A stretch of 37,888 bases of DNA from Roseateles sp. GTDB taxonomy: Bacteria; Pseudomonadota; Gammaproteobacteria; Burkholderiales; Burkholderiaceae_C. The stretch lies in contig JAEUPJ010000071.1 of assembly GCA_016790285.1 (NCBI GenBank), forward strand, positions 1 through 37,888, in the 5' to 3' direction. Made by a program: the position numbers and the translations under genes. Below, piece by piece: positions 1 to 37,888 of this stretch (position 1 is the stretch's first letter; every line of letters starts with the position of its first letter). The notes beneath the pieces were generated by a model. It was not told where the DNA came from. It was given only the letters and a program-made list of their open reading frames with translations, and made no database searches.

Positions 1-89
1 CACAGCGACGGGTACTCCCCTCGGTGCTCCTGCACCATCCTCACCGCGCGCTCACGCACCTCGGGCGAGAACTTGTTCGACTTGCTCAT
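1..89 (-). CDS. IS3-family transposase OrfA, N-terminal fragment
   Basis: The ATG is at 89-87. The visible 29 residues begin [19 protein letters not shown] and continue through a [10 protein letters not shown]-like stretch, the usual N-terminus of the helix-turn-helix OrfA of IS3-family elements. OrfA binds the element ends and is normally fused to the DDE integrase OrfB by a programmed -1 frameshift. A purine-rich segment (GAGAGGATTGAG) upstream can serve as ribosome-binding site. The gene runs off the left edge, so whether it is intact is unknown. Confidence 0.7.
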
Positions 90-139
90 GGCTCAATCCT
101 CTCAGAGTGTTGAGCCTCCGCGATACCCGGGGCGGTTCA
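1..139 (-). mobile_element. End of an IS3-family insertion sequence (cut by window edge)
   Basis: The minus strand reads from a terminal sequence starting TGAACCGCCCCGGG (outer end near 139) through a short leader into the start of a transposase OrfA. This terminus-leader-orfA arrangement is typical of IS3-family elements related to IS1222/ISXac3. Only the left end is inside the window, so the right inverted repeat and the target duplication cannot be checked. The exact outer base is uncertain by a few nucleotides. Confidence 0.55.
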
Positions 140-203
140 ACCCGGTGGCGCACACCGGCAGTACCCGCGCGCTCGTAAGCTCCCCTGTCAAGTAGACAGT
201 CGA

Positions 204-914
204 CTACTGGAATCTGCGGCGGCGTGCCACGCCTGCCACCGCCAACGCACCGGCCATCCACAACGCCAGCATGCTGGGCTCGGGCACAGCCACCACCGTG
301 CCGGTGATGGCGAAGGGCGCGCTCAGCGTCAGCTGCGAGCCGCCGTCAAGCAGCGTCGTGAAGGCCGCTCCCGACAGCGACTGCAGCGCATTGCCCGTGC
401 CCAGGGAACCCAGCACCGGCGGGACGAAGGGGCCTGAAGCGCCCGTGCCGGCCAGCGCCCAGGTGACGAAGTAGTTGCCCGCGGGCAGCAGCAAGTCGGG
501 AATGTCTGCCGTGACGCGGTAGATGGGGCGCTGGGTGTTGGCCAGGGTGGTGGACGTGACCCGGTAGCCCACCCGGCCGCCGTCGGTGGCGGTGGTGGTG
601 CCGGAGGCCACGATGGCGGCCGTGTTGACGTTCACGCCCGCGCGGATGCTCCAGGTGACACCCGTGAAGGTGAAGCTCGTCGAGCCGGTCTGGTAGCCGA
701 AGAAGTCCAGGCTCTGCACGTTCCAGCCGTTGCCGGTGACGCTGAAGTCGTCAGCCAGGGTGGCTGAGGCATTGGAGCCGACACCGAGGGTCGTGTCGGG
801 CGAAGTGAGAACGGACAGGCCTTGTGCGTTGACGATGGGGCCGTTGTCATACAGGGTGGCGGCTTGGGCGGAACCGAGCAGTGCGACCAGCCCGATGGCG
901 ACGAGATGCTTCAT
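204..914 (-). CDS. PEP-CTERM sorting domain-containing exported protein
   Basis: This is a 236-residue protein with an N-terminal Sec signal peptide (MKHLVAIGLVALLGSAQA, cleavage near residue 18). The middle is rich in Ser, Thr and Gly and probably forms beta structure. The C-terminus is a canonical PEP-CTERM tripartite signal: VPEPS near residue 210, a hydrophobic segment, then a basic RRRR tail. In this family the tail is recognised by an exosortase/PEP-CTERM system linked to exopolysaccharide export, and the mature protein is surface-associated or secreted. No exosortase or Prs/Eps gene lies in the window. The gene ends about 65 bp from the IS end. The body has no domain I recognise, so its specific role is unknown. 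Confidence 0.85.
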   Translation of the reverse strand: MKHLVAIGLVALLGSAQAATLYDNGPIVNAQGLSVLTSPDTTLGVGSNASATLADDFSVTGNGWNVQSLDFFGYQTGSTSFTFTGVTWSIRAGVNVNTAAIVASGTTTATDGGRVGYRVTSTTLANTQRPIYRVTADIPDLLLPAGNYFVTWALAGTGASGPFVPPVLGSLGTGNALQSLSGAAFTTLLDGGSQLTLSAPFAITGTVVAVPEPSMLALWMAGALAVAGVARRRRFQ

Positions 915-977
915 GGATGCTCCGTGTGCGGGGGCGCCCGGCTGGGCCTCCTTCCGTGCGGCTGACGGTAGAGGCGA

Positions 978-997
978 GCACTTTGGGGAGCAAGTGC
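978..997. promoter_or_regulatory. Inverted repeat upstream of the PEP-CTERM gene
   Basis: GCACTT (978-983) and AAGTGC (992-997) form a perfect 6-bp inverted repeat with an 8-nt spacer, 64-83 bp upstream of the start at 914. It could be a regulator site. No clear sigma-54 or sigma-70 hexamers are properly spaced around it, so the role is speculative. Confidence 0.25.
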
Positions 998-1061
998 CCC
1001 CGATTTAGGGGTGCCTGCCTGCTGTCAGGCCGCCCCGGCGCGCCAATCCTCAGGCACCGGC

Positions 1062-2297
1062 TCACACCCCCGCTGCATCCAACGCCACCAGCAGCCGGTC
1101 CATTTCCTCCGCCGTGTTGTAGTGCGCGATCGAGATCCGGACCACGCCGCCGTAGGCCTGCAGCCCGAGCGCCTCGATCAGGCGCCTGGCATAGAAGTCG
1201 CCGAACCGGATGCCGATGCCATGCGCGTCGACCCCGCGGACGATGGCTTCGGATGGCCGGCCCTCGAGCACGAAGCTGATGGTCGGCACGCGCTCGCCCG
1301 CCGTGACCGACGGCAGGCCGATGATGCGAACGCCGGGCCGCTCGCGCAGCCAGCGCAGGACCTGCTCGGCCAGCGTGTCCTCATGGCGGGCGAACGCGTC
1401 GAAAGCGGCCTGCATGCGGGAGCGGTCGCCGCCCGTTGCGCCCAGCGCCGTTCCCACGTCCCTCAGGTAGTCGACGATGCCCGCGCAACCGTAGGAGAGC
1501 TCGTAGTTCACGTTGCCCCGCTGCAGCTTGTAGGGGATGACGTCCTGGCCGATGAAGAAGTGGTTGAGGCTCGGCAGGGACAGCAGCAGATCGCGTCTGG
1601 CCCACAGCACCGCGTGGTGCGGGCCGAACACCTTGTAGAAGCTGAACACGACCGCGTCGGCCCCGCTGGCCTGGACGTCGACGAGGCGGTGCGGCGCATA
1701 GGCCACCGCGTCCACACACAGCCGCGCGCCCACCGCATGCACGCGGCGCGCCACCTCGGCCACCGGGTTGACCGTACCGAGGATGTTGGACGCCTGCGTC
1801 ATCGCCACCCAGCGCGTGCGTGGGCCGAGCAGCGGCTCCAGGTCCGCCAGCCGCAGGCCCATGCTGGCCACATCGACCGGCCAGACGCGCACGACGACGC
1901 CCACCTGCGCGAGCCTCTCCCAGGCCCCGATGTTGGCCTCGTGGTCGGACTCGGTCACGACGACCTCGTCGCCGGGCCGCAGGCCGGGGCGCAGTGCTTC
2001 CACCAGCGTGCCGATCAGCGCGGTGGTGGAGGGCCCCATGACGATCTCGTCATCGTGGACGGCGTTGACCAGGGCCGCCACGGCCCGGCGTGCACCGAGC
2101 ACGCGCTCGCCGGCCTCCTGGGACGCGCGGTAGCTGGCGCCGAGCTGCACGTTGTCGTGCAAGAGGTAGTGGTGGATCCGGTCGGCAACGCGGGCGAGCA
2201 CTTGCGACCCTCCCGCGTTGTCGAGGAAGACCGTGTCCGAGGCGAGCGCCGGAAATTCGGCTCGGATGCGCGCCAGGTCAAGCGTTGCGAAGGCCAA
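1062..2297 (-). CDS. Class-V aminotransferase, cysteine desulfurase-like (VC1184 family)
   Basis: This 411-residue PLP enzyme has the fold-type-I class-V layout of NifS/SufS-like proteins. Visible motifs are FLDNAGGSQ near 24-32, ESDHEAN near 116-122 (His stacking on PLP), CVDAVAY near 194-200 (Asp to the pyridine N), and SFYKVFGPH near 219-227, whose Lys222 should carry PLP. The NAGGSQ start and the SFYKVFGPH form match the cysteine desulfurase-like VC1184 subfamily, whose physiological substrate is not settled. There is no isc or suf gene beside it, so housekeeping Fe-S assembly is unlikely. It is followed by the PEP-CTERM gene 150 bp downstream and appears to be a single-gene unit. Confidence 0.85.
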   Translation of the reverse strand: MAFATLDLARIRAEFPALASDTVFLDNAGGSQVLARVADRIHHYLLHDNVQLGASYRASQEAGERVLGARRAVAALVNAVHDDEIVMGPSTTALIGTLVEALRPGLRPGDEVVVTESDHEANIGAWERLAQVGVVVRVWPVDVASMGLRLADLEPLLGPRTRWVAMTQASNILGTVNPVAEVARRVHAVGARLCVDAVAYAPHRLVDVQASGADAVVFSFYKVFGPHHAVLWARRDLLLSLPSLNHFFIGQDVIPYKLQRGNVNYELSYGCAGIVDYLRDVGTALGATGGDRSRMQAAFDAFARHEDTLAEQVLRWLRERPGVRIIGLPSVTAGERVPTISFVLEGRPSEAIVRGVDAHGIGIRFGDFYARRLIEALGLQAYGGVVRISIAHYNTAEEMDRLLVALDAAGV

Positions 2298-2356
2298 GTG
2301 GGGCTCCTTGTGTCGGGCCGATTGTGGCCGCGGCCGCAGCGCCGCAAGCCCGGCGC

Positions 2357-3136
2357 TCAGCAGAGCTCGACGCCGGCCCCACGCGCCAACGCCGCCCGCG
2401 TCGCCTCATCCGTCGGGAACAGATGCTCCACCTTCAGCGACGCCAGCGTGATGTCCAGCGGCGTGCCGAAGCTCGTGAGCGCGGAGAAGAAGCTCAGCAC
2501 CTGGCCGTCGGCCGCACGCAGGCGGAAGGCGAGCACGGGGAGCTGGCCGGCGGGCTCGGTGACAGTCCAGGGTTGAAGGGTCGGGCGCAGTTCGTCCAGC
2601 AGCGCGCGCAGGCGCGGCAGGTGCTCGGCCTCGCGGCTGGCGCGGCCCCACATCTCGTTGCACAGCCAGGCCTCGTCGACGCACAGCGCGCGCAGGCCGC
2701 CGGGGGCGAAGATGGCGCGCAGCAGGTTGAGCGGGCCTTGCAGCATGGCCGCCGGCAGCCCGAGCAGGGTGAGCAGGCGCGCCAGCCCCTCGTTGGCCAT
2801 CACGACGTTGTACTCGCCGTCCAGCACCAGGGCCGGCGTGGTGGCGCCGCTGGCGTGCAGCATCTGCGCGAGCGCCTCGCGCACAGGGGCCATCTCGGGC
2901 GCGTCGAGTGCGCGCTCGGTGTGGGCGGGTGCGTAACCGGCGGCCAGCAGCGCCTGGTTGCGCTCTTCCAGCGTGGCGCCGAGGGCGTCGAGCAGCGCGA
3001 TCAGGGTTTCGCGGCCGGCGCGGGAGCGGCCGGTCTCGATGCAGCTGAGGTGGCGTTGCGAGACGCCGGCGCGCAGCGACAGCTCCAGCTGGCTGACGCG
3101 CCGGGCCTTGCGCAGGGCGGCGAGGGTGGCAGTCAT
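2357..3136 (-). CDS. XRE-family regulator with MmyB-like ligand-binding domain
   Basis: An N-terminal helix-turn-helix (about residues 3-58; RVSQLELSLRAGVSQRHLS, then ETGRSRAGRETL) is followed by a C-terminal MmyB-type PAS-like domain (VLDGEYNVVMANEGLARLL; later LRFRLRAADG-like and a SFGTPLDITL segment). This architecture belongs to the XRE/MmyB transcription regulators, often one-component sensors of small hydrophobic ligands. I chose the ATG at 3136 (MTATLAALRK). An ATG three codons upstream (3145) is equally possible because neither has a good Shine-Dalgarno sequence. The gene is divergent from a DUF2834 membrane protein with a 17-bp palindrome between them, so autoregulation and control of that neighbour are likely (inference). 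Confidence 0.85.
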   Translation of the reverse strand: MTATLAALRKARRVSQLELSLRAGVSQRHLSCIETGRSRAGRETLIALLDALGATLEERNQALLAAGYAPAHTERALDAPEMAPVREALAQMLHASGATTPALVLDGEYNVVMANEGLARLLTLLGLPAAMLQGPLNLLRAIFAPGGLRALCVDEAWLCNEMWGRASREAEHLPRLRALLDELRPTLQPWTVTEPAGQLPVLAFRLRAADGQVLSFFSALTSFGTPLDITLASLKVEHLFPTDEATRAALARGAGVELC

Positions 3137-3171
3137 GCGGCGCATTCTGGGCTGCGGCTGCGCCCGCGGCG

Positions 3172-3188
3172 ATGACCTCGGAGGTCAT
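3172..3188. promoter_or_regulatory. Probable XRE regulator operator (17-bp palindrome)
   Basis: ATGACCTCGGAGGTCAT is a perfect inverted repeat (two 8-bp arms, one central G) in the 112-bp gap between the divergent regulator and DUF2834 genes. It lies 35-50 bp before the regulator start and about 60 bp before the other gene. Its symmetry and position fit a dimeric helix-turn-helix regulator controlling both promoters. Confidence 0.6.
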
Positions 3189-3248
3189 TGCGGCGCTGCG
3201 CGCGGCTGCCGAGCATGGCGGCATGTTCAACCCCGCTGGAGATTCATC

Positions 3249-3560
3249 ATGCGACCCGTCCTGATCCTCGCCCTCGCCGTGTTCGGCGCCTTCTCGACCT
3301 ATGTGATGTGGGAGGTCGGCTACCTCGGCATCTGGCAGGCCGGCATGGCCAGCCTCGGCGCCTGGCAGGTGCTGCTGGACCTGGTGCTGATGTCCTGCAT
3401 CACGCTGGGCTTCCTGTGGCGCGACGCCCGGCGTACCGGCCGCAACATCTGGCCGTTTGCCATCCTCACGCTCGCAGCCGGGTCCATCGGGCCGCTGCTG
3501 TACCTGGTGCTCAAGCCGGCGGCCGCGCCCGGCGGCGCGCTGCCCGCGGCGGCCCGCTGA
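3249..3560 (+). CDS. DUF2834 family small membrane protein
   Basis: This 103-residue protein has three hydrophobic segments (about residues 3-22, 38-57 and 67-88) and the conserved pattern of DUF2834: a VGYLGIW turn after TM1, DLVLMSC in TM2, a WRDARRTGRN loop, then GSIGPLLYLVLKP at the end of TM3. The function of this family is not established. The ATG at 3249 follows GGAG (3238-3241) at suitable spacing. It is divergent from the XRE/MmyB regulator, a pairing that suggests the regulator controls it. Confidence 0.8.
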   Translation: MRPVLILALAVFGAFSTYVMWEVGYLGIWQAGMASLGAWQVLLDLVLMSCITLGFLWRDARRTGRNIWPFAILTLAAGSIGPLLYLVLKPAAAPGGALPAAAR

Positions 3561-3584
3561 ACGTCGAGAAAACGGGGGCAGGTT

Positions 3585-3602
3585 CTAGAGGCCTGCCTCT
3601 AG
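3585..3602. promoter_or_regulatory. 18-bp palindromic site upstream of the acyl-CoA synthetase
   Basis: CTAGAGGC and GCCTCTAG form a perfect 8-bp inverted repeat separated by CT. It lies in the 149-bp gap between DUF2834 and the acyl-CoA synthetase, about 110 bp before the ATG. A 2-nt loop makes an RNA hairpin awkward, so a protein-binding site is the more natural reading, but no regulator is assigned. Confidence 0.3.
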
Positions 3603-3709
3603 CCCCTCTGGGCAGCACATCACGCCCCAGGGTGTTTACCCGTAGATGGTCGGGTTTTACAGGCGGTTAACTTTCGGGATCCGAAAAAAGTTCCCGAGGA
3701 GACAACCGC

Positions 3710-5410
3710 ATGGCCACCATCGCCGCCGACCAGCTCGCCCTGCAACGCCTGTATCACTGGGAGCGCACCGCCGGCAGCCAGGTCACCCTGACGCAGCCCA
3801 TGGGTGGCGCCGAGGTGAAGGACTACACCTGGGCCCAGGTGGGCGACCAGGTGCGCCGCATGGCCGCCTTCCTGAAGGCCAAGGGCGCTGCCGAAGGCTG
3901 GCCGGCCGACGCCAAGGTGGCCATCCTGTCCAAGAACTGCGCCTGGTGGCTGATGAGCGATCTGGCCATCTGGATGGCGGGTTATGTCAGCGTGCCGCTG
4001 TACCCCACGCTGGCGCCCGAGACGATCTCGCAGATCCTGGAGCACAGCGAGTCGCGCTTCATCTTCGTCGGCAAGCTCGACGGCTGGGAGGGCATGAAGC
4101 CCGGCGTGCCCACGAGCCTGCCCGGCGCCAGCTACGCGCTCTCGCCCGACGATGCCAAGAAGACCTACGAAAGCTGGGACGCCATCGTCGGCCGCACCCA
4201 GCCCCTGAAGGACTCGCCGGTGCGCGGCGCCGATGAGCTCTGCACCCTCATCTACACCTCCGGCACCACGGGCCTGCCCAAGGGCGTGATGCACACCTTC
4301 GGCGCCTTCGCCTGGGCGGTGGACGCGGGCTTGAAGCGCATCCCGATGACGGGCTCGGACCGCATGCTGTCCTACCTGCCGCTGGCCCACGTGGTGGAGC
4401 GCACGCTGGTGGAGCACGGCTGGCTGGCGCGCGGCATCAAGATTTTCTTCGCCGAGTCGCTGGACACCTTCACGGCCGACCTGCAGCGTGCGCTGCCGAC
4501 CGTCTTCTTCTCGGTGCCGCGCCTGTGGGTGAAGTTCCAGCAGGGCATCCAGGCCAAGATGCCGCAGCAAAAGCTCAACAAGCTGCTGCGCCTGCCCATC
4601 ATCGGGGGCCTGGTGCGCAAGAAGGTGCTCAAGGCCCTGGGCCTGAACCACTGCAAGTTCGCCGCCGGCGGCGCTGCACCCATGCCGGTGGCGCTGCTGG
4701 AGTGGTATGCGGCCCTGGGCCTGCACATCAACGAAGGCTACGGCATGACCGAGAACCTGGCGCTGTCGCACCTGACGCTGCCGGGCAAGAACCAGCGCGG
4801 CACCGTGGGCCCGGCCTACGAGGGCGTGCAGGTGCGCATCGACCCGACCACGGGCGAGCTGCAGATGCGCAGCCCCGCCGTGATGCTGGGTTACTTCAAG
4901 GCGCCGGAGCAGACCCGCGACAGCTTCACCGAGGACGGCTGGCTGCGCACCGGCGACAAGGCCAGCCAGGACAAGGACGGCTGCGTGCGCATCACGGGCC
5001 GCGTGAAGGACCTGTTCAAGACGAGCAAGGGCAAGTACGTGGCCCCGGCGCCGATCGAGGACCGTCTGGGCATGAACGCCAACGTCGAGGCCTGCTGCGT
5101 GGCCGGTGCCAACATGGGCCAGCCGCTGGGCATCGCGATGCTGTCGCCCCAAGGCGTGGAGCGCGCCAGCAGCGAGGCCGAGCGCACCGCGCTGATGGCC
5201 GAACTCTCCAAGCACCTGGACGACGTCAACTCGCGCCTGGACCCGCACGAGCAGCTCGACGCGCTGGTGCTCATCAAGACGCCCTGGACGGTGGACAACG
5301 GCTTCATCACGCCGACCTTCAAGGTCAAGCGCAACCGCATCGAGGAGGCCTACTCGGGCAGCTTCGAGAACTGGGTGAGCAAGAAGAGCAAGGTCATCTT
5401 CGGGGACTGA
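3710..5410 (+). CDS. AMP-forming long-chain acyl-CoA synthetase (FAA1/FadD-type)
   Basis: This 566-residue enzyme belongs to the ANL superfamily and should activate fatty acids to acyl-CoA through an acyl-adenylate. Visible motifs are the P-loop YTSGTTGLPKG at 182-192, a GYGMTE motif (A5) near 343-348, the LRTGDK motif (A7) with its ribose-binding Asp, and GRVKDLFKTSKGKYVAPAPIE (A8 hinge region). Lys at VKRNRIEE near the C-terminus is the likely A10 lysine. The split placement of LPLAHVVER and the A8 form resemble eukaryote-like long-chain synthetases (FAA1 type) rather than E. coli FadD. GAGGAG about 10 nt before the ATG supports the start. It is transcribed alone and ends at a repeat-rich convergent spacer. 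Confidence 0.88.
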   Translation: MATIAADQLALQRLYHWERTAGSQVTLTQPMGGAEVKDYTWAQVGDQVRRMAAFLKAKGAAEGWPADAKVAILSKNCAWWLMSDLAIWMAGYVSVPLYPTLAPETISQILEHSESRFIFVGKLDGWEGMKPGVPTSLPGASYALSPDDAKKTYESWDAIVGRTQPLKDSPVRGADELCTLIYTSGTTGLPKGVMHTFGAFAWAVDAGLKRIPMTGSDRMLSYLPLAHVVERTLVEHGWLARGIKIFFAESLDTFTADLQRALPTVFFSVPRLWVKFQQGIQAKMPQQKLNKLLRLPIIGGLVRKKVLKALGLNHCKFAAGGAAPMPVALLEWYAALGLHINEGYGMTENLALSHLTLPGKNQRGTVGPAYEGVQVRIDPTTGELQMRSPAVMLGYFKAPEQTRDSFTEDGWLRTGDKASQDKDGCVRITGRVKDLFKTSKGKYVAPAPIEDRLGMNANVEACCVAGANMGQPLGIAMLSPQGVERASSEAERTALMAELSKHLDDVNSRLDPHEQLDALVLIKTPWTVDNGFITPTFKVKRNRIEEAYSGSFENWVSKKSKVIFGD

Positions 5411-5600
5411 GCCCGCACCGAGCACAGGCCCTGCGGCCTGTGCGACGGCTGGCGAAGGACAGCCGCCCTGCAAGGCGGCAGGCATGAGCCGGCACCGAGC
5501 ACAGGCCTCTGCGGCCTGTGCGACGGCTGGCGAAGGACGGCCGCCCTGCAAGGCGGCAGGCATGAGCCGGCACCGAGGACAGGCCCAGCGGCCTGGACGG
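5408..5600. repeat. Tandem 77-78-bp double-hairpin repeat, about 2.4 copies
   Basis: The first unit starts at the synthetase stop codon (5408), the second at 5485, and a partial third at 5563. Units 1 and 2 differ by only a few bases. Each full unit carries two hairpins: ACAGGCC paired with GGCCTGT around a short loop (5424-5441 in unit 1), and GCCGCC paired with GGCGGC (5462-5478 in unit 1). Palindromic, tandem and intergenic, they look like REP-type elements. The first hairpin pair may also help end transcription of the synthetase gene, although there is no T-run. Confidence 0.7.
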
Positions 5601-5657
5601 GGGCAGTTTCTGGTTGGCACGGCCCATCGCCCGTGCCACCTTTCGGCTGGGCGCGTG

Positions 5658-5810
5658 GAGCGGGGCGGGCCTGATGCTTTCGTGCTCGGGCCAGAGGCCC
5701 GATCCTTCGCCAGGCACAAACAGTCCTCAGGACTGTTTGTGTCCGGGCTCAGTCCCCCGGCCCGCTACGCGGGCCTCCTCCTTTACCTGCGCATCAGGCC
5801 CGCCCCGCTC
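5658..5810. repeat. 20-bp perfect inverted repeat (arms A/A')
   Basis: GAGCGGGGCGGGCCTGATGC at 5658-5677 is the exact reverse complement of 5791-5810, with 113 bp between. Arm B of the next repeat lies inside this pair. Confidence 0.75.
5715..5741. repeat. 13-bp hairpin between convergent genes
   Basis: CACAAACAGTCCT (5715-5727) and AGGACTGTTTGTG (5729-5741) are perfect reverse complements around a single C. The arms contain A- and T-rich ends on both strands, so this is the best candidate for a bidirectional terminator in this convergent spacer. Its tight centre also fits a cruciform or protein site. Confidence 0.5.
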
Positions 5811-5924
5811 CCCGCTTGCGTTGCGCTCGGTTTTCGTCGAACTAACCCGGTGGTGATCGGCTGGGATGCGGGGGCCTGCCATTGCGAAGGTAAAGGAGGA
5901 GGGCCGCGTAGCGGACCGGGGGAC
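5752..5924. repeat. 36-bp inverted repeat with two mismatches (arms B/B')
   Basis: Positions 5752-5787 and 5889-5924 are reverse complements over 36 bp with two mismatches. Each arm contains its own small hairpin around CCGCGTAGCGG and the stretch GGTAAAGGAGGAGG. The two arms look like diverged copies of one dispersed repeat in opposite orientation, similar to the layout of a REPIN (a pair of inverted REPs). Confidence 0.7.
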
Positions 5925-5955
5925 ACGAAGCAATGGCAGGCCCCCGCGTCCCAGC
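5860..5955. repeat. 26-bp inverted repeat with one mismatch (arms C/C')
   Basis: 5860-5885 and 5930-5955 pair over 26 bp with one mismatch. The inner 18 bp (GCGGGGGCCTGCCATTGC) match perfectly. Arm B' lies between them, so pairs B/B' and C/C' cannot both form in a simple nested fold. The outer end is 18 bp from the stop of the LysR gene. Confidence 0.7.
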
Positions 5956-5972
5956 TCATCCCGCTTTCCGCC

Positions 5973-6878
5973 TCAGCCTCGCCAGTAGTCGAGGCGCCCG
6001 TAATGCGCCCGCAAATGCTCCACCCACAACCGCGTCCTCAGCGGCAGGTGGCGTGACTGCGGAAAGATCGCGTAGATGCCGTTGGGCGGCGCCGCGAAGC
6101 CGTCCAGCACGCTGACGAGCCGGCCGGCGGCCAGGTCGGCTTCCACCTCCCAGGTGCTGCGCCAGGCCAGCCCCAGGCCCGCCACGCACCAGTCATGGAG
6201 CACCTGGCCATCGCTGCAGTCCAGGCGACCCGTGGGGCGCAGATGCTGCACCGCGCCGTCGATCTGGAACGCCCAGCCGCGCGTCTGACTGGCCTCTGAA
6301 CTGAGCGTCAGGCAGGCATGGCGGACGAGGTCGTCCGGGTGGCGCGGCACGCCGGCGCGCTTGAGGTAGGCCGGGGCGCCCACGCACAGCCGCCGGTTGT
6401 CGGCCAGGCGGGTGCTAACGAGGCTGGAGTCCGGCAGGTCGCCCACGCGCACGGCGCAGTCGAAGCCCTCGTGCACGATGTCCACGATGCGGTCGCTCAG
6501 GTTCAGCGACAGGCTCAGCTCGGCATGCTCGGCCAGGAAGCCCGGCACCAGCGGCGCCACGTGGCGGCGGCCGAAGCCGGCAGGCGCCGTCACGCGCAGG
6601 TGGCCGCTGGCCTTGAGGCCGCCCGCGCTGACCGCGGCTTCGGCGTCTGCCAGCGAGGCGATGAGGCGCTGGCAGTCTTCCAGGAAGGCCTGGCCCTCGG
6701 GCGTGAGCGTGAGGCGGCGCGTGGTGCGCAGCATGAGCTTCACGCCCAGCCGCGCTTCCAGCGCATCGAGCCGGCGGCCCATGACGGCAGGCGCCACCCC
6801 CTCGGCCTGCGCCGCCGCCGTCAGGCTGCCCTTGGCCGCCACGAGGACGAAGGACTCCATCTGCTTGAGCTTGTCCAT
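5973..6878 (-). CDS. LysR-family transcriptional regulator
   Basis: This 301-residue protein has an N-terminal winged helix-turn-helix (about residues 5-62; [20 protein letters not shown], then [20 protein letters not shown]). A type-2 periplasmic-binding-like effector domain follows (about 90-300; [20 protein letters not shown] opens it). I prefer the ATG at 6878 ([10 protein letters not shown]), the usual position for this family, over a GTG at 6929 that would add 17 non-conserved residues. It is divergent from malate synthase G with about 156 bp between the starts, so control of glyoxylate metabolism is plausible but unproven. The effector is unknown. Its gene ends inside the repeat-rich spacer. 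Confidence 0.85.
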
Positions 6879-6912
6879 GGCCGGATTGTGCTGGGACGAG
6901 GCTGCAAAGGAA

Positions 6913-6940
6913 GCGTTTTCACGACTCACCTTTGCGTTTT
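6913..6940. promoter_or_regulatory. Direct repeats in the LysR/malate synthase intergenic region
   Basis: GCGTTTT occurs at 6913-6919 and 6934-6940, 21 bp apart, which is two helical turns. Each is followed by a CAC within a few bases. Located between the divergent regulator and glcB, this could be part of a regulator site. No convincing T-N11-A LysR palindrome was seen. Confidence 0.25.
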
Positions 6941-7034
6941 AGTCACAGAATCCCTGCGTGCCCGGCTGCGAATCCCGACACCCAGGGCGGCTAGATTGGC
7001 ACCATCCGTTGTTGCCCCTCGCAGGAGTTCCGCC

Positions 7035-9212
7035 ATGCCCACCACCCACCGCACGTCCCTCCACCGCCTGCAAGTCGATGCCGACCTCGCGCGCTTCATC
7101 GACACCGAAGTGCTGCCGGGCACGGGCGTGGCGCCGGACGCCTTCTGGGCCGGCTTCAGCCGCATCGCCCACGACCTGGCGCCCATGAACCGCGCGCTGC
7201 TCGCCGAGCGCGACCGCCTGCAGTCCGAGCTCGATGCCTGGCACGAGGCCCACCCCGGCCCCATCGCCGACATGCCCGCCTACCGCGAGTTCCTGACCCG
7301 CATCGGCTACCTCGTCGAGCCGCCCGCGCAGGTGCAGGCCACCACCGCCAACGTCGACGCCGAGCTGGCCGTGCAGGCCGGCCCGCAGCTCGTCGTGCCC
7401 ATCCTGAACGCCCGCTACGCGCTCAACGCCGCCAACGCGCGCTGGGGCTCGCTGTACGACGCCCTCTACGGCACCGACGCCATCCCCGAGACCGACGGCG
7501 CCACGCGTGATGGCGCCTACAACCCCGTGCGCGGCGCCAAGGTCATCGCCTACGCCCGCCAGGTGCTCGACCAGGCCGCGCCACTGGCCAGCGGCTCGCA
7601 CGCCGACTCGACCGGCTACCGCGTCGAGGGCGGCCAGCTCGTCGTGACGCTGGCCTCCGGCGCCACCACCGGCTTGCAGCACCCTGCCGCCTTCGCCGGC
7701 TTCCAGGGCTCGCCGGAAGCACCCAGCAGCGTGCTGCTGGTGCATCACGGCCTGCACCTGGACATCCGCATCGACCGCAGCACGCCCATCGGCAAGACCG
7801 ACCCCGCGGGCGTGGCCGACGTGGTGCTGGAGGCGGCCCTCTCCACCATCCTCGACCTGGAAGACTCCGTCGCGGCGGTGGATGCCCAGGACAAGTTGCT
7901 GGCCTACCGCAACTGGCTCGGCATCCAGCAGGGCACGCTGACGGAGGAAGTCGCCAAGGGCGGCAAGACCTTCACGCGCCGCCTGAACGCCGACCGCACC
8001 TACACCGCCCCGAATGGCGGCACGGTCACGCTGCACGGCCGCTCGCTCATGTTCGTGCGCAACGTCGGCCACCTGATGACCAACCCGGCCATCCTGCTGG
8101 ACGACGGCAGCGAGATCCCCGAGGGCATCATGGACGCGGTCGTCACGACGACGATTGCCATGCACGACCTCCAGCGCCGCGGGAACAGCCGCACCGGCTC
8201 GGTCTACATCGTCAAGCCCAAGATGCACGGCCCGGCAGAGGTGGCCTTCGCGTCCGAACTCTTCAGCCGCGTGGAGCAGCTGCTCGGCCTGCCCGACAGC
8301 ACCGTCAAGCTCGGCATCATGGACGAGGAGCGCCGCACCTCGGTGAACCTCAAGGCCTGCATCGCCGCGGCCGCCAGCCGCGTGGCTTTCATCAACACCG
8401 GCTTCCTGGACCGCACCGGCGACGAGATGCACACCGCCATGCGCGCCGGCCCGATGCTGCGCAAGGGCGACATGAAGACGTCCAGCTGGATCCAGGCCTA
8501 CGAGCGCAGCAACGTGCTCACCGGCCTGGCCTGCGGGCTGCGGGGCCGTGCCCAGATCGGCAAGGGCATGTGGGCCATGCCCGACCTGATGGCCGAGATG
8601 CTCAAGCAGAAGATCGGCCACCCCAAGGCCGGCGCCAACACCGCCTGGGTGCCCTCGCCCACCGCAGCGACCCTGCATGCGCTGCACTACCACCAGGTCA
8701 GCGTGGCCGCCGTGCAGCAGGAGCTCGAGAAGGTCGACCTCGCCGCCGAACGCGAAGGCATCCTGAACGCGCTGCTGACCATTCCCGTCGCGCCGCAGGC
8801 CGACTGGACGCCCGAGCAGCGCCAGCAGGAGCTGGACAACAACGTGCAGGGCATCCTTGGCTACGTGGTGCGCTGGATCGACCAGGGCGTCGGCTGCTCC
8901 AAGGTGCCCGACATCAACGGCGTGGGCCTGATGGAAGACCGCGCCACGCTGCGCATCAGCAGCCAGCACATCGCGAACTGGCTGCGCCACGGCGTGGTCA
9001 GCGCCGAGCAGGTGCGCGAGACCTTCACGCGCATGGCCCAGGTCGTGGACGGCCAGAACGCGGGCGATCCGGCCTACCAGTCGCTGGCCGCTCACCCGAC
9101 CGGTGCCGCCATGCAGGCCGCGCTGGACCTGGTGTTCAAGGGCGAGGCCCAGCCGAGCGGCTACACCGAGCCGCTGCTGCACGCCTGGCGGCTGAAGGTG
9201 AAGGCCGGCTGA
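7035..9212 (+). CDS. glcB: Malate synthase G
   Basis: This 725-residue protein has the length of the G isoform. It condenses glyoxylate with acetyl-CoA to malate in the cytoplasm, completing the glyoxylate bypass or glycolate utilisation. Signature stretches are [12 protein letters not shown] near 277-288, [13 protein letters not shown] (catalytic Arg), GCSKVPDI (the reactive Cys) and [19 protein letters not shown], whose MEDR Asp is the expected catalytic base. The ATG at 7035 follows GGAG at good spacing, and the protein begins at the usual family start. No isocitrate lyase or glycolate oxidase gene is in the window. The LysR gene upstream is divergent and may regulate it. Confidence 0.96.
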
Positions 9213-9726
9213 GCCCGGGCCAACCCTCGGTTCAGGAAACAGGGCTCCCTGCGCGTCAATCCGCGCAGTTGCCGCGGCCCGCCAGTTCGGGCTCGTAGGC
9301 GGGGCCTGCCCCCGGCGTGGGCGTCCGTACCCGCCCAGCTTGCAGGGCGGATCCTCCGCATTGCCGCTCTCGCCACCGCGCGCCGGCCAGCGCCGCCTGT
9401 GGCTCTGGCGGCTTTGGCTTGAGCTCGCCTTATCGACCGCGTCAATGTTGCTGTCTTGTAAAGCGTTGGGGGCGGACAACGATTCTCCGGGCATTAGACA
9501 AACCACCTAGTGGGCTGCAATTCCTGTTAGTAATCAATAACTTGCAGAAACCTGTCGAAACCGTCGGCACGCACATAGGGGCAGCCCCTCCCCGGAAGAA
9601 ATGAGGTCTTGACCAATACTTTTGGCACCCCCTAGCCCGACTGATCGTCGGCAGTGGTTCCCACATCGTCCGACGCGTGCCCTACCGGGCCACATCGGTT
9701 TTCTTTTCCCTTTAGGTGGAGTGCAT
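9213..9726. other. 514-bp gene-free leader between glcB and the Oar-like receptor
   Basis: No convincing gene is present. The first half is GC-rich with modest hairpins: TGGGCG/CGCCCA at 9318-9337 and GCCGCC/GGCGGC at 9392-9412, the latter followed by TTT and a weak glcB terminator candidate. From about 9440 the sequence becomes markedly more A+T-rich (TTGTAAAG, TTAGTAATCAATAACTTG), as expected of a promoter and long 5' leader. TTGACC at 9611-9616 might be a -35 box, but no good -10 follows. AGGTGG precedes the ATG at 9727. Confidence 0.5.
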
Positions 9727-12700
9727 ATGAAGGCTCGGTATAGGACTGCGACGAGGGCACGGTCCCTTGTGGCGATTGCGGCGGGCATGTGCCTGGCTGG
9801 CGTCGTGATGGCACAGAGCACGACGGGTAGCGTCTACGGCACGGTTCCTGCCGGCACCGTCATCACCATCACGAGCAACACGGGTATCTCCCGGACGCTG
9901 ACGGCTGGTTCCGACGGCCGCTACAACGCTGCAGCGTTGCCTGCCGGCGAGTACACGATTGAGGCCAAGGGCCTGGGCACCCGCACCGTGACGGTGACGG
10001 TCGGTGGTGGTACCGATGTGTCCTTCGTGAACCAGTTGGAGACGGTCACGGTCACGGGCGGTCGCATCCTCTCCATCGACGCGAGCCAGACCGACACCCG
10101 CACGGTGTTCACGGCCGACACGCTGTCCAAGATTGCCGTTGGCCGCAGCGTCAACCAAGTGGCCCTGCTGGCCCCGGGCGTCATCAACAGCAACAGCTAC
10201 AACGTCCCCAGCGCAACCTCCAGCAACAACAATCCCCTCGGGCGCGCCTCGTCGCTGAACATCGGCAGCTTCGGCGGCTCGGCGGCCTCTGAGAACGCGT
10301 ACTACATCAACGGCTTCCCCGTTACCAACCCGCTGACCAACATCGGCGCCACCACGCTGGCGTTCGACTCCATCGGCCAGGTTCAGGCGGTGACCGGCGG
10401 CTACGGCGCCGAGTACGGCCGCTCGACCGGCGGCGTGCTCAGCCTGATCACCAAGCGTGGCACGAACGACTGGAAGAGCGGCGTTTACGCCATCTGGAGC
10501 CCGAAGTCGCTCCGCGCCGACCCGCACGACATCAAGTACCCGGACACGGGCAAGTGGAGCGAGGCCAACCACTACAACACGACCGCCGGCAACAACCCGA
10601 CGAACTGGACCGACGGCACGCTGTACCAGCGCCGCGCCCAGAACACGATCGACGGCTTCAGCTATGGCGCGTATGTGGGCGGCCCGATCATCAAGGATCG
10701 CCTGTTCTTCTATGCCAACGTCGAGCAGAACCGCAACGAGGTCAACGAAGTCCGCCAGACCCGCATCGCTTCGCTGACCGCGTCGAATGCGGCGCAGGCC
10801 TGGAAGGAAAGCACCAACACGTACCCGCGTGGCACGTTCAAGGCCGACTGGAACATTACGGACAATCACCTGCTTGAGTACACGCATGTGATGGACAACG
10901 CCAAGGAAAAGTACAACTACTACGGCTACGACTACAAGACCCTGACGCACAACAGCACCGACTTCAACGGCCAGCACGTTCTGTCTGACAAGTCCAAGCT
11001 GAACGTCCTCAAGTACACCGGCAACTTCACTGACAACCTGACGCTGTCCGCCATGGTGGGTCAGCAGAAGGTGGACCACCTGCCCGACCCGCTGAACGGC
11101 TACGACGCGTCGAAGAACTACGTCACGATCTCGCCGACGACCGTGCCGGCTGCCTATGCCAGCATCTCGAACCCGCAGCCCTACCAGACGGTCACGGACC
11201 CGAGCACGGACAAGACCAAGGGCTACCGCCTGGACCTGACCTACATCCTCGGCAAGCACGAGATCCGCGTCGGTCTGGACAACTTCAAGGCTGACTCGTC
11301 CATCGGTAGCCGCAACAGCGGCCCGAACGCCTTCCGCTGGATCTACGGCCAGCTGAGCACACCGACGGAAGCCATCGACGCCAGCCACGGCATTGGCTCG
11401 CCGGCATCTGGCGGCGGCTTCGGCACCCAGGGCTACTACGTCGACCAGTACTTCCTGTCCAGCGGCGGCCTGGTGAGCACCGAACAAAAGGCGCAGTACA
11501 TCGAAGACCGTTGGCAGATCACCGACCGCGTGCTGCTGTCCCTGGGCTTCCGCAACGACAGCTTCATCAACTACAACGGCGACCACAAGCCCTACGTCGA
11601 GCAGAAGAACAACAAGGCACCGCGCCTTGGCTTCGCCTGGGACGTGAACGGCAACAACACCCTGAAGGTGTTCGGTAACGCTGGCCGCTACTTCCTGGCA
11701 CTGCCCAACAACGTGGCCATCCGCGGCGCCAACGCGTCGTTGAACTCCGACAAGTACTACACCTACACCAGCATCGCAGCCGACGGCACGCCCCAAGGGC
11801 TCGTGCAGATCACGCCGGCCGCCGGCGCGTCGGGCCTGTGCCCCTCGGGCACCGTGGGTGCCGGCAGCACGTCGTCCAACGTGGAATGCGGCAACGCGCC
11901 TGACCCGGCCACCGTGGCCATCGTCGGCCTGAAGCCGCACTACCAGGATGAGTTCATCATCGGCATGGAGCAGGCGCTCTCCAAGCAGTGGAACTGGGGT
12001 GCCAAGGTGACGTTCCGTGACCTGAAGAACGCGATCGACGACACCTGCCCGTCGGAGTGCCGCATCTTCAACCCGGGCCTGGACGCCACGTTCAAGATCC
12101 CCAATGGCGACGGGACCTACACGTTCGAGAACTACACCGCGGCTGATCTGGGCTTCCCCAAGCTCAAGCGTCGCTATGTGGCCCTGGACCTGTTCACGGA
12201 ATACCAGGACGCCCGCTTCTACGGCAAGATCGCCTACACGTGGTCGCGCAACTATGGCAACGCTGAAGGCCAGTTGAACTCCTCCGTCGACACCGGCGGC
12301 GGCGGCCAGGCTGACGTCAACGTCACGTCCGACTGGGACCTGCCGGAGATCATGGAAGGCGCCAACGGCCCGCTGCCCAACAACCGCAAGCACCAGTTCA
12401 AGCTGTTCGGCTCCTACAAGGTGTCCGACGAGTGGCGTGTCGGCGGCTCGGCCATCATCCAGAGCGGCCGTCCGCGCAACTGCTCGAGCTACTACCCGTA
12501 CGCGAAGGCTGGCCTGTACAACAGCGGCATCTACTATCACTACTGCGGTGTTCCGGGCGCTCAAACGGCCGTCAACAACCCCAACGTGAAGCCTAACGAC
12601 GGCTACGTGTTCTCGCCGCGCGGTTCCTTCGGTGTCGCCCCCTGGACGAAGACCTTCAACGTGAACGTGATGTACACGCCGACCTGGGCCAAGGGCCTGA

Positions 12701-12861
12701 CGCTGTCGGGCGACGTGCTGAACGTGTTCAACACCCAGACGGTCACGAACTACTACGAGGCTTCGACCAACTCGCGCAGCACCATCAATCCGCGTTGGCA
12801 GCAAGAGCTGTACTACACGGACCCGCGCACCGTGCGCCTGACCGCCCGCTACGACTTCTGA
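9727..12861 (+). CDS. Oar-like TonB-dependent outer-membrane receptor
   Basis: This is a 1044-residue protein. A signal peptide (cleavage near VMA|QS, residue 29) is followed by a carboxypeptidase-regulatory-like beta-sandwich (about 30-95; TGSVYGTVPAG, GRYNAAALPAGEYTI). Next come a VTVTGGR segment and a plug domain (about 110-245; YYINGFPVTNP, AEYGRSTGGVLSLITKRG). The remainder is a long outer-membrane barrel ending in RLTARYDF with the terminal aromatic residue. This is the architecture of Oar-like proteins, TonB-type receptors or adhesion and secretion-linked porins. I chose ATG 9727 because AGGTGG lies just before it and a signal peptide follows directly; an upstream in-frame extension lacks one. 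The substrate is unknown. A strong terminator follows. Confidence 0.85.
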   Translation: MKARYRTATRARSLVAIAAGMCLAGVVMAQSTTGSVYGTVPAGTVITITSNTGISRTLTAGSDGRYNAAALPAGEYTIEAKGLGTRTVTVTVGGGTDVSFVNQLETVTVTGGRILSIDASQTDTRTVFTADTLSKIAVGRSVNQVALLAPGVINSNSYNVPSATSSNNNPLGRASSLNIGSFGGSAASENAYYINGFPVTNPLTNIGATTLAFDSIGQVQAVTGGYGAEYGRSTGGVLSLITKRGTNDWKSGVYAIWSPKSLRADPHDIKYPDTGKWSEANHYNTTAGNNPTNWTDGTLYQRRAQNTIDGFSYGAYVGGPIIKDRLFFYANVEQNRNEVNEVRQTRIASLTASNAAQAWKESTNTYPRGTFKADWNITDNHLLEYTHVMDNAKEKYNYYGYDYKTLTHNSTDFNGQHVLSDKSKLNVLKYTGNFTDNLTLSAMVGQQKVDHLPDPLNGYDASKNYVTISPTTVPAAYASISNPQPYQTVTDPSTDKTKGYRLDLTYILGKHEIRVGLDNFKADSSIGSRNSGPNAFRWIYGQLSTPTEAIDASHGIGSPASGGGFGTQGYYVDQYFLSSGGLVSTEQKAQYIEDRWQITDRVLLSLGFRNDSFINYNGDHKPYVEQKNNKAPRLGFAWDVNGNNTLKVFGNAGRYFLALPNNVAIRGANASLNSDKYYTYTSIAADGTPQGLVQITPAAGASGLCPSGTVGAGSTSSNVECGNAPDPATVAIVGLKPHYQDEFIIGMEQALSKQWNWGAKVTFRDLKNAIDDTCPSECRIFNPGLDATFKIPNGDGTYTFENYTAADLGFPKLKRRYVALDLFTEYQDARFYGKIAYTWSRNYGNAEGQLNSSVDTGGGGQADVNVTSDWDLPEIMEGANGPLPNNRKHQFKLFGSYKVSDEWRVGGSAIIQSGRPRNCSSYYPYAKAGLYNSGIYYHYCGVPGAQTAVNNPNVKPNDGYVFSPRGSFGVAPWTKTFNVNVMYTPTWAKGLTLSGDVLNVFNTQTVTNYYEASTNSRSTINPRWQQELYYTDPRTVRLTARYDF

Positions 12862-12933
12862 TGACCCGCCCCGCCCGCGCCGCTCGATGTTGATGCGGCG
12901 AGGGAGGGGGAGTCTGCGTGAAGTGAACCCGGA

Positions 12934-12969
12934 CACCCCGGCAACTCAGGTTGCCGGGGTGCTTTTTTT
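12934..12969 (+). terminator. Intrinsic terminator after the Oar-like receptor
   Basis: CACCCCGGCAAC (12934-12945) and GTTGCCGGGGTG (12950-12961) form a perfect 12-bp stem with a TCAG loop, followed by C and seven Ts (12963-12969). It lies 73 bp after the receptor stop and isolates it from the next receptor gene. Confidence 0.92.
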
Positions 12970-13272
12970 GCACGACGAGGAAGTGCGATCGAGGCCCCGG
13001 CGGCCCACCCACGGCAGCCCACATGGATATTCGTTGGGATGGCGCAACAGTCAGCTTGCAGCAAAGCTCCCTGCTCGCGACGCCACCAACGGGGGATCCC
13101 TTAAACGCGGCGCCAAAAGCCGCCTCAGGTGCACCTCAATTGGGAGGAACCCGGGGCATTCGCCAGATACCTTCCTTCACACTTGCGCGCTCGTTTCATC
13201 GTGCATCTGGTATTTCGGTCACAAGCCGCTATTCGTCTCAGCTCGGCACGTCCATCCCCAAGGAGTCACTGA
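12970..13272 (+). other. Leader/promoter region of the second TonB receptor
   Basis: About 300 bp with no gene. It contains the GGCGCC-rich stretch near 13110 and a less GC-rich tail (GTATTTCGGTCACAAGCCGC), but I could not assign -35/-10 boxes with confidence. I looked for a cobalamin-type riboswitch because the next gene is a TonB receptor and saw no recognisable box. AAGGAG at 13260-13265 is a good ribosome-binding site for the ATG at 13273. Confidence 0.45.
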
Positions 13273-15990
13273 ATGTTCAAACGCCATGCCATCAGCGCCG
13301 CCGCGCTGACTTGCCTCAGCATCACCACGCTGCCGGCATTCGCCCAGCAAACGCTGGAGCGCGTGGAAATCACCGGTTCGGCTATCCGTCGTTCGATCAA
13401 CGACGAAGGCGCTCTCCCCATCACCGTCGTCAAGGTTGACGATCTGCGGCAGCAGGGCGTGTCGAGCGTTGAAGGCATCCTGGAGCTGCTGTCGGCCAGC
13501 CAGTCCAGCTCGCCCAGCACGAACTCCATCGGCTCCGGCACCGGTGGCGCCGCCTACGCCAACCTGCGCGCCCTGGGCAGCAACAAGACCCTGGTGCTGC
13601 TGAACGGCCGTCGCATGACGTCGTTCGCTTTCGACGCGAACGCCGTTGACCTGAACTCCATCCCCTTCGCCGTGATCGAGCGTGTGGAAGTGCTGCGTGA
13701 CGGCGCCTCCGCCGTTTATGGCACCGACGCCATCGGCGGCGTGATCAACTTCATCACGAAGTCGAACTTCCGCGGCGGCCAGTTGGTGGGCGAAGTGACG
13801 AAGCCCCGCAAGGACGGCGGTGACAAGGAAGGCGTCTCGGTCATCTTCGGCCTTGGCGACCTGGAAAAGGACAAGGTCAACTTCTGGGCCTCGTTTGACA
13901 GCCGCCGTCAACAGCGCGTGCGCGCGCTGGACCGTGAATTTGCCAGGACCGGCATCATCCCCAGCCGCGGCGTGAACGGCAACTCCGGCACGACATTCCC
14001 GGGCAACTTCACCGGCAGCTTCATCGTCCCGGTGTCCAAGGACTTCCCGACCGGCCGCGAAACCCGCGCCTACAACACCACCGCCCCGAACTGCGCACCG
14101 CCGCTGTCGCTGGTGAACCCGTCGAACCAGAAGGCGTGCGTGTTCGACTTCAGCTCGACCATCGACATCATCCCGGATACCAAGCAGAACACCGTCGCGG
14201 GTCGCATGGCGTTGAAGATCGCCGACGACCATGTGCTGACGTTTGAAGGCCTGGCCACCGAGAACCGCAACACCTCCCGCGTCGCACCGGACCCGGTCAG
14301 CGGCATCACGATCAATCCGGGCAACCCGGCCTACCCCACTGGCGTCCCTGATCTGGACACCACCAAGCCGATCAACGTCGGCTGGCGCATGGTTCCGGCC
14401 GGTCCGCGGACCAACGAATCCAACTCGACGGCCAAGCGCGCCGTGGTCGACCTGAGCGGCGTTGTGGCCAATTGGGACTACCGCGTTGGCGCCATGCTGT
14501 CGCGCAGCACCGGCAACGATGCGGCCGCGGACGGCTATGTCAGCGCGCCTTTCGTGCGCCAGCAAGTCGCCGCCGGCAACTTGAATCCCTTCCGCGACGC
14601 AACTGCGGCTGAGCTGGCTGTCATTCAGCAAGCCAAGCGCCGGGGTGTGTTCGGCTATGCCGCGGGCGAGACCAAGGGCGTTGACGTGCGCGCCAGCCGC
14701 GACCTGTTCGCGCTGCCGGGCGGCAATGCAGCCCTCGCCCTGGCTGCTGAGTTCCGCAAGGAGAACTACCGCTTCGACACCAACGACGACGTCGTCACCA
14801 GCATCCCTTCCGCCGGCCGCTCCGTCAACCACAAGGGTGGAGACCGCGATGTGAAGGCCTACGGCGCCGAGCTGCTGCTGCCGGTCTGGAAGAACGTCGA
14901 AGTGCAACTGGCCCTGCGCACGGACGACTACTCCGACGCGGGCAAGAGCACCAACCCCAAGATTGGCATCCGCTTCCAGCCCATCAAGGAAGTCGTGCTG
15001 CGCGGCTCCTACAACACCGGCTTCCGCGCGCCTGGCCTGGATGACCTCTACGCTCCGCAGACGGTCACCTTCTCCGCTGGCGCCAAGAACGACCCGCTGC
15101 TGTGCGACGCCAACGGCAAGGCGATTGGCTCGCTGGGCGGCGTACAAAGCCGGGACTGCGGCCTGCAGCCCCAGGTCCAGCAGGGCGGCAACGTCAACCT
15201 GAAGCCGGAAAAGTCGAAGACCTTCACCATCGGCACCGCCATCGAGCCGATCAAGGGCCTGACCTTCTCCATCGACTACTGGAACATCAAGCTGCGCGAC
15301 CAGATCAACGTCCTGCCCCTGGACACGATCATCGCCAACTCCTCGCGCTACGCCGCCAACTTCGTTCGCTGCAACACGCTTCCCATCGCCGTTCAGAACA
15401 CCTTGAACCGTTGCGCCGGCCTTGACAACAACAGCCCCGCGATCGGCTACATCGTCCAGGTCAACGACAACATCGGGAAGATCCACACCAACGGCTTCGA
15501 CCTCACGGCTGGCTACAGCATGAAGCTCGCCGGCTTCGGCTCGCTGGCGCTGGCGTACGACGGCACGTACGTCCGCAGCTACAAGTACCAGACCAACCCG
15601 AGCGACCCGTTCAAGGAAAACGTCGGCATCTACAGCGACGGCAGCCCCGTCTTCAAGTGGAAGCACAACCTGAGCGCGGCCTGGGCCATGGACAACCTGA
15701 GCGCCCGCGTGAGCATGCGTCACCAGAGCGGCTACGTTGACCAGAATGATCCTTCGACGGTCGTCGGCGGTCCCTCGTTCTATGGCAATGTCGAGTCGTA
15801 CTCGCTGGTCGACCTGTCGGCAAGCTACAAGTTCAACAAGATGACCTCGCTGACCGTTGGCGTGAAGAATCTGTTCGACAAGGAGCCACCGTTCTCCAAC
15901 CAGTCCAACCGCTCGCAGCGTGGCTATGACCCGCGCTACACCGATCCTCTGGGTCGTGCACTGTTCGTGCGTGCTGCCTACGGCTTCTAA
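13273..15990 (+). CDS. TonB-dependent receptor
   Basis: This 905-residue outer-membrane receptor has a signal peptide (MFKRHAISAAALTCLSITTL, cleavage near AFA|QQ, residue 25). A TonB-box-like segment (QTLERVEITGSAIRR) comes next. The plug domain (about 40-160) contains NLRALGSNKTLVLLNGRRM and the highly conserved RVEVLRDGASAVYGTDAIGG ... INFITK. A 22-strand barrel follows, with NLKPEKSKTFTIG in the late barrel and a C-terminal AAYGF ending in Phe. The LNGRR and GASAVYG forms are typical of large receptors of proteobacteria that take up carbohydrates, peptides or other nutrients. The ligand cannot be told from sequence alone. It is transcribed alone, with AAGGAG upstream and its own terminator downstream. 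Confidence 0.93.
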   Translation: MFKRHAISAAALTCLSITTLPAFAQQTLERVEITGSAIRRSINDEGALPITVVKVDDLRQQGVSSVEGILELLSASQSSSPSTNSIGSGTGGAAYANLRALGSNKTLVLLNGRRMTSFAFDANAVDLNSIPFAVIERVEVLRDGASAVYGTDAIGGVINFITKSNFRGGQLVGEVTKPRKDGGDKEGVSVIFGLGDLEKDKVNFWASFDSRRQQRVRALDREFARTGIIPSRGVNGNSGTTFPGNFTGSFIVPVSKDFPTGRETRAYNTTAPNCAPPLSLVNPSNQKACVFDFSSTIDIIPDTKQNTVAGRMALKIADDHVLTFEGLATENRNTSRVAPDPVSGITINPGNPAYPTGVPDLDTTKPINVGWRMVPAGPRTNESNSTAKRAVVDLSGVVANWDYRVGAMLSRSTGNDAAADGYVSAPFVRQQVAAGNLNPFRDATAAELAVIQQAKRRGVFGYAAGETKGVDVRASRDLFALPGGNAALALAAEFRKENYRFDTNDDVVTSIPSAGRSVNHKGGDRDVKAYGAELLLPVWKNVEVQLALRTDDYSDAGKSTNPKIGIRFQPIKEVVLRGSYNTGFRAPGLDDLYAPQTVTFSAGAKNDPLLCDANGKAIGSLGGVQSRDCGLQPQVQQGGNVNLKPEKSKTFTIGTAIEPIKGLTFSIDYWNIKLRDQINVLPLDTIIANSSRYAANFVRCNTLPIAVQNTLNRCAGLDNNSPAIGYIVQVNDNIGKIHTNGFDLTAGYSMKLAGFGSLALAYDGTYVRSYKYQTNPSDPFKENVGIYSDGSPVFKWKHNLSAAWAMDNLSARVSMRHQSGYVDQNDPSTVVGGPSFYGNVESYSLVDLSASYKFNKMTSLTVGVKNLFDKEPPFSNQSNRSQRGYDPRYTDPLGRALFVRAAYGF

Positions 15991-16010
15991 GCCCTCGGTC
16001 CGCACCCGAC

Positions 16011-16036
16011 AAGGCCCGCTTCGGCGGGCCTTTTTT
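16011..16036 (+). terminator. Intrinsic terminator after the TonB receptor
   Basis: AAGGCCCGC (16011-16019) pairs with GCGGGCCTT (16024-16032) around the stable tetraloop TTCG, followed by a run of Ts to 16036. It lies 20 bp after the receptor stop codon. Confidence 0.92.
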
Positions 16037-16095
16037 CATGGGCGCGCAGCCTGATCGACAATCCGCGACCCTGACGCACCGCCCTGACTCCCTCG

Positions 16096-17289
16096 ATGCT
16101 TGCTGAAGTCCTCATCATCGGCGCCGGCCCCGCCGGCAGTGCTTGCGCGCGCGTGCTGGCCCGGCAGGGCCTGGACGTGCTGCTCGTCGACCAGCACCCC
16201 GCCGGCCGCGACAAGACCTGTGGCGACGGCCTCATCCCCGATGCCCACCAGGCCCTGGCGCGCCTGGGCCTGCTCGACGAGGTGATGCGCCGCGCCCAGC
16301 CCGTGACGCACGTGGGCTGCATCGGCCCGCGCGGCGGGCGGATCGACGTGCCAGGCTCGCTGGCCGTGCTGCCGCGCCGCGAGCTGGACGCGCTGCTGCT
16401 GCGCGCCGCGCAGGACGCCGGCGCCCGCTTCGAGCAGGCCCGGTTCGAGGCGCCGCTGGAGGCCGACGGCCGCGTCGTCGGCGCCCGGCTCAAGCAGGGT
16501 GACGCGTTCGTCGACGTGCGCGCCCCCTGGGTGGTGCTGGCCACCGGCGCCGTGCCCAAGGCCCTCACGGCTGCCGGCATGTGCGAGCGCCACACCCCCA
16601 GCGGCGTGGCACTGCGGGGTTATGTCAAGGCGCCGCAGATGGTCGGCAAGATCAAGGCGCTCGAGGTGGTGTGGGACAAGTCCGTGCGGCCGGGCTACGG
16701 CTGGATCTTCCCGGCGCCCGATGGCCACTTCAACATCGGCGTGGGCGTGACCGACAGCCACCGCAGCCTCGGCGGCAAGGGCCAGAAGAAGGACGTGAAC
16801 CTGCGCGCCATCTTCGACGCCTTCGTGGCCAAGTACCCGCCCGCGGCGGAGCTGATGCGCGTGGGTGAGCTCGTCGGCGAACTCAAGGGCGCGCCGCTGC
16901 GCTGCACGCTGAGCGGCGCCAAGTGGAGCCGCCCCGGCCTCATCGTCACCGGCGAGGCCGCCGGCAGCACCTACTCCTTCACCGGCGAGGGCATCGGCAA
17001 GGCCATGGAGACGGGCATGCTGGCGGCCGACGCCATCCTCGCGCACCGCACCGACGACGCCGCCGCGCGCGCCCAGTACGAGGCCGCGCTCACCGCGCTC
17101 AAACCCAAGTTCGACCTCTACGAACGCGCCAACCGCGTGAACGCCCACCCCTGGCTGGCCGACCTGCTCATCTGGCGGGCCCAGAAGAGCCCGCGCCTGC
17201 TCAAGCGCATGAGCGGCGTGCTCAACGAGACGAGCAACCCGGGCAACCTGGTGAGCCTGAAGGGCATCTCCCGGCTGTTTTTCGAGTAG
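16096..17289 (+). CDS. Geranylgeranyl reductase family FAD-dependent oxidoreductase
   Basis: This 397-residue flavoprotein opens with an FAD-binding Rossmann motif IIGAGPAGSACARVLARQG (residues 7-25). KTCGDGLIP near 41-49, typical of the geranylgeranyl reductase family, comes next, then a VVLATGA strand near 150, YGWIFPAPDGHFNIGVGV near 201-218, and GEAAGSTYSFTGEGIGKAMETG near 285-306, the GD-type FAD contact. The family reduces prenyl or other unsaturated chains, or acts as halogenase/hydroxylase-like monooxygenases; the substrate here is unknown. Start ATG 16096 puts the Rossmann motif at the usual distance. It is convergent with the thiolase operon, separated by 83 bp holding nested inverted repeats. 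Confidence 0.82.
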   Translation: MLAEVLIIGAGPAGSACARVLARQGLDVLLVDQHPAGRDKTCGDGLIPDAHQALARLGLLDEVMRRAQPVTHVGCIGPRGGRIDVPGSLAVLPRRELDALLLRAAQDAGARFEQARFEAPLEADGRVVGARLKQGDAFVDVRAPWVVLATGAVPKALTAAGMCERHTPSGVALRGYVKAPQMVGKIKALEVVWDKSVRPGYGWIFPAPDGHFNIGVGVTDSHRSLGGKGQKKDVNLRAIFDAFVAKYPPAAELMRVGELVGELKGAPLRCTLSGAKWSRPGLIVTGEAAGSTYSFTGEGIGKAMETGMLAADAILAHRTDDAAARAQYEAALTALKPKFDLYERANRVNAHPWLADLLIWRAQKSPRLLKRMSGVLNETSNPGNLVSLKGISRLFFE

Positions 17290-17295
17290 GGGGAG

Positions 17296-17356
17296 CACAG
17301 CGACCAAGACTCGGAGGCACAGAGGAACCTGCGCGCTCTGTGTCTCTGTGGCTGTG
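17296..17356. terminator. Nested inverted repeats between convergent genes
   Basis: An outer pair CACAGC (17296-17301) / GCTGTG (17351-17356) encloses an inner pair CACAGAG (17318-17324) / CTCTGTG (17336-17342). There is no T-run, but the position in an 83-bp convergent spacer suggests transcript ends for both sides. The CACAGAG-type wording also resembles dispersed intergenic repeats. Confidence 0.35.
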
Positions 17357-17372
17357 TCGATTCAGTCGTCGT

Positions 17373-18575
17373 TCAAACGCGCTCCATGACGAGGGCGATG
17401 CCCTGGCCCACGCCGATGCACATCGTGCACAACGCGTAGCGGCCGCCGGTCACCTCGAGCTGGTTGACGGCCGTCGTCACGAGCCGCGCGCCGCTGGCGC
17501 CCAGCGGGTGTCCGAGGGCAATGGCGCCGCCGTTCGCGTTCACGCGCGCGTCGTCGTCGGCCAGGCCCAGGTCGCGCAGCACCGCCAGGCCCTGGGCGGC
17601 GAATGCCTCGTTGAGCTCGATCACGTCCATCTGCGCCAGCGTGAGGCCCGTGAGCGCCAGCACCTTGCGCGTGGCCGGCGCGGGGCCGATGCCCATGATG
17701 CGCGGCGCCACGCCGGCGGTGGCCATGCCGACCACCCGCGCCCGCGGCGTGAGGCCGTGGCGGGATGCCTCGGCCTCGCTGGCCAGCAGCAGCGCGCAGG
17801 CGCCGTCGTTCACGCCGCTGGCGTTGCCCGCCGTCACGCTGCCCTCGGGCGTCACCACGCCCTTGAGCTTGGCGAGTGCGGCGAGGCTGGTCTCGCGCGG
17901 GTGCTCGTCCAGCAGCACGCGCACGGGGTCGCCCTTCTTCTGCGGCACGTCCACCGGCACGATCTCGCGCTCGAAGAAGCCACGTTGCTGGGCCGCGATG
18001 GCCTTGGTCTGCGAGGCCAGCGCCATGCGGTCCTGGGCCTCGCGCTCGATGCCGAAGTCGCGCGCCACGTTCTCGGCGGTCTCGGGCATGGAATCCACGC
18101 CGTACTGGGCCTTCATCAGCTTGTTGACGAAGCGCCAGCCGATGGTGGTGTCGTAGACGGCGTTGGTGCGGCTGAAGGCGCTCTCGGCTTTGGGCATCAC
18201 GAAGGGCGCGCGGCTCATGCTCTCCACGCCGCCGGCGATCATCAGCCCGGCCTCGCCCGCGCGGATGGCGCGCGCGGCGCTGCCCACGGCGTCCAGCCCC
18301 GAGCCGCACAGGCGGTTGATCGTGGCGCCCGGCACCTCCACCGGCAGGCCGGCCAGCAGCGCGGCCATGCGGGCGACGTTGCGGTTGTCTTCGCCGGCCT
18401 GGTTCGCGCAGCCGTAGAGCACGTCGGTCACCTGCGCCCAGTCGACGCCCGGGTTGCGCGCCATCAGCGCCTTGATCGGCAGTGCCCCGAGGTCGTCGGT
18501 GCGGATGCTGGACAGCGCGCCGCCATAGCGGCCGAAGGGGGTGCGGATGGCGTCGCAGATGAAGGCGTGGGTCAT
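17373..18575 (-). CDS. pcaF: 3-oxoadipyl-CoA/3-oxoacyl-CoA thiolase
   Basis: This 400-residue thiolase should cleave beta-ketoacyl-CoA (3-oxoadipyl-CoA to succinyl-CoA plus acetyl-CoA in aromatic catabolism). The acylated Cys90 sits in INRLCGSGLDAV. GHPLGASGARL carries the catalytic His and CTMCIGVGQG the second catalytic Cys. The N-terminus AFICDAIRTPFGRYGGALSSIRTDDL and the 400-residue length fit the PcaF/PaaJ (3-oxoadipyl-CoA thiolase) subfamily. The ATG at 18575 overlaps the stop of the dehydrogenase gene (ATGA), which fixes the start. It is third in a three-gene minus-strand operon with hydratase and dehydrogenase, giving a full beta-oxidation spiral. Confidence 0.9.
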   Translation of the reverse strand: MTHAFICDAIRTPFGRYGGALSSIRTDDLGALPIKALMARNPGVDWAQVTDVLYGCANQAGEDNRNVARMAALLAGLPVEVPGATINRLCGSGLDAVGSAARAIRAGEAGLMIAGGVESMSRAPFVMPKAESAFSRTNAVYDTTIGWRFVNKLMKAQYGVDSMPETAENVARDFGIEREAQDRMALASQTKAIAAQQRGFFEREIVPVDVPQKKGDPVRVLLDEHPRETSLAALAKLKGVVTPEGSVTAGNASGVNDGACALLLASEAEASRHGLTPRARVVGMATAGVAPRIMGIGPAPATRKVLALTGLTLAQMDVIELNEAFAAQGLAVLRDLGLADDDARVNANGGAIALGHPLGASGARLVTTAVNQLEVTGGRYALCTMCIGVGQGIALVMERV

Positions 18576-20026
18576 GTCAGAAGGTTCCTCAGGTAGGGGC
18601 TGACGCGGTAGCGCTCCCCGCGGTAGTACGCATCCAGCGCATCCAACAAGTCCACGATGGGGCGCTCTCCCCACAGGGCCGCCCACTCGAACGGGCCCGC
18701 GGGATAGTTGACGCCCAGCTTCATGGCGGCGTCGGCGCCTTCCTCGCTGCACACGCCTTGCTGCACGGCGTCGTGTGCTTCATTGACCAGCATGGCGATC
18801 GTTCGCGCGACGATCAGGCCGGGCGTGTCGACCATCGGGCGCGGAGTGAAGCCGAGGACGGCCAGCCAAGCCAGGTGGTCAGCCAAGTTTCCGGAGCAGG
18901 CACAGGCCAGGTCGCCGCCGTCGCCCAGCGGAAGATCGAACACCACGACCGGCGCATGGAACTCACGCAACGCAGCGATCTGATTCGCCGTGCGCCCATC
19001 GGTCAGCCGGATCTGCAGGCGATCGACCTCCAGCCCCGTCCACTCGCTGGACTGACGTTCCACGTCGGGCAGGGCGGCAGCCAGGCGGTCGGCGATGCCG
19101 CCCCGACCATGCAGGACGACGCGCCGGGCGCTCGGCCTCGAGGGTTTGGCACCTAGCGCAGGCAGTGCCGGCGCGCCCTCGGGGTAACGGTAGAACCCCC
19201 GCCCGCTCTTGCGCCCGAGGAAGCCCGCGTCCACCAGCTCCTGCTGCACCAGCGACGGCGTGAAGCGCCGGTCGTAGAAGTTGGCCGCGAACACCGAGTT
19301 CGTGACGGCGAAATTGGTGTCGTGGCCGATCAGGTCCATCAGCTCGCACGGGCCCATGCGAAAGCCCGCCGCGCGCAGGCAGGCGTCGATCATCTCGGGC
19401 CTGGCGACGCGGTCCTGCAGCAGCATCAGCGCCTCGGCGTAGTAGGGCCGGGCGATGCGGTTGACGATGAAGCCCGGCGTGGAGCGGGTGTGCACCGGCG
19501 TCTTGCCCCAGCGCGCGGCCAGCGTCTCGATGGCCTGCGCCACGTGCGAATCCGTGCCCAGGCCCGACACCACCTCCACCAGCTTCATCAGCGGCACCGG
19601 GTTGAAGAAGTGCATGCCCACGAGGCGCTCCGGCCGCTTCATGCCGCGCGCCAGCGCCGTCACGGAGATGGATGAGGTGTTGGTGGCGATGATGGCGTCG
19701 TCGCTCAGCAGCGCCTCCAGCTCCGCGAAGAGCGCCCGCTTGATGTCCAGGTTCTCGACGATGGCCTCGATGACGAGGTCGACCGGCTGCAGCGCGGCCA
19801 CGGGGGTGATGCGGGTGAGCGTGGCCGCCGCTGCTTCGGCGGTGAGCCTGCCCTTGGCGACCAGGCCTTCGAGCGTGGCGGCGAGCTTGGTCTTGGCTGC
19901 CGCGGCGGCGCCGTCGCGGGTGTCGAAGAGGGCGACCTCGTGGCCGGCCTGCGCGGCCACCTGGGCAATGCCGGCGCCCATGAGGCCGGCGCCGACGACG
20001 AGGATGCGGGCGTTGTCGAGGTTCAT
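18572..20026 (-). CDS. paaH: 3-hydroxyacyl-CoA dehydrogenase (PaaH-like)
   Basis: This 484-residue NAD-dependent dehydrogenase oxidises 3-hydroxyacyl-CoA to 3-oxoacyl-CoA. It has an N-terminal Rossmann domain (ILVVGAGLMGAGIAQVAAQ near 7-25) and the catalytic His in GMHFFNPVPLMKLVEVV near 137-153. Two C-terminal 3HCDH domains follow: one with TPGFIVNRIARPYYAEAL near 180-197, and a second, more diverged copy near 400-480 (VDTPGLIVARTIAMLVNEAHD). The duplicated C-terminal domain and length match PaaH/PaaC of phenylacetate degradation rather than the short FadB-like dehydrogenases. ATGA overlaps at both ends indicate translational coupling. Assignment to phenylacetate specifically is inference: no paaABCDE oxygenase genes are visible. 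Confidence 0.85.
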   Translation of the reverse strand: MNLDNARILVVGAGLMGAGIAQVAAQAGHEVALFDTRDGAAAAAKTKLAATLEGLVAKGRLTAEAAAATLTRITPVAALQPVDLVIEAIVENLDIKRALFAELEALLSDDAIIATNTSSISVTALARGMKRPERLVGMHFFNPVPLMKLVEVVSGLGTDSHVAQAIETLAARWGKTPVHTRSTPGFIVNRIARPYYAEALMLLQDRVARPEMIDACLRAAGFRMGPCELMDLIGHDTNFAVTNSVFAANFYDRRFTPSLVQQELVDAGFLGRKSGRGFYRYPEGAPALPALGAKPSRPSARRVVLHGRGGIADRLAAALPDVERQSSEWTGLEVDRLQIRLTDGRTANQIAALREFHAPVVVFDLPLGDGGDLACACSGNLADHLAWLAVLGFTPRPMVDTPGLIVARTIAMLVNEAHDAVQQGVCSEEGADAAMKLGVNYPAGPFEWAALWGERPIVDLLDALDAYYRGERYRVSPYLRNLLT

Positions 20027-20820
20027 TCGGGGGCGTTCCAGTTCGGCTTGCGTTTGCCCAGGAAGGCGGCAAAGCCTTCGCGGGCCTCGGGCGTGGTGCG
20101 CACGCGGGCGATCGTCTGCGCGGTGAGCTCGCGCACCTCGGGCGTGACGGGGCCGGGCGCAAGCCGCGCATACAGCTGCTTGATCTCGGCCTGGGCCTGC
20201 GGGCCGCAGGCGAGCAGCTCCGCCATGCAGGCGTCGACGGCGGCGTCCAGGCCCTCCGCGGGCACCACGCGCTGCACCAGCCCCACGCGCAGCGCCTCGG
20301 CCGCGTCGATGCGGCTGGCGGTGAGCGCCAGGCGCCGCGCTTCGCGCAAGCCCACGGCATTCACGAGGTGCGGGCCGATGACCGCGGGCAGGATCCCCAT
20401 GCGCGCCTCGCTCACGGAGAAGCTCGCCGCGTCGGACGCCACGGCCATGTCGCACGCGGCCACCAGGCCCACGCCGCCGCCGAGTGCAGCGCCCTGCACG
20501 CGGGCCAGCGTCGGCTTCGGGCATTCGGCAATGCGCGCCAGCATGGCGGAGAAGCGCCGGGCGTCGGCCAGGTTGTCGTCCTGCGACGCGGCCGCGGCGC
20601 GCTGCATCCACTGCAGGTCGGCCCCGGCGCTGAAGTGCTTGCCAGCACCTGCCAGCACGATGGCACGCACGGCGGCGTCAGCGCCGAGCGTGGCGAAGGC
20701 GTCGTCAAGCTCGGCAATCAGCGTTTCGTCGAAGGCGTTGAACACGGCGGGCCGGTTCATCGTCAGCACGGCCACGCCGTCGGGGCGGCGCGCGAGGTCG
20801 AGGGCAGTCCAGGCAGGCAT
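20023..20820 (-). CDS. Enoyl-CoA hydratase/isomerase (methylglutaconyl-CoA hydratase-like)
   Basis: This 265-residue crotonase-fold enzyme has oxyanion-hole segments GKHFSAGADLQWM near 60-72 and VQGAALGGGVGLVAACDMAVAS near 107-128. The Glu in VSEARMGILPAVIGPHLVNAVG near 137-158 is in the place of a catalytic acid. The FSAGADLQWM and LPAVIGP wording is closest, from memory of the family, to methylglutaconyl-CoA hydratases (LiuC/AtuE type) rather than to PaaF or PaaG. Its operon mates are PaaH- and PcaF-like, so the true substrate is ambiguous between a branched-chain/terpenoid and an aromatic pathway. It is first gene of the operon and ends in an ATGA overlap. Confidence 0.82.
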   Translation of the reverse strand: MPAWTALDLARRPDGVAVLTMNRPAVFNAFDETLIAELDDAFATLGADAAVRAIVLAGAGKHFSAGADLQWMQRAAAASQDDNLADARRFSAMLARIAECPKPTLARVQGAALGGGVGLVAACDMAVASDAASFSVSEARMGILPAVIGPHLVNAVGLREARRLALTASRIDAAEALRVGLVQRVVPAEGLDAAVDACMAELLACGPQAQAEIKQLYARLAPGPVTPEVRELTAQTIARVRTTPEAREGFAAFLGKRKPNWNAPE

Positions 20821-20849
20821 GCGGGCATTCTGCCTTTTTCCGGCTATTC

Positions 20850-20865
20850 CCGACCGATCGGTCGG
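20850..20865. promoter_or_regulatory. TetR-type palindromic operator upstream of the hydratase operon
   Basis: CCGACCGATCGGTCGG is a perfect 16-bp palindrome 30 bp upstream of the hydratase start and 85 bp upstream of the divergent histidine kinase. GACCGNNCGGTC-like palindromes are classic binding sites of TetR-family acyl-CoA-responsive repressors such as PaaR-type regulators. No tetR gene is in the window, so the regulator would act from elsewhere. Confidence 0.55.
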
Positions 20866-20949
20866 TGAACCGGCCGTTCACCCGCGCCAGCCTGCCGTTC
20901 GCCGCAGCAGGCCGCCCCTGGCGCGGTGCCCCGCCTAGACTTCGCCGCC

Positions 20950-22008
20950 ATGCCCTCCCTCCTCGACAGCTCGCACTGGCGCCACTGGTTCTACCCCGGC
21001 CCGATGCGCGTCTTCACGCCCGAAGAAATGGCCAAGGCAGGCCAGCAGCCCTGGCCCGCGGCGGTGGACAGCTATGTGGCGATCAACCTCGTGGCGCTGC
21101 TGCCGGCCATGCTCTACACCCGGCACGGCCGTGGCTGGGGGACGGAGCTCGTCTGGTGGCTGATGTGGTGCGGGCTGGCGGTGCTCGCCCTGGTCGGCGC
21201 GCGGTCGCTGTGGCGGCATCCGACACGCAAGCGGCTCAACATCTACTGCTACGGCGCGATGTTCGCGCTGGGCGTGGTGATCGGCGTGCTCGTCAAGCGC
21301 GGCCATGTGCCCGTCGGCTGGGTGCTGGACCACAACATCGTGATGATCGCCGCCATGACCGGCGTGCTGAGTGCCTGGTGGATGGTGACCATCTTCCGCG
21401 TGCAGCAGATCGAAGGCAGGCTGCGCGAGCTGGCCGACCAGGAGGCCGCGCTGCGCTTGTCCACGCGCCTGGCCGCGGCTCAGATCCAGCCGCATTTCCT
21501 CTTCAACACCCTCGCCTCGCTGCAGCACTGGGTGGACACGGGCGACGCCCGCGCCGCGCCGCTGCTGCGCGACTTCACGGCCTACCTGCGCGCGACGCTG
21601 CCGATGTTCGAGCGCGAGCTGCAGCCGCTGGCCGACGAGATGGAGATGGTGCGGCGCTACCTGGCCATCATGCAGGCGCGCCTGGGCTCGCGGCTCGCCT
21701 TCCGGCTGGACGTGCCGGCCGACGTGGACAGCGAGCTGCCGCCGGGCATCGTGCTGACGCTGGTGGAGAACGCCATCGCGCATGGCATCGAGCCCCAGCT
21801 GCGCGGCGGCCATGTCGAGGTGGCGGCCCGCCGCGACGCGGGCCGCACGGTCATCACGGTGCGCGACGACGGCCCCGGCCTGGCACCCAGCTGGGCCGAA
21901 GGCGTGGGCCTGTCCAACACCCGCCGCCGCCTGCTGGCCGCACTGCCGAACGCTTCTCTCACACTGACTGACGCCGCGCCGGGCTGCGTGGCCACGCTGA
22001 CACTATGA
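20950..22008 (+). CDS. LytS/AlgZ-type sensor histidine kinase
   Basis: This 352-residue inner-membrane kinase has four predicted TM segments (about 42-57, 67-86, 97-115 and 129-149). A short coiled linker leads to a His_kinase domain with phospho-acceptor His182 in AAQIQPHFLFNTLASLQ. An HATPase_c region follows, with N-box LTLVENAIAHGIEP and G-box DDGPGL ... GVGLSNTRRRL. The PHFLFN motif defines the LytS/YehU/AlgZ class that pairs with LytTR regulators, as here: the stop overlaps the next start (ATGA). The ATG at 20950 is preferred over a GTG eight codons upstream because it is the better initiation codon. It is divergent from the hydratase operon. The signal is unknown. Confidence 0.9.
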   Translation: MPSLLDSSHWRHWFYPGPMRVFTPEEMAKAGQQPWPAAVDSYVAINLVALLPAMLYTRHGRGWGTELVWWLMWCGLAVLALVGARSLWRHPTRKRLNIYCYGAMFALGVVIGVLVKRGHVPVGWVLDHNIVMIAAMTGVLSAWWMVTIFRVQQIEGRLRELADQEAALRLSTRLAAAQIQPHFLFNTLASLQHWVDTGDARAAPLLRDFTAYLRATLPMFERELQPLADEMEMVRRYLAIMQARLGSRLAFRLDVPADVDSELPPGIVLTLVENAIAHGIEPQLRGGHVEVAARRDAGRTVITVRDDGPGLAPSWAEGVGLSNTRRRLLAALPNASLTLTDAAPGCVATLTL

Positions 22009-22766
22009 ACGCCACCCTCACCGCACTCATCGCCGACGACGAAGAGGCTCCGCGCGAGCAGCTGCGCGCCGCGCTGGCCCGCCTCTGGCCCGAGCTGCAC
22101 GTCGTGGCCGCCAGCACCAACGGCGCCGAGGCCTGGGACGACTGCCTGGCCCACGAGCCGGCCGTGGCCTTCCTGGACATCCGCATGCCGGGCCTCACCG
22201 GCCTGGAAGTGGCCCGCCGCCTGACGGCGCTGGCCACGCCGCCCCTCATCGTCTTCGTGACGGCCTATGACGACCATGCACTCGCCGCGTTCGACGCCGG
22301 CGCGGTGGACTACGTGCTCAAGCCCGTGGACGACGAGCGGCTGGCGCAGGCGCTCGCGCGGGTGCGGGCCCGCATCGCCCAGCCCGCGCCCGACGTGACG
22401 GCCCTGCAGCGCCTGCTGGCCAGCCTGCCAGCGGCGAAGGCCGCACCGCGCCCCATCCAGGCGAGCGTGGGCCGCGAGGTGCTGCTCATCCAGCCCGAGG
22501 ACGTCGTCTACTTCGAGGCCGACCAGCGCTACACGCGTGTCGTGTACCAGGGCGGCGACGCCCTCATCCGCACGCCGCTGCGCGAGCTGCTCACCCAGCT
22601 CGACCCCGACCAGTTCTGGCAGATCCACCGCAGCGTGCTCGTCAACAGCCGCTGCATCGCCAAGGCCGTGCGCGTGGACGAGGGCACCATGGTCGTCACG
22701 CTGCGCGGGCGCGAGGAGCGGCTGCCGGTGTCGCGCCAGTTCCAGGCCCTGTTCAGGGGTCAGTGA
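22005..22766 (+). CDS. LytTR-family response regulator
   Basis: This 253-residue regulator has an N-terminal receiver domain (1-120) with acidic residues Asp11/Asp12, phospho-acceptor Asp58 in FLDIRMPGLTGLE, Thr86 and Lys106. A linker with alanines and prolines leads to a C-terminal LytTR DNA-binding domain (about 150-250; EDVVYFEADQRYTRVV, FWQIHRSVLVNSRCI, RLPVSRQF). LytTR domains bind pairs of imperfect direct repeats, typically upstream of cell-surface genes. It is translationally coupled to the kinase upstream. Target genes are not evident. The M14 peptidase 120 bp downstream has its own spacing and need not be part of the operon. Confidence 0.93.
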   Translation: MNATLTALIADDEEAPREQLRAALARLWPELHVVAASTNGAEAWDDCLAHEPAVAFLDIRMPGLTGLEVARRLTALATPPLIVFVTAYDDHALAAFDAGAVDYVLKPVDDERLAQALARVRARIAQPAPDVTALQRLLASLPAAKAAPRPIQASVGREVLLIQPEDVVYFEADQRYTRVVYQGGDALIRTPLRELLTQLDPDQFWQIHRSVLVNSRCIAKAVRVDEGTMVVTLRGREERLPVSRQFQALFRGQ

Positions 22767-22887
22767 GCCGTCGGCACGCAGGCTTCAAGGGCAAACCCTT
22801 GGGCAGGCGCCGCACCCGGCTCCAGACAATCCGCGGCAATCCAAAGACCCCTAAGACTTGGGGTCACCGACACGGGACACCGACGCC

Positions 22888-24606
22888 ATGCCCTCCCCCT
22901 TGCCCACGCCGCGCTTCGACCACTTCTACCGCTACGAAGAACTCACCGCGCTGCTGTTCGCCTACGCCGAGGCGCGCCCCAATCTCGTGTCGGTGCGCTC
23001 CATCGGCAAGAGCTACGAAGGCCGTGACATCTGGGTCGTGGTGGTCACGAACCTGGCCAGCGGCATGGACATCGACAAGCCGGCGCTTTGGGTCGACGGC
23101 AACATCCACGCCGCCGAGCTGACCGCCTCCACGACCTGCCTGTACTACCTGCATCAGCTCGTGACCCTGCACGGCGGCAGTGCGCCGGAGAGCGCCCAGG
23201 TCAACCGCCTGCTGGACACCCGCACCGTCTACCTCGTGCCGCGGCTGAACCCCGACGGCGCCGAGCTGGCCCTGGCGGACCGCCCGCGCCACATCCGCAG
23301 CTCCACCCGCCCCTACCCCTACACCGAGGAGCCCGTGGACGGCCTCACCGCCGAGGACATCGACGGCGACGGCCGCATCCTCACGATGCGCGTGCCCGAC
23401 CCGCACGGCGGCTACAAGAAGCACCCCACCGAGCCCCGGCTGATGGTGGCGCGCGAGCCGGGCGAGTTCGGCGGCGAGTACTACCGCCTCATCCCCGAAG
23501 GCTTCGTCAAGAACCACGACGGCCTGACCGTCAAGGTCAACGCCGACCGCGAGGGCCTGGACCTGAACCGCAACTTCCCCGGCGAGTGGCGCCAGGAGTA
23601 CCAGCAGCTCGGCGCCGGCCCCTACCCGACCAGCGAGCCCGAGGTGCGGGCGATGGTGGACTTCATCGTCCAGCATCCCAACATCGGCGCGGCGGTGAGC
23701 TTCCACACGCACAGCGGCGTCATCCTGCGCCCCTGCGGCACGCGCAGCGACAAGGACATGACTCCCGAGGACCTGTGGCTGTTCCAGAACCTCTCGGCCC
23801 TGGGCGAGAAGCACACCGGCTACCCGGCGATCAGCATCTACGAGGACTTCCGCTACCACCCCAAGGAAGTCATCACCGGCACGCAGGACTGGGTCTACGA
23901 GCACCTCGGCGCGCTGTTCTGGGTGGTGGAGCTGTGGTCGCCGAACAAGGAAGCCGGCGTCGAGACGACGAAGTGGATCGACTGGTACCGCCAGCACCCC
24001 GTGGAAGACGACCTCAAGCTGCTGAAGTGGAGCGACGAGCAGTGCGGCGGCCAGGCACACGTCGACTGGAAGCCCTTCCAGCATCCGCAGCTCGGCGCGG
24101 TCGAGATCGGCGGCTGGGACAAGATGAACTACTGGCGCAACCCGCCGCCCGCCCTGCGCGAGCGCGAGGCCGCGCGCTTCCCCGGCTGGCTGAGCCAGAT
24201 CGCGATGAGCCTGCCCAAGCTGGAGCTCATCCGCACCGAGGTGCGCGCCCTCGGGCCCGACATGTGGCGCGTGCGCATGGCGGTGGCCAACGCGGGCTAC
24301 CTGCCGGCCTACGTGACGCAGCGGGCGCTGGAGCGCAAGACCGTGCGCGGCGTGATGTTCGAGATCCACATGCCCGTGAACGACCCGGCCATCAGCCTCG
24401 TCAACGGCAAGGAACGCGTCGAAGGCCCGCAGCTCGAGGGCCACGCGCCCAAGCAGAGTCAATTGGCCTTCCTGTTCAACAAGCACCCTACGGGCGACCG
24501 CGCGGTGGCGGAGTGGGTCGTGCGCGCGCCGGTGGGCACGCGGCTGGCGCTGTCGGCGAGCGCGGAGCGGGCGGGGGTGGTGCGCACGGAGGTCGTGCTG
24601 GACTGA
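22888..24606 (+). CDS. M14-family zinc carboxypeptidase
   Basis: This 572-residue M14 metallopeptidase lacks a signal peptide, so it is probably cytoplasmic. Zinc ligands are His74 and Glu77 in GNIHAAELTA and His273 in SFHTHSGVILRP. DLNRNFPGEW near 225-234 carries the substrate-binding Asn/Arg, and WVVELWSP near 355 holds the likely catalytic Glu. A 160-residue C-terminal extension after the catalytic domain probably folds as a beta-rich domain. Family members remove C-terminal residues from peptides or cell-wall peptides; the natural substrate is unknown. I chose ATG 22888 (MPSPLPTPRFDHFY). An ATG ten codons upstream exists but adds a low-complexity stretch. Confidence 0.88.
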   Translation: MPSPLPTPRFDHFYRYEELTALLFAYAEARPNLVSVRSIGKSYEGRDIWVVVVTNLASGMDIDKPALWVDGNIHAAELTASTTCLYYLHQLVTLHGGSAPESAQVNRLLDTRTVYLVPRLNPDGAELALADRPRHIRSSTRPYPYTEEPVDGLTAEDIDGDGRILTMRVPDPHGGYKKHPTEPRLMVAREPGEFGGEYYRLIPEGFVKNHDGLTVKVNADREGLDLNRNFPGEWRQEYQQLGAGPYPTSEPEVRAMVDFIVQHPNIGAAVSFHTHSGVILRPCGTRSDKDMTPEDLWLFQNLSALGEKHTGYPAISIYEDFRYHPKEVITGTQDWVYEHLGALFWVVELWSPNKEAGVETTKWIDWYRQHPVEDDLKLLKWSDEQCGGQAHVDWKPFQHPQLGAVEIGGWDKMNYWRNPPPALREREAARFPGWLSQIAMSLPKLELIRTEVRALGPDMWRVRMAVANAGYLPAYVTQRALERKTVRGVMFEIHMPVNDPAISLVNGKERVEGPQLEGHAPKQSQLAFLFNKHPTGDRAVAEWVVRAPVGTRLALSASAERAGVVRTEVVLD

Positions 24607-24647
24607 ACGCCCGAAGGTTCCCATCTCGCATCTCGCGTAAGGCTTTG

Positions 24648-24676
24648 TTGACCCCGGTTAACAGGGCGGGAATTGT
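24648..24676 (+). promoter_or_regulatory. Candidate sigma-70 promoter of the OmpA-like lipoprotein
   Basis: TTGACC (24648-24653), a 17-bp spacer and AATTGT (24671-24676) precede the lipoprotein start by about 75 bp. The -35 box overlaps an imperfect inverted repeat GTTGACC/GGTTAAC at 24647-24662, which may be an operator. The -10 match is weak. Confidence 0.4.
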
Positions 24677-24749
24677 TCACAGCTCGGTACGTTTGCTCTG
24701 GAGGACTGCCTAGAGTCGCGGCTCTTTCCTTCCTCCACGAGTCCTACCG

Positions 24750-25361
24750 ATGTCGAGACTGTCGCCCCTGATCGTTGCCAGCAGCGTGCTGCTGCTGAGC
24801 GCCTGTGCCACCAAGGATTTCGTGCGCGAAACCGTTGCGCCGGTCGAGACCCGCGTCGACGGCCTCGGCACCCGCGTGCAGGCGCATGACGATGGCCTCA
24901 AGGCACTGGACGGCCGGCTGCAGGGCAGCGAGGCGCGCATCCAGGCCCTGCAGAAGGACGCGGCGGAGCGCGCGCTGGCCGCCAAGAACCTGCCGGCGCC
25001 CCCAGGGCTGCTGATGAGCACCGTGCTGACCGACGACAAGATCAAGTTCAGCTCCGGCCGCGCCCAGCTCACCGAGCAGGGCGCCCAGGAGCTCGATCAA
25101 CTCGTCGCCAAGCTCAAGGCCGACAACCAGCCGGTGTTCGTCGAGATCCAGGGCCACACCGATTCGACCGGCAGCGACGCGACCAACCAGCAGCTCGGCC
25201 TCAAGCGCGCCGAGGCCGTGCGCCTGCACCTGGCCCGCGCCGGCCTGCCGCTGGCGCGCATGGCCACCATCAGCTACGGCGAGTCCGCGCCGCTGGCCGA
25301 CAACAACACCCGCGAAGGCCGCAGCGCGAACCGGCGTGTGCAGCTGGTCGTGATGCGCTGA
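24750..25361 (+). CDS. OmpA-family lipoprotein
   Basis: This 203-residue outer-membrane lipoprotein has a signal with lipobox LLSAC, lipidated Cys19, followed by ATKDF. A heptad-rich coiled-coil region comes next (about 25-78), then a C-terminal OmpA/MotB peptidoglycan-binding domain (about 90-203) with IKFSSGRAQLTEQG, EIQGHTDSTGSDATNQQLGLKRAEAVR-type signature residues and NRRVQLVV. The Asp in GHTDSTG and the Arg in SANRRV are the expected diaminopimelate contacts. Architecture lipid-coil-OmpA suggests a tether between outer membrane and cell wall. It has its own promoter-like region and is convergent with the LacI gene, 15 bp away. Confidence 0.92.
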   Translation: MSRLSPLIVASSVLLLSACATKDFVRETVAPVETRVDGLGTRVQAHDDGLKALDGRLQGSEARIQALQKDAAERALAAKNLPAPPGLLMSTVLTDDKIKFSSGRAQLTEQGAQELDQLVAKLKADNQPVFVEIQGHTDSTGSDATNQQLGLKRAEAVRLHLARAGLPLARMATISYGESAPLADNNTREGRSANRRVQLVVMR

Positions 25362-25376
25362 GCGGCCCGGTGACCC

Positions 25377-26372
25377 TCAGGTCGCCCGCACGACGAGTTC
25401 GGTCGGCATGATCTCGCTGGCCGCGCCCTGGCCGGCGATGAGGTCCAGCACCTTGCGCGCGAGCAGCACGCCGCCGTGGTGCCAGTCCTGGCGCACGCTG
25501 GTCAGCGGCGGCGCGAAGCTCTGGGCGGCGGGCGAGTCGTCGTAGCCGATGACCGACACCTGCTCAGGCACGGCCAGGCCCGCGTCGGTAAAGGCGCGCA
25601 CGGCGCCCATGGCGAGCAGGTCGCTGGCCGCGAAGAGCCCGTCGGGCACCTTGGCGCCGCGACCGAGGTTGGCCAGGTGGGACTGCACCGCCGTGAAGCC
25701 CGCACCGAACGTGAAGGCCGCCGGCGTGAGCGTGTGGGCCTTGGCGCCCGCCTTCTTCAGCGCCTTCAGGAAGCCCTGCTGGCGGTCGCGGATCTCGGCG
25801 TGGCGCACGTCGCCCAGGAAGAGCAGCTCGCGCCGGCCGAGGGCCAGCAGCCGCTCGGCTGCGCTGGCACCGCCATGCGCGTTGTCTCCGCCCACGACGA
25901 CCGCGTCCCCCCGCCCATGCTCGGCGCCCCACACCACCAGCGGCAGGCCCATGGCTGCCGCAGACTTGACCGCAGAGCCGTTGGCGCCCTGGCCGAGCAG
26001 GATGACGCCGTCGGCCGACGCCGCCATGCCCTGGCCCGGGCTCTGCAGCGCCGACAGCAGCACGCTGTAGCCACGCGACGTGAGCTCCTGCGTGATACCG
26101 CCGAGCAACTGCAGCGGGTAGGCGTCGGTCATGGGGCGGTCGGTGTCGGGCTGCATCTCCAGCATGACGGCCACCATGTGGCTGCGCCGCAGCCGAAGGT
26201 TGCGCGCGTGGTGGTTGAAGCGGTAGCCCGCGGCCTCGGCCAGCGTCTTGATGCGCTCGCGCGTGGCCGGCGTGACGGACGGGCTGTCGCGCAGCGCGCG
26301 CGAGACGGTGATGGTGGACACGCCGGCCAGCGCGGCGATCTGCTCCATGGTGACCGGCTTGGACTCCGTCAT
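25377..26372 (-). CDS. LacI-family transcriptional regulator
   Basis: This 331-residue regulator has a LacI helix-turn-helix at residues 8-30 (TMEQIAALAGVSTITVSRALRD-like) plus hinge helix. A periplasmic-binding-like sensor domain follows, with GVILLGQGANG, VVVGGDNAHGG, GLFAASDLLAMGAVRAF and VSVIGYDDSPAAQSFAPPLTSV. The last two are hallmarks of GntR/LacI-type sugar or ribonucleoside-binding repressors (GntR-like subgroup). The ATG at 26372 overlaps the rlmJ stop (ATGA), so it is translationally coupled to an rRNA methyltransferase, an unexpected partner. No sugar transport or catabolic genes are in the window; its regulon must be elsewhere. Effector unknown. Confidence 0.9.
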   Translation of the reverse strand: MTESKPVTMEQIAALAGVSTITVSRALRDSPSVTPATRERIKTLAEAAGYRFNHHARNLRLRRSHMVAVMLEMQPDTDRPMTDAYPLQLLGGITQELTSRGYSVLLSALQSPGQGMAASADGVILLGQGANGSAVKSAAAMGLPLVVWGAEHGRGDAVVVGGDNAHGGASAAERLLALGRRELLFLGDVRHAEIRDRQQGFLKALKKAGAKAHTLTPAAFTFGAGFTAVQSHLANLGRGAKVPDGLFAASDLLAMGAVRAFTDAGLAVPEQVSVIGYDDSPAAQSFAPPLTSVRQDWHHGGVLLARKVLDLIAGQGAASEIMPTELVVRAT

Positions 26373-27226
26373 ACCGCCTTTTGTTCGAGCACGTAGTTGG
26401 CACCGTCGTACTGCCCGAGCCGCTCCACCAGCAACGGCAGGCACTCCGCCAGTTCGTCACGCAACGTGAACGGCGGGTTGGCGATGAACATGCCGCTGCC
26501 CATCATCCCGAAGCCGCGCTCGTCCGCCTGCGCCACGGTCAGGCGCACATGCAGCCAGCCCTTCTTGGCGGCGGCGTCGGCGCTGGCCTTCAGGCGCTGC
26601 GCGAGCTGGGTCGATTCGAGCAGCTGCAGCTGCGGGTACCAGACCATCACGACGGTGTCCGCCGCGCGCTCCAGCGCCTCGCGCAGCGCGGTGAGCACCT
26701 TGCCGTAGTCGGTCTTGATCTCGTAGGGCGGGTCCATCAGCAGGGCCGCGCGGCGCGTGGGCGAGGGCAGCTCGGCCTTGATGGCGGCGAAGCCGTCGCG
26801 GTCGCTGACCTGGGTGTTCGGCCGGGCCTCGAGGTAGCTGGCGAGGATGCGGTGGTCGGTCGGGTGCAGCTCGTAGACGCGCAGCCGGTCGGTGTCGCGC
26901 AGCACGAAGTTGGCGATCGCGGGCGAGCCGGGGTACTGGCGCAGCTGGCCGTCGGGGTTGAAGTCGCGCACCAGCTGCACGTAGTCGGCCAGCGCCGCGG
27001 GCAGGCTCTCGACGTCGTCGTAGAGCCGGGCGATGCCGCTGGCGTATTCGCCGTTCTTCTGCGCGTAGCGGCCCTCCACCGAGTAGCCGCCAGCGCCGGC
27101 GTGCGTGTCGATGAGGGTGTAGGGCTTGTCCTTTTCGCCCATGTAGCGCAGCACGCGGGTCAGCACGAGGTGCTTGAGGACGTCGGCATGGTTGCCGGCA
27201 TGGAAGGCGTGGCGGTAGGCGAGCAT
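26369..27226 (-). CDS. rlmJ: 23S rRNA (adenine(2030)-N(6))-methyltransferase RlmJ
   Basis: This 285-residue methyltransferase is close to the 280 residues of E. coli RlmJ. It modifies A2030 of 23S rRNA using SAM. The N-terminus MLAYRHAFHAGNHADVLKHLVL is the conserved RlmJ start, followed by a SAM site near THAGAGGY (41-48) and the catalytic DPPY motif at 165-168. A YELHP segment near 118-122 is also typical. I chose ATG 27226 over an in-frame TTG six codons upstream because it matches the conserved N-terminus exactly. Its last bases overlap the start of the LacI regulator. It is divergent from the ene-reductase gene. Confidence 0.95.
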   Translation of the reverse strand: MLAYRHAFHAGNHADVLKHLVLTRVLRYMGEKDKPYTLIDTHAGAGGYSVEGRYAQKNGEYASGIARLYDDVESLPAALADYVQLVRDFNPDGQLRQYPGSPAIANFVLRDTDRLRVYELHPTDHRILASYLEARPNTQVSDRDGFAAIKAELPSPTRRAALLMDPPYEIKTDYGKVLTALREALERAADTVVMVWYPQLQLLESTQLAQRLKASADAAAKKGWLHVRLTVAQADERGFGMMGSGMFIANPPFTLRDELAECLPLLVERLGQYDGANYVLEQKAV

Positions 27227-27375
27227 GGGGGTGATTGTCGCCAAGGCGGCGGCTTGTGTTTCGTCAAGGCGGCAGCATCTGCGCGGATATCACACTGGCG
27301 AGCAACCGCACGGCCCGCAGGGGCGGCGCGGTCTGCGTAGCCTTCGCGCCCTTGTCTTCCGCCTTGCACCACACC

Positions 27376-28452
27376 ATGCCCACGCTTTTCGACCCCGTTC
27401 GCCTCGGCGACATCCAGCTCGCCAACCGCATCGTCATGGCCCCGCTCACGCGCAACCGCGCGCGCGAACAGGTCGTCGGCGACCTGCACGTCGAGTACTA
27501 CCGCCAGCGCGCCAGCGCCGGGCTGCTCATCACCGAGGCCACGCAGATCCGCCCCGACGGCCAGGGTTATTTCGACACGCCCGGCATCCACAGCCCCGAG
27601 CAGATCGCCGCCTGGAAGCGCGTGACGGACGCCGTTCACGCCGAGGGCGGCAAGATCGTCGTGCAGCTCTGGCACGTCGGCCGCATCTCGGTGAAGCGCC
27701 TGCAGCCGGGTGGCCAGCCGCCGGTGTCGTCCACGAACCGCGCCGCCAAGACGCGCACCTACGCCGCCCACGGCGAGCTGGTGCCCACCGACGAGCCCCG
27801 AGCGCTCACGACGGGCGAGATCCCGCAGCTCATCGCCGACTACGCCCAGGCCGCGAAGAACGCCATCGCCGCGGGCTTCGATGGCGTGGAGGTGCACAGC
27901 GCCAACGGCTACCTGCTGGAGCAGTTCCTGCGCGACAGCGCCAACGACCGCACCGACCGCTACGGCGGCTCCATCGAGAACCGCGCGCGGCTGCTGGTGG
28001 AGGTGATGACGGCCGTGGCCGAAGCCATCGGCCCGGGACGCACGGCGCTGCGCCTGTCGCCGGTCACGCCGGCCAACGACATCGGCCAGGACAGCGACGC
28101 GCAGGCCCTCTTCAACCACGTGGCCGACCAGCTCCAGCCCTTGAAACTGGCCTTCCTGGAAGTCGTGGAAGGCGCCACCGGCGGCCCGCGCGACAACGCG
28201 CCCTTCGACTACGCGGAGCTGCGCCGCCGCTTTGGCGGCCCCTACATCGCCAACAACGGCTACGACCGCGCGATGGCGCTGGAGGCCGTCGCCCAGGGCC
28301 GCGCGGACGCGGTGGCCATCGGCCGGCCGTTCATCAGCAACCCGGATCTCGTCGCCCGCATCCGCGCCGACCTGCCCTGGGCGGCCCCGCAGAAGGAGAC
28401 CTTCTACGGCGGCGGCGCGCAGGGCTACACCGACTACCCGGTAGCGGCCTGA
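27376..28452 (+). CDS. nemA: Old Yellow Enzyme-family alkene reductase (NemA-like)
   Basis: This 358-residue FMN-dependent TIM-barrel reductase acts on activated C=C bonds (N-ethylmaleimide, nitrate esters, enones) using NAD(P)H. Visible residues are Thr25 in MAPLTRNR, Gln97 in VQLWHVGR, the His174/Asn177 pair in VHSANGYL that binds the substrate carbonyl, and Tyr179. FLRDSANDRTDRYGGSIENR is the FMN/phosphate-side signature, with DAVAIGRPFISNPDL near the end of the barrel. The ATG at 27376 fits the usual MPTLFDP start. The gene stands alone, with no nemR-type regulator adjacent, and ends 14 bp before the convergent beta-helix gene. Confidence 0.92.
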   Translation: MPTLFDPVRLGDIQLANRIVMAPLTRNRAREQVVGDLHVEYYRQRASAGLLITEATQIRPDGQGYFDTPGIHSPEQIAAWKRVTDAVHAEGGKIVVQLWHVGRISVKRLQPGGQPPVSSTNRAAKTRTYAAHGELVPTDEPRALTTGEIPQLIADYAQAAKNAIAAGFDGVEVHSANGYLLEQFLRDSANDRTDRYGGSIENRARLLVEVMTAVAEAIGPGRTALRLSPVTPANDIGQDSDAQALFNHVADQLQPLKLAFLEVVEGATGGPRDNAPFDYAELRRRFGGPYIANNGYDRAMALEAVAQGRADAVAIGRPFISNPDLVARIRADLPWAAPQKETFYGGGAQGYTDYPVAA

Positions 28453-28466
28453 TCAACGCCGGCCGT

Positions 28467-29615
28467 TCAGCGCTGGAAGGCACCCGGGCTCGTGGCGGGC
28501 CCGGCCAGCGCCACCGTGCCGCGCGGGTGGCGGTACTCGCGCGTGGGCAGGAGCCGCAGGCCGCCGCCTTCGCCGGCGTCCTGCGCCTTGCCGCGCAGTG
28601 ACGAGCCGGGCTTGAGCCGGTAGTCGTCACGCGCGGCCTGCACGAACTCGTCCCACTCGGCGCTGAAGTTCGCGCGGCGCGTCCAGTAGCCTTCGGCGGC
28701 GAGCTTCGGGCTGCCGACGAGCAGGTTGTTGGCGAGCACCACGTCCGCCTGGCGAGGCGACACGCGCAGCCAGATGCCGCCGCTCGGGCGCTGGTCCACG
28801 AGCGTGTTGTTGACGAGGTAGAGCGCCTGCCTGCTCCACGTGGCGCCCTCGGCGCCGAAGGAGATGACGTGGGCGTTCTCGGTCGTGGAGCTCTGGCCGA
28901 TCAGGTTGCCCATGACGACGGCCACGCCGCCGTTGGCGAACTCCAGCTCGTAGCTCGCCCGCCCGCCGATCTCGTCGGTGAGGCGGTTGTAGAGGATGTG
29001 GTTGAGCGCCGCGCGGCTCTTGAGCAGGTGGCCGTGCAGGCCGTGGTGGAACCAGCTGCCGCTGACGGCCAGCCGCCCGATGGCGCCGACGTAGAGGTTG
29101 TGCGTGCGGCCGTCGCCGGGCAGGATGGCACCGAAGTCGCAGTCGACGATGTCGAGTTCGATGCTCGCGTCGTTGGCCGAGAGCAGGCCGTTCTCGTTGT
29201 CGCGGAAGCTGCAGTCCACCAGCGTCAGCGAGCCGGCCTCCAGCCGGATGCCCGCGCCGTTGCGGTCGGGCACACGGGCGCCGAGGAAGTCGAACCCCTC
29301 GATGCGCTGGCGCCGCCCGGTCGTCACGAACAGCCCCTTGCCCTGCACCTGCGCCCCCGCCCCGATGACGCGCACGCGCCCGCCCACGGCGCGCAGGGTC
29401 AGGTCGTGCTGGGGCCAGGCAGCGACGTCGGCCACGTAGTCGCCGGCATCCACCTCGATGACGCTGCCGTCACGCGCCTGGCGGGCCGCGGCAGCCAGGG
29501 ACTTCAGCGCGCGCGCCGGGCCCACCTGCAGCACGGGGCCGGCCGGCGCGGCCCGCAAGGCGCCCCACGGCAGCAGCCCGGCGGCGGCCAGCAGCTCGCG
29601 GCGGCGTGGCGTCAT
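28467..29615 (-). CDS. Exported right-handed parallel beta-helix protein
   Basis: This 382-residue protein has an N-terminal Tat-like signal (MTPRRRELLAAAGLLPWGALRA, with RRREL in place of the classic RRxFL). After cleavage near residue 22, it carries repeats typical of a right-handed beta-helix: SVIEVDAGDY, LTLRAVGGRVRVIG, RQRIEGFDF, LTLVDCSFRDNENGLL, IELDIVDCDFG and QALYLVNNTLVD. Such folds occur in pectate lyases, polysaccharide lyases and CASH-type carbohydrate-binding proteins. I see no clear catalytic set, so the activity is unknown. Start ATG 29615 overlaps the stop of the MOSC gene (ATGA), so it is co-translated with it. Confidence 0.78.
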   Translation of the reverse strand: MTPRRRELLAAAGLLPWGALRAAPAGPVLQVGPARALKSLAAAARQARDGSVIEVDAGDYVADVAAWPQHDLTLRAVGGRVRVIGAGAQVQGKGLFVTTGRRQRIEGFDFLGARVPDRNGAGIRLEAGSLTLVDCSFRDNENGLLSANDASIELDIVDCDFGAILPGDGRTHNLYVGAIGRLAVSGSWFHHGLHGHLLKSRAALNHILYNRLTDEIGGRASYELEFANGGVAVVMGNLIGQSSTTENAHVISFGAEGATWSRQALYLVNNTLVDQRPSGGIWLRVSPRQADVVLANNLLVGSPKLAAEGYWTRRANFSAEWDEFVQAARDDYRLKPGSSLRGKAQDAGEGGGLRLLPTREYRHPRGTVALAGPATSPGAFQR

Positions 29616-30178
29616 GCCTTCTTCTTCATCTTGGCCTTGAACAGCTCCACGATGCCCACCTCGCGCGGCCCCGGCAGCAGCTCGAAGGCCTGGCCGGCGG
29701 CGAGGCTGCCCTCGCGCTTGACCGACAGGTAGAAGCCGCAGTAGCCGCTTTGCGCCATCAGCTTGGCGGCCTGGTTGAAGCCCATGTGGGCGTTGAACTT
29801 GAAGCAGGGATAGCGCGGCTCGGACACGACCAGCTCACAGTCCGGGAAGCGCAGCACGTCACCGATCCAGACCTGGCTCTCCAGCAGCCCGGCCAGCGTG
29901 AGGTTCTCGCCGCAGTCGCCGGGCTGCAGCTCGCCCGCCACCCTGGCCTGGCCGCGCACGGTCTGCCAGAAGGCGTAGTGCGCCTGCGGGTAGGCATACA
30001 CCGCCTTGCTCAGGCCGCCGTGCACGCTGGGGTCGGCCTGCTCGTCGCCCGCCAAGCCGAGCGGCCCGACGGCGACGGCACCGTCGCGGGCACGCTTGCG
30101 AATGCCCGAGGCGAGGGTCTCGCCATTGGTGGCCGTGAAGTGTTCGACGCGGGCGGTGTTGACGCTGAGCAGCTGCAT
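29612..30178 (-). CDS. MOSC domain protein (YiiM-like)
   Basis: This 188-residue MOSC protein contains GLAGDEQADPSVHGG near 41-55, GDCGENLTL near 87-95, and SEPRYPCFKF near 119-128, with Cys125 the conserved MOSC cysteine that can carry molybdenum-cofactor sulfur or bind the metal. The C-terminal part (KREGSLAAGQAFELLPG) matches YiiM-type proteins, which take part in molybdenum-dependent detoxification of N-hydroxylated bases. The ATG at 30178 gives the conserved MQLLSVNTARVEHF start. It is the first gene of a two-gene unit with the Tat beta-helix protein, with no molybdoenzyme beside it. Confidence 0.85.
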   Translation of the reverse strand: MQLLSVNTARVEHFTATNGETLASGIRKRARDGAVAVGPLGLAGDEQADPSVHGGLSKAVYAYPQAHYAFWQTVRGQARVAGELQPGDCGENLTLAGLLESQVWIGDVLRFPDCELVVSEPRYPCFKFNAHMGFNQAAKLMAQSGYCGFYLSVKREGSLAAGQAFELLPGPREVGIVELFKAKMKKKA

Positions 30179-30277
30179 GGGGCGCGATTGTCCAGGACGC
30201 AGTCGGCATGTTCGCCTACACGGCCCCGCGCGACCGGCCCCTAGGCTTGCGGCCCAAAACGTCGAAAGGGGAGACGC

Positions 30278-31537
30278 ATGAACGCTCTGGACACCGGCGC
30301 CCGCATCTGGGCCGGTCTCGCCGTGGCGCCGTCCAGCGGGCTGATGTTCGTCGTCGGCGTGCTGCTGGCCGGTGCCCTGGCGGGTGAATTCATTGCCGCC
30401 ACGACCCGGCTGCCGCGCGTGGTGGGCTACACCCTGGCCGGCTGCGTGGCAGCGGCCTTCGGCCATGGCGTGGGCATGCCGATGTCCGGCGCCGCGCAGA
30501 CGGTGACCGACCTGGCCCTGGGCCTGCTGCTCTTCGAGATCGGCAGCCGCGTGCACCTGCGCTGGCTGCGCCGCAACCCGGGCCTGGCGGCCACGAGCCT
30601 GCTGGAGGCGCTGCTCAGTGCCCTCGCGGTGGCGGTGGTGCTGCGGCTGTTCGACGTGAGCTGGCAGACCGCCATCGCCTGCGCCATCCTGGCCATGCCG
30701 GCGCCTGCGGCGGTGTCCGGGCGCGTGTCGCTGGAGCTGGGCGCTGAGGGTCAGGTCACGCAGCGGGCTTCGCTGCTCACCGCGATGAACACGCTGTATG
30801 CCGTGGTGGCGCTCACGCTGATGCGAACCTGGTGGGCGGCGGACGATGGCGGCAGCCTCTCCGAGGCGCTTGCGGGCCTGGCCGTTTCCCTCCTGACCAC
30901 CGCCGGGCTGGCCTCGCTGCTGGCCGGGGCCGTCTACCTGGTGGCGCGCCGGCTGGACCTGCGCAACGAAAGCGCCGTGCTGCTGCTGTTCGGCCTGGTG
31001 GCCTTCGCCATCGTCGCGGCCCGCGCCATCGGGGTGTCCACGCTGCTCATGCCGCTGCTGGCGGGCCTGCTGCTGCGCAACACCAGCGAGCGCCCGTGGG
31101 TGTGGCCGCGCCACTTCGGCACCTCGGGCGGCGCGCTGGTGCTGATGCTCTTCGTCATCGTCGGCTCCGCGTGGTCGCCGCAGGTGCTGGTGGCCGGTGG
31201 CTTTGCGGCCCTGGCCCTGATGGCGGCGCGCTTCGTGGCCAAGACGGTCACCATCGTCGCGCTCGCCCCCTGGGCCAAGGCGAGCTGGCGCCAGGGGCTG
31301 GCGCTGTCCATCACGATGACGCCGCTGTCGGCCACGGCCCTGGTCATGCTCAGCGAGCTGATGCGCGCCGAGCCGGAACTCGCCGCAGGTGCCGCCCCCA
31401 TCATCCTGGCCAGCATCGCGGTGCTGGAGCTGATCGGTCCCATCGCCGTGCAGTTCGCGCTGCGCCTGGCTGGCGAGCTGCCCCCCGCGCCCGCAAGGCG
31501 CCATCGCAAGGCCACTGGCCAGGAGGACCGCGCATGA
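30278..31537 (+). CDS. CPA2-family cation:proton antiporter
   Basis: This 419-residue inner-membrane protein has about 12 hydrophobic segments. The N-terminal half contains [15 protein letters not shown] and [17 protein letters not shown], the CPA2 pattern in which the acidic pair region follows an EIG/EIGS helix. The second half contains [15 protein letters not shown] and [13 protein letters not shown], and a short charged C-terminal tail ([12 protein letters not shown]) ends the protein. No TrkA-N/RCK domain is present, so it is not a full KefB/KefC. It probably exchanges Na+ or K+ for H+. Its stop overlaps the YbdK gene start (ATGA). GAAAGGGGAGACGC before the ATG gives a good ribosome-binding site. 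Confidence 0.85.
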
Positions 31538-32652
31538 GCCTCGGCGTCTTTGCCCAATCGCAGCCGCTCACGCTCGGCGTGGAGCTGGAACTGCAGATCG
31601 TCAACAGCGACGACTACGACCTCGCGCCCGTCTCGGGCGACCTGCTGCGCCTGATGGAAAAGCGCAGCATCCCCGGCGATGTGAAGCCGGAGATCACGAG
31701 CAGCATGATCGAGCTGTCCACCGGCGTGTGCGCGGACTTCAACCAGGTGGTGTCGGAGCTGGGCCAGATCCGCGACGCCCTGGTGGACTGCGCCGAGACG
31801 CTGGACGTGGCCCTGTGCGGCGGCGGCACGCACCCCTTCCAGCACTGGACGCGCCGGCGCATCTTCGAGACGCCGCGCTTTCACGAGCTGTCCTCGCTGT
31901 ACGGCTACCTCTCCAAGCAGTTCACGGTGTTCGGCCAGCACGTGCACATCGGCTGCCCGAGCGCGGACGAGGCCCTGGTGCTGCTGCACGGCATGAGCCG
32001 TTTCATCCCGCACCTGATCGCGCTGGCCGCGTCGTCGCCCTTCGTGCAGGGCGAGGACACGGGCTTCGACTCCGCGCGGCTGAACTCCGTCTTCGCCTTC
32101 CCCTTGAGCGGCCGCGCACCCTTCGTGCAGACCTGGTCCGACTTCGAGGTCTTCTTCGGCAAGATGACCCGCACCGGCGTGGTCTCGGGCATGAAGGACT
32201 TCTACTGGGACATCCGCCCCAAGCCCGAGTTCGGCACCATCGAGGTCCGCGTGCTGGACACGCCGCTGACCATCGAGAAGGCCGCGGCACTCGCCGGCTT
32301 CATCCAGTGCCTGGGCCGCTGGCTCACGCGGGAGAAGCCGTTCAAGCTCAGCGAGGACGACTACCTGCCCTACACCTTCAACCGCTTCCAGGCCTGCCGC
32401 TTCGGGCTGGACGGCACCTTCGTCGACCCCGAGACCGGCGAGCACCGCGTGCTGCGCGACGACCTCAACCAGGTGCTGGCGCGCCTGGAGGGCCACGCCA
32501 GCGACCTGCACGCCGAGGCCGCGCTGCAGATCCTGCGGCGCGAGATCAACGGCATGGGCAACGATGCCGCCTGGCTGCGCCATGTCGAGGACGAGCAGCA
32601 CCTGCTGCCCGAGGTCGTGCGACGCGCGGCGATGCGCTGGCACGGGCGGTAA
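31534..32652 (+). CDS. YbdK family carboxylate-amine ligase
   Basis: This 372-residue member of the glutamate-cysteine ligase type-2 (GCS2) family forms an amide between a carboxylate and an amine with ATP hydrolysis. E. coli YbdK has weak gamma-glutamylcysteine ligase activity. Family motifs are [10 protein letters not shown] near 14-23, [14 protein letters not shown] near 50-63, GGGTHPFQ near 93-100, FGQHVHIG near 131-138, and [20 protein letters not shown] near 230-249. The start overlaps the antiporter stop, so the two are translationally coupled, an odd pair for a cytoplasmic ligase and a membrane antiporter. The natural substrate is unknown. Confidence 0.9.
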
Positions 32653-32673
32653 GGGCTGAGGGAGACTGGGGGC

Positions 32674-32704
32674 TTGACCTTCCCACGTGTCAGGCCGGCA
32701 CAGT
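32674..32704 (+). promoter_or_regulatory. CueR/MerR-type promoter of the copper chaperone
   Basis: TTGACC (32674-32679) is followed by an unusually long 19-bp spacer and CACAGT (32699-32704), with the start codon 35 bp further on. The spacer opens with TTCCCACG, as in known CueR sites (TTGACCTTCCC), and has a partial dyad. A 19-bp spacer is a hallmark of promoters activated by MerR-family regulators, so copper- or silver-responsive activation by CueR is likely. The regulator gene is not in the window. Confidence 0.6.
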
Positions 32705-32738
32705 GGCATCGTCATTCCCTGTCCCGACGGAGCCTTCC

Positions 32739-32957
32739 ATGATCGACTTCCACGTTCCAGACATGAGCTGCGGCCACTGCGTGCGCGCCATCGGCGCCGC
32801 GCTGCAGGCCTGCGACAGCCAGGCGCGCTTCGACATCGACCTCGCCACGCACCGCGTGCGCATCACCCAGGCGCAGGCCGACGCCGCCACGCTGGCCGCC
32901 GCCATCAGGGAGGCCGGCTACACGCCCGAACCGATGGCGGCGTCCGAACAGGGCTGA
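32739..32957 (+). CDS. Heavy-metal-associated (HMA) copper chaperone, CopZ-like
   Basis: This 72-residue single-domain HMA protein has the metal-binding motif MSCGHC (Cys11 and Cys14) after strand 1 (IDFHVPD), with a ferredoxin-like fold continuing through HRVRITQ and IREAGYTPEP. It should bind Cu(I) and deliver it to a P-type ATPase. No copA lies nearby, so it works with an ATPase encoded elsewhere. The promoter just upstream looks like a CueR target. The gene is monocistronic and is followed by a 140-bp stretch with no features before rtcB (opposite strand). Confidence 0.92.
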   Translation: MIDFHVPDMSCGHCVRAIGAALQACDSQARFDIDLATHRVRITQAQADAATLAAAIREAGYTPEPMAASEQG

Positions 32958-33098
32958 CGGCCGCGCCCCGGCCCTTGACATGTGGCCCGGCCCTGGCCGC
33001 CCCAACGCAGCGGCCGCCACGGTCGCCAGTGCCACTGCGAGGGCTGCAATCGGTTCAGCTGGGTGAGGTAGGCGGCGGTCCTGTTCAGGATCGCGGCG

Positions 33099-34325
33099 TC
33101 ATCCCTTGACGCACACCACCTGCTTCAAGGTGTGGACCACGTCGACCAGGTCTGCCTGTGCCGCCATGACCGCGTCGATGTCCTTGTAGGCCGCGGGCGT
33201 CTCGTCGAGCACGTCCTTGTCCTTGCGGCACTCGACACCTTCGGTCGCGGCGCGGTGGTCGGCCAGGGTGAACTGACGCTTGGCGTCGCCACGGCTCATC
33301 ACGCGGCCCGCGCCGTGCGAGCACGACTCGAACGACGCCGGGTTGCCCTTGCCGCGCACGATGTAGCTGCGCGCGCCCATGCTGCCCGGGATGATGCCCA
33401 GCTGCCCCTTCTTCGCGCTCACGGCACCCTTGCGGGTCAGGTAGACGTCCTGGCCGAAGTGGGTCTCCTTCTGCACGTAGTTGTGGTGGCAGTTCACCGC
33501 CTCGATGTGGCTTTGGAAGTTCTTGCGGATCACGGTCTTGGCTGCTTCGATCACGCGGCGCATCATCACCTCGCGGTTCAGCGCGGCGAACTTCTGCGCC
33601 CAGCCGACCGCGCGCACGTAGTCGCCGAAGTAGCGGCTGCCCTCTTCGAAGTACGCGAGGTCGCGGTCGGGCAGGTTGGCGTTGTTGCGCATCGCGTCCT
33701 GCCTGGCCAGCTCGATGAACATCGTGCCGATGGCGTTGCCCACACCGCGCGAGCCCGAGTGCAGCATGAACCACACCGCGCCCTCTTCATCCAGGCAGAC
33801 CTCGATGAAGTGGTTGCCGGTGCCCAGCGTTCCCAGGTGCACACGGTGGTTCGTCTTCTCCAGCTTCGGGTAGCTGCGGCACAGCTCGGTGAACTCGGGC
33901 TCGAGCTCGGCCCACGCGGTGTCGACCGAGCCCGGCACCTTGCCCCACGCGCCGGGGTCGCGTGCGCCGGGCGCCCGGCCATGCGGTACCGCGCGCTCGA
34001 TGGCCGAGCGCAGCGGCGCCAGGTTGTCGGGCAGGTCTTGGGCCTTCAGCGTGGTCTTGCAGGCGATCATGCCGCAGCCGATATCCACGCCCACCGCGGC
34101 CGGGATGATGGCGCGGATGGTCGGGATCACCGAGCCGACGGTGGCGCCGATGCCGAAGTGCACGTCAGGCATCGCGGCGATGTGCTTGAAGACGATGGGC
34201 AGACGCGCCGCGTTGGTGAGCTGGCGCTTGGCTTCGTCTTCCACCGGCACGCCGCGCGTCCACATCTTGAGTGGCACGCCGCCCGGCACGGGTTCTTCGA
34301 TGTAGTTGATTTCGGGCGTTTCCAT
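33099..34325 (-). CDS. rtcB: tRNA-splicing/RNA-repair ligase RtcB
   Basis: This 408-residue RNA ligase joins 2',3'-cyclic phosphate (or 3'-phosphate) ends to 5'-OH ends using GTP and Mn2+. Metal ligands visible are the Asp and Cys in VGVDIGCGM near 79-85, His172 in GTGNHFIE, His189 in MLHSGSRG and His281 in NCHHNYVQKE. His337 in CSHGAGRVMSR is the guanylated residue, and the terminal CVKG is conserved. It matches E. coli RtcB over its length. I prefer ATG 34325, preceded by GGAG at 9-nt spacing, to ATG 34340, whose ribosome site would be buried in an 11-bp hairpin. It is the last gene of a minus-strand unit with a slipin, tRNA-like RNAs and a PcfJ-like gene. No rtcA or rtcR is visible. Confidence 0.97.
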   Translation of the reverse strand: METPEINYIEEPVPGGVPLKMWTRGVPVEDEAKRQLTNAARLPIVFKHIAAMPDVHFGIGATVGSVIPTIRAIIPAAVGVDIGCGMIACKTTLKAQDLPDNLAPLRSAIERAVPHGRAPGARDPGAWGKVPGSVDTAWAELEPEFTELCRSYPKLEKTNHRVHLGTLGTGNHFIEVCLDEEGAVWFMLHSGSRGVGNAIGTMFIELARQDAMRNNANLPDRDLAYFEEGSRYFGDYVRAVGWAQKFAALNREVMMRRVIEAAKTVIRKNFQSHIEAVNCHHNYVQKETHFGQDVYLTRKGAVSAKKGQLGIIPGSMGARSYIVRGKGNPASFESCSHGAGRVMSRGDAKRQFTLADHRAATEGVECRKDKDVLDETPAAYKDIDAVMAAQADLVDVVHTLKQVVCVKG

Positions 34326-34345
34326 GTTGGGATTCTCCATGTCCA

Positions 34346-34371
34346 GGGGAGGCTGCCGATGCAGCCTCCCC
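34346..34371 (-). promoter_or_regulatory. Strong hairpin in the rtcB leader
   Basis: The arms 34346-34356 and 34361-34371 (GGGGAGGCTGC on the minus strand before its partner) form a perfect 11-bp GC-rich stem with a 4-nt loop, ending 20 nt before the preferred rtcB start. There is no T-run, so it is not a classic terminator. It may be an RNA-processing or stabilising element, or an attenuator, between slipin and rtcB. Confidence 0.65.
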
Positions 34372-34382
34372 CAACGAGCCCG

Positions 34383-34449
34383 CGGGGCACATGCCCCGGG
34401 GCATTTCGGTTGCGGATGTCGCTGGCAATGCGAGCGGGCTCATGCCCGC
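34383..34449 (-). repeat. Two further hairpins in the slipin-rtcB spacer
   Basis: CGGGGC/GCCCCG (34383-34398, 4-nt loop) overlaps a perfect 14-bp palindrome ATGCCCCGGGGCAT (34391-34404). GCGGGC/GCCCGC (34434-34449, loop TCAT) lies closer to the slipin stop. With the rtcB leader hairpin they make this 148-bp spacer almost fully structured. Confidence 0.5.
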
Positions 34450-34473
34450 CCGCCCGCCGCTGCGCCGTGCTTC

Positions 34474-35619
34474 TCAGCGCAGCTTCACCAGGCCGTTGAG
34501 CACCTGGTCGAGGCCGCCGAACACGCTGATCTTGTCGATGCGTTCGGCCACCCGTTCCAGCGTCTCCAGCTCCTTCAGGCGCAGGGCGACGGGGTTGTCC
34601 TCCATCACCTTGGCCGTGTTGAGCAGCGAGCGCGTCGCCGCGGTCTCTTCGCGCCGGCGGATCACGTTGGCCTCGGCGGCCTTGCCGGCTTCCACCACCT
34701 GGGCGAGGATGGTCTTCATCTCGCCCGGCAGCACGATGTCCTTCACGCCCACACCTTCGAGCGCGAGGCCGTAGGCCGCGAGCTTGGCGGTGACCTGGGC
34801 AGTGACGACCTCGTCGATGACCGACTTGTTCTCCAGCAGCTCGTCGAGCGAACGGGTGCCCACCGCGGCGCGCAGGCCGAACTGCAGCTCGCGGTACAGG
34901 TGTTCCGCGGGCTTGGCCAGTTCCTTGTAGGCCCGAAGCACATCGGTGAAGCGCCAGGTCGCCGACAGGTTCAGCCTGAGCGCCACCTTGTCGCGCGTGA
35001 GGATTTCCTGGCCGCTGACTTCCAGCGCCTGCAGCCGCAGGTCCACGAGCTCGACCGCGACGTTGCGGTTGAACTTCCAGAACGCATACGAACCGGGTGC
35101 CAGCAGCCGCTCGACCTTGCCGTCGATCCACAGGATGCCGGCGCCGTATTCGGGCACCTGCGCCTGCAGCACGCCGGTCAGGCCCGACACCGCGCGCGGA
35201 CGCAGCTGCGTTTGCACCAGGCGCGCGGCCAGAGCAGAGGGCAGCTCCACGGTGCCCGCGATGTCGATCACCTCGACCCGCACGTCGACCAGGCCTCGCC
35301 AGTACAGGCGCCGCGTGGCCGGCGGCAGCAACTCGACCAGCACGCCGTTCTCGGTGCGCAGGCCGACCTGCGTTTCGGTGAGTTCCGCGCGCACGAATTC
35401 GCGGGCCACGACTTGCGGCTCCTTGGCCATCAGATAGTCGGCGAGGGGGTGCGTGAACGCCGGCTGGTCGAGGTCGAACAGCTCGACCTCGCGCGCGCCG
35501 AAGCCGGCCAGGCCGCTGAACAACCAGGTGGTGCCGGGTTGCAGCACACGTTCGAAGTCGCCGTTGCGCAGCAACAGGCCACGCTGGTTCTTGGCGACGG
35601 TGACACGCTCGAGCTTCAT
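34474..35619 (-). CDS. Slipin family SPFH/Band-7 protein
   Basis: This 381-residue SPFH-domain protein starts directly with a beta-rich region (VTVAKNQRGLLLRNGDFERVLQPGTTWLF), a second similar segment (GAGILWIDGKVERLLAPGSYAFWKF), and then the band-7 core (DLRLQALEVSGQEILTRDKVALRLNLSATWRF). A helical C-terminus follows (VVEAGKAAEANVIRRREETAATRSLLNTAKVMEDNPV), typical of slipins. Unlike many stomatin relatives it lacks an N-terminal membrane helix, so it may be peripheral or cytosolic. SPFH proteins oligomerise into rings. The ATG at 35619 has AAGGAG upstream. It sits just before rtcB on the same strand; SPFH proteins are recurrent neighbours of RtcB, and a shared role in RNA repair is inferred. 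Confidence 0.87.
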   Translation of the reverse strand: MKLERVTVAKNQRGLLLRNGDFERVLQPGTTWLFSGLAGFGAREVELFDLDQPAFTHPLADYLMAKEPQVVAREFVRAELTETQVGLRTENGVLVELLPPATRRLYWRGLVDVRVEVIDIAGTVELPSALAARLVQTQLRPRAVSGLTGVLQAQVPEYGAGILWIDGKVERLLAPGSYAFWKFNRNVAVELVDLRLQALEVSGQEILTRDKVALRLNLSATWRFTDVLRAYKELAKPAEHLYRELQFGLRAAVGTRSLDELLENKSVIDEVVTAQVTAKLAAYGLALEGVGVKDIVLPGEMKTILAQVVEAGKAAEANVIRRREETAATRSLLNTAKVMEDNPVALRLKELETLERVAERIDKISVFGGLDQVLNGLVKLR

Positions 35620-35920
35620 GGTGTTCTCCTTGTGGAAGCGTGTGTTGGGGGAAGGAACGAAATGGGGAAAAGGGTGCCGTTACAGCGGCCACCGCGGTCC
35701 TCGGATGCCTGGGCCCGGGTGCCACGGTGCGCCTTCGCCAGCGGCGCCAGCGCCATCCAGACTGCTTGGCGCTGCGCTGCTTGCTGCGGCTGGCCGTGGA
35801 CGCGCAGCCCCGCCTGCCCGAGGCACGAGCGGCGGCCGCTGATGCGCCTTCGAGGCTTCACGCCTTGCGGCGAGTGGGCCTCTCGGTGCGCACGTCCGGC
35901 GGGTGGTCTTTCGACCGGTT
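35620..35920 (-). other. Gene-free stretch between tRNA-like RNAs and slipin
   Basis: About 300 bp with no credible gene. A short minus-strand open frame runs through part of it but lacks conserved-looking composition. It is GC-rich with short inverted repeats, e.g. GGCGC/GCGCC near 35742, then becomes purine-poor on the minus strand (TTTTCCCCATTTCG) just before the slipin ribosome-binding site AAGGAG. It is probably the 3' region of the tRNA-like transcripts and the slipin leader. Confidence 0.4.
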
Positions 35921-35998
35921 CACTGGGATGGAGCGGGAGTCGAACCCGCGACAGACGACGGTTGAGGTCGTTGCTCTACCCGACTGAGCTATCCAGTG
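35921..35998 (-). tRNA. tRNA-like RNA, anticodon CAA, degraded acceptor stem
   Basis: On the minus strand the cloverleaf interior is complete. TA at 8-9, D stem GCTC/GAGC with loop AGTCGGGTA, anticodon stem ACGAC/GTCGT (perfect), loop CTCAACC (anticodon CAA, Leu), variable CTGTC, and T arm GCGGG-TTCGACT-CCCGC (perfect). The acceptor is abnormal: 5' CACTGGA against 3' TCCATCC pairs only at the inner four positions. Instead CACTGG (35993-35998) can pair with CCAGTG (35921-35926) further out. Position 37 is C instead of the usual purine. The 3' side contains TCCAT-C-CCA, which would give a shortened acceptor with CCA. Two bases overlap the CCA of the next RNA. A functional tRNA-Leu is unlikely, since the long variable arm is missing. 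Confidence 0.7.
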
Positions 35999-36051
35999 GA
36001 GGTGATGCCGGGAGTCGAACCCGGGCCCCGAGGGGCAGCCCTGTCATCACC
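35997..36051 (-). ncRNA. Armless tRNA-like RNA with perfect acceptor, T arm and CCA
   Basis: On the minus strand GGTGATG (36051-36045) pairs perfectly with CATCACC (36007-36001), giving a 7-bp acceptor. Adjacent to the 3' half is a perfect T arm CCGGG-TTCGACT-CCCGG. After the acceptor come a discriminator T and an encoded CCA (35999-35997). Only 20 nt replace the D and anticodon arms; they can form one small stem (AGGG/CCCT or CCCC/GGGG). The 5' flank holds another hairpin, GTGGC-CGAT-GCCAC (36065-36052). It could be a tRNA mimic, or the tRNA-like module of a longer RNA, as in bacterial YrlA-type Y RNAs that sit near rtcB in enterics. Confidence 0.65.
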
Positions 36052-36126
36052 GTGGCATCGGCCACCTCTGGCAGCGCGGCATGTGCGGCGGCGACGGCCT
36101 TTCCGATGAGGAAGGACCGGCCACCG

Positions 36127-36159
36127 CACACCGGCGGGGCGGTTGAACCCCGGCCTGTG
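36127..36159 (-). ncRNA. T-arm-like minihelix
   Basis: On the minus strand CGGGG and CCCCG form a 5-bp stem around loop TTCAACCG, which begins with the T-loop signature TTCAA but has eight bases instead of seven. The stem is extended by GGC/GCC-like and CACA/TGTG pairs (36156-36159 with 36127-36130), giving an acceptor/T-arm minihelix of about 12 bp with a small bulge. No CCA follows. It may be a remnant of another tRNA-like RNA. Confidence 0.35.
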
Positions 36160-36229
36160 AGCGCTGCGTTCGGCAGCAGATTCTTCTTCGCCAATGCTGC
36201 GGCCGACACGCGGCTTCAGCGCTGGTAGT

Positions 36230-36248
36230 GATGGCGATTCACGCCATC
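36230..36248 (-). terminator. Hairpin downstream of the PcfJ-like gene
   Basis: GATGGCG (36230-36236) and CGCCATC (36242-36248) form a perfect 7-bp stem with loop ATTCA, 38 bp after the PcfJ-like stop codon. There is no long T-run on the minus strand, so it is a weak terminator or a processing site before the tRNA-like RNAs. Confidence 0.4.
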
Positions 36249-36285
36249 GAAAGCGACCGCTGCGCAGGCAGCAGTGCCCCCTCGC

Positions 36286-37434
36286 CTACGGCAGCGTGAT
36301 GCCGCGTGCCCGCGCCCAGCGCTGCAGCACCTGGCGCTCGGCGGCGTGGGCCAGCCGGTTGGCAAATCCGCGCACCTGCACGGCCTGGCCCTGCGCGTCG
36401 ACCTCGATCGTCAGCAGCGAGTCGGTGCGCTCCTTGGTGATATGCCGAAGCGACCAGATCGAGGCATGCCCGGCGATGCACTTGCCGGCGTAGGTCCACA
36501 CGCAGTGGCGCATCGCGCGGCTCTCGGCCACCAGCTCGGCGGCCTGCTTGAGCTGGCGCACGACAAAGCGCTCGCCCTTGGCCTTGGCTTCCTTGGCCGA
36601 GGGCGCCCACTCCCAATCGGCCAGCGGTGCACCGGTCCACTGGGCGTCGGGGGCCACCGCGTCGGTGTAGCGCGCGTCGGCTCGCCGGCGCAGGGCCTCG
36701 ATGCGCTCGATGGCAGCGAGGTCGCGGTGCCACTCGTGCATGCGCCGGTTCAGCGTGGCCAACGTGCGCCCTTCGAGGCTGTAGCCGGCGTCGCGGCGGC
36801 GGCACTCGTCGAGGTAGTCACAGAGGTCGTCGATGGCCTCCACCGGCAGCGGGTTGGCGCAGAAGAACCGCGCCGCCTCGCGCCAGAAGGCGAGTTCGCC
36901 GCGCGGCTTGCGCGCGATCTTCGAGCGCGCGATGTTCAGCGCCACGGCGGCGTCGCCGGTGTACGAGCGCGCGACGGCCTGCCAGAAGGCCTGATCGAAA
37001 CTCAGGCCCGGGGCGCTGGTCAGGAAGGCGTGCACCTCCTTGCGCGTCAGCCAGGCGTTGGCGCCGGCCTTGGTCAGCGAGCCCCCGCGCGCGGCGACGA
37101 TGTACCAGTCCCGGCGCAACCGCACCTCGTCTTCGCCGAGGCCGGTGTCGTCGATCCACACCTGCTCGAGCATTGCGGGCACCGGATAGAGCGCAAAGAG
37201 GTGCCGCGCCGCGGCCAGCCGCAGGCGGCCGGCGTCGCGCGTCTTCATCTGGGGGCGCCAGGCCTGCGGCTCGCGCACGGCCAGGCCCGCGAAGCCGCGC
37301 CGGGCTTCGTCGAGGGCCAAGAGGAAATTCGGGGTCGGGCGCGGCCGACGCATCACGCGGCGAAGCGTGGCGTCGTACAGCTGCGTTCGTTCGCGCTCGG
37401 CGTCCTGCCTGCGCTGGATCGTCGAGCGTGCCAT
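36286..37434 (-). CDS. PcfJ-like domain protein
   Basis: This 382-residue protein has a C-terminal PcfJ-like domain (about 285-370). The signature is RAMRHCVWTYAGKCIAGHASIWSLR, with Cys311 and Cys319 spaced as in the family's CVxxYxxxC pattern, followed by LLTIEVDAQGQAVQVRGFANR. The N-terminal 280 residues are basic and helical (IQRRQDAERERTQLYDATLRRVMRRPRP at the start). PcfJ-like proteins were first noted on conjugative plasmids, and their biochemical role is unknown. Start ATG 37434 (MARSTIQRRQD) is chosen because the in-frame extension runs into the tRNA-Asp-like RNA. It lies between two groups of tRNA-like RNAs and upstream of slipin and rtcB on the same strand. Confidence 0.75.
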   Translation of the reverse strand: MARSTIQRRQDAERERTQLYDATLRRVMRRPRPTPNFLLALDEARRGFAGLAVREPQAWRPQMKTRDAGRLRLAAARHLFALYPVPAMLEQVWIDDTGLGEDEVRLRRDWYIVAARGGSLTKAGANAWLTRKEVHAFLTSAPGLSFDQAFWQAVARSYTGDAAVALNIARSKIARKPRGELAFWREAARFFCANPLPVEAIDDLCDYLDECRRRDAGYSLEGRTLATLNRRMHEWHRDLAAIERIEALRRRADARYTDAVAPDAQWTGAPLADWEWAPSAKEAKAKGERFVVRQLKQAAELVAESRAMRHCVWTYAGKCIAGHASIWSLRHITKERTDSLLTIEVDAQGQAVQVRGFANRLAHAAERQVLQRWARARGITLP

Positions 37435-37466
37435 GGTGGTCTGCCTTGGTTGGGTTGAGGATGAAG

Positions 37467-37543
37467 TGGGTATCTCGTGCCGGACTTGAGCCCGCGGCTT
37501 CCGGCTCGACAGGCCGGCACTCTGGCCGCTGAGCCGGCAAGGG
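37467..37543 (-). tRNA. tRNA-Asp-like RNA (anticodon GTC), degraded acceptor
   Basis: On the minus strand: D stem GCTC/GAGT with loop AGCGGCCA, anticodon stem CCGGC/GCCGG (perfect), loop CTGTCGA (anticodon GTC, U33 kept), variable AAGCC, T arm GCGGG-CTCAAGT-CCGGC with one mismatch and C54 in place of T54. The acceptor is badly paired: 5' CCCTTGC against 3' ACGAGAT matches only in a CTTG/CGAG core. Positions 8-9 are C-G instead of T-A. ACCCA follows the 3' side, one C too many for a regular discriminator plus CCA. It is therefore a tRNA mimic or decayed tRNA rather than a working tRNA-Asp. It lies 33 bp upstream of the PcfJ-like start. Confidence 0.6.
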
Positions 37544-37659
37544 GGCAAGTTGAACCATCCGGTCACGGGTTCCGGCGCCGCCCGATCTCTGCGGCCGATT
37601 TCCGCCTCGAAGCGTTTGCTCGACGAGGCTCCTGTTCAGTGCTGGCATTCAAGAACGCC

Positions 37660-37811
37660 CACTTCGGCTGTGCCCAGGCGCGAGCGTCCCGTCGGACGTG
37701 GTGTCTCGCTGCACGGGGCCTGGGCCCGTTGTCGATCGAGAGGCCGCGCACATCCCGCGGCCGCCCACACCCTGTGTCGCGGCCGCGGAGTGCCTGGGCA
37801 CACCCGAAGTG
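37660..37811 (-). ncRNA. Structured spacer bounded by 22-bp inverted repeats
   Basis: Positions 37660-37681 and 37790-37811 are reverse complements over 22 bp with two mismatches (core GCCTGGGCACA). The 108-bp interior contains a perfect hairpin GGCCGCG/CGCGGCC with 7-nt loop (37742-37762) and other GC-rich inverted repeats. The right arm overlaps the CCA end of the tRNA-Gly-like RNA by two bases, so the two structures may compete or be processed apart. No coding frame is convincing. It may be a small structured RNA between tRNA-like units. Confidence 0.45.
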
Positions 37812-37884
37812 GTGCGAACGGCGAGAGTCGAACTCGCGCCCCGGCCATGGCGTGGCCGTGCTCTGCCTGCTGAGCTACATCCGC
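37810..37884 (-). tRNA. tRNA-Gly(GCC)-like gene with C33 and encoded CCA
   Basis: The complete cloverleaf on the minus strand has acceptor GCGGATG/CGTTCGC (7 bp, two wobbles), TA at 8-9, D stem GCTC/GAGC with loop AGCAGGCA (GG present), A26, anticodon stem CGGCC/GGCCG, loop ACGCCAT (anticodon GCC), a 4-nt variable loop, T arm GCGAG-TTCGACT-CTCGC, discriminator A and genomic CCA. The overall form is that of tRNA-Gly(GCC). However, position 33 is C instead of the nearly invariant U, and A32/T38 are unusual. Bacterial tRNA-Gly normally has discriminator U, here A. A gene finder may call it a normal tRNA-Gly; I suspect a specialised tRNA-like RNA linked to the rtcB locus. Confidence 0.75.
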
Positions 37885-37888
37885 ATGA

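Follow-up and report, generated by a model that had tools for sequence, protein, structure and literature searches.

Do the tRNA-like RNAs that accompany the RNA-repair genes of a Roseateles contig form a single set of decoys, damage sensors or repair substrates, and which proteins would work with them? The window analysed here is the whole contig (37,888 nt), so the 5' end of the island lies beyond it. The initial annotation described an RNA-repair island in which RtcB, with slipin and a PcfJ-like protein as partners, is interleaved with tRNA-like RNAs that each carry a different lesion. All these items are present on the minus strand and in the order then given, namely tRNA-Gly, a conserved spacer, a tRNA-Asp remnant, PcfJ, two tRNA-like RNAs, slipin and rtcB. 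The lesions are also as described: C33 in tRNA-Gly, no matched acceptor in the Asp-like RNA and missing arms in element 1, the first of the two RNAs before slipin. The features are the following.

37813..37884, minus strand: tRNA-Gly(GCC), array member, C33 replacing U33 (54.8 bits)
37536..37812, minus strand: structured spacer RNA (a second RNA), aligned with L080, L033 and L032, closing arms CCACTTCGG/CCGAAGTGG
37479..37535, minus strand: tRNA-Asp(GTC), apparently decayed, acceptor lost (31.4 bits, family cut-off 29)
36286..37434, minus strand: PcfJ-like protein, accessory (Pfam PF14284, 4.8e-16)
36052..36165, outer bounds approximate, minus strand: 5' domain of the slipin-leader RNA, GCTCACAGGCCGGGG..ACATGCCGCG, placed by motif positions
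36001..36051, minus strand: element 1, a tRNA mimic made of an acceptor stem, a short hairpin and a T arm, then TCCA
35925..35998, minus strand: element 2, a tRNA mimic that retains the D, anticodon and T arms, acceptor of about 4 bp, loop CTCAACC ('CAA')
35905..35917, minus strand: GNRA hairpin CGGTC-GAAA-GACC of the leader RNA
35673..35900, upper bound approximate, minus strand: 3' domain of the leader RNA, ending in the conserved CTGTAACGGCACC (RNAalifold, double changes)
34474..35619, minus strand: slipin (SPFH/Band 7), the constant partner of the RNA (Pfam Band_7, 5.4e-29)
33099..34340, minus strand: rtcB, RNA ligase (Pfam RtcB, 1.3e-126)

The tRNA array

Judged from their sequences, the tRNA-like RNAs are not the one equivalent set that had been assumed: the Gly and Asp RNAs are members of an array in which most of the extra tRNAs are ordinary, and the two RNAs before slipin are parts of one conserved larger RNA. 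Most of the 97 distinct ARAGORN calls in such arrays look intact; at least one of the 97 is a pair element (L105), and some are doubtful (e.g. a tRNA-Ser in L040 and a 'tRNA-Ala' in L033). Of 96 array tRNAs with a seven-base loop, 15 have a base other than U at position 33, versus none of 36 distinct housekeeping tRNAs (p 0.011), and the window tRNA-Gly, with the loop ACGCCAT, shares its C33 with the array tRNA-Gly(GCC) of L049, L080 and L103.

Concerning the window tRNA-Asp, only model positions 9-63 were matched, with no acceptor, and its counterpart in L080 is intact. This lesion looks like the decay of a copy and not like a conserved lesion. Between both array tRNAs, the spacer RNA (37536..37812) gave no match in an Rfam search.

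Two tRNA mimics within a larger RNA

In the window, elements 1 and 2 are matched together by R1 (35925-36051, 133.8 bits). Element 1, the 'armless' RNA, reaches 34.0 bits (E 3.4e-4) with the Rfam family mascRNA-menRNA, below the family cut-off of 42.5. Across loci it keeps the acceptor stem and the T arm, often with NCCA directly 3', and its anticodon arm is shortened or capped (it was extracted in 41 of 47 loci, and some acceptor assignments, e.g. L004, L009 and L114, are visibly offset). The window copy has the seven acceptor pairs and TCCA of a decoding tRNA and, between them, a short hairpin only, with neither a D arm nor a seven-base anticodon loop with U33. Six copies form a full cloverleaf, and their loop has four bases in five cases and five bases in one.

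These features could indicate a processing signal, in which element 1, like mascRNA, would be a minimal substrate of RNase P/Z, and cleavage of the polycistronic transcript there would separate the slipin-rtcB mRNA from the tRNA array. The acceptor with its T arm, the adjacent NCCA and the similarity to mascRNA-menRNA agree with it. However, the RtcR-type loci described below mostly lack an array to be removed and still keep the RNA, and element 2, like the 5' and 3' domains, would be left unexplained, so this explanation is considered improbable.

Element 2, the 'CAA' tRNA-like RNA, is matched by the tRNA model at 35929-35995 (44.6 bits), and a regular expression found it in 47 of 61 loci. 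It presents the normal tRNA arm order and nearly invariant D and T arms, and covariation is 0.445 versus 0.132 after shuffling (47 sequences); for the element pair the values are 0.415 and 0.140 (20 compact, hand-picked pairs in alignment A3). The inner pairs of the acceptor are formed in 42 to 46 of 47 sequences and the distal ones in 11, 14 and 23, and in the window four pairs are followed by TCCC, short of a seven-pair acceptor with CCA. The anticodon loop is hypervariable. It has seven bases with U33, a form compatible with decoding, in 27 of 58 loci including the window, therefore the loss of decoding is not universal in this element. A GNRA tetraloop caps it in 6 of 58 loci according to the five-pair-stem parse, which covers 58/58 hits and is the one used, and in 7 of 57 according to the longest-stem parse, which covers 57/58 hits and misreads some loops. 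Overall, both tRNA look-alikes seem unfit for ordinary protein synthesis.

The variability of this loop has a bearing on the proposal that these RNAs are anticodon-nuclease bait or dedicated repair substrates. Positions 34-36 show 0.66 differences per site versus 0.29 at 141 fourfold slipin sites (13 close loci), although the contrast may be inflated because fourfold sites in GC-rich genes are biased. Together with the nearly invariant arms and the 27 loops that still resemble real anticodon loops, this would suit a sacrificial RNA whose element 2 is cut by anticodon nucleases instead of real tRNAs, its loop tracking the local nucleases. Nevertheless, the GNRA caps leave no anticodon loop for cutting, and the loop may simply be unconstrained. 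Where element 2 is capped in this way, bait or a dedicated repair substrate is a poor fit, and the window element 1 has no tRNA-sized anticodon loop; we give little credence to the bait. The tRNA mimics may still act as decoys, sensors or scaffolds.

The mimic pair is embedded in a structured RNA of approximately 490 nt upstream of slipin. At the Rfam gathering score, this leader RNA matched no family except tRNA in the window, L003-L013 and L032, and it is apparently undescribed so far in the open-access literature searched.

Slipin as partner and two types of locus

R1 (E<=1e-6) finds the pair in 58 of 61 Burkholderiales slipin loci, missing L013, L059 and L128; it was trained on 20 of the 58, and 38 of the other 41 slipin loci match. 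The pair lies upstream on the slipin strand in 57 of the 58, and in the last one (L078) it precedes an N-terminally partial slipin match. Among 60 relatives, the best R1 score is 79 bits or more in exactly the 11 genomes whose slipin match has E<1e-100, and the other 49 all score lower; E. coli and Citrobacter gave only 12.4 and 10.5 bits. It should be noted that R1 gives scores to ordinary tRNAs and to those of the arrays as well, reaching 75.0 bits in the array of G050, therefore the pair is identified only by position and score together. In L033, which has a tRNA array, PcfJ, rtcB and the divergent regulator, slipin gave no match and R1 reaches 39.9 bits at best. Of 43 slipin loci, 33 have rtcB on the same strand at no more than 5 kb from slipin and 10 do not, and the RNA tracks slipin more closely than rtcB. 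All locus counts are raw tallies in which loci of shared ancestry are each counted, and the 43-locus and 61-locus counts are not independent because the locus sets overlap (L002-L013 with L040-L051, and L052-L079 with L080-L108).

An RNA-repair island with non-canonical tRNA-like RNAs is kept in different genera and families, where it is linked to rtcB and, as regards the sister loci, also to RtcR. The partnership proposed for PcfJ is not supported: this gene appears in 3 of 43 slipin loci, and six further PcfJ loci (L034-L039) contain no slipin or rtcB in the stretch around each, so it was rejected as a core partner. In PADLOC (E<=0.01), PcfJ, the helix-turn-helix-like protein, slipin and RtcB had no match and the HNH protein had weak HNH matches only. 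A phage origin was also rejected, as the phage collection lacks slipin at E<=1e-10.

It could be argued that the RNAs are functionless, degenerating remnants of the tRNA array, as the window tRNA-Asp resembles a decayed copy. However, covariation and placement are kept across many families and the pair co-occurs with slipin, which makes this explanation hardly credible; random decay of the pair is rejected by its covariation, its presence in 58 of 61 slipin loci and its co-occurrence with slipin across genomes.

Two types of locus were distinguished. The rtcR gene is present in 15 of 41 large slipin neighbourhoods, the window not being among them. Sigma54-like sites (ad hoc score, threshold 20 or more of 21.5) occur at -900..-400 in 12 of these 15 loci versus 1 of the 26 others, with a background of 0.034 per 500 nt. 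In these RtcR-type sister loci, the RNA begins within about 50 nt of the sigma54 promoter, near rtcR. RtcR is activated by 5' tRNA halves with a cyclic phosphate, according to passages of a published study (PMC7790460). On the other hand, window-type sister loci have no rtcR at the locus and instead carry a divergent helix-turn-helix-like gene, a label that reflects our reading of the alignment (no Pfam or NCBIfam family was matched by the members tested). In front of these loci stand HNH or PcfJ genes and a tRNA array whose anticodon loops are altered. Damage sensing by RtcR is not claimed for the window, because window-type loci have no good sigma54 site near the RNA and the window genome (assembly about 95% complete) gave no RtcR (PF06956) match. 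Both regulators are mutually exclusive only within the stretches examined, since one genome of the divergent-regulator type (G009, locus L044) carries rtcR on the slipin contig, about 11.5 kb away from that gene and just beyond the stretch, and another (G050, locus L048) has it elsewhere in the genome.

Regarding these data, we lean slightly towards the island being a tRNA-damage response operon that combines repair by RtcB, standby tRNAs and a tRNA-mimic RNA. The operon would be switched on by tRNA breakage or translational stress, the array tRNAs would replace cut host tRNAs, and the tRNA halves would be resealed by RtcB. The leader RNA would be an inert tRNA mimic whose conserved elbow (D and T arms) could be held by a tRNA-binding factor; in element 2 the incomplete acceptor, and in element 1 the missing decoding loop, would stop the RNA from serving as a tRNA. 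Since its link is with slipin and not with rtcB, slipin is most likely its working partner: the RNA could set slipin output as a leader, or it could bring tRNA-handling enzymes to a membrane slipin scaffold.

A possible but doubtful alternative is that the RNA acts only in cis, controlling the translation of slipin or the stability of its transcript, with no separate RNA product. Such a riboregulator would gauge the tRNA pool by way of competition for a factor that binds the elbow (e.g. RNase P or a tRNA-modifying enzyme). The position of the pair upstream on the slipin strand argues for it, as do the CTGTAACGG motif closing the 3' domain, which in most of the close-family loci containing it is followed by slipin after 43 to 66 nt, and the 5' domain, which in sister loci comes soon after the sigma54 site. 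Nevertheless, the ribosome-binding site shows no pairing in the RNAalifold consensus fold, and a simple switch would be expected to be smaller than this 490-nt RNA with its two tRNA mimics.

Within the damage-response reading, it is conceivable, although rather unlikely, that the RNA represents a new class of large bacterial non-coding RNA. Its two tandem tRNA mimics, one without decoding loop and one without full acceptor, would join the membrane slipin scaffold and gather tRNA-repair enzymes when RtcR, or its replacement, senses broken tRNAs. This would be similar to OLE RNA, which works with a membrane protein.

Comparison with known RNA-repair systems

Two designs, rtcBA and rsr-yrlBA-rtcBA, appear in the published passages on RNA-repair operons. 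The slipin-leader loci would be a further design, in which a large double tRNA-imitating RNA comes first after a damage-type promoter, and they would make testable the role of tRNA-mimicking RNAs such as YrlA in these operons.

The RtcR/sigma54 RNA-repair operon of E. coli shares RtcB and, in the sister loci, RtcR and a sigma54-like promoter. A tRNA-mimicking RNA is part of both, YrlA there, according to passages of PMC7790460, and the leader RNA here. However, here the RNA precedes slipin and consists of two tandem, non-permuted mimics with further domains, and the window type lacks RtcR and has a tRNA array. YrlA (bacterial Y RNA, RF02553) is likewise a tRNA-like RNA linked to rtcB and RtcR, but membership was rejected (24.2 bits for the window versus an Rfam cut-off of 69). 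In the Rfam YrlA consensus the T arm comes before the D arm, whereas each element here follows the normal tRNA order, the window element 1 having no D arm.

An SPFH gene in such a locus has already been published: in Pseudomonas aeruginosa, the gene of the SPFH protein PaFlo8 lies inside the rtcA-rtcB-rtcR locus (PMC13086221). The rtc locus of this species is also covered by PMC8619066, which lists PA4582 there as a protein whose function is unknown; by our inference, PA4582 and PaFlo8 are the same protein. The relevant passages of both papers mention no associated RNA, unlike the slipin loci here.

The trn operon and TrcR regulon of Anabaena, as portrayed in passages of PMC10272220, share with these loci a stress-silenced tRNA array, rtcB, a slipin and HNH genes. 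There, mutation of a single repressor leads to a joint rise of the 26-tRNA array and these genes; unlike the loci here, the genes are dispersed, and the repressor belongs to the ribbon-helix-helix family.

Finally, the array suggests that some bacteria carry chromosomal standby tRNAs with altered anticodon loops, as phages do. In the corresponding passages of PMC10264068, the anticodon-loop changes of phage tRNA arrays are proposed to resist anticodon nucleases. Both have extra tRNAs with loop changes in common, but those described here are chromosomal and located beside RNA-repair genes.

The tandem tRNA-like pair and its linkage to slipin

The initial annotation listed tRNA-like RNAs, a PcfJ-like gene, slipin and rtcB as parts of one RNA-repair island, and both the content and the order of this list were correct in the window. 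The window is an entire contig that stops at tRNA-Gly and therefore lacks the start of the island.

RNA features of the island (minus strand)
37813..37884, tRNA-Gly(GCC), array
37536..37812, spacer RNA
37479..37535, tRNA-Asp remnant, array
36001..36051, element 1 of the tandem pair
35925..35998, element 2 of the tandem pair

Beyond the window's genome, a slipin orthologue was present in 9 of 59 relatives at 81-84% identity, in one at 62% and in one at 43%. Counting the window's own genome, slipin was found in 32/399 order and 26/299 family genomes (E<=1e-60) and in 21/369 class genomes (E<=1e-40). A single internal stop interrupts slipin in L063/L091 (one genome, G233; TGA) and L120 (G665; TAA).

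The tRNA-like RNAs that precede slipin recur in other Burkholderiales as a tandem pair: R1, the covariance model of the pair, detected it at E<=1e-6 in 58 of the 61 slipin loci, with no pair at this threshold in L013, L059 and L128. The match lay on the slipin strand and upstream of the slipin start in 57 loci; the 58th is L078, where slipin was matched only in part and its start extrapolated. Among 60 relatives, a best R1 score of at least 79 bits coincided exactly with slipin below 1e-100 (11 genomes); the best scores of all the others, including G038 with its 43% identical slipin, stayed in the range of ordinary tRNAs, under 70 bits. Among 19 more distant class loci, 17 reached at least 44 bits (all except L196 and L207), a count by score in which several are no higher than ordinary tRNAs and one (L191) lies more than 1.3 kb from slipin. 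Concerning rtcB, it is found on the same strand within 5 kb of slipin in 33 of 43 loci, on either side, whereas the RNA stays with slipin.

On sequence grounds, the pair preceding slipin is a single conserved unit. Element 1 ends in NCCA or similar and is followed almost at once by element 2. Both-side changes affect 22 of the 33 base pairs of the whole pair (20 sequences). In element 2 (47 sequences) the D-arm pairs are invariant, the T arm is 100% paired, and the anticodon stem, in which 5/5 pairs show double changes, is paired in 96.6% of cells. When partners were slid as a control, the covariation signal was lost in both sets. In eight loci of other Gammaproteobacteria (L190, L192-L195, L197, L198, L200), an extra T-arm minihelix bearing a small hairpin was read by eye after element 2, upstream of slipin.

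The pair compared with ordinary tRNAs

As judged from the alignments, elements 1 and 2 do not behave as ordinary tRNAs. In close relatives, element 1 is made up of three parts: acceptor stem, short hairpin and T arm. Six more distant loci have a complete cloverleaf instead, with an anticodon arm capped by four bases (GAAA in L068 and L072, GCAA in L079, also four in L071 and L075) or five (L076).

The anticodon stem of element 2, of four or five pairs, is paired in all 58 parsed loci, and its loop ranges from four to eight bases. Seven bases with U33 are found in 27 loci and seven without U33 in 10; the remaining 21 have loops of another length, among them six plain GNRA tetraloops (seven by longest-stem parsing). 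The 27 decoding-compatible loops, the window's included, argue against element 2 being universally non-decoding. The short acceptor is, in the aligned sequences, a more constant lesion than the anticodon loop: distal pairs 1, 2 and 3 form in 11, 14 and 23 of 47 sequences, and each of the four inner pairs in 42 to 46.

In 13 close loci, the divergence per site is 0.66 at the anticodon positions and 0.29 at 141 fourfold sites of slipin, a contrast inflated by codon bias in this control; random triplets of fourfold sites reach the anticodon divergence in 5e-5 of draws. This variability may represent diversification, or mere loss of constraint.

Two operon types and the leader RNA

The pair belongs to a larger leader RNA of about 490 nt. 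For 13 close leaders RNAalifold predicted 125 pairs, 45 of them with both-side changes in at least one sequence, in a layout of 5' domain, tandem pair, GNRA hairpin and 3' domain, the last closing with CTGTAACGG. Support is weaker for the outer domains than for the pair, and the predicted fold of element 2 is partly non-tRNA, with other pairs replacing the acceptor and D arm. At the Rfam gathering score, tRNA was the sole match in the window, L003-L013 and L032. The leader RNA and its placement are evident at sequence level, and its transcription, partners and function are what we infer from them. Linkage of an SPFH protein to the rtc locus is already published at gene level for Pseudomonas aeruginosa (PMC13086221); searches of open-access papers returned no description of the leader RNA.

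The loci fall into two operon types. In the first, which comprises 15 of 41 loci together with two named records (Citrobacter and Burkholderia cenocepacia), rtcR (tblastn, Citrobacter protein as query) lies near slipin. Sigma54-like sites (at least 20 of 21.5 on our ad hoc score) occur at -900..-400 in 12 of these 15 loci versus 1 of the 26 others; a thirteenth, in L105, falls out of range because slipin is only partly matched there. Conserved 5'-domain sequence starts within about 50 nt of sigma54-like promoters (20 loci and two records inspected). In Citrobacter, R1 no longer detects the tandem pair, and the GGGGTT..CCCCGCCGG motif and a T arm are kept. Since the 5' domain begins so close to these promoters, the leader RNA would be the first product of a promoter type that in Salmonella responds to cyclic-phosphate-bearing 5' tRNA halves (PMC7790460). 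A nucleotidyltransferase gene follows slipin in the E. coli and Citrobacter records (L208 4998-6922 and L209 4995-6913), and relatives of it occur in several RtcR-type Burkholderiales loci.

The second type, that of the window, has a small divergent helix-turn-helix-like gene (16/43 loci) and no rtcR in the locus, and most of its loci carry a tRNA array and HNH or PcfJ genes. The two regulators were found together in none of the locus stretches examined; in G009, rtcR is about 11.5 kb from the slipin locus. Neither regulator is within the stretch examined in 12 of 43 loci, among which L049, L096, L100 and L102 have arrays. The window's genome holds a second slipin-rtcB locus (L051, G000:C60:1-12000) with HNH, tRNA-Leu, a divergent regulator and its own tandem pair (R1 134.4 bits).

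The tRNA array

Array tRNAs apart from the pair are present in 14 of 16 divergent-regulator loci versus 1 of 15 RtcR loci; L105, a further RtcR locus, was excluded since the only tRNA there belongs to the pair. Overall, 25 of 43 loci carry 1 to 18 extra tRNAs, the majority intact with CCA. The window's PcfJ gene has its closest named relatives in Rubrivivax, Methylibium, Ramlibacter and Aquabacterium, indicating a host in the Burkholderiales. Another PcfJ gene (L034 7856-9519) lies within a tRNA array (Asp, His, Leu, Lys, Gln), and neither slipin nor rtcB was found around it in that stretch. The spacer separating tRNA-Gly from the tRNA-Asp remnant is likewise a conserved structured RNA, with about 200 nt in common with L080, L033 and L032 and no Rfam match.

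Among 96 seven-base array loops, 15 have a base other than U at position 33, versus 0 of 36 distinct housekeeping tRNAs (p 0.011), the latter drawn from 30 loci in three genomes and mainly best-scoring. C33 occurs in 4/4 array tRNA-Gly(GCC), from three families, and position 37 is G or U in 8/8 distinct array tRNA-Asp and A in the sole housekeeping tRNA-Asp of the set. Comparable loop changes are described for phage tRNAs (PMC10264068). In Anabaena a 26-tRNA array, rtcB, a slipin and HNH genes are all upregulated in the mutant of a single repressor (PMC10272220). Given the loop changes, the phage parallel and this co-regulation, the most natural reading of the array tRNAs is that they are standby tRNAs.
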